Source: Dysgonamonadaceae bacterium (GTDB lineage: Bacteria > Bacteroidota > Bacteroidia > Bacteroidales > Azobacteroidaceae). From it: DNA of 32,266 bases. The notes below the pieces were generated by a model. The model was not told the origin of the DNA, did not search any database, and was given only the letters and a program-made list of their open reading frames with translations. Below, one piece after another: positions 1 to 32,266 of the stretch. Where the stretch lies: NCBI GenBank assembly GCA_031289145.1, contig JAITQA010000130.1:1-32266 (forward strand), written 5' to 3'. The translations under genes and the position numbers were made by a program. The first letter of the stretch is position 1; the number at the start of each line of letters is the position of its first letter.

Positions 1-2
1 GC

Positions 3-284
3 GTTGTTGCCAACGGCGATTTGGTGATAAGCTTGGGCTACAACCCTACTTCAGGTTTTCCGGCAACTCTGCCTGCTACGGTAACGATTCCGAACGGACA
101 AAACGAAGGCGAATTTACAGTTCAGGCTTTCCCGACCGCCCTTGACGGAACGTCTTTGAAAATAACACTGACGGCAACCGACAGCCAATATGTGACTTGC
201 GAAAATACGGAGATAGACCTTGAAATAGGAAGAAAGCGGTATGCAATTCCGGTTAATCCGAGTACTCGCTTTCGCATTAAATAA
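3..284 (+). CDS. C-terminal end of a beta-sandwich surface protein (5' partial)
   Basis: The frame is open from base 3 to the TAA at 282-284, so the window holds only the last 93 residues of a longer protein; the TTG at 21 is an internal codon. The visible part alternates hydrophobic and polar residues like an immunoglobulin-like or Calx-beta-like beta sandwich (stretches such as TVTIPNGQNEGEFTV and LKITLTATD). Such domains are common in secreted Bacteroidota proteins. No Por-type sorting tail is recognisable: the end is short and basic (STRFRIK). The family is not identified, and the last 20 or so residues may be non-native sequence after a rearrangement, because the DNA just downstream resembles a dispersed repeat. 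Confidence 0.55.
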   Translation, partial: VVANGDLVISLGYNPTSGFPATLPATVTIPNGQNEGEFTVQAFPTALDGTSLKITLTATDSQYVTCENTEIDLEIGRKRYAIPVNPSTRFRIK

Positions 285-450
285 TGCTCTTGTCATTGCG
301 GGTTTCCGCATCGCTCCGGTTCGACCCATTCGACTAAGAGAGCGCAGCGAACGCATGAACTTCATCCTGCCGAATACCCTACTCATACGGGTGTTCCCGC
401 TTGTGGTTTCAAAACTTTTGTAGTGTGGCTTTTTTATCATAAAAAATAGC
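285..450. other. Non-coding stretch with half of a dispersed repeat
   Basis: No convincing gene lies here. Bases 291-302 (TGTCATTGCGGG) are the exact reverse complement of bases 552-563, one arm of the REP-like palindrome upstream of the GH97 gene. A small CGGG-TGTT-CCCG hairpin sits at 388-399 but lacks an immediate T-run, so it is not called a terminator. Confidence 0.4.
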
Positions 451-458
451 TATATTTG
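451..458 (+). promoter_or_regulatory. Bacteroides-type -7 box upstream of GH97
   Basis: TATATTTG matches the Bacteroidota primary-sigma -7 consensus TAnnTTTG. A T-run around 430-435 lies at the right distance for a weak -33 element, but a clear TTTG is missing. The predicted transcript would begin near 465 and carry the REP-like palindrome at 540-560 in its leader. Confidence 0.4.
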
Positions 459-539
459 CGCATGTATTTTTATTAATCTATAAACATAAATCGTATGAAA
501 CATTCATGTAATATTTACACAAAAGGGGATGAAAAGGGG

Positions 540-560
540 ATTGCGGGTCAAGCCCGCAAT
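540..560. repeat. REP-like perfect palindrome ATTGCGGG-N5-CCCGCAAT
   Basis: The arms are 8 bp and perfect, with a TCAAG loop. The element lies between the promoter and the probable start codon of the GH97 gene. If translated it gives the residues GIAGQARND, a stretch familiar from over-extended N-termini in many genomes and a sign of a dispersed intergenic repeat. A half copy sits at 291-302. Confidence 0.7.
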
Positions 561-575
561 GACAGTTCTTTACGT

Positions 576-2588
576 ATGAAAAACAAATTTCAAATCTTGT
601 CTTTTTTAGTATTACTGCTTTTTTGCAACGCCGCCATCCGGGCGCAAAAAGACTATACGCTCACTTCCCCTAACGGAGATGTAAGTGTGAAAGTATTCAT
701 AGGCAAAGACATACAATACGCTGTGTTTCACCAGGGCGATGAGATGATTTCCCCTTCCCTTATCTCCATGACGTTGGGCGATGGTAAAACTTTCGGAAAG
801 AATTCATATCTGAAGAAACAAACCACACACAAAGTAGACAAAACGATTCCGGCCATTGTTTATAAAAAGAAACAGGTCATTGACCGGTATAACGAAAGCG
901 TTTTTGAATTTAAGGAAGGTTTCAACCTGATTTTCAGGGCTTACGACGATGGTGTCGCCTATCGTTTCGTGTCTACCGGAAACAAGCCGTTCGTGGTTCA
1001 GTCGGAAGAAGCAACTTTCAATTTTCCGTTTGACCAGAAATCCTATATTCCTTATGTACAGTCGATAAAAGAACCTTTGGAAGCTCAGTTCTATAATTCT
1101 TTCGAAAACCACTACCTGTATACGTCCCTTTCGGAGTGGAACGAAAAAAGACTGGCTTTCACGCCGCTTTTGGTCGAAGGAAAAAATAACAAGAAGGTCT
1201 GTATTGCGGAAGCCGATCTGTTGCATTATCCGGGTATGTTTTTGTACAAGGGAGATACGCCAAACGGACTGAAAGGCGTTTTTGCTCCTTATCCGAAAGA
1301 AATCAAACAAGGCGGACACAATTTGCTACAGGGAGAAGTGCAAAGTCGTGAAAACTATATCGCAAAACAAGACTTTAAAACCAATTTCCCATGGCGCATC
1401 ATCATCGTTTCTGCTCACGACGAAGCATTAGCCAACAGCGATATGGTTTATAAATTAGCCTCCCCTCCGGCGGCGGACATCGATTTTTCTTGGATTAAAC
1501 CCGGAAAAGTAGCGTGGGACTGGTGGAATGATTGGAATTTGTATCAGGTGGATTTCAAAACCGGCGTCAACAACGAGACCTATAAATACTATATTGATTT
1601 CGCTTCGGAGTATGGCATCGAATACGTGATTCTTGACGAAGGTTGGTCGGAAAACATGCAAGCCGATTTGTTTCAGGTCGTTCCGGCTATTGATTTGAAA
1701 GAATTGGCGGCTTATGCCAAAGCGAAAAACGTGGGTCTGATTCTTTGGGCAGGCTATTATGCTTTCAACAAAGACATTGAAGGTATCTGCAAACACTATT
1801 CCGAGATGGGAATCAAGGGCTTCAAAGTGGATTTCATGGACAGGGATGACCAGATAATAGTTGAATTTCACGAAAAGGCGGCTAAAATTGCTGCCCAATA
1901 CCGGATGATGCTTGATTTCCATGGAACCTACAAGCCCACCGGCTTGCAGAGAACTTATCCGAATGTCATTAATTTTGAGGCGGTTAACGGCTTAGAACAG
2001 ATGAAATGGGCGCCCGCGACCTCCGACCAGGTTACATACGATGTAACCATCCCTTTCATCCGGATGATAGCCGGACCTTTCGACTATACACAGGGCGCCA
2101 TGCGCAATGCGACCAGACGGAATTATTATCCCGTCTACAATGAACCCATGAGCCAGGGTACGCGCTGTCGCCAACTGGCCGAATACATCATATTTGAATC
2201 TCCGCTTAATATGCTGTGTGACAATCCATCCAACTATAAGGCCGAACCGGAATGCACCGAGTTTATTGCAAAAGTTCCCACTGTATGGGACAACACCCTT
2301 GTGCTGAATGGAAAAGTAGCGGAATATATCAGCATCGCCCGCCAAAAAGGAGATGACTGGTATGTAGGTTCTCTCACCGATTGGACAGCCCGCAGCCTGG
2401 AATTGGATTTGTCTTTCTTAGGTGAAGGAAAATTTGTAGCTGAAGTTTTCAAAGACGGCGTCAACGCCGACAAAGCTGCCAGAGATTACAAGAAAGAAAC
2501 CATCTCTATCCCCGACAACCGTAAACTGACCATTAATATGGCGCAAGGCGGCGGCTTTGTGATGAAAATTTACAGACCAAATTCCTGA
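576..2588 (+). CDS. Secreted glycoside hydrolase family 97, probably a retaining alpha-galactosidase-type enzyme
   Basis: This 670-residue protein has the GH97 layout: an N-terminal beta-sandwich (about 25-280), a TIM-barrel catalytic domain (about 290-560) and a C-terminal beta domain. GH97 enzymes cleave alpha-glucosides or alpha-galactosides. The barrel contains KVDFMDRDDQ (Asp419) and NFEAVNGLEQ (Glu474). Their 55-residue spacing equals that of the nucleophile Asp415 and acid/base Glu470 recalled for the retaining B. thetaiotaomicron alpha-galactosidase BT1871. Inverting SusB-type members lack this Asp. Hence a retaining enzyme is inferred, while the substrate is less certain. The start at 576 is preferred over the in-frame ATG at 495 because it begins a signal peptide (MKNKFQILSFLVLLLFCNAA) and avoids translating the REP-like repeat. 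The gene converges with the next one and overlaps it by 19 bp. It stands alone, with no SusCD beside it. Confidence 0.9.
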   Translation: MKNKFQILSFLVLLLFCNAAIRAQKDYTLTSPNGDVSVKVFIGKDIQYAVFHQGDEMISPSLISMTLGDGKTFGKNSYLKKQTTHKVDKTIPAIVYKKKQVIDRYNESVFEFKEGFNLIFRAYDDGVAYRFVSTGNKPFVVQSEEATFNFPFDQKSYIPYVQSIKEPLEAQFYNSFENHYLYTSLSEWNEKRLAFTPLLVEGKNNKKVCIAEADLLHYPGMFLYKGDTPNGLKGVFAPYPKEIKQGGHNLLQGEVQSRENYIAKQDFKTNFPWRIIIVSAHDEALANSDMVYKLASPPAADIDFSWIKPGKVAWDWWNDWNLYQVDFKTGVNNETYKYYIDFASEYGIEYVILDEGWSENMQADLFQVVPAIDLKELAAYAKAKNVGLILWAGYYAFNKDIEGICKHYSEMGIKGFKVDFMDRDDQIIVEFHEKAAKIAAQYRMMLDFHGTYKPTGLQRTYPNVINFEAVNGLEQMKWAPATSDQVTYDVTIPFIRMIAGPFDYTQGAMRNATRRNYYPVYNEPMSQGTRCRQLAEYIIFESPLNMLCDNPSNYKAEPECTEFIAKVPTVWDNTLVLNGKVAEYISIARQKGDDWYVGSLTDWTARSLELDLSFLGEGKFVAEVFKDGVNADKAARDYKKETISIPDNRKLTINMAQGGGFVMKIYRPNS

Positions 2589-3970
2589 TGCAATGCAGGA
2601 ATTTCGATGTCTTTGAATCCTTTTTTCAATAGGCGTCGTTTGAACTCAAGCTGAACGTTCGGTTCTCCGTGCACGATGAAAAGACGTTTCATCTCATGCT
2701 GGTCCTGACAGGAAAGATATTGGCACAAGTCGTGATAATCGGCATGGGCGCTCATGGAATTCAGTGTGACAATATCAGCCTTTACATTGTACTGATTTCC
2801 GAAAATACCCACGGTTTCAGGACGTTCTTTTAAGCGTGCGCCCAAAGAATTGGGTTCGCAATAGCCGATAATCAGGATGGTATTCCGCCAATTTTCGATA
2901 CTGTTGGCAATGTGATGCTTCACACGCCCGGCTTCGGCCATGCCCGATGCGGAAATAATCACCGCCGGTTTGTGATTTATATTCAAGGCCTGAGAGTCCC
3001 GTTTGTCGGTAATATACCGCAAGCCCTTGAAATCAAACGGGTCGGAATCTATTCGCATTAATTTTTGTACGGAGCGGTTGAAACATTCCGGATGAAGTTT
3101 CACAATTTCAGTCACTTTGGTCGACATCGGACTGTCGACATAATAATCGACTTGTGGCAACTTGTCATCTAAATACAAGTCATTCAAGGCGTACAACAAC
3201 TCCTGGGTACGTCCCACACTGAAAGCAGGGATAATCAGTTTGCCTTTTTTGTGTATACAAGTCTCCCGGATATTTTTCAGTAAATCGTCGGCATAAGTTT
3301 CAATCCGGTCATGCAATTTATTCCCATAAGTTGATTCGAGAATCAGGTAATCGGCATGTGGGAAAACTTGCGGAGAGTGCAAAATCGGGTCGCCATAACG
3401 CCCTACATCCCCACTGAAAGCCAGCGTTGTTATTTTTCCATTTTCCGTGATGGTCAGGAAAATCGTTGCACTGCCAACGATATGCCCTACATCGAAAAAC
3501 TGTAGCGTCACCTGTTCGTTTAGCTGAAAAGCCTGATGATAGTGCACGGGGGTTAAATAGTCAAATGTCCGGAAAACATCTTCTTCGGAATACAAGGGTT
3601 CAAGCAATCCTCTCCCTTCTTCTCTCCGTTGTTTGTTCAGGAAAAGAATATCCTGTTTCTGGATAACAGCCGAATCCAGCAGCAGCACTTTAATGATATC
3701 AATCGTTGCCGGAGTTGCATAAATACGGCCTCTGAAACCGTCTTTTACCAACTTAGGCAGGAGGCCGGTATGGTCGACATGCGCATGTGAAATCAACACA
3801 AAATCGACATCCTGCGGAGCGAATCCCCATTCTCGATTCAGGGTATCGGTTTTTTTACCCATACCCTGAAACATTCCGCAGTCGAGCAGTATTTTTTTTC
3901 CGTTATTCAGGGTAAGCAAATGCTTGCTGCCGGTTACAGTTCCGGCAGCGCCATGAAAAGCTATCTTCAT
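2570..3970 (-). CDS. Metallo-beta-lactamase/beta-CASP nuclease-like protein (YSH1 type)
   Basis: The 466-residue protein starts with a metallo-beta-lactamase fold. The zinc motif SHAHVDHTG has His62, His64, Asp66 and His67, and SGDVGR supplies a further ligand. The beta-CASP region follows with IISASGMAEAGR, then an RMMBL tail with SMSAHADY. Length and motif order match the COG1236 family of RNA-processing exo/endonucleases related to CPSF-73. Bacterial members probably act on RNA in the cytoplasm, but the substrate is unknown. There is no signal peptide. Only 9 bp separate it from the WG-repeat gene upstream on the same strand, so the two are probably co-transcribed. Its 3' end overlaps the converging GH97 gene. 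Confidence 0.9.
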   Translation of the reverse strand: MKIAFHGAAGTVTGSKHLLTLNNGKKILLDCGMFQGMGKKTDTLNREWGFAPQDVDFVLISHAHVDHTGLLPKLVKDGFRGRIYATPATIDIIKVLLLDSAVIQKQDILFLNKQRREEGRGLLEPLYSEEDVFRTFDYLTPVHYHQAFQLNEQVTLQFFDVGHIVGSATIFLTITENGKITTLAFSGDVGRYGDPILHSPQVFPHADYLILESTYGNKLHDRIETYADDLLKNIRETCIHKKGKLIIPAFSVGRTQELLYALNDLYLDDKLPQVDYYVDSPMSTKVTEIVKLHPECFNRSVQKLMRIDSDPFDFKGLRYITDKRDSQALNINHKPAVIISASGMAEAGRVKHHIANSIENWRNTILIIGYCEPNSLGARLKERPETVGIFGNQYNVKADIVTLNSMSAHADYHDLCQYLSCQDQHEMKRLFIVHGEPNVQLEFKRRLLKKGFKDIEIPALHQEFGL

Positions 3971-3979
3971 ATATTGTGT

Positions 3980-5056
3980 TTAATAGATACTGATATCATG
4001 GTATACCGGTTGAACGATTACCAAGCCTTCTTTGTTCAGAATCCCTTGTTTATCATCTTTGTATACTTTATAACAGTTGTCTTTGGTATCTTCGATGGCA
4101 TTGAACTGGGGAGCGATTAATTCCACGCCGTCGGTGTTTATCAAGCCCCAGAGACTATTTTTCAGGATAAATGCACGTCCGCCGTCGAATTTATCAATAA
4201 AATTGTAGGTAGGAGGTAAAATCTGTTTCCCGTTTTTATTCAACAATCCGTAAAGACCGTCCAATGTAATGATAAAAACATTGCTTTCCTTGTTTCCTAC
4301 ATCGTCATAAGCAGGTTCGAACATCAGCAGTCCGTCATCGGCCAACATGCCTGTTTTGCCGTCAAGGAAAGTTTTATACCCGTCTTTGCAGCGAAAAATA
4401 GCCGAATATTTCGGAGAAACGGTTTCGTGACCATTGGAATTTAAGACGCCCCACAGACCGTTTTTCATTATCAGGTAATTATTGCTTTTGATTCGCTGAA
4501 TCAGGTGATAAACAGGTGAAATAATTTCCACGCCCTTGTCGTCAATCAAGCCATAGAGCGTATCTTTTAAAACAATAGCTTTCCCTTTTTCAAAATCACT
4601 TATCAGGTTGTAAGTAGTGTTGACTAATTCCTTGCCTTTTTCATCTATCAGGCCTATTTTCCCACCCAAGAAAACCTGGGCTTTTCCGCCGTCAAATTTG
4701 CCGATAAAGTCGTATTTGGGTTCAAATAAGATAACGCCTTTATCCGTTTTCAACCCCCATTTTTTGTCTTCGGAATAAGGAATAGCTTTCCCTTTCCCCT
4801 CCGGAACCAAGGGTGCACGTTGACCCAATTCATTGACAGCAAAAACCTCTCCATCTTTAATAACCGGAGCTAATTTTTTGTCAAACTTTCCAATCATGTC
4901 ATATTCCGGTTTCACAATTTCGTTTCCGTTTTTGCTGATGATACCGAATTTACCGCTTACATACACGCGTGCCCATTCCTTGTCGTTCTTTTGAGCGCTT
5001 AATCCAAATAATATTGCCATAGTAAAAAAAGCAGTTAAGATAATTTTTGTTTTCAT
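3980..5056 (-). CDS. Secreted WG-repeat protein
   Basis: The 358-residue protein begins with a clear signal peptide (MKTKIILTAFFTMAILFGLSAQ). The rest is about ten WG-type repeats of 25-35 residues, with cores such as GKFGIISKNGNEIVKPEYD, LWGLINTDGVELIAPQFN and KQGILNKEGLVIVQPVY. WG repeats form beta-rich scaffolds found widely in Bacteroidota envelope proteins; no enzymatic role is known. It carries no Por sorting tail or lipobox, so a periplasmic location is the simplest guess. It sits 9 bp upstream of the beta-CASP nuclease-like gene, but a functional link between the two is not evident. Confidence 0.88.
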   Translation of the reverse strand: MKTKIILTAFFTMAILFGLSAQKNDKEWARVYVSGKFGIISKNGNEIVKPEYDMIGKFDKKLAPVIKDGEVFAVNELGQRAPLVPEGKGKAIPYSEDKKWGLKTDKGVILFEPKYDFIGKFDGGKAQVFLGGKIGLIDEKGKELVNTTYNLISDFEKGKAIVLKDTLYGLIDDKGVEIISPVYHLIQRIKSNNYLIMKNGLWGVLNSNGHETVSPKYSAIFRCKDGYKTFLDGKTGMLADDGLLMFEPAYDDVGNKESNVFIITLDGLYGLLNKNGKQILPPTYNFIDKFDGGRAFILKNSLWGLINTDGVELIAPQFNAIEDTKDNCYKVYKDDKQGILNKEGLVIVQPVYHDISIY

Positions 5057-5119
5057 AATGCTGAATTATTTTATTAAATACGATTGCAAAATAAGTAAAT
5101 TTTATTGGAATGTGAAAGT

Positions 5120-5156
5120 ATTATCGAATATTTCTTTGACAAAGGATGAAATAAAT
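5120..5156 (-). repeat. Remnant copy of the fecCD 3' tail (direct repeat with 6143-6179)
   Basis: These 37 bases match 34 of 37 bases at 6143-6179, which encode the last residues of the FecCD permease. Read on the minus strand the remnant still gives IYFILCQRNIR and a stop, against IYVILCQRNIR in the intact gene. The two copies flank the DUF5618 pair and its promoter as direct repeats about 1.02 kb apart. Confidence 0.75.
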
Positions 5157-5232
5157 GAAAAATAGGTACATATATCAATCCCATTTCTATTAAATACCGG
5201 TATCAGATTTAACATAAAAATAACCTAAACTA

Positions 5233-5264
5233 TTTGTTGGTTCTCAAAATTTTATATAGATTTG
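5233..5264 (+). promoter_or_regulatory. Bacteroides-type promoter of the DUF5618 pair
   Basis: TTTG (5233-5236) and TAGATTTG (5257-5264) match the -33 TTTG and -7 TAnnTTTG consensus, with a 20-bp spacer. The expected transcript begins about 20 bases before the ATG at 5291. It is the best complete primary-sigma promoter in the window. Confidence 0.65.
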
Positions 5265-5290
5265 CAAACTAAAACAAATCATCATCCATT

Positions 5291-5704
5291 ATGTCCAATG
5301 AAGAACAACTGAAAATTAAACAAAAATCCTACACCGAAGCCATGCGCTATATGCATAACGCGAAAGAAACACTCCAAAAAGCCGGTAAGGAAGACAATTA
5401 CTACAACGACCGCAAGTATGTTAAAACAGCTTGTGGTATAGCTTATAATGGTGTACTCATCGCATTGGATACCTATCTTCTCCTGAAAGGGATAGCAAAA
5501 ACCAAAGGTCGCAAATCCATCGAGTATTACTGCGAACAAATCAGTAAACTTGATAAAAAAATGCTAAGGCAGGTAAATAATGCTTACGAAATATTGCATT
5601 TGTCGGGTTATTACGATGGTATTCAAGATGCTATTGTTGTGAAAAGAGGCTTTGATGAGGCCTACGAACTCATTGATAGAATCAAACCGATGCAGGAATC
5701 TTAA
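5291..5704 (+). CDS. DUF5618 family protein, first tandem copy
   Basis: A 137-residue helical protein resembling the Bacteroidota DUF5618 family: a charged first helix (SYTEAMRYMHNAKETLQKA), then NYYNDRKYVKTACGIAYNGVLIALDTYL, and a C-terminal GFDEAYELIDRIKP. The pattern suggests a soluble four-helix bundle, perhaps HEPN-like, but it lacks the RxxxxH motif expected of HEPN ribonucleases. The function is unknown. It has its own promoter just upstream and is followed after 17 bp by a close paralogue. Blocks of perfect nucleotide identity with that copy alternate with diverged blocks. Confidence 0.8.
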   Translation: MSNEEQLKIKQKSYTEAMRYMHNAKETLQKAGKEDNYYNDRKYVKTACGIAYNGVLIALDTYLLLKGIAKTKGRKSIEYYCEQISKLDKKMLRQVNNAYEILHLSGYYDGIQDAIVVKRGFDEAYELIDRIKPMQES

Positions 5705-5721
5705 CTTTTAAAACAAATATT

Positions 5722-6132
5722 ATGTTGCACGAAAAAGAGGAAAAAATTAAACAAAAATCCTACACCGAAGCCATGCGCTATATGCAGAACGCGAAAGAAA
5801 CACTCCAAAAAGCCGGTAAGGAAGACAATTACTACAACGACCGCAAATATGTCCGAACTGCTTGCGGAACAGCCTATAATGGCGTACTCATCGCATTGGA
5901 TACCTATCTTCTCCTGAAAGGGATAGCAAAAACCAAAGGTCGCAAATCCATCGAGTATTATTCCGAACAACTCGGAAAATTAGACAAGAAAATGGTGAGA
6001 CACCTGAATAGCGCTTATGAAGCATTGCATTTGTCGGGATATTATGATGGCACCTTAGATGCCCGCATTGTTAAAGTAGGCTTTGATGAGGCCTACGAAC
6101 TCATTGATAGAATCAGACCGATAGAAGAATAG
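5722..6132 (+). CDS. DUF5618 family protein, second tandem copy
   Basis: A 136-residue paralogue of the preceding gene, alignable without indels at a constant 431-bp offset. The N-terminus differs (MLHEKEE against MSNEEQL); the core and the GFDEAYELIDRI segment are shared. The C-terminal half differs at several positions (for example SEQLGKLDKKMVRHLNSAYEALH), so the copies may have diverged in partner or ligand. It is probably co-transcribed with the first copy. Its stop codon is only 11 bp from the 3' end of the converging fecCD gene. Confidence 0.8.
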   Translation: MLHEKEEKIKQKSYTEAMRYMQNAKETLQKAGKEDNYYNDRKYVRTACGTAYNGVLIALDTYLLLKGIAKTKGRKSIEYYSEQLGKLDKKMVRHLNSAYEALHLSGYYDGTLDARIVKVGFDEAYELIDRIRPIEE

Positions 6133-6142
6133 CAATATAAGC

Positions 6143-6179
6143 ATTATCGAATATTTCTTTGGCAAAGGATGACGTAAAT
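6143..6179 (-). repeat. Intact copy of the fecCD-tail direct repeat
   Basis: This is the right-hand member of the 37-bp direct repeat pair (34/37 identity with 5120-5156). It lies inside the 3' end of the functional fecCD gene. Confidence 0.75.
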
Positions 6180-7157
6180 AACAATGGGCGCTCCAAGTAA
6201 AGGCGTTACAGCATTTAACGGCAGTAAACCGCTGCCAAATGGGATAAGGGTCAACAAATTGCAAAATAAGGCAAAAGCTGCTCCCGTCAGAAGGGTGACA
6301 GGAAGCAATATCTTCTGGTTTGAAGTTCCCAACGCCAGACGGGAAAGATGCGGCACAGCCATTCCTATAAAACTGATAGGGCCGCAAAAGGCTGTGACTA
6401 CCGCTGTTAATAAACCGGTAACGGCAAGTATCGTTATTCGGGATCGCTTGATATTGACGCCCAGATTCATCGCATAATTTTCGCCCAGCAGCAAGGCGTT
6501 CAAAGGTTTGATAAGTAGTACGGAGCAGCATAATCCGAAAAGAATACAGGCGGAATAAAATGGTAGCTGATTTTGCTGAACACCCGAAAAATTACCCATT
6601 CCCCACATCACGTAAGCGCGAACATTATCGGCCGAAGCATAAGCGTTGAGTACAGATATGGCCGAAGAAGCCAAGTATCCCACCATGATACCGATTATCA
6701 ATACCAATACATTGCTCCTGATTCTGTACGAGAAATAGAGTATCAGCATCAAAATCAGCAAGGCGCCTAAAAATGCCGAAAAAACGACAGAGAGATGAAA
6801 AAACCAGCCGCTATGCACCAAAAAGCCACCTGAATAAAGCATCACAAAGGCCACGCCCAGATTGGCGCCATTGCTGATACCCAAAATGGAGGGTCCTGCC
6901 AAGGGATTTTTGAAAAGCGTCTGGAGCATCAAACCGCAAACAGCCAAAGCCGGTCCGGCCAATAAGGCGGTCAGAGCCTGGGGCAAACGGAAACGCAATA
7001 CAATATCCGTCCATACGGCTTTTTCCACCGATCGCCCCAACAAAATATCCATTACCGCCAAGGACGGAATGGATACCGAACCGAAAAAAAGATTGGAGCA
7101 GAAAAAAATCAGAATAGCAAATGCAATTCCTGCACAAACAGCAATCCTACGGTTCAT
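6144..7157 (-). CDS. FecCD-family ABC transporter permease
   Basis: A 337-residue inner-membrane protein with about ten hydrophobic segments and FecCD/BtuC signatures: the AVWTDIVLRFRLPQALTALLAG entry region, NPLAGPSILGISNGANLG, and the ATPase-coupling loop ISFIGMAVPHLSRL. The family forms homodimeric import channels for ferric siderophores, haem or cobalamin. The matching ATPase and binding protein are not in the window, so the substrate is unassigned and it must use partners encoded elsewhere. It lies 10 bp after DUF4293 at the end of the bamD-rpoZ operon, an unexpected place for a transport gene. A short duplicate of its 3' end lies at 5120-5156. Confidence 0.92.
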   Translation of the reverse strand: MNRRIAVCAGIAFAILIFFCSNLFFGSVSIPSLAVMDILLGRSVEKAVWTDIVLRFRLPQALTALLAGPALAVCGLMLQTLFKNPLAGPSILGISNGANLGVAFVMLYSGGFLVHSGWFFHLSVVFSAFLGALLILMLILYFSYRIRSNVLVLIIGIMVGYLASSAISVLNAYASADNVRAYVMWGMGNFSGVQQNQLPFYSACILFGLCCSVLLIKPLNALLLGENYAMNLGVNIKRSRITILAVTGLLTAVVTAFCGPISFIGMAVPHLSRLALGTSNQKILLPVTLLTGAAFALFCNLLTLIPFGSGLLPLNAVTPLLGAPIVIYVILCQRNIR

Positions 7158-7167
7158 CTCTTCCGAT

Positions 7168-7527
7168 TTATCTTAACCGGTCAAGCGAGCGAATCAATTG
7201 TTCATCTTTTTTCACCGCCCTGATAGCCAGATAATCAAAAATACCGGCGATGAAAGGGATCAGAATAGGGTAGGTGATACCTGAAATAGAAAAACCGTCC
7301 TCTTTTACCAAAAACAAAACGATTGCGATAACCAACAACAGCATAATAAACCAGGCTGTTTTGATTTGCAACTTGCGTTTCTTGAAAAGAAAAATAGCGA
7401 CAAAGGCTAAAACGGCAACGGTTCCCGCATCAATCAACAAAAGCAATGTAGCGAACGGGAGAAAAAACAAACTGCCTGTCAAACAAAATACCAAGAAAAA
7501 ATAAACCGTTTGAATCCGTTGTATCAT
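7168..7527 (-). CDS. DUF4293 membrane protein
   Basis: This 119-residue protein begins with MIQRIQTVYFFLVF, the hallmark start of DUF4293, and has four predicted membrane helices. Known members, as I recall them, are somewhat longer, with a larger loop between helices 1 and 2; here that loop is almost absent. The function is unknown. Its start overlaps the stop of rpoZ by 4 bp (ATGA), showing translational coupling, and the linkage to rpoZ and bamD is typical of Bacteroidota. Confidence 0.82.
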   Translation of the reverse strand: MIQRIQTVYFFLVFCLTGSLFFLPFATLLLLIDAGTVAVLAFVAIFLFKKRKLQIKTAWFIMLLLVIAIVLFLVKEDGFSISGITYPILIPFIAGIFDYLAIRAVKKDEQLIRSLDRLR

Positions 7528-7862
7528 AAATCGTCCATTTTGTCTTCGATTACCGGATTACGATAATAAATTTCATGATCCAAATATTCCTGCGTAGCAA
7601 TAAGAGGCGCTTTGGGCAAACGTTCGTAAAACCGGGAAATTTCTATCTGTTCCCTGTTCTCAAAAATTTCTTCCAGACTGTCGTTGCTGGAGGAGAATTC
7701 CTGCAATTTTTTACCTAACTCCTGTTTAATTTCTACGGAAATTTCGTTAGCTCTTTTACCGATAATGCGTACGGTCTCATAAACATTTCCGGTTTCTTCA
7801 GCCATACTTATCATGTCACGGGTAAGTGTATTATCCGGTACATTTAATTTTTTTAAGTCCAT
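7524..7862 (-). CDS. rpoZ: RNA polymerase omega subunit, Bacteroidota type
   Basis: The 112-residue protein carries the omega/Rpb6-like core (NVYETVRIIGKRANEISVEIK), in which the KRAN segment corresponds to the omega motif that contacts beta-prime. The acidic C-terminal extension with EQIEISRFYERLPKAPLIA is typical of the Bacteroidota form. Omega helps RNA polymerase assembly and stability. It lies 25 bp after bamD and overlaps DUF4293 by 4 bp; this order supports the call. Confidence 0.85.
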   Translation of the reverse strand: MDLKKLNVPDNTLTRDMISMAEETGNVYETVRIIGKRANEISVEIKQELGKKLQEFSSSNDSLEEIFENREQIEISRFYERLPKAPLIATQEYLDHEIYYRNPVIEDKMDDL

Positions 7863-7887
7863 GAATTTACTACTATTATAATTTTTA

Positions 7888-8703
7888 TTATTTCAATAAT
7901 TTTTCCACATTTCCATACAGTCGCTTGATTTCTTTCAGATATTTCCCTGAAGGATAATCATTTGCATAAGCAAAATATTCGTCTGCCACGTCCCTGTAAC
8001 GAAATTCTTTTTTCTCTTCCACACTCCTGAGCGCCATTTCATACTTCGACTTGAAGACATAATACATAAAATCTTCACGGTATTTGGAATAGGGATAAGA
8101 ATGCATGGCATTCTGTGCGGTAAGAACACAGGAAAGATAATTGCCTCCGGGAAATGAATAGATGACATAATCACCTAAATTATAGTACAATTTGACAGAA
8201 ATTAATTCTTTGAATGCCAATTTCTCCTGCAATTCAAACATGGTGGTTTCCACCTCTTCTTTCTTTTCGCTTTGGGGATATATTTCAATAAAACTTTGGA
8301 ACTCTTGCATGGCTTTGTACGTATCCGTTTGGTCGAGCCGCGGGTCGGGAGATTCCAAATACAGGCAATGCGCTGAATAATAACGTGCCAACTCGGCGTA
8401 TTCTCCTCTCGCATAAGTCGTATAATAGCTGCGGAAATACTCCGAAGCCGTAAGGTAATCTTTCATCCGAAAGTAACTCTGCGCCAATAAATACATGGCT
8501 TCTTCACCCCGTGACGTTGTTCGCGTCATTTGCACAACCTCTTCCAGCAAAGTCGCCGCCCTACTGTATTTTCCTGCATCGAAATACTTTTTTGCATAGT
8601 CATATTTAACATTCATATCAGGGTTTTTCAGTACGCTATTGTACTCCCCGCAAGCAAAAAACAGAAAAGCAAAAAAGAAAACGACAGCAATTTTTGACTT
8701 CAT
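7888..8703 (-). CDS. bamD: Outer-membrane assembly lipoprotein BamD
   Basis: A 271-residue lipoprotein made of tetratricopeptide-like repeats (YDYAKKYFDAGKYSRAATLLEEV and AMYLLAQSYFRMKDYLTASEYF), matching BamD/YfiO, the essential partner of BamA in beta-barrel insertion. The lipobox LFFAC places the lipidated cysteine at residue 18. The ATG at 8703 is chosen over an in-frame ATG at 8724: it gives a normal lipoprotein signal, and the upstream start would overlap the -7 promoter box at 8722-8729. It heads an operon with rpoZ, DUF4293 and fecCD. Confidence 0.92.
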   Translation of the reverse strand: MKSKIAVVFFFAFLFFACGEYNSVLKNPDMNVKYDYAKKYFDAGKYSRAATLLEEVVQMTRTTSRGEEAMYLLAQSYFRMKDYLTASEYFRSYYTTYARGEYAELARYYSAHCLYLESPDPRLDQTDTYKAMQEFQSFIEIYPQSEKKEEVETTMFELQEKLAFKELISVKLYYNLGDYVIYSFPGGNYLSCVLTAQNAMHSYPYSKYREDFMYYVFKSKYEMALRSVEEKKEFRYRDVADEYFAYANDYPSGKYLKEIKRLYGNVEKLLK

Positions 8704-8721
8704 GTATATAAAATTTGAGTA

Positions 8722-8729
8722 CAAAAGTA
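8722..8729 (-). promoter_or_regulatory. -7 box of the bamD operon
   Basis: On the minus strand the sequence reads TACTTTTG, a perfect TAnnTTTG match. Transcription would begin near 8715, giving a very short leader to the ATG at 8703. No clear TTTG -33 element is visible. Confidence 0.5.
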
Positions 8730-8806
8730 ATGAATCCCTTTGAATAAAGGAAAAGATTTAAACTTTTTTATGGAATATAGCAACTTTCGGTGTATGAAAC
8801 TCGCCT

Positions 8807-9232
8807 TTACAAAGCAAATAACTCGTCGGAAGCCAGCAGTTCCACCTTATTTTCCGATAAGACAGCCATGGTTTTTTCCAAATTATCGGGGCGGATAATC
8901 ACCAAGGCGCCGTTTCCGGAAGAAAAGGCATACATATATTCGATAAAAACCTCCGCATCCATAAGAATGGTCATCACTTGCGCCAAAGAACCGGGTTTGT
9001 TGGGCGTCTGTAGACAAATCACATCCGTAACGCTCACCGCATAACGGTGTTCTCTCAAGACGCTTCTTGCAGCCTCCGGGTCGGATACAATCAACCTGAC
9101 GATTCCGAAATCGGAATTTTCGGCTACCGTAAATGCAGTCATGTTGATACCTGCATTGCCCAGAATATTGGTGACCTCGGTAAAACGGCCTTTTTTGTTT
9201 TCTAAGAAAATGGATAATTGTTTGATTAACAT
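8807..9232 (-). CDS. Double-ACT-domain regulatory protein
   Basis: The 141 residues form two ACT domains (about 1-66 and 70-141): MLIKQLSIFLENKKGRFTEV starts the first and TPNKPGSLAQVMTILMDA the second. ACT domains bind amino acids to control metabolic enzymes. It follows the phenylacetate-CoA ligase gene after 8 bp. The same pairing recurs in Bacteroidota, often beside indolepyruvate ferredoxin oxidoreductase genes, suggesting a sensor of aromatic or branched-chain amino acids for 2-oxoacid/aryl-CoA metabolism. Those oxidoreductase genes are not in this window. The ligand is not predictable here. Confidence 0.85.
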   Translation of the reverse strand: MLIKQLSIFLENKKGRFTEVTNILGNAGINMTAFTVAENSDFGIVRLIVSDPEAARSVLREHRYAVSVTDVICLQTPNKPGSLAQVMTILMDAEVFIEYMYAFSSGNGALVIIRPDNLEKTMAVLSENKVELLASDELFAL

Positions 9233-9240
9233 AAATATTA

Positions 9241-10542
9241 TTATTTAAAAATTCTTTTGTCTATTACCCGTTTAGCCTTGCCCTGGCTGCGTTCTATGCT
9301 GCGGGGTTCGACCAATTTGACATCCGGAGAGATACCCAATACATTTTGCAAGCGATGGGCGATCTGTTTCCGTAAATCCAACATTTTTGAGACTTCGTCG
9401 GAATAAAAGTCTTCTTTCATCTCTACCTGTACTTCAAAAGTATCCAAGTTGTTGATGCGATCCACAATCAATAAATAATGCGGTTCCAACTGCGGTATTT
9501 CGCAGATAACGCTTTCGACCTGCGAAGGAAATACGTTTACGCCGCGAATAATCAGCATATCGTCGCACCGGCCCAGGATACGCCCCATGCGCACGGAAGT
9601 ACGGCCGCACGTGCATACGGAATAGTCCAACGAGGTCAAATCCCTTGTACGGAAACGCAACAAGGGCATTCCGTCTTTGGTAATGGTCGAGAATACCAAT
9701 TCGCCCATTTCGCCAGGAGGCACAGGTTCGCCGGTTTCCGGATGCACAATTTCCGGATAAAAATGGTCTTCGCACAAATGGGTGCCGTTCTGGTGCTGAC
9801 ATTCATGGCCTACGCCCGGACCGATAATTTCGGTCAGTCCGTATAAATCATAAGCCTTAATGCCTAATTTTTCTTCCAATTCTTTGCGCATACCTTCCGT
9901 CCAGGGTTCGGCCCCGAAAGCGCCGACTTTCAGTTTGAATTCTTCACGGGGAATGCCCGAATCAAGCAAGGCATCCGCCAGATACAAGGCATACGAAGGC
10001 GTACAGGCCAAACCGACCGCGCCGAAATCATGCATCAGCATGATTTGTTTTTCCGTATTGCCGCTTGACATGGGGATAACGGCGCCACCAATGGTCTCAA
10101 CGGCGCCATGCGCACCGAGGCCACCGGTAAACAAACCGTAACCATAAGAAACTTGTACTACATCATTTTTTCCCAATCCATAAGCCGTGAAACAACGGGC
10201 GCCTACTTCTCCCCAGATATTCAGATCGTTGCGCGTATAACCGACAACAATCGGTTTGCCTGTGGTTCCGGAAGAAGCCTGCAAGCGGACTATTTCCGAC
10301 ATCGGACTGCTCAACAGGCCGAAAGGATAATAATCCCGCAAGTCCTTTTTGGACGTAAAGGGCAGTTTCACGATATCGTCTATCGTTTGAATATCAGTCG
10401 GCGTGATGCCTTTTTCCTGCATCCTTTTCCGGTAGGGTTCGCAATTGTGATAAACCCTTTCTACGGTCTTCTTCAAGCGGATTCCTTGAAGTTTGCGCAT
10501 ATCCTCGCGGGACATACATTCCATTGTTTCATTCCAAATCAT
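9241..10542 (-). CDS. paaK: Phenylacetate-CoA ligase (AMP-forming)
   Basis: A 433-residue soluble adenylate-forming enzyme with the usual PaaK length and motifs: the P-loop SSGTTGKPIVVGYT, YGLTEIIGPGVGHEC, LRFRTRDLT, GRCDDMLIIRGVNVFPSQVE and the C-terminal catalytic lysine region GKAKRVIDKR. The reaction is aryl-acetate + ATP + CoA to aryl-acetyl-CoA + AMP + PPi. In anaerobic Bacteroidales it probably handles phenylacetate or indoleacetate-type acids from aromatic amino acid fermentation rather than the aerobic paa pathway, since no other paa genes are present. It is co-transcribed with the ACT protein from a promoter at 10586-10615. Confidence 0.92.
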   Translation of the reverse strand: MIWNETMECMSREDMRKLQGIRLKKTVERVYHNCEPYRKRMQEKGITPTDIQTIDDIVKLPFTSKKDLRDYYPFGLLSSPMSEIVRLQASSGTTGKPIVVGYTRNDLNIWGEVGARCFTAYGLGKNDVVQVSYGYGLFTGGLGAHGAVETIGGAVIPMSSGNTEKQIMLMHDFGAVGLACTPSYALYLADALLDSGIPREEFKLKVGAFGAEPWTEGMRKELEEKLGIKAYDLYGLTEIIGPGVGHECQHQNGTHLCEDHFYPEIVHPETGEPVPPGEMGELVFSTITKDGMPLLRFRTRDLTSLDYSVCTCGRTSVRMGRILGRCDDMLIIRGVNVFPSQVESVICEIPQLEPHYLLIVDRINNLDTFEVQVEMKEDFYSDEVSKMLDLRKQIAHRLQNVLGISPDVKLVEPRSIERSQGKAKRVIDKRIFK

Positions 10543-10585
10543 TGTCTTTTTAGTGTAACGGATTAGAAATATTGTTTTCTGTGTG

Positions 10586-10615
10586 CAAAAGTAAACAATA
10601 TTTATTATTTAACAA
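10586..10615 (-). promoter_or_regulatory. Promoter of the paaK-ACT operon
   Basis: The minus strand reads TTG (10615-10613), a 19-bp spacer, then TACTTTTG (10593-10586), fitting the Bacteroides -33/-7 pattern. The -33 part lies inside the final codons of the upstream metallophosphatase gene, so paaK has its own promoter despite the small gap. Confidence 0.55.
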
Positions 10616-12905
10616 GCACTTTAACGGTTTCCACACCGAAAGTTTTTTCTATTTTCAAGAAATATACGCCGGGAGTTAATTCGGATATATTGATTTCTTC
10701 TGTGAATCCGGAAGCCGGTCTCGCCTGTTTAACTGTTTGACCCGTAATATTCAGCATCGCAATATTGTTTACATCTGTGAGATTTTCCAACACTAATTTA
10801 TCGTCGGCCGGATTCGGATATACTTTTACTTTGCTTGTAGCCGGGGCATTGATTCCGGTGACTATTTTTTCCTGTAGCACGAATTTAAGCGCATTTTCCG
10901 GTAAACCGGTTGCTGTACCATTTGGATTCCGCTTAATTTTTGAACCGGGGGTATCTCCTTCCGGTCTCAGCAGGTAAGCAAGCGTAGAACCGGGGTATCC
11001 CTTCAAACTCGGATATGTTTCGTCATTCACCGCACAAACCTCCGGCATTAAACTCGGTTCGCCATAACTACCGGCAGTTTTTGTTCCATAGAAAGCGCTT
11101 CCTCCATCGGGGCCGCCGCTGAGAAACCGCAGTTTAATGCTTGGGTCTGCTTTATTGCTTATCATGACTAAATCGCCGGTTGAATGTTCACCCGATTTTT
11201 CTACTTTCCACAATTGAGTTTCCTGATTTTCTACAGGCGTTTCAATCGTCAGCATTTTTTCGGCGCCCTGGGATTGGACAACCAAATCGTTGGAAATAAA
11301 CTGGATATAATACCAAATCTCATTTCCGCCGGTACTATAGGCAGGCATCCATTTTCCAACGGGATCAGTACCGCCGCCGTCATCTGTCGGGCCTTCCGGT
11401 ATCGGATGCTGCGGCAGAGACATGACCGTATTCGGCTTGGTGTCGTAAATGGTGTAGGTTTCGCCGTTTTTCTTCACTAAGATTCCCCGACCGTTGCCGT
11501 TACTGTAAGCCGTCGCAGCCGGTACATTGACATTGACGACCCGGTAGTCGTAATTGTTTTCGGCATAGGCTTTCGGACTGTCCGAACGGTTGGCTGCGGC
11601 GATACTGCTGCTGTTTACCTCGGTATGTCCGATAATGATGCGTTCCACCTCATAGCGTCTCAACAGGCCACCTAATATATCCAAGGGTAGCGGTGTTGCG
11701 CTACTTGTGTTGTAACCGGGTACTATTCCCCTGAACCACAACACGCCCCCGTCCCCATTTACGGCAAACAGGCCGGAAGAAGTCGACCCTCTGCCGCTTC
11801 GCAATATCTCTGTGCTCATGCTCGTGTTGACGGCTTCAATCGAATAATTTTGTTTGTAGAAATCAGGGTTTAATCCGGCATGTACATACAAATCCTTTCC
11901 GATAATCTGAACAGAATTACATTGCGCCAACCAACGTCCCAACTCGGTGTTGTTATTGAAAAAACGCGAACCGTACTGATTGGTAACATTAAAATATTTT
12001 TCCGAAAGGGTTCTGTACTTCATGTTCAGATACCCATCCGATCCGTAGCAGGACGATGAGTTTCTCAACTCCATTTCTTCATGGTTGCCATAGTTGAAAT
12101 ACACTTCTCCGCCGGCATTTCTTGCCTCTTGTTGGAGTTTATATGTGAACCAGAAGATGGTGGTTGCATCATCTCCCCGGTCGAATATATCGCCGTTGAT
12201 CATCAATTCATTTTTCCCGAAAGCCCAGTTTAGATTGGCGTCAATTACTTTTTGCGCTTTCAGGATAGAGATAAAGGGCGCCCATTTGGCGTGTGGGTCA
12301 CTGATTACAATCAGGGAATCGGGCGCCGGACGTTTCCAGTCGGACCGGGACAGGGGATGCAATGTCACCTGAAACCGCGACCGGTCGCTTTTACCGGGTT
12401 CGTTCACATCTGAAAGTACCTCAAATGTATAACCGGTCGGCAGAACAGGATAAACCTTTTCTACCATGTAACCCTCTTCGTCAACGGACACCACTTTGTC
12501 GCCGCCTGTGGCATACTGGATATATGGGCCGTCGGGTTGATTCGCCGAAAGTTCCGGCGTCCGGTCGGTTACCGTAACCGTAAGATTGGCCGTAATGCCC
12601 GAAGCATCTTGTGCGGCAATCGTTACGGTAGCTGTTCCGGCTGTTAAGGCTGTTATTTCCCCGGCGGCGTTTACGGTTGCCACCTGATTGTCGGAACTCG
12701 AATAAGCGACCGATTTATTATCCGCATCGGCAGGTAATACTTCAATCTGCAAGCCTTGCAGGTTTTTTTTCTTTAAGGTAAGCGCTCCTCCGGTAACATT
12801 TTTTACTGTGATAGATGTTACATCTTTCGCTTGTACCAAAGGAGAATAGGCCGTCAGCATAACGGCTGTAAGTAATAAATTTAAGAATAATCGGATTTTT
12901 TTCAT
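10605..12905 (-). CDS. T9SS-secreted metallophosphatase with Big_2 domain
   Basis: This 766-residue modular protein has a signal peptide (1-26), a Big_2 immunoglobulin-like domain (about 28-115), a calcineurin-like phosphoesterase domain (about 195-430), a beta-rich ricin-like or carbohydrate-binding-like segment (about 520-640), and a Por-type C-terminal sorting tail (VKVYPNPADDKLVLENL ... GVYFLKIEK ... VKVLVK). The phosphoesterase metal motifs are complete: SDPHAKW (Asp203, His205), NGDIFDRGDD (Asp239, Asp242), YGNHEEM (Asn274, His275), a later YVHAGL and IIIGHTEV. The GDIFDRG/GNHE form resembles PPP and Shewanella-like protein phosphatases. It should act outside the cell or on its surface, on an unknown phosphorylated substrate. 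Confidence 0.88.
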   Translation of the reverse strand: MKKIRLFLNLLLTAVMLTAYSPLVQAKDVTSITVKNVTGGALTLKKKNLQGLQIEVLPADADNKSVAYSSSDNQVATVNAAGEITALTAGTATVTIAAQDASGITANLTVTVTDRTPELSANQPDGPYIQYATGGDKVVSVDEEGYMVEKVYPVLPTGYTFEVLSDVNEPGKSDRSRFQVTLHPLSRSDWKRPAPDSLIVISDPHAKWAPFISILKAQKVIDANLNWAFGKNELMINGDIFDRGDDATTIFWFTYKLQQEARNAGGEVYFNYGNHEEMELRNSSSCYGSDGYLNMKYRTLSEKYFNVTNQYGSRFFNNNTELGRWLAQCNSVQIIGKDLYVHAGLNPDFYKQNYSIEAVNTSMSTEILRSGRGSTSSGLFAVNGDGGVLWFRGIVPGYNTSSATPLPLDILGGLLRRYEVERIIIGHTEVNSSSIAAANRSDSPKAYAENNYDYRVVNVNVPAATAYSNGNGRGILVKKNGETYTIYDTKPNTVMSLPQHPIPEGPTDDGGGTDPVGKWMPAYSTGGNEIWYYIQFISNDLVVQSQGAEKMLTIETPVENQETQLWKVEKSGEHSTGDLVMISNKADPSIKLRFLSGGPDGGSAFYGTKTAGSYGEPSLMPEVCAVNDETYPSLKGYPGSTLAYLLRPEGDTPGSKIKRNPNGTATGLPENALKFVLQEKIVTGINAPATSKVKVYPNPADDKLVLENLTDVNNIAMLNITGQTVKQARPASGFTEEINISELTPGVYFLKIEKTFGVETVKVLVK

Positions 12906-12931
12906 TGGATTTTTTTAGTTGTTTTTTTACG

Positions 12932-12976
12932 AAAAAAAAGCCTCCGGAATCTTATCTGACACTAAAACCCCGGAGG
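12932..12976 (-). terminator. Intrinsic terminator after the GLUG genes
   Basis: On the minus strand CCTCCGG (12976-12970) pairs with CCGGAGG (12947-12941) across a 22-base loop and is followed by C and eight T residues (12939-12932). It ends the GLUG operon just before the metallophosphatase gene, whose own promoter is not evident. Confidence 0.8.
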
Positions 12977-13000
12977 AATTATTATATTCAGGAAATGATC

Positions 13001-14380
13001 TCAATAAATCACTTTAACATTTTTCTCACCTGCTACAACGATATATATGCCGCGAGCAGGCAGGGAAACATTTTGTTCTGTAGATTTTACTTTTTTGCTG
13101 TAAACAGTTTTACCCTGTATGTCGTAAACATTTAACTGTTCTCCGGCGAGTAATCCGGCGACCTTTAAGACACCTTCGAAAACAAAGGATTTCAAAACTG
13201 TACCTGAAACCGATTTGATAGCGGTACTCGATTCGGGCTCCCATTTAAGCGTGGGATATAAAGTTCCTTCGTTAATTTTCCATGTATTGGTAAAATCCCA
13301 GGTTGGAAGACTTGCGGCATAAAACGCCGCTGTCTTTGCTTCTTCAACAGTGGCAGAGGCAGTTCCTTGTTGTCTTGGTTTGCCGTCCGAATTGTAGCCT
13401 GCACTTTCGCCGGTCAACGTGCTACTGTAGTAATTATTGGCTGTTGTGCAAGTTTCGGCATCATATCCCAAGATAGGATGCGCATGACTGGCATCTCCAC
13501 TGAGGCTACTTTGTAAGGCAATATTGTTTTTAATAATGGTTCCATCCGTATTTGGAACACGACCCAAGATTCCTCCTGCCGTAGAATTGCCGGTCACACT
13601 ACCCTCCGCATAACAATTCTGGATGGTGTAACTACCTGTGGCGCTGGATTGATACAGGTATCCGCCTATTCCGGCTGCGTATGAAGTTGCCGCAGTAGAT
13701 GTTATTGCCGCATTGCTGTAGCAATCGGTAATAAGTAATACGGTTGCGGTTCCATTGCCGATGCCGCTATGACCGCCGAGAATACCGGCCGTGCCTGCTG
13801 CTGCTGCTGTAACATTTCCCTTATTGAAGCAAGATGCGATGGTAAGTGAACTGTTGGAAATCCGCAAATCGCCGACAATACCTCCGGCGCCGCTGGGGTA
13901 AGCGGTTCCTGCTGTTGTTCCTGTAATGCTTGCACTGTTACCGCAATTGCGAATCTCTACGCTACCACCGCTAGCGCTCTCTAAGTTTAAGTCAACAGTT
14001 CCGGCAATACTGCCGACTGCTTGTCCACCTGTTATTGAACCTCCTTCGATTATCAAATTCTCGACGACTGCGCCCGGTCCCAAAGTTATAAACAGACCGG
14101 CATTAGTTGTAACGTTGATCGTTATGTTTTTGATTTTGTGACCTGCACCGTTTAGTTTACCGGCGAAATGTCCCGCAATGGGCGTCCAGTTGGCGTCCGA
14201 TAAATCAATGTCCGCAATTAAAAGAAAACGCTTATCAAGGTTATCCTTTATTGCTTCCAACTGAGACCGGTTTGTAATCTGATACGGGTCGGTTTCTGTT
14301 CCGGCACCGCCTGCAAATTGTGCATTTGCTGTGAATCCGACAAAAACGAATAAACAAAAAATTGTAATAATACTTTTCAT
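13001..14380 (-). CDS. Secreted GLUG-repeat protein with Por-type C-terminal tail (copy 1)
   Basis: The 459-residue protein has a signal peptide (ending TANAQ), then AGGAGTETDPYQITNRSQLEAI, the standard opening of Bacteroidota GLUG-motif surface proteins. Repeats with GGIVGD, GGILGR and CYAEGSVTG patterns form a right-handed beta helix. The tail (GVLKVAGLLAGEQLNVYDIQGKTVYSKKV ... RGIYIVVAGEKNVKV) resembles T9SS sorting or DUF6383-type domains. Such proteins are thought to be adhesins or surface scaffolds; no catalytic motif is seen. It is a paralogue of the gene at 14451-15911, with 70 bp between, and no -7 box was found in the gap, so it is probably read from the upstream promoter. Confidence 0.85.
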   Translation of the reverse strand: MKSIITIFCLFVFVGFTANAQFAGGAGTETDPYQITNRSQLEAIKDNLDKRFLLIADIDLSDANWTPIAGHFAGKLNGAGHKIKNITINVTTNAGLFITLGPGAVVENLIIEGGSITGGQAVGSIAGTVDLNLESASGGSVEIRNCGNSASITGTTAGTAYPSGAGGIVGDLRISNSSLTIASCFNKGNVTAAAAGTAGILGGHSGIGNGTATVLLITDCYSNAAITSTAATSYAAGIGGYLYQSSATGSYTIQNCYAEGSVTGNSTAGGILGRVPNTDGTIIKNNIALQSSLSGDASHAHPILGYDAETCTTANNYYSSTLTGESAGYNSDGKPRQQGTASATVEEAKTAAFYAASLPTWDFTNTWKINEGTLYPTLKWEPESSTAIKSVSGTVLKSFVFEGVLKVAGLLAGEQLNVYDIQGKTVYSKKVKSTEQNVSLPARGIYIVVAGEKNVKVIY

Positions 14381-14450
14381 AAATTTTCTTTTTTTTAATT
14401 AATAATTCGAATATTGTAACTCAATAAGATATTGTATCAGCAATATGCTA

Positions 14451-15911
14451 TCAAAAAACTACTTTAACATGCTTTTCACCGGCTACAACGATATAAATGC
14501 CATGTCCCTGCACCGGAATATTCTGTTCCAAAGATTTCACCGTCCGGGACCAGATATTTACGCCTTGCAAGGTGTATACGCGCAGTGTTTCGCCGGCAAC
14601 AAGGCCGGTAATCCGCAGGATGCCATTCGAAGCGGAAGCTTTCAAGGTATTGACGACAGGCGCCGTTTTGATACCGGTAGAACCGCCTACGCCTTTCAGT
14701 GTCGGGAAAGACAGGCCTTCTTCGATTTGCCAGATATTGGTGAAATCCCATCCCAAACCGGTGTAGGTGGATCGGGATTTTAGTTCGGCTAAGGTTTTAT
14801 TGAGACCACCGGCTCCTGTGGCGCTGGATGTGATCGTCGCGGAAGCACCTGATCTAAGTACTACCATACCAACATAACCATAATTATTAGTGATACTATA
14901 GTTTCCTCCAGAGGAATGTGACGCATAGATTCTATTCGCAGCGGTGGTTGAAGTACCTCCACTTGAGACAGATTCCTGTGCACCCACACTGTTACTGATG
15001 GTTATTGGATTTACACTACCTGAAATATCATATATTCGGCCGACTATTCCGCCCACGCGAGAACTGGTGTTTGCAGCATTAGCTTCCACTTTGCCCGTAG
15101 CAAAGCATTTTTCTATTGTAATAGGAGCACTGGTCGCATCACCTTGATATGGAGTACCTACAATGCCACCCATCCAAGTATCTCCGCTTGCCTTGGTAGA
15201 AGAAATTTCCGCATTATTGTAGCAATCGGAAATAAGAACAGCCCCGTTTGTGCTTGTGAAAACTCTACCAACTATACCTCCAACCATACTGCCGGTTCCG
15301 CTTATATTACCGGTATTGGCACATTTGGAGATAGTTAGGTTGTTTCCATGAAGCTCGGCAAAACCAATAATTCCGCCGACAAAGTTTGAAGCGGCGCTTC
15401 CGCTTGTCGAACAAGTAATAAGCACGCTACTGCTGCATTTGACAATATTTATGCTTTCAGCGTTATCGGGATTAATGTATCCGGCAAGACTACCCGCATA
15501 AATGGAAGCGCCTGCTGAAATCGTAATCACTCCTTCAAAATGTAAATCATCAACAGAAACGCCTCCACCTAATACACCGAACAGTCCAACATAGTCCAAC
15601 ATTGAAGAGGTAGGAAATTCCTCCTCAATCAACAAGTTTTTAATTTTGTGACCTGCACCATGCAATTTACCACAAAAAGGGTTACTTTTTATAATCGCCA
15701 ATGGCGTCCATTTGTCTCCGCCCAGGTCGATATCGGCCGTCAAAAGAAAATGTTTGTCTATATTGTCGGCTCCCAGAAAGCCGCCCAGCGCTTCCAACTG
15801 TGCCCGGTTCGAAATTTGATAAGGGTCCGCAGCCGTTCCGGCGCCGCCTGCAAATTGTGCTTTTGCCGTAAATACGACAAGAATTAAAAGAATAGTAAAA
15901 ATACTTTTCAT
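14451..15911 (-). CDS. Secreted GLUG-repeat protein with Por-type C-terminal tail (copy 2)
   Basis: The 486-residue paralogue shares the signal peptide, the AQFAGGAGTAADPYQISNRAQLEAL opening and the end (GIYIVVAGEKHVKVVF). The middle is built from GLUG-type beta-helix rungs (VGGIIGFAEL, VGGIVGRVF, MGGIVGTPY) rich in Ser, Thr and Gly. It is first in the operon. A promoter whose spacer is a (TAAA)5 tract lies 65 bp upstream, suggesting that expression of both GLUG proteins may vary. Surface location by T9SS is inferred from the C-terminal domain. Function is unknown. Confidence 0.85.
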   Translation of the reverse strand: MKSIFTILLILVVFTAKAQFAGGAGTAADPYQISNRAQLEALGGFLGADNIDKHFLLTADIDLGGDKWTPLAIIKSNPFCGKLHGAGHKIKNLLIEEEFPTSSMLDYVGLFGVLGGGVSVDDLHFEGVITISAGASIYAGSLAGYINPDNAESINIVKCSSSVLITCSTSGSAASNFVGGIIGFAELHGNNLTISKCANTGNISGTGSMVGGIVGRVFTSTNGAVLISDCYNNAEISSTKASGDTWMGGIVGTPYQGDATSAPITIEKCFATGKVEANAANTSSRVGGIVGRIYDISGSVNPITISNSVGAQESVSSGGTSTTAANRIYASHSSGGNYSITNNYGYVGMVVLRSGASATITSSATGAGGLNKTLAELKSRSTYTGLGWDFTNIWQIEEGLSFPTLKGVGGSTGIKTAPVVNTLKASASNGILRITGLVAGETLRVYTLQGVNIWSRTVKSLEQNIPVQGHGIYIVVAGEKHVKVVF

Positions 15912-15975
15912 ACAAATAATTTTAATGTTAATAATTTATTTAATTTTAAAATTTGGACAATAAGCTAATCCGGTG

Positions 15976-16009
15976 CAAATATAGTAAATAAATAAATAAA
16001 TAAAACAAA
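15976..16009 (-). promoter_or_regulatory. GLUG operon promoter with microsatellite spacer
   Basis: On the minus strand TTTG (16009-16006) is followed by 22 bases and then TATATTTG (15983-15976), a perfect -7 box. The usual spacer is 19-21 bp, so this one is slightly long. The spacer consists almost wholly of the TTTA/TAAA tandem repeat. Confidence 0.5.
15985..16004. repeat. Tetranucleotide microsatellite (TAAA)5
   Basis: Five perfect TAAA units occupy the spacer between the -33 and -7 boxes of the GLUG promoter. Change by one unit would alter the spacing from 22 to 18 or 26 bp. The rest of the intergenic region (15912-16278) is AT-rich and contains no gene, apart from the SusD terminator at 16211-16255. 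Confidence 0.85.
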
Positions 16010-16210
16010 TTGCGGCTAATTTTTAACATATCATTTTTAAAAGAAGGCAGATAGTTACAATTTCAAGATTTTCAGGCAAAAAATGGGGATGCCAAACTTG
16101 TAAATCAAGGCAATTTGCAATGTTGGAATTACAATTTCCTTTTGGCAGCAAGACTGCATATATTGCGTATCAATATCACTTTCGGAAAACTTTCCTTTAG
16201 CCTGATCCGG

Positions 16211-16255
16211 TCGAAAAATAAAGTTAGGAGGAAAGCTATTTTATTTTCCTCCTAA
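16211..16255 (-). terminator. Intrinsic terminator after susD
   Basis: TTAGGAGGAAA (16224-16234) and TTTCCTCCTAA (16245-16255) form a perfect 11-bp stem with a 10-base loop. On the minus strand the stem is followed by CTTTATTTTT. It ends the SusC-SusD transcript, separating it from the GLUG operon. Confidence 0.7.
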
Positions 16256-16278
16256 TCTTTATGTTCGGAAATGAAGCA

Positions 16279-18177
16279 TTAGTTATATATCCAACCCGGT
16301 GTCGGTTTCAGGTTGGGGTTGCGTTCGATTTCTGTTCTGGGAACAGGCCAAGTGTACCACTGATCGCCGATCCAGTTGTAGGTGCCACCGGTACTTACTT
16401 GTCCGCCATGCACTTGTTCTACGAATTTACGGTCGAACTTTGTTTCCTTGAGTGTACGCCAGCGCATTTCGTCGAAGAAGTTGATGCCTTCACCCACAAA
16501 TTCACGGCGACGTTCGTCGCGCACGTAGTTGCGAGCAGAAGCCTGGTTGGCAAACGGTGCATCCGGCGTGACAATACCGGCGCGGTCGCGCACCTCCTTC
16601 ACCTTAGCTTTCGCTCCGGGCAGGTCGTTCTTTTCCACCAAAGCCTCAGCCCAAAGCAGAAGCACGTCGGCGTAGCGAATGATGGGTTCATCAATGGGAT
16701 TGCTTTCGCGGTAGGCAAAATCAAGTCCTTCACCTACGAATTTACGGTGCATGTATACCAACTCGGCCTGTGCGTTGGCTGTTCCGGTGGGTGTCATCCC
16801 TCTGTCGATTTCAGGCTTGGCTCCAGCCTGGTCGACATAATATTTCCCGCCTACCGGCCAGCGATATACGTAAAGACCTTCGGCGGTAGAGGTGCTGTTG
16901 ACTCCCAAAAATTCGGCATAAGGCGTTATTACGTTGAAAGCCAGACGCGGGTCGCGATTGGCATAAGCAGCCTGACAGCGTGCCTCGTTACCCTCAGATA
17001 AGTAGAGCGCTTTTGCTGCGTCGGACAGTGCATTGTAAATGGCGTTGATGGCGCCGGAAATAGTAGAACTGGCAGTCCCCGGTTGAATTTCCACACCATC
17101 TTTATATCTGTCACGCAGAAAGAACACCCGGCGATCGCTCACCGAAAGGCTATTCCATCCCGGAAAGTAGGTTTCATAGTCGAAATTGCTTACCGTAGCG
17201 CCATTGACTACCTCGTAGAGATCGACCACTGCGGGAGCAATACGAATGTCGCTCCAACAGCCTCTGCTGTCTTCGGATCCCTGCTGGAAAGCCGCCACGT
17301 ACTTCTGAAGCGTTGATCCATAAGCCTTGGTGGGTTCTTCGATGTATTGAATATTCAAAATCATTTCTTTGCAACGCTCGTTGGCTTCCTTGAAAAGTTG
17401 TTTGTAGCTTTGATCTCCGGCACTTGTGTAGAGTTCGTAACCACAATCTTTCACTTTGGCAAAATCGTTAGCAGCCAAGTCATATTGTTGGGTGAGGAGA
17501 TAAGCGCGTCCACGCAAGGCATAAGCGCATCCTTTGCTCACGCGGCCTTCTCCGCCAATATCGTTATTCGGCAAATTGGGTTCATTGATAGCCTCAGTAA
17601 GATCTGTAATGATTTGATTCCATACATCTGCTTCCGGAGATTGTGAGCGAATACATTCGTCGGCTGCAATCGGCTCTAAATAAATGGGTACGCCCAATCC
17701 GCCGTTACCGAAAAGTTCGTTGAGCCGTCCGTAGAAGAAAGCGCGTAACACCTTACATTCAGCCAGACGTTTGGCCTTTTTCGCCTCATCCATATTGGCG
17801 CTGGGGATGTTGGCTATCGCTGCATTCGCGCGATGAACGCCATCGTAACACCATTTCCATGTGTCGGAGAAATAGCTGTTGCCCGGATTTATACTGCTGG
17901 TAAAGAGTCCGTTCATCGCCAACCTGCTTGATCCTGACATGCCCAGCACATCTAATCCGTAGTAGCCTACCCAAAGTCCTGCACCTACCATACCGTTGCT
18001 GTAAATGGGTTTCTTCAAGGAGGTATATACACCTGTTACGCCTTTTTCAACCAAGCTTTCGCTTGACCACATATTACCGCCTGTCACTTGCGCATAAGGG
18101 GCGGTATCTAAATCCACGCATGCTGTCGCATAGCCCAGCATACAAATTATTGCGATAAAATATACTATTTTTTTCAT
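16279..18177 (-). CDS. SusD/RagB-family nutrient-binding lipoprotein
   Basis: The 632-residue protein has a lipoprotein signal peptide with lipobox ATAC (Cys20), then the SusD N-terminus (DLDTAPYAQVTGGNMWSS) and TPR-like helices (YDGVHRANAAIANIP, AECKVLRAFFYGRLNELFG, CAYALRGRAYLLTQQYDLAANDF). The C-terminal part has the typical PIIRYADVLLLWAEALVEKNDLPGA followed by RRREFVGEGINFFDEMRW. SusD lids the SusC barrel on the outer surface and captures ligand. It lies 17 bp after susC and ends in a strong terminator. The ligand (glycan or peptide) cannot be told; no glycosidase or peptidase is in the operon. Confidence 0.95.
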   Translation of the reverse strand: MKKIVYFIAIICMLGYATACVDLDTAPYAQVTGGNMWSSESLVEKGVTGVYTSLKKPIYSNGMVGAGLWVGYYGLDVLGMSGSSRLAMNGLFTSSINPGNSYFSDTWKWCYDGVHRANAAIANIPSANMDEAKKAKRLAECKVLRAFFYGRLNELFGNGGLGVPIYLEPIAADECIRSQSPEADVWNQIITDLTEAINEPNLPNNDIGGEGRVSKGCAYALRGRAYLLTQQYDLAANDFAKVKDCGYELYTSAGDQSYKQLFKEANERCKEMILNIQYIEEPTKAYGSTLQKYVAAFQQGSEDSRGCWSDIRIAPAVVDLYEVVNGATVSNFDYETYFPGWNSLSVSDRRVFFLRDRYKDGVEIQPGTASSTISGAINAIYNALSDAAKALYLSEGNEARCQAAYANRDPRLAFNVITPYAEFLGVNSTSTAEGLYVYRWPVGGKYYVDQAGAKPEIDRGMTPTGTANAQAELVYMHRKFVGEGLDFAYRESNPIDEPIIRYADVLLLWAEALVEKNDLPGAKAKVKEVRDRAGIVTPDAPFANQASARNYVRDERRREFVGEGINFFDEMRWRTLKETKFDRKFVEQVHGGQVSTGGTYNWIGDQWYTWPVPRTEIERNPNLKPTPGWIYN

Positions 18178-18194
18178 ATCTTTTTCGTGTAATT

Positions 18195-21100
18195 TTAAAA
18201 AGTAATATTAACGCCGCCCGAAATTAATCGTGCAATCGGATAAACATTGATAGAAGATCCCAATTCGGGGTCAACGCCCGGAAAATCCTTGGCGGCAATG
18301 GTCAACAGGTTTTCTCCGGCTACAAAAAGCCGTAGCCTGTTGATTTTTGCAGGAGTCATCCATTGTTTGGGTAGCGTATAGCCAATTTGCAATGATTTCA
18401 ACTTCAGATAAGAAGTGTTATACAAATAAAAAGTGTTGCTGGGCATTTGGGTCGAAGCATTGTACAACCTCGGATGCTTGGCTGTGATGAATGCCGCCGG
18501 ATCGGTTGCCGGATCGTAATTATCGTAATCGTCCATGGATTTCTTCATGTCGAATGCATAAAACATGCTGCCGGCATTGGCGGGGATGGCATCGGTGATT
18601 TCGGTGACTACGTTACTGTTCACACCGCGCTCACGGATGTAACCATACGAGCCGGATCGGCCGGCCCATTGCATACTCAAATCAATCCCTTTCCATTCTG
18701 CATTGAAATTGAATCCGAAGATAAATTTAGGAACGGTAGATTTACCGGTAAATTCGCGGTCGTTGTTGTCGCCATATTTCCCGTCGCCATTGATGTCGGC
18801 CATCAACATTTCACCGTACCAGATTTGTCCGCTTCCGGTACCAATCACCTTACTGTTAAACGAATATCCGGCAGCTACCATAGCTTTCGCCCATTCGAGA
18901 TCGGCTTTTGTGCGAATCATACCATCTTTTGGCCCTCCGTTTGGGTTAACCGTTCCGTCACTGTTATAATAGCTACCGTTTCCCGCATAAGGCCGGCGCA
19001 GGAAGTATTCGTCAATCGCATGACCTTCCACTTTGCGGGTATCACTGCCTGTTGATACATCGTCGAGGTTGGTGTAATGCCAAGTTGGATTACCGTCCTT
19101 ATCAAGCAGATCCGGATCGGCTTCCCACTTCAAAGCGCCTTTGAATTTTGTCACTTTGTTGGTGTTGTAATTCAGGTTGAAACCGATTCCATAATGGAAG
19201 TCGTTGATTTTGTCGTTCCAGTTCACATTGAGGTCAATACCGCTGTTTTCCATATCTCCCGAGTTGCTCATTGCAGCAGATACAGTACCCATTGTGAGGT
19301 AGGTAGGTGGCGTATTGAGGATACCACTGGTTTTGCGGAGGTAATAATCAAATTCTACATTCAGCCTTTGCTTGAGGAAACCGGCGTCTATACCGACACC
19401 TGTAGTGGAAGTAGATTCCCACATCAAATCGTAGTTGGGCATTCTTGACATAATCAAACCGTTTGCAATCGCTTCGTTGAATACACCGTTTGTTTTGGCA
19501 TAAGTTTCCTGCCAATCGTAGTTTCCGCTGACGGTATTACCCAACGAACCATAGGATACGCGCAACTTCATGGCGTTCACGTAGGGCTTGATGGGTTCAA
19601 AGAATGCTTCTTCGCTCAAACGCCATCCGGCAGAGAAAGAAGGAAACACTTCACCGCGGTGACCGGGGGCAAAGCGTGAAGAAGCATCCGAACGAAGGTT
19701 GCCTTCCAGCAAATATTTACCTTTGTAGGCATAATTGAGACGTCCGAAATAAGATAACATGGCATAATCTGTTTTGGCGCTACCGCCGATATTAGCCATT
19801 TCGGTAGCTGCTGTAATGTCGGTTATTTCCCATTCCATCAGCTCTTTTTTCTCCGCGCTAAAACCGCTGCTTTTGGCATAATATTGCTCTTGTCCTGCAA
19901 AAGCGCCCACTTCATGATCGCCAAATGTGCCGTTGTAGCGCAAAATCAAGTTGGTGGTATAGCTCATTGAATTGTAAGCGTAGCGATAGGAATAAGTGTT
20001 CGCGATGTTCGGCAGATTTTCCACCGGCATAGCAGTACCTTCGCGGAAGCGATAGCGCGGCTGGTTAAGACTGTAGGTTTCATCCTCGCGCATGTATTCG
20101 CTGTAGTTGAATTTGGCCTCAGCTACCAAGCCTTTATAGAGTTCTACGTTGGTGTACCACGAAGTATTGATACGTGTATATTCGCGTTGACCACCCTCGG
20201 CGGCTACACTGGCCAAAACGTTGTTCATATTGGTCATGGATGGATCTTCGGAAGCGCCGTAAAGTCCATTGTGTTTTGGGTTTATACCCGGATAGGCCTG
20301 AAACAGGTAGGTCATCGAAGTGCTGCCCGGATCTTTAAATTCCTTAGTGGCATATGTTTGTGTACCGAAGGTGATAAAATCGGCAATTTTTGTTTCTACA
20401 TTTGCTCGCAAGTTGAAACGAGACAAACCGGTATTCTCCAATGTCCCGGGGTTATCCTGATAACCCAAAGAGAGCAAGTAGGTGGTTGTTTCATTACCTC
20501 CGGAAATCGAAAGGTTGTGTTTTTGATAATAATCGGGTTGAAACATTACCTGCGACCAGTCGGTGTTGGGATAAGCCAGCCAGTTGGGAATCTCGTTGCC
20601 TGTTATCGGATCTCTGTAAATACCATTGGGGTTGGCGTTTGCAGCAGCCCATTCGTTGATTAGATCTTCGCTGTACCAGTTGGTAGTACCGGTAGTATTG
20701 AGCTGCGCTATCCGGTGATATTTCATATAATCGGGCATGTTCGACATAAAACTCAATCCGGTTTCGGCTTTTTCCTGCGCAAACATTGAAGAAAGGGTCA
20801 CTCTTGGTTTTTCTTTTTTCCCTTTCTTGGTTGTTACCAAAATGACACCGGCGGCGGCGCGTGATCCGTAGATGGCTGCTGAAGCGGCGTCTTTCAAGAA
20901 AGAGATGCTTTCAATGTCGTCGGTGTTAAGGGGCGCCATATCGGCTACCACGCCGTCTACCAGGATTAGCGGATCGCTGGCGTTGAATGAGGTAGTACCC
21001 CGAAAACGGATGGAGATTGACTCATCACCCGGATTTCCGCGACCTTGTGTTACCCGAATACCGGGAGCCAATCCGCCCAGTGCGGCGGACAAGTTTGTTA

Positions 21101-21845
21101 CCGGCCTGTTTTCTAATTTTTTCGAATCTACCGTAGCTACCGATCCGGTCAGGTTGACTTTTTTCTGTACCCCGTAACCTACGACTACCAATTCGCCCAA
21201 AACCTGGGTGTCTTCACCTAAAACGACGTCAATTACGGTCTGCCTGTTCACGGCGATCTCTTGTGAGGCAAATCCGATGTATGAGAAGACTAATACGGCG
21301 TTCCGGTCGGGTATATCAATGGTATATTTCCCGTTGCCGTCGCTGACTGCATATAGCTGTGTCCCCTTGATGGTAATACTCACTCCCGGCAGGACATCTC
21401 CACCGGTATCGGTAATCGTACCGGAAATCTGAATTTGCTGCTGTGCGGGGGAAGAAGGGGCTTGTTTGGATTCCACATAAGGGTCAATCAGAATCAGATT
21501 GTTTTCCGTAATGGTATAATTGATCTGATTCTCGTCGAAAATCTTGTCTAAAATAGCTTCGACGGTCATTTCGTTTACGCGGAGACTGATCTTTTTACCC
21601 ATGTCTATTTTTCCGCTTTCATAGATGAACCGGAATTCGGTTTCCGATTCGATTTTTTGCAACACATCCTTAATCGAAGTGTTACGGACATTTAAAGATA
21701 ATTTTGTGTTTTGTGAATAGTCGGTTGCCGATACATTCGGTACAAAAAACATGATGAAGAAAATTAGCATGCTTATGACCGAAATCCGGCTTCTTAACAT
21801 AATTCGATGATCATTACTTTTGTTTGAATAATTGGAATAATTCAT
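18195..21845 (-). CDS. SusC/RagA TonB-dependent transporter with STN domain
   Basis: A 1216-residue outer-membrane receptor. After the signal sequence come an STN domain (about 48-120, NTSIKDVLQKIESETEFRF), a carboxypeptidase-regulatory-like domain (about 137-215, GTITDTGGDVLPGVSITIKG), a plug (about 220-340, LVVVGYGVQKKVNLTGSVATV and AAIYGSRAAAGVILVTTKKG) and a 22-strand barrel. The STN domain marks it as a transducer that signals to the FecR/ECF pair encoded upstream, besides importing its ligand with SusD. The ATG at 21845 precedes a Ser/Asn-rich leader; the ATG at 21800 would start directly at the signal peptide and is equally possible. Confidence 0.95.
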   Translation of the reverse strand: MNYSNYSNKSNDHRIMLRSRISVISMLIFFIMFFVPNVSATDYSQNTKLSLNVRNTSIKDVLQKIESETEFRFIYESGKIDMGKKISLRVNEMTVEAILDKIFDENQINYTITENNLILIDPYVESKQAPSSPAQQQIQISGTITDTGGDVLPGVSITIKGTQLYAVSDGNGKYTIDIPDRNAVLVFSYIGFASQEIAVNRQTVIDVVLGEDTQVLGELVVVGYGVQKKVNLTGSVATVDSKKLENRPVTNLSAALGGLAPGIRVTQGRGNPGDESISIRFRGTTSFNASDPLILVDGVVADMAPLNTDDIESISFLKDAASAAIYGSRAAAGVILVTTKKGKKEKPRVTLSSMFAQEKAETGLSFMSNMPDYMKYHRIAQLNTTGTTNWYSEDLINEWAAANANPNGIYRDPITGNEIPNWLAYPNTDWSQVMFQPDYYQKHNLSISGGNETTTYLLSLGYQDNPGTLENTGLSRFNLRANVETKIADFITFGTQTYATKEFKDPGSTSMTYLFQAYPGINPKHNGLYGASEDPSMTNMNNVLASVAAEGGQREYTRINTSWYTNVELYKGLVAEAKFNYSEYMREDETYSLNQPRYRFREGTAMPVENLPNIANTYSYRYAYNSMSYTTNLILRYNGTFGDHEVGAFAGQEQYYAKSSGFSAEKKELMEWEITDITAATEMANIGGSAKTDYAMLSYFGRLNYAYKGKYLLEGNLRSDASSRFAPGHRGEVFPSFSAGWRLSEEAFFEPIKPYVNAMKLRVSYGSLGNTVSGNYDWQETYAKTNGVFNEAIANGLIMSRMPNYDLMWESTSTTGVGIDAGFLKQRLNVEFDYYLRKTSGILNTPPTYLTMGTVSAAMSNSGDMENSGIDLNVNWNDKINDFHYGIGFNLNYNTNKVTKFKGALKWEADPDLLDKDGNPTWHYTNLDDVSTGSDTRKVEGHAIDEYFLRRPYAGNGSYYNSDGTVNPNGGPKDGMIRTKADLEWAKAMVAAGYSFNSKVIGTGSGQIWYGEMLMADINGDGKYGDNNDREFTGKSTVPKFIFGFNFNAEWKGIDLSMQWAGRSGSYGYIRERGVNSNVVTEITDAIPANAGSMFYAFDMKKSMDDYDNYDPATDPAAFITAKHPRLYNASTQMPSNTFYLYNTSYLKLKSLQIGYTLPKQWMTPAKINRLRLFVAGENLLTIAAKDFPGVDPELGSSINVYPIARLISGGVNITF

Positions 21846-21998
21846 ACTTCTACATTATTAGATATTAACTGTTATTAAAAATTGACGTGTTTCCTGTAAC
21901 TTTTATGAAATAAATGCTCACATTAACACTTTTGTTCTCGCAGAAGGGGTTTTTGAAAATCCCTTTTTTAATTTTTTTTATTTTTACATAGGCATTTT

Positions 21999-22988
21999 TT
22001 ATTTAGGCATTAAACTAATATTTTTTCCTTTTATTTTGTATTTTATATTACTTAATTTCTGCAGGGCGTCCAAAACATCGTTGATGTTTTCTTCCCGAAT
22101 CACCCCGTTGTAACGGATTTTTTCTCCGATATTGTTGTGCAAGGTAATGTTTACGTCGTACATGCGCTCCAGTTTTTCACAAAGTTTGCTCAACGGCATA
22201 TTGTCCATATAAATTTTATCGTTCAGCCAACCGTAGGCGTATGCAGCTGTTTTATCGACCGGTTTCAAAACATTGTTCGTTTTGTCATACATCCCGGTTT
22301 CTCCCGGTTTCAATAACAATTTATCGCCGGAAACGTCCATCTCTATGGCGCCTTCGATCAAGGTAGTTTCGATGGTTTCATCATCTTTGTAAGCCGATAA
22401 GTTAAAAGTTGTTCCGAGCACTTTTATTTGTAATCCGTCAGGAGTGGTTATAACAAGTGGCGATTTATCTTTAGCGACTTCAAAAAACCCTTCTCCGTTG
22501 AAATTCACTTCACGGATTTTTGCTGCTGCATTGTAACTGTAGCTGATTTTTGAATTGGCATTCAGCCGGACATGGGTTCCGTCGGGTAAAACGATGCTTG
22601 ACCGGTTGCCGTAGCCGGTTTCTATTTCGACGGCAGTGGCGGGTGAAGATGAACGTCCGGTAAAATACAGGGAAGCCAGGGAAACGAGGAGCAGTATGGA
22701 GGCTGCTATACCCGATACAGTATAGATGATTTGGATTTTCCTTTTTTGCCCGGCAAGATTCCGGCAATTGGCTTTGTTCGTTTTTCTCCAGGCAGCTTTT
22801 GCATCGAAAGTGTTCACCGCATATACTTTATCAATGCGATTCCAGATTTTCCGATAAGCCTCAAACCGCAGGCGATTTTCTTCGCTTTCGTCGATCCATT
22901 CCTGTAGTTCAGGAGGAATAAGGTTTGTATTTTCATTGAGAAAATAATCCCCGATATGTTTTTCTATGGGTGAAAAATCTTTCGCCAT
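21999..22988 (-). CDS. FecR-family anti-sigma factor
   Basis: A 329-residue inner-membrane protein with a short cytoplasmic N-terminal domain (about 1-80) that would hold the sigma factor, one membrane helix (about 86-109), a periplasmic FecR domain (GNRSSIVLPDGTHVRLNANS and GEGFFEVAKDKSPLVITTPDG) and a C-terminal DUF4974 domain (MDNMPLSKLCEKLERMYDVNI) that can meet the STN domain of SusC. It sits between the ECF sigma and susC genes, the standard trans-envelope signalling order. The 153-bp gap to susC probably holds the ECF-dependent promoter; no primary-sigma -7 box was found there. Confidence 0.94.
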   Translation of the reverse strand: MAKDFSPIEKHIGDYFLNENTNLIPPELQEWIDESEENRLRFEAYRKIWNRIDKVYAVNTFDAKAAWRKTNKANCRNLAGQKRKIQIIYTVSGIAASILLLVSLASLYFTGRSSSPATAVEIETGYGNRSSIVLPDGTHVRLNANSKISYSYNAAAKIREVNFNGEGFFEVAKDKSPLVITTPDGLQIKVLGTTFNLSAYKDDETIETTLIEGAIEMDVSGDKLLLKPGETGMYDKTNNVLKPVDKTAAYAYGWLNDKIYMDNMPLSKLCEKLERMYDVNITLHNNIGEKIRYNGVIREENINDVLDALQKLSNIKYKIKGKNISLMPK

Positions 22989-23124
22989 AAAATTATGTTT
23001 TTAAAGATTAAAATATCCTTATCAAATACTAAGACACGTAAGTGAACAAAAAAGTACTATTCCCGTCGAATTTTTAACAAAAACCGACGCTGTTATTTTA
23101 TCCGACTGCTTTTAACGGGTTCTT

Positions 23125-23685
23125 TTACTGTTTTTTCAGTTCAAGGCAGTTTTTGAGTCGACGCAAAGCGGCGCCTGTTTGATTTTTAATGGTTTGCAGG
23201 GAAATATTCAATTTTTCGGCAATTTCTTTTTGTTTGTATCCATCGACGCGGTGCATCAATAGAATTTCTTTACACCGGGGCGGGAGTTGCCGGATACAAT
23301 CCAGGAGCGCTTCATCGTATTCGTCTTCGTCCGGAAAATTTCCATCAAGGTAAGACTCGTCTTCTGTCCCTATTTTTTCGAGTAGGATTTTGCGGTTGGC
23401 TTCATCTCGGATAAAGTTGATAGCCTTGTTTTTAGCCGTCCGAAATAAGTAAGCGGAGATATTTGTTTGCAAATCAATTTCTTTCCGGTTCGTCCACAGT
23501 TTCACAAACAAGTCCTGTACAATATCTTCCGTATCGTACCTATCGTTGATTATACTGTTTACAAATACGCACAATTTAGGATAATAATACATAAACAGTT
23601 GATTATAGCTTGTATAATCATCCTCTTTAATGTTTTTTATCCATTGGCTATCTGATTGACTGTCAAGAATTTTCATATTTCCCAA
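23125..23685 (-). CDS. ECF (sigma-70 family) sigma factor
   Basis: The 186-residue protein has sigma region 2 (YNQLFMYYYPKLCVFVNSII, DTEDIVQDLFVKLWTNRKEI, AYLFRTAKNKAINFIRD) and region 4 (EALLDCIRQLPPRCKEILLMHRVDGYKQKEIAEKLNISLQTIKNQ), with no region 1 or 3. It belongs to the FecI-like ECF group that activates SusCD loci when the FecR partner relays ligand binding. The start at 23685 or the ATG three codons later are both possible. Confidence 0.94.
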   Translation of the reverse strand: MGNMKILDSQSDSQWIKNIKEDDYTSYNQLFMYYYPKLCVFVNSIINDRYDTEDIVQDLFVKLWTNRKEIDLQTNISAYLFRTAKNKAINFIRDEANRKILLEKIGTEDESYLDGNFPDEDEYDEALLDCIRQLPPRCKEILLMHRVDGYKQKEIAEKLNISLQTIKNQTGAALRRLKNCLELKKQ

Positions 23686-23703
23686 CTCTGTGTTAAAGTT
23701 CTA

Positions 23704-23711
23704 CAAAAATA
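23704..23711 (-). promoter_or_regulatory. -7 box of the ECF sigma gene
   Basis: The minus strand reads TATTTTTG, a TAnnTTTG match 19 bases before the sigma-factor start codon. No TTTG was found at -33 spacing. Confidence 0.4.
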
Positions 23712-23770
23712 GTAAATAAATTTGGATATTCCGTTATTGTCGTTTCAAAAATACAATTAATACCTTGTTT

Positions 23771-23859
23771 TGCATCCCGTCAGGGATGCATCCTTACGGG
23801 ATGCATTTTTTCGGGATTACATTCGTTTTCTACCGAGCGATGCAATCCTGACGGATTGC
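23771..23859. repeat. REP-like palindrome cluster
   Basis: Three hairpins share a TGCATCC/GCAATCC core. The first is TGCATCCC-GTCA-GGGATGCA at 23771-23790. The second, 23787-23805, overlaps the first and is mutually exclusive with it. The third is GCAATCC-TGAC-GGATTGC at 23842-23859; its reverse complement carries the same GTCA loop, so it is an inverted copy. The arrangement recalls BIME-type clusters of REP elements. Confidence 0.7.
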
Positions 23860-24013
23860 GTTAGGACGCTTTGCGGATAATCATTAAAAGAATTTATTCT
23901 TGTGCATTGTACTTATATTTATACAAAAATCCCTTTCACCCAATACTTGTTTTCGGCGGTATAATACAAATAGGTCGTGGAAGCCTTATTCAGTTTATCA
24001 AAACCGGAAGTTT

Positions 24014-24050
24014 TGTCCGTTACCGTACAAAAAGTGTCCGTTTTCGGACA
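24014..24050 (+). promoter_or_regulatory. Two upstream activator palindromes 21 bp apart
   Basis: Site 1 (24014-24029) is TGTCCGTTACCGTACA; site 2 (24035-24050) is TGTCCGTTTTCGGACA, a perfect palindrome with a T4 centre, extended by flanking A and T runs. Their starts are 21 bp apart, two helical turns. They lie about 90-110 bp upstream of the start predicted from the sigma-54 promoter, the usual place for an enhancer-binding activator. Site 2 with its flanking T-run could alternatively be a terminator. Confidence 0.6.
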
Positions 24051-24103
24051 CTTTTTTATTCCTTGATTTTTCATAATATCTTGAATAATATTGTTTTACA
24101 ACT

Positions 24104-24120
24104 TTGGCACGATGCTTGTA
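24104..24120 (+). promoter_or_regulatory. Sigma-54 (RpoN) promoter of the ABC-transglutaminase operon
   Basis: TTGGCACGATGCTTGTA matches the RpoN consensus YTGGCACGRNNNTTGCW at every defined position except T for C in the -12 GC pair. The GG of -24 is at 24106-24107 and the -12 pair at 24118-24119. The start of transcription would be near 24131 and the first gene begins at 24150. Confidence 0.75.
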
Positions 24121-24149
24121 TTTATTTTAGCAAACAAATACAAATAAAC

Positions 24150-24851
24150 ATGATACAAATAAACAATTTACGAAAAGTTTACCGGACGGAAGAAGTCGAA
24201 ACTGTGGCATTGGACAATCTATCGTTGCATGTAAAGGTGAATGAATTTGTAGCTGTCATGGGACCTTCCGGCTGTGGAAAATCTACTTTACTGAATGTTT
24301 TAGGGCTGTTGGATGAGTCGGACAGCGGTAGCTATTTGTTTAACGGGGAAGAAATTTCAAAATTTGGCGAGAATAAACGTTGCGACCTTCGGAGAGCCAA
24401 TATCGGTTTTGTTTTCCAGAATTTTAACCTGATTGACGAATTAACCGTATTTGAAAATGTGGAATTGCCTTTGGAATATTCCGGAATCAAGTCGTCGGTA
24501 CGGAAAGAAATGGTGGAAGCCGCCTTGAAAAGCGTTCAGATGACGCACCGCCGCAATCATTTTCCCGCTCAACTGTCAGGAGGTCAGCAACAACGGGTTG
24601 CAGTCGCCCGCGCTATCGTCAACCACCCGAAACTGATTCTGGCCGACGAGCCGACCGGGAATCTGGATAGCCATAACGGCATGGAAGTCATGGAAATTCT
24701 CACTACTTTGAATGAAAACGGAACGACCATCGTCATGGTGACACACAGCGAACACGACGCCCGTTACAGTCATCGTATTGTTCATGTCCTGGACGGACAA
24801 ACGGTTACGGAAAATTTTCTGAGAGAATTGGCGTATTCGGCAAAAAACTGA
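24150..24851 (+). CDS. ABC transporter ATP-binding protein, LolD/MacB type
   Basis: A 233-residue ATPase with Walker [10 protein letters not shown] (38-46), Q-loop [13 protein letters not shown], signature LSGGQQQRV (142 onward), Walker [14 protein letters not shown] and the H-loop VTHSEHDA. It belongs to the MacB/FtsE/LolD subfamily that powers FtsX-type permeases by mechanotransmission. The ATG at 24150 is chosen because the protein then begins [21 protein letters not shown] as in homologues, and because it lies just after the sigma-54 promoter. The partner permease is two genes downstream. Confidence 0.93.
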
Positions 24852-24891
24852 GAAAAAGAATAAAAATGTAAAACTATAAAAACAATCGACA

Positions 24892-25809
24892 ATGAAACGG
24901 AAAACAGAACGCATTATTTGGATAAGTATCACTTCATTCCTGAGTTTAATAATTATCGGGATAGGGATTTTAGTCTTAATCGCTTACAATCAGGTGCAAA
25001 AAAAGAAAAACAGCAAAGAGGCAAGTTATCTTCCTTTGCTTCAGGAATCACAAGGGTATAATGACAAATTAGACTTAAACCTGCCGTCATTCACCTATCA
25101 ACCGTCCAATGACTCTAATTTGGTACATGTGCGAACCTATTTTAATCTGGATAGCGTTGTTGGCAATGGAAACGAATTGTCTCAAATTAAAAACTTGATG
25201 TATTATATGCACGACCTTGTACGTCACGATGGAAATAATCCGTTAAAGGATGTGAGTCGAAATTCTATTTCTCTGATTGACTACTGTAAAAAAGAAAACG
25301 TAGGCATGAATTGCCGCATGATGGCGATTTCCTTGAATGAATTTTACTTGGCAATGGGTTTTCCTTCCCGGTTTGTCGTCTGTTTACCACAAGATTCTAC
25401 CGACATAGATTCTCATATAATAAACATCGTTTACTCAAGGGATTTAAGCAAATGGATTTGGATAGACCCGACATTTGCCGCTTATGTTGCAGATGAAAAG
25501 AATCAACTGTTAAATATTGAAGAAGTCAGATACCGGCTGATAAATAACCTGCCTTTGGTTTTGAATGAAGACGCCAATTGGAATCACGAAAAACAGACTG
25601 CAAAGTATTATTTAAAAACGTATATGGCAAAGAATTTATATTGGGTAGAATGTCTGGCAGACAGCCGCTACGCCGCGGAGGATGCCACTTTGGAAGATAG
25701 GCAATATATTCGTTTATGTCCGGAAGGATTTTCCGGTTTTCATTATAAGAATTATATTACCAATAATCCCCATTATTTCTGGCAAATTCCCGATAGATTA
25801 AACCAATAA
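24892..25809 (+). CDS. Membrane-anchored periplasmic transglutaminase-like protein
   Basis: The 305-residue protein has one N-terminal membrane anchor (about 9-31) and a transglutaminase-like core. The expected Cys-His-Asp triad is visible: Cys141 in VGMNCRMMA, His175 in IDSHIINIVY and Asp192 in KWIWIDPTF. The family includes thiol proteases, peptide cross-linking or hydrolysing enzymes and inactive scaffolds; with an intact triad, a peptidase-like or acyl-transfer activity in the periplasm is possible. It lies 40 bp after the ABC ATPase and 11 bp before the FtsX permease, so it belongs to their operon. This gene order is unusual, and the substrate is unknown. Confidence 0.8.
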   Translation: MKRKTERIIWISITSFLSLIIIGIGILVLIAYNQVQKKKNSKEASYLPLLQESQGYNDKLDLNLPSFTYQPSNDSNLVHVRTYFNLDSVVGNGNELSQIKNLMYYMHDLVRHDGNNPLKDVSRNSISLIDYCKKENVGMNCRMMAISLNEFYLAMGFPSRFVVCLPQDSTDIDSHIINIVYSRDLSKWIWIDPTFAAYVADEKNQLLNIEEVRYRLINNLPLVLNEDANWNHEKQTAKYYLKTYMAKNLYWVECLADSRYAAEDATLEDRQYIRLCPEGFSGFHYKNYITNNPHYFWQIPDRLNQ

Positions 25810-25820
25810 AACTACCAACG

Positions 25821-28193
25821 ATGAATCTCAAAAAATCTTTCCGGATTATTTTCCGGAACAAAACATACGGCATCCTGAATATACTCGGATTAACCATCGG
25901 AATTACTTCCGCGGCTCTGATTTTACTTTGGGTGGAATATCATTTTTCTTACAACAAGGCGATTCCTCATTCAGAAAACCTGTATATGTTCGGACAACAT
26001 CAGCATTACGGCGATGATACTCGTACCTTTTTTGTCTCACCCGGCCCCATGCCCGAATGGTTGAAAAACAATATTCCCGAAATCAAGCGTGTTTCCCGTT
26101 ATGGGTGGGGAAGCAAACAAGTTTTTTCCCTTGAAAATTCCACCCATCTTTTTTCCGAATTTGGCGAGTACCTGGATGAGTATATTTGTGAAATGATTGG
26201 GATGACTTTCGTCCGGGGAAATGCTCAAACCGCTTTTGAATCGGCATTTCCAATTGTATTAAGTGAAAAAATGGCTGAAAAAATCTTCGGCAAAGAAGAC
26301 CCGGTAGGGAAAAATCTTCAGTTGAACGGTCAATCATTTGAAATAACCGGCGTATATAAGAATTTGCCGAAAAATACGGCTTTCCAATTTGAATGGCTAA
26401 TTCCTTTCCGCGTGAAAGCGCAGGAACTTTATGATAAGAATTGGGCGCAAGAAGGAAATTGGAACAGCAATTGGCTACAATGCTATGTAGAAGTGGAACC
26501 ACATGCCGATATTGAAGCTATCAATGAGAAAATGAATCAATTGCTTTCGGAATTGTTCTATAATAAGGGATTTATTTATCCGATTAACCGGCAGCGTTTG
26601 TACGGAGAATTTAAAGACGGAATGGAAACCGGTAGCGGATACATCCGTACGGTTCGCTTGTTTTTCATGATTGGTTTGGTTATCTTGCTGATTGCCTGTA
26701 TCAATTTCATGAATCTTTCTACGGCGCGTTCCCAAAAGCGAGCTTTGGAAGTGGGCGTAAGGAAAACATTCGGAACAAAACGAAAAGCGCTGATTCAGCA
26801 ATTTTTGACCGAATCGGGATTAATTACCTTCATTTCTTTGGCTTTAGCGGTAGGATTGATTTATTTGTGCCTGCCCTCATTCAACGAATTGGTTTCCAGA
26901 GAACTTTTTATCAATTGGGCGAATCCGGTTGTTGTGGGAGGTTTGATTGGGATAGGCATTCTTTGTACTTTCCTTGCCGGAAGTTATCCTGCATTTTATT
27001 TATCTTCTTTTTCGCCGAATGCAGCTTTGAAAAAACAAAAAGCCGGTGGAAGCGGGAGCGTTGTATGGATACGCAAAGGATTGGTTGTCTTTCAATTTGC
27101 TATTGCATTTGTCCTGATTTGCGCCACTTGGGTCGTTTTCCTTCAGATTCAATTTGTTCAAAAGCGGGATTTAGGTATTGTGAAAGAAAACTTAGTTATG
27201 TTTAATGCTACGGATGCTATTAAAAAGAGCTTTTCGGCTGTCAGGAATGAAATTTTCAATACCGGACTTGTGGAAAGCGCCGCTTTGAGTAGTCAAACTT
27301 TATTGAATATTCATAATAATGGGGGTGGTTACCAATGGCAAGGAAAAGCCCCTGAGACGAATCCTTTGATTTCACTTGTAATGGGAAGTTCGGGTTTAAT
27401 TGATGCCGCTGGATTAAAGTTAATGGACGGACGGGATTTTATACCGCAGGAAGAAGACGGCAGGTCGTATGTAATTATCAATCAAACGCTGGCGGAAATC
27501 ATGGGAGAAGAAGGAAAAGTTGGAGGACATATCGGTCAGGGAAATGATCCGGACGATCAATTGGAGATTATTGGTATCGTAAAAGATTTTGTTTTCAATA
27601 ATGTGTACAGGGAAAAACCCGAACCGGTTGTTTTTCGCGCTTATTTACCTTATACCGATAATTTGTTTGTCCGTCTGAAGCAAGGTGTTAATCCTTTAGA
27701 AACCATAGCAAAACTAAAAAACACGCTTCAGACCTTCACGCCGGACGAACCTTTCGACCCGACTTATATGGACGATCAATTCAACAATATGTTTTCCGGC
27801 GAACGCATGGAAGGCAAATTATCCGCTTTGTTTGCCGGCTTGGCAATTTTTATTTCCTGTCTGGGTTTGTTCGGATTGAGCGCTTTCTCGGCGGAACAGC
27901 GCACAAAGGAAATCGGGATTCGCAAGGTATTGGGCGCCAGTCTGGGCGATATACTTGTTCAATTAGGGAAAAGCTATATGTATTTGATATCAATTGCGGT
28001 GCTAATCGGTTTACCCATTGCCTGGTATATTACATCCAATTATCTGAAAAGCTATGCTTACCGGATTGAATTAAGTTGGGAAATATTTGCCGGAGTTGTA
28101 TTGCTTGTTTCCTTAATAGCCCTGTTCACAGTGAGTTTCCAGTCTCTTCGGGCAGCGATAGCGAATCCGGTGAAGTCGATAAAAACGGAGTAA
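25821..28193 (+). CDS. MacB/FtsX-type ABC transporter permease
   Basis: A 790-residue permease of the Bacteroidota double-FtsX type. An N-terminal helix (about 17-40) leads into a MacB-like periplasmic domain, followed by an FtsX block (about 280-430, with MNLSTARSQKRALEVGVRKTFG), a second periplasmic domain and a last FtsX block (about 670-790, LSAFSAEQRTKEIGIRKVLGAS). Such proteins do not form a classical channel; they move periplasmic domains to expel peptides, lipoproteins or antibiotics, or to regulate envelope enzymes. With the neighbouring ATPase it makes a complete transporter. A hairpin terminator follows its stop codon. Confidence 0.92.
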   Translation: MNLKKSFRIIFRNKTYGILNILGLTIGITSAALILLWVEYHFSYNKAIPHSENLYMFGQHQHYGDDTRTFFVSPGPMPEWLKNNIPEIKRVSRYGWGSKQVFSLENSTHLFSEFGEYLDEYICEMIGMTFVRGNAQTAFESAFPIVLSEKMAEKIFGKEDPVGKNLQLNGQSFEITGVYKNLPKNTAFQFEWLIPFRVKAQELYDKNWAQEGNWNSNWLQCYVEVEPHADIEAINEKMNQLLSELFYNKGFIYPINRQRLYGEFKDGMETGSGYIRTVRLFFMIGLVILLIACINFMNLSTARSQKRALEVGVRKTFGTKRKALIQQFLTESGLITFISLALAVGLIYLCLPSFNELVSRELFINWANPVVVGGLIGIGILCTFLAGSYPAFYLSSFSPNAALKKQKAGGSGSVVWIRKGLVVFQFAIAFVLICATWVVFLQIQFVQKRDLGIVKENLVMFNATDAIKKSFSAVRNEIFNTGLVESAALSSQTLLNIHNNGGGYQWQGKAPETNPLISLVMGSSGLIDAAGLKLMDGRDFIPQEEDGRSYVIINQTLAEIMGEEGKVGGHIGQGNDPDDQLEIIGIVKDFVFNNVYREKPEPVVFRAYLPYTDNLFVRLKQGVNPLETIAKLKNTLQTFTPDEPFDPTYMDDQFNNMFSGERMEGKLSALFAGLAIFISCLGLFGLSAFSAEQRTKEIGIRKVLGASLGDILVQLGKSYMYLISIAVLIGLPIAWYITSNYLKSYAYRIELSWEIFAGVVLLVSLIALFTVSFQSLRAAIANPVKSIKTE

Positions 28194-28221
28194 TTAGATG
28201 AGTCATAATTTAACAAAGAAA

Positions 28222-28263
28222 GTCACTGTTGCCCGAAAGGGCAGTGACGGTTTACGCTTTTTT
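28222..28263 (+). terminator. Terminator after the FtsX permease
   Basis: GTCACTG (28222-28228) pairs with CAGTGAC (28242-28248); inside it CCC-GAAA-GGG forms a second stem with a stable GNRA-type loop. A T6 run follows at 28258-28263 after a short spacer. It separates the two plus-strand operons. Confidence 0.65.
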
Positions 28264-28276
28264 CATTGGAAAATGC

Positions 28277-28306
28277 TTTCGCATTGAAAGAAAATATATA
28301 ACTTTG
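28277..28306 (+). promoter_or_regulatory. Promoter of the aspartyl protease-ABC operon
   Basis: TAACTTTG (28299-28306) is a perfect -7 box. TTTC at 28277-28280, 18 bp upstream, is a near match to the -33 TTTG. The start of transcription would be about 20 bases before the small gene at 28334. Confidence 0.5.
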
Positions 28307-28333
28307 TGCTTCTCATCAATAAACAGTACAGAT

Positions 28334-28456
28334 ATGGATACCTTGGAATTGGAAGCCCAAAAGGCAAAACTTGCACGTGAAATCCTCAATGAAACAGACA
28401 AGGAGAGTATCACGAAATTGTTGCATTATTTCCGCACTTTGCATGAAACATCTTAG
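28334..28456 (+). CDS. Small 40-residue helical protein
   Basis: This short frame begins MDTLELEAQKAKLAREILNE and ends in YFRTLHETS. It looks like a charged amphipathic helix pair with no signal peptide or Gly-Gly leader site. Its start resembles the N-terminus of longer Bacteroidota antitoxin-like proteins, so it might be a shortened relative. Evidence that it is real: a promoter with a perfect -7 box 28 bases upstream, a plausible start, and a 14-bp overlap with the next gene suggesting translational coupling. It may serve as a coupling leader, a small regulator or a substrate of the operon; none is proven. Confidence 0.55.
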   Translation: MDTLELEAQKAKLAREILNETDKESITKLLHYFRTLHETS

Positions 28457-29678
28457 ACTTGTCGCTTTCGTTTTTTTTCTTCAGACCATTGTTTGTTGTA
28501 ATACATTTGCGCAAACGTTTACTACTCTCAATAAGGGAGGTAGTAGCCGGAAAGACTATTATTCGGTTATCCCTTATGAGGAATTTGATAATTTAATGAT
28601 TATCAAAGTGATGATTAATGGAAAAGAATATCGGTTTCTCTTTGATACGGGGGCAATGGTCTGTATTTCGGATTCTTTAATGAAAGAGTTGCAACTTCCG
28701 GAAATTAAGAGATTGGAAATATCGGACTCAAGCGATAAAAAAGACAGTCTTTCTGTGGTTATGTTAAAAGAAATTCAGTTAGACAGTTTATTTTTCAGGG
28801 ATATTCCGGCTATGGTTTTCAAAGAAAACGAACAGTTCACTTGTTTGGGAATCGATGGTATTATAGGCAGCAACCTGCTCAGAAATTCTATTGTTCGTTT
28901 TTCTAAATTGGAGCGCAATATTGTGATAACAGATAATCCGAAAAGACTGAATCTGAAATCCAAGAAAAAACTGTCTCAAAAATTGTTCCTCACGCATGGA
29001 CAAAGTTCCCCTTATTTCCGGTTGGAAATCAAGAACAAGAAAACGGCCAGGGTTCAACTCTTGTTTGATAGCGGAAGTAACGGATTCTTTGATTTGTCGC
29101 TGAGACATTTCAACCATTTTGAAAAATATAGGGGAAGCAAATTTTATGATATTTTGTCTAAAACCGAAGGAGGAAGTTCTTTGGGAGTGCACGGAAAGGA
29201 AAATGACACAGTGCAATATGCCTTGCATACGCAGAATATGAAAATCAATCGTGCGGTTTTTAAAGAGGTAAATTTCTATTCAACGGCCGACGACAACTCC
29301 CGCGTGGGTGCAGCATTGTTAAAACATGGAGTTGTAACTATAGATTACATAAACAAACGTTTTTATTTTGAACCTTATTTTGAAAAGGAAAAGGAATTAG
29401 CCGAAAAGATTCAACCCCTTCGTTTAACCTGGGACAAAGGGCGACCTGTTGTCGGCATTGTTTGGGATGAAACCTTGAGAAAAACAATCAGTCCCGGAGA
29501 CATTGTACTTTTCATCAACGATGAAAATATGGAAAATCTGTTCCACTGCGATTTTATGAAAAATAGGTGGAACTATTTTCAGGGAGATAAGGTTACTTTG
29601 ACTGTCCGAAAGGCAGAGGGTATCGTCAGGACTGTGAGCGTAATGGACTTCATTATGCAGCAAAATAATCTTAGATGA
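28443..29678 (+). CDS. Secreted aspartyl protease with PDZ domain
   Basis: A 411-residue protein with a signal peptide (MKHLRLVAFVFFLQTIVCCN ... FAQ), two retropepsin-like lobes and a C-terminal PDZ-like domain (about 325-411, SPGDIVLFINDENMENL). Lobe 1 has FLFDTGAMV (Asp68-Thr-Gly) with a later GIDGIIGSNLL flap/second-half signature. Lobe 2 has LLFDSGSNG (Asp209-Ser-Gly). Two Asp motifs in one chain suggest a pepsin-like intramolecular pair or two half-sites. The ATG at 28443 is chosen for the signal peptide; the in-frame upstream ATG at 28371 would lie within the small gene. It overlaps the next gene by 4 bp (ATGA), so it is tightly coupled to the exporter. Confidence 0.85.
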   Translation: MKHLRLVAFVFFLQTIVCCNTFAQTFTTLNKGGSSRKDYYSVIPYEEFDNLMIIKVMINGKEYRFLFDTGAMVCISDSLMKELQLPEIKRLEISDSSDKKDSLSVVMLKEIQLDSLFFRDIPAMVFKENEQFTCLGIDGIIGSNLLRNSIVRFSKLERNIVITDNPKRLNLKSKKKLSQKLFLTHGQSSPYFRLEIKNKKTARVQLLFDSGSNGFFDLSLRHFNHFEKYRGSKFYDILSKTEGGSSLGVHGKENDTVQYALHTQNMKINRAVFKEVNFYSTADDNSRVGAALLKHGVVTIDYINKRFYFEPYFEKEKELAEKIQPLRLTWDKGRPVVGIVWDETLRKTISPGDIVLFINDENMENLFHCDFMKNRWNYFQGDKVTLTVRKAEGIVRTVSVMDFIMQQNNLR

Positions 29679-30928
29679 AAATTTATGCTGTTTTTATATT
29701 AAAATGGAAGTCTATAATCAGGCATCCAATGTTTGAACAAGGTTTATTCTTTCGATTCTTATTTTCTTTGTTCATCCTGTCCTTGTTATACACGGTATTT
29801 TTATTGGGAAATTTGTTTAATCAATTCTGTTTCAGTTTATTTACGGATGATTTGAATCCATTTTGTATATTCATATTCTCCGTTCTTCCCCTGATTTTGT
29901 TCGACTTTATTTTGAAATTTTTTTTGAAAAAAGTGGATTTTCAATTTCTGACTATTGGTCGTTTTCCTGATGCAAAAAAAAGTATACGTTTTTATTTGCT
30001 TATAAAAGAACTTGTTAGTTTTTGGAATTGTTATTTATTGTTGTTTTTCTTTACTTATTTGTCAACAACTTTCTATCCTTGTTATGGCTTATTGACGACA
30101 ATCGTTTCTTTTGTGGTTTTATATGCTTTTCAGCTTTTAATCAGTCAATTAATAAAATACATTCATCGCGGTACAGGGAAAAAATCGGTTGTTCACTATT
30201 ATTTTTCTTTCAAAATAACATCGCAAGGTAGTCTGGAAAATTATCTTTTATTAAGTGTAAGAATGATTGTACGGTCTCCTCGCCTAAGGCAACAGTTTAT
30301 CTCTTTTTTATTGGTGTCCGCGATTTATTTTTATTTGTTTGGCGCCCATTCGAAAATTATGGACGTCTTTGCTTTCAGATTGTTTTTTACATCGTTCATG
30401 ATTCTCCTGTTTCCGCTCCTGTTTAACCAGTATTTGTTTTCTGCCGAAGCTTCCTTCTTTGACCATTTGATGATTAGTCCGGATTTCAGAAAAATTCTAT
30501 TTGCAAAATACAGTATGAATGTTTTCGTTTCCTTTATTTTATTTTTTATTTTTTTAGTATGTATGCCATTTAACCGGCAATTTTTTGTAGACTTGACAGC
30601 TACTTTTCTTTTTTGTTCAGGCATTGTCACTCTTTTATCATTCAGCAGTATTCTTTTTGTCACCACGAAAATAGATTTGTTTGGCGCTCATTACAAAATG
30701 CTGACAAATCCCCCTTCTGTTCAGTCGTTGTATGTTTTCTTGGTCTATGCTTTTTCAATTGCATTGGTAATCCTACTTGCGTTTGTCTTTTCGCCCTTGG
30801 TTGCCGTTTGGTTTATGTTTGTTAGCGGCGTGATTTCAATTTTGTTTTCCAATGTCTGGTTCAACTATTTATACCGGTGCTTTTATCCAAATAAGTATGA
30901 GAAAATGGAAATATTTCGGATTCAATAA
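29675..30928 (+). CDS. DUF5687 family membrane protein (ABC-2-like permease)
   Basis: The 417-residue protein is extremely hydrophobic, with about ten membrane helices and a basic N-terminus (MKIYAVFILKWKSIIRHPMF) like the KxxxRxP start of ABC-2 permeases. It resembles the Bacteroidota DUF5687 family, whose genes lie beside ABC ATPases. Here the ATPase gene starts 18 bp downstream, so the two should form an exporter. DNA of this gene is strongly AT- and T-rich, as expected for a membrane protein. The start overlaps the protease stop (ATGA). Substrate unknown. Confidence 0.8.
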   Translation: MKIYAVFILKWKSIIRHPMFEQGLFFRFLFSLFILSLLYTVFLLGNLFNQFCFSLFTDDLNPFCIFIFSVLPLILFDFILKFFLKKVDFQFLTIGRFPDAKKSIRFYLLIKELVSFWNCYLLLFFFTYLSTTFYPCYGLLTTIVSFVVLYAFQLLISQLIKYIHRGTGKKSVVHYYFSFKITSQGSLENYLLLSVRMIVRSPRLRQQFISFLLVSAIYFYLFGAHSKIMDVFAFRLFFTSFMILLFPLLFNQYLFSAEASFFDHLMISPDFRKILFAKYSMNVFVSFILFFIFLVCMPFNRQFFVDLTATFLFCSGIVTLLSFSSILFVTTKIDLFGAHYKMLTNPPSVQSLYVFLVYAFSIALVILLAFVFSPLVAVWFMFVSGVISILFSNVWFNYLYRCFYPNKYEKMEIFRIQ

Positions 30929-30946
30929 ACACAAATAAAAACAGTC

Positions 30947-31693
30947 ATGGAAATAGCAATTAAAAATTTGACAAAGATATACAATAATCAAAAGGTGTTA
31001 TCCATCGGTGATTTATCAGTTGAAAAGGGTGAACTGGTTGGATTAATCGGCAATAACGGCGCAGGAAAAACGACCTTTCTTCGATTACTGACAGACTTGA
31101 TAAAAGCGGATTCCGGTGCTGTTCTTTCGAGGAATAAAAATATCAGTAAAACAGAAAACTGGAAATTTTATACCTCAGCCTACATTGATACCGGTTTTCT
31201 GATTGATTTTTACACTGCTGAAGAATATTTCAGTTTTATCGCTTCAAACTATAAAGTAAGCGATAGTGATGTAAAAGAATTACTTCGCTATCTGGATGAT
31301 TTCATGAATGGAGAGATTCTTGGCAAGAAAAAATACATCCGTGATTTTTCGTTGGGGAATCAACAAAAAATAGGAATAATCGGCGCAATATTATCCAAGC
31401 CGGAAATATTATTGTTAGATGAACCTTTCAATTTTTTAGATCCGACTTCTCAGTATTTTATCAGTAATTATTTGAATGAACTTAATAAACAGTTTAACAC
31501 AACCTTAATAATATCCAGCCATAACTTGGAATGTATTTATACAATTTCTTCCCGGATTATATTGTTGGACAAAGGGATAATAATTAAAGACGTTTCGCCT
31601 GTAAATAGTGAATTAAGGGGAGAATTGAGTAACTATTTCAAAATAGACAATATCTTAACTCCGGAAAAATCATCGGACAAAATACAAGTGTAA
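30947..31693 (+). CDS. ABC transporter ATP-binding protein, ABC-2 exporter type
   Basis: The 248-residue ATPase has Walker A GNNGAGKT (35-42), a degenerate signature SLGNQ (135-139) in place of LSGGQ, Walker B ILLLDEP (154-160) with NFLDPT as D-loop, and the H-loop ISSHNLE. This CcmA/NatA-like form with a relaxed signature is normal for ABC-2 exporters. It is the last gene of the operon. Partner: the DUF5687 membrane protein. No clear terminator follows. Confidence 0.92.
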   Translation: MEIAIKNLTKIYNNQKVLSIGDLSVEKGELVGLIGNNGAGKTTFLRLLTDLIKADSGAVLSRNKNISKTENWKFYTSAYIDTGFLIDFYTAEEYFSFIASNYKVSDSDVKELLRYLDDFMNGEILGKKKYIRDFSLGNQQKIGIIGAILSKPEILLLDEPFNFLDPTSQYFISNYLNELNKQFNTTLIISSHNLECIYTISSRIILLDKGIIIKDVSPVNSELRGELSNYFKIDNILTPEKSSDKIQV

Positions 31694-31951
31694 AGAAAAA
31701 TTTATTATATTTGCAGCGGCATATTCAGGACAGCGATTCAGCGATTAAATAAAATCCGTTATTCAACCAAAGGAGTTGTAGTCAGGGGTAAAAAGCCATC
31801 CTGTCACTTACAATTAAGCAACCAACGTGAGAATAATAAAATCGGAAGTTTGTATCTATGTTGTAAAAATAATAGGTTTAATAACCGGTTTAATCTTGTC
31901 TTCGGGACCAAGAGCTGTCCGCCACGGTTTTCAGTCCGTAAAAAGTAGTCA
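31694..31951. other. Junction between ABC operon and insertion sequence
   Basis: No gene is supported on the plus strand. The stretch holds a possible orphan promoter, a tandem 8-bp repeat (CAGCGATT twice, about 31732-31747) and, further right, what must be the non-coding end of the insertion sequence. The exact IS end and its inverted repeat cannot be placed because the other end is outside the window. Confidence 0.4.
31706..31713 (+). promoter_or_regulatory. Possible orphan -7 box
   Basis: TATATTTG matches TAnnTTTG on the plus strand, but no -33 TTTG is present and no gene follows before the IS transposase on the other strand. It may be the promoter of a gene cut off by the insertion. Confidence 0.3.
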
Positions 31952-32266
31952 TCAAGAAGGATGTGGCGGTATATGATTCTTTTCGCGAGCAGAGAGGCGT
32001 TTTTCGGGAGGATCGGCAACGAGCATATAGGCAATCAAATTGTTCCAAATATTTCGGATTGTTTCTTTCGAGTGAGCCTCCAGCAGGCTTTTGACAGGCT
32101 CTCTTTTTTCTACTAACTGGTTGATGGCATGAGCGATTTGAAGCAAGGTATAAGTGTTTTTCAATCCGTTGTATGAATTGCGGAAGTACTTATGTTCCAG
32201 TTCATAATCTCTGCATTTCTGCGCATTAAACCCCTCGTTTTCCACTTTCCAGCGAAGCCGTCCTGC
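31952..32266 (-). CDS. C-terminal part of a DDE transposase (5' partial)
   Basis: The frame is open from the window edge and encodes the last 104 residues. It starts AGRLRWKVENEGFNAQK, which holds the conserved final Glu of the DDE triad in the WxxENExFN context seen in IS4-like transposases, followed by LEHKYFRNSYNGLKNTYTLLQIAHAINQL. The GTG at 32245 is an internal codon, not the start. The end (AREKNHIPPHPS) may be slightly altered. The IS family cannot be named with certainty. It points to a recent or past insertion at the end of the ABC-exporter operon. Confidence 0.8.
   Translation of the reverse strand, partial: AGRLRWKVENEGFNAQKCRDYELEHKYFRNSYNGLKNTYTLLQIAHAINQLVEKREPVKSLLEAHSKETIRNIWNNLIAYMLVADPPEKRLSAREKNHIPPHPS

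Follow-up and report, generated by a model that had tools for sequence, protein, structure and literature searches.

How are export operons of the Bacteroidales placed under sigma-54 control? The closest described systems are those of the NtrC/ZraR/AtoC-type activators, with which the regulator considered here shares a receiver, an AAA+ domain and a Fis-type HTH, and which the present locus resembles in its paired dyads before a -24/-12 element. The enhancer spacing of NtrC at glnA is wider than the 21 bp seen in our case. In Bacteroidia, COG0577 permeases have been linked computationally to sigma-54 (PMC12316311), and a MacB/FtsX exporter with a sigma-54-like promoter is of the same kind; unlike the present analysis, the accessible text of that study names no activator, dyad or geometry. 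Similarly, the sigma-54 regulome of Desulfovibrio vulgaris (PMC4641369) has activator-specific inverted repeats and lists GAFTDA among the tolerated variants of the activator loop, but it concerns another phylum and other targets, and its accessible text does not describe tandem dyads at a fixed distance. No description of the enhancer layout reported below was found for Bacteroidota in the literature searched, which was open-licence only, and this absence means little.

The window, by which we mean the whole stretch of DNA analysed (32,266 nucleotides), is the entire contig C149 of a draft genome of a Dysgonamonadaceae bacterium (G000; 3.94 Mb, 169 contigs, 96% complete). We propose that the MacB/FtsX-like ABC export operon of the window is transcribed from a sigma-54 promoter under a response regulator that is encoded on another contig, C44, and acts through a pair of enhancer sites upstream; from the sequence comparisons that follow we consider this highly probable. 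It is a standard sigma-54 enhancer arrangement of Bacteroidota export systems.

Table 1. Features of the window, and the corresponding dyad-pair regions of two Chryseobacterium loci.
Feature	Position	Strand	Remark
Sigma factor, sigma-70-family (ECF-like)	23125-23685	-	
Distal activator dyad (predicted) TGTCCGTTACCGTACA	24014-24029	+	1/12 mismatch to TGTYCG-N4-CGRACA
Proximal activator dyad (predicted) TGTCCGTTTTCGGACA	24035-24050	+	0/12 mismatches to TGTYCG-N4-CGRACA
Sigma-54-like promoter TTGGCACGATGCTTGTA	24104-24120	+	TGGCAC-N5-TTGC-type -24/-12 element
-24 element TTGGCAC	24104-24110	+	
-12 element TTGTA	24116-24120	+	
Predicted transcription start	24129-24132	+	Counted from -24/-12 by convention
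ABC transporter ATPase, operon gene 1	24150-24851	+	ATG at 24150; Pfam ABC_tran 1.3e-35
Transglutaminase-like protein, gene 2	24892-25809	+	Pfam Transglut_core 24.6 bits, cut-off 23
MacB/FtsX-type permease, gene 3	25821-28193	+	Pfam MacB_PCD and FtsX
Chryseobacterium dyad-pair region, L066	3055-3170		
Chryseobacterium dyad-pair region, L076	3063-3180		

The dyads and the promoter lie in a divergent intergenic space of 418 bp, and the promoter begins 46 bp ahead of the ATPase ATG. An earlier note on this DNA, made from the letters alone, had held that the promoter fits the RpoN consensus apart from one base, and this is borne out: it has the form of a TGGCAC-N5-TTGC-type sigma-54 promoter with T replacing C after TTG, and the same TTGT for TTGC occurs at other promoters found in the analysis. 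The two TGTCCG-type sites reported in that note are each 16 bp long and start exactly 21 bp apart, as it had stated. Measured from the initial T of the -24 sequence, their centres lie 82 and 61 bp 5' (hereafter -82 and -61); measured from the predicted start they lie at about -109 and -88, close to the 90-110 bp first estimated. Helically phased and 5' of a promoter, they have the appearance of an NtrC-type enhancer. The core of the proximal dyad extends to a perfect palindrome (24029-24056). Inverted and direct repeats around GGGATGCAT (TGCATCCCGTCAGG/CCTTACGGGATGCA) occupy 23771-23812 of the same intergenic region, 5' of the dyads.

Among NCBIfam models the window ATPase is best matched by the DarD exporter ATPase, under its cut-off; the cut-offs of the darobactin exporter (DarD/DarB) are missed by both ATPase (283.6 of 375 bits) and permease (111.2 of 700). 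An aspartyl-protease-like protein, a DUF5687 protein and a second ABC ATPase are encoded 3' of the operon on the same strand (28371-31693).

Is the arrangement conserved? When 45 genomes of the family were searched for the dyad pair with at most 3 mismatches, seven matches appeared, spread over six genomes including the window's own (the reversed pattern matched twice). Only one match outside the window, in a genome of the same genus (G412:C17), resembled it. There the promoter TTGGCACGACTCTTGC has dyad centres at -82 and -61, a base-exact match to the window's spacing, with 2/12 mismatches in the distal and 0/12 in the proximal dyad, and it precedes an ATPase and a permease that are 85% and 81% identical to those of the window. 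The two loci agree at 22/24 letters of the half-sites and at all 10 of the -24/-12 element, against 32/53 in the spacer, 21/28 downstream and 10/20 upstream; in this comparison the half-sites are kept better than the surrounding DNA. Such base-exact conservation supports the earlier note's reading of the region as an enhancer-type control region of the ABC/transglutaminase operon.

That note had also stated that the activator is not in the window, and no activator loop motif was found there. Its distant NtrC-family response regulator has a good candidate at C44:2066-3415. In G412 the operon is divergent from genes for a response-regulator activator and a histidine kinase with a matched kinase ATPase domain, which are 83% and 72% identical to the products of C44:2066-3415 and C44:3416-4744, respectively. 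Because the orthologue of the C44 regulator divergently adjoins the orthologous operon in G412, the C44 regulator is probably the implied distant activator in the window genome. Operon and likely regulator thus lie apart in the window genome and are neighbours in G412; the place of G412's activator is occupied in the window by genes for a FecR-type protein and the ECF-like sigma factor (21999-23685, minus strand). Of the 45 family genomes, five have an orthologue of the C44 regulator, with identities of at least 76%; of the 393 order genomes, searched with a cut-off of E <= 1e-165, six have one, with identities of at least 62%. The window genome itself is included in both counts.

Conservation in relatives, the lack of which the earlier note had named as refuting its reading, extends in part to another genus (G430) and another family (G205), where the position of the proximal dyad is kept. 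In G430, TGTTCGGAAACGAACA stands at -61 with 0/12 mismatches, and the distal position holds a half-site only (4/12 mismatches); the promoter precedes HlyD, S41 peptidase, ABC and permease genes, the permease being 64% identical to the window's, and the activator orthologue is divergently adjacent. In G205, TGTCCACCAATATACA and TGTCCGTTTGTGGACA lie 21 bp apart at -82/-61 of ATGGTATGGAGATTGTA, with 4/12 distal and 1/12 proximal mismatches; the -24 element, ATGGTAT, is weak, off consensus and recognised by eye. The G205 ATPase is 77% and its permease 24% identical to the window's, and the activator orthologue is divergent from the operon with one gene between. The distal dyad is degenerate in both G430 and G205, and this counts against our model. 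The G412 (L174) and G430 (L206) operons encode S41 peptidases where the window and Chryseobacterium encode a transglutaminase-like protein, so accessory enzymes appear to be exchanged around the export core.

In a wider scan of 16 genomes, TGTYCG-N4-CGRACA matched 28 times and its reverse 8 times (forward counts); each of the 28 dyads was inspected. The paired class, with a proximal centre at -60/-61, occurs once each in G412 and G430 and twice each in G431 and G242. Of the two G431 promoters, whose distal dyads have 2 and 4 mismatches, one precedes what by eye is a HlyD-like gene and the other a gene for outer-membrane efflux. In G242, which belongs to another family and whose activator orthologue is unlinked, two regions each contain two perfect dyads 21 bp apart, with a -24 element, recognised by eye, that reads TTCGCAC and is off consensus. 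One pair precedes HlyD, ABC and FtsX-like genes (the latter two by eye); downstream of the other (L238, about 8167-8330) no gene of at least 100 codons starts within 400 bp. The paired class is thus present in 4 of 9 genomes with an activator orthologue, or in 5 of 9 if G205, found separately, is added, and in 0 of 7 without one (G413, G193, G401, G404, G399, G410 and G411). It was not seen in the other four orthologue genomes scanned (G428, G034, G164 and G257). The activator gene is at a contig edge in G428 and in another context in G431, and no such promoter stands beside the activator orthologue in G034, G242, G164 or G257.

The same scan turned up another layout, in which one TGTYCG dyad stands alone and the promoter lies 59-60 bp from the dyad start (centre about -51/-52). 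It occurs in G205 (three sites), G430:C82, G428:C106 and G034:C71, and G193:C117 has a weak version of it. In G034 a single TGTCCG-N4-CGGACA dyad with its promoter heads a module of HlyD, ABC, permease, efflux, regulator and kinase genes (the regulator by Pfam, the others by eye), and the activator of this module groups in our tree with a paralogue of the C44 regulator in the window genome, C118. In the genus to which G242 and G034 belong, the normally invariant GG of the -24 element is CG or TG (TTCGCAC, TTTGCAC) in three of three such promoters seen, at L238, L239 (G242:C25) and L242 (G034:C71).

Could C118 be the main activator of the window operon, alone or together with C44 through cross-regulation? 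The recognition helices of the two are nearly identical (GISRAALYRRMEKY in C118 against GLTRAALYRRLEKY in C44), so cross-talk between them in the window genome is possible, and the C118-type activator, given the TGTCCG dyad of the G034 module and the further single-dyad sites, probably reads the same dyad. However, the C118-type layout has one dyad at a different distance, the 21-bp arrangement at -82/-61 accompanies C44-type regulators in G412, G430 and G205, and the window ATPase is 77-85% identical to the ATPases of C44-type loci and 53% to that of C118. The promoter of the C118 operon itself lies beyond the contig end. We therefore regard a leading role for C118 as improbable and retain the C44 regulator as the preferred activator.

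What kind of protein is the C44 regulator? Its receiver, Sigma54_activat and HTH_8 matches, with an AAA+ domain of the sigma-54 type and a Fis-type HTH, give it the domains of an NtrC-type response regulator, and a histidine kinase gene adjoins it. Among the named families listed (the best 25 of 100 matched) it falls under every curated cut-off, scoring 382 of 503 bits for the PEP-CTERM regulator, 345 of 714 for AtoC and 321 of 760 for ZraR. In contrast to the NtrC/ZraR/AtoC type, its loop reads GAFTDA rather than GAFTGA, as it does in eight of its nine clade-mates; the exception is the G430 member, which has GAFTGA. In a tree of 25 activators, several deep branches of which are long and unsure, the C44 clade (n=10, this one FTGA member included) has support of 100/99. 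The window genome encodes seven strong sigma-54 activators among ten domain matches; FTDA occurs in C44, C25, C118 and C39, and FTGA in C165, C114 and C23. C25, C118 and C44 are linked to export genes in the window genome or in relatives. GAFTDA is among the loop variants expected to stay active in the accessible text of PMC4641369, and its effect is called unknown in that of PMC10714721. Activators were filtered on GAFTGA in PMC12316311, according to its accessible text, and such a filter would drop most C44-type proteins. Sigma-54 itself is encoded twice in the genome, by rpoN genes on contigs C94 and C123 (L108 and L109); the two are 48% identical, and both have the AID, CBD and DBD domains.

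With its 12-bp stem, 4-base loop and T run, the proximal palindrome could also be read as an intrinsic transcription terminator; a terminator scan flagged it, and its RNA fold reaches -19.4 kcal/mol (z -4.45). However, the palindrome lies between divergent genes, the minus-strand sigma factor and the ATPase, with no plus-strand gene seen ending upstream, so no known upstream plus-strand gene needs a terminator here. Nor does this reading explain the distal dyad and the 21-bp spacing. Furthermore, in G412 and in one of the G242 pairs (pair A) a C/A mismatch in the proximal arms breaks RNA pairing and keeps TGTYCG/CGRACA, and the perfect G430 dyad is without a T run. A terminator in place of an activator site is thus very improbable, and we continue to read the palindrome as part of the enhancer.

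How readily could such a pattern arise by chance? The paired dyads agree with the half-site letters at 23 of 24 places at 21-bp spacing; the 418-bp intergenic region, dinucleotide-shuffled 3000 times, never scored 23 and scored 22 once. Perfect loop-4 palindromes whose arms reach at least 11 arose in 1 of 3000 shuffles; the observed arm is 12. The earlier note had proposed a search of the genome for other TGTCCG-N4-CGGACA pairs before sigma-54 promoters. The window holds the only perfect copy, and the six one-mismatch dyads elsewhere in the genome have neither a sigma-54-like element at the right distance nor a second dyad. With at most one mismatch the pattern occurs at 8 places in the genome against 6 for its reverse, so that single imperfect dyads are not significant by themselves; one of them, on C70, sits at a coding-region start. 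TGTYCG-N4-CGRACA has one further place, at a coding-region start (reversed pattern, one). Likewise, a -24/-12 match taken alone is weak evidence: TTGGCAC-N5-TTGNW occurs 8 times in the genome (once reversed), but only two of the eight sites, in the window and on C25, have paired dyads upstream (by eye), and several others resemble coding DNA (by eye). Across 393 genomes of the order, the exact dyad with the -24/-12 pattern matched the window alone; that search was too strict, and relatives emerged once the paired pattern and TGTYCG were used. Chance resemblance, or a housekeeping promoter (consensus TA-N2-TTTG) driving the operon, is hardly credible: the -24/-12 pattern also appears in apparent coding DNA and lone one-mismatch dyads barely exceed their control, but the shuffles and the base-exact conservation in relatives speak against chance, and TA-N2-TTTG has no match near the operon start, its three matches lying at the far intergenic end or on the other strand.

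Transglutaminase homologues served as a further anchor, giving 80 loci of 153 relatives (863,086 bases; 7 of the 80 with less than 1,000 bp upstream). Within 1,700 bp upstream of these loci there was no promoter with a dyad pair, and an ABC signature lay within 2,600 bp upstream in three (L066, L076 and L098). In two loci of Chryseobacterium, which belongs to another class of bacteria, L066 and L076, a dyad pair and a -24/-12 element precede a HlyD-like gene about 2.9 kb upstream; the other 78 loci had no TGTYCG pair at the threshold used, and the reversed control gave 0. The L066 and L076 pairs consist of TGTCCGTTTCCGTACA and TGTCCGGTAATGAACA (or TGTCCGGAAATGAACA), with starts separated by 21 bp. 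From the start of the proximal dyad it is 78 bp to that of GTGGCACTGCGATTG (or GTGGCATTTCGATTG), which places the dyad centres at -91 and -70; the pair is thus 9 bp, nearly one helical turn, farther from the promoter than in the window. The gene order is HlyD-like, ATPase, transglutaminase-like and two FtsX-like permeases (by eye and BLAST), the ATPase being 62% and the transglutaminase-like protein 47-48% identical to the window's. The activator, divergent and upstream, is 44% identical to C44 (L076 protein compared), carries GAFTGA and falls outside the C44 clade. Because this pair stands at -91/-70 beside such an activator, the dyad and its geometry are not tied to one regulator lineage; the pairing of dyads with this kind of export operon is either older than the exact geometry of the C44 clade or independently acquired.

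Does the -82/-61 layout extend to other dyad sequences? On contig C25 TTGGCACGGGATTTGTT precedes an outer-membrane efflux gene that has a response-regulator activator divergent from it, and a pair of GTGCG-N4-CGCAC dyads with a spacing of 21 bp has its centres at -82 and -61. Nine relatives of this activator, with the same recognition-helix type, were examined over 1,500-bp flanks; four (L198, L200, L201 and L203) have GTGC-type pairs at -83/-62 with a promoter, and the other five have none. We also scanned 165 distinct sigma-54-like sites for tandem dyads (spacing 17-33, at most 160 bp upstream, at least 22 of 24 letters), and found strong pairs at nine, against 0 of 106 in the reversed control; the sites came from loci chosen around ABC/export operons and activator genes, and 9/165 should not be taken as a rate for whole genomes. 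The choice of loci did not select for position or spacing, and all nine pairs lie at -80.5 to -83 and -59.5 to -62, with a spacing of 21 (seven) or 22 (two); the Chryseobacterium pairs fell under the cut-off. Among the nine are dyads of TGTCCG, GTGC and TGTAAA type and, in a Pedobacter, of TGAAA type. Dyads of a TGTAAA-N5-TTTACA class with similar geometry and a spacing of 21-23 precede FtsX permease and efflux-type genes at L147 (G000:C13), L149 (G000:C138), L164, L165 and L166, some with TAG for TTG at -12; we would guess at a C39-type activator for this class.

One may speculate, although we consider it unlikely, that in Bacteroidota envelope and export modules are served by a family of response-regulator activators that use a rigid 21-bp dyad pair near -82/-61 with subtype-specific dyad sequences and, in Bacteroidales, mostly a GxFTDA loop. 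This FTDA loop might have its counterpart in the second RpoN or in relaxed -12 elements. Against a strict family of this kind stand the Chryseobacterium regulator, with FTGA and a pair 9 bp farther out, and the G430 regulator, also with FTGA.

For the window operon itself, we propose that the histidine kinase C44:3416-4744 would sense an envelope or export-substrate signal and phosphorylate the response regulator C44:2066-3415. Regulator dimers would then occupy the two dyads, two helical turns apart on the same face of the DNA, and assemble an AAA+ ring that, via DNA looping, would remodel the sigma-54 polymerase waiting at -24/-12. The outcome would be transcription of the ATPase-transglutaminase-permease operon.

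Finally, sigma-54 control outside the Proteobacteria is poorly mapped, and here a guess from raw sequence has led to a concrete candidate regulator, binding site and geometry. The case is also relevant to the question, left open in the accessible text of PMC10714721, of whether an activator with GAFTDA can function at an ordinary sigma-54 promoter. A near-fixed -82/-61 layout with interchangeable dyads would offer a simple way to find sigma-54 activators and export operons in Bacteroidales and to pair them with one another.
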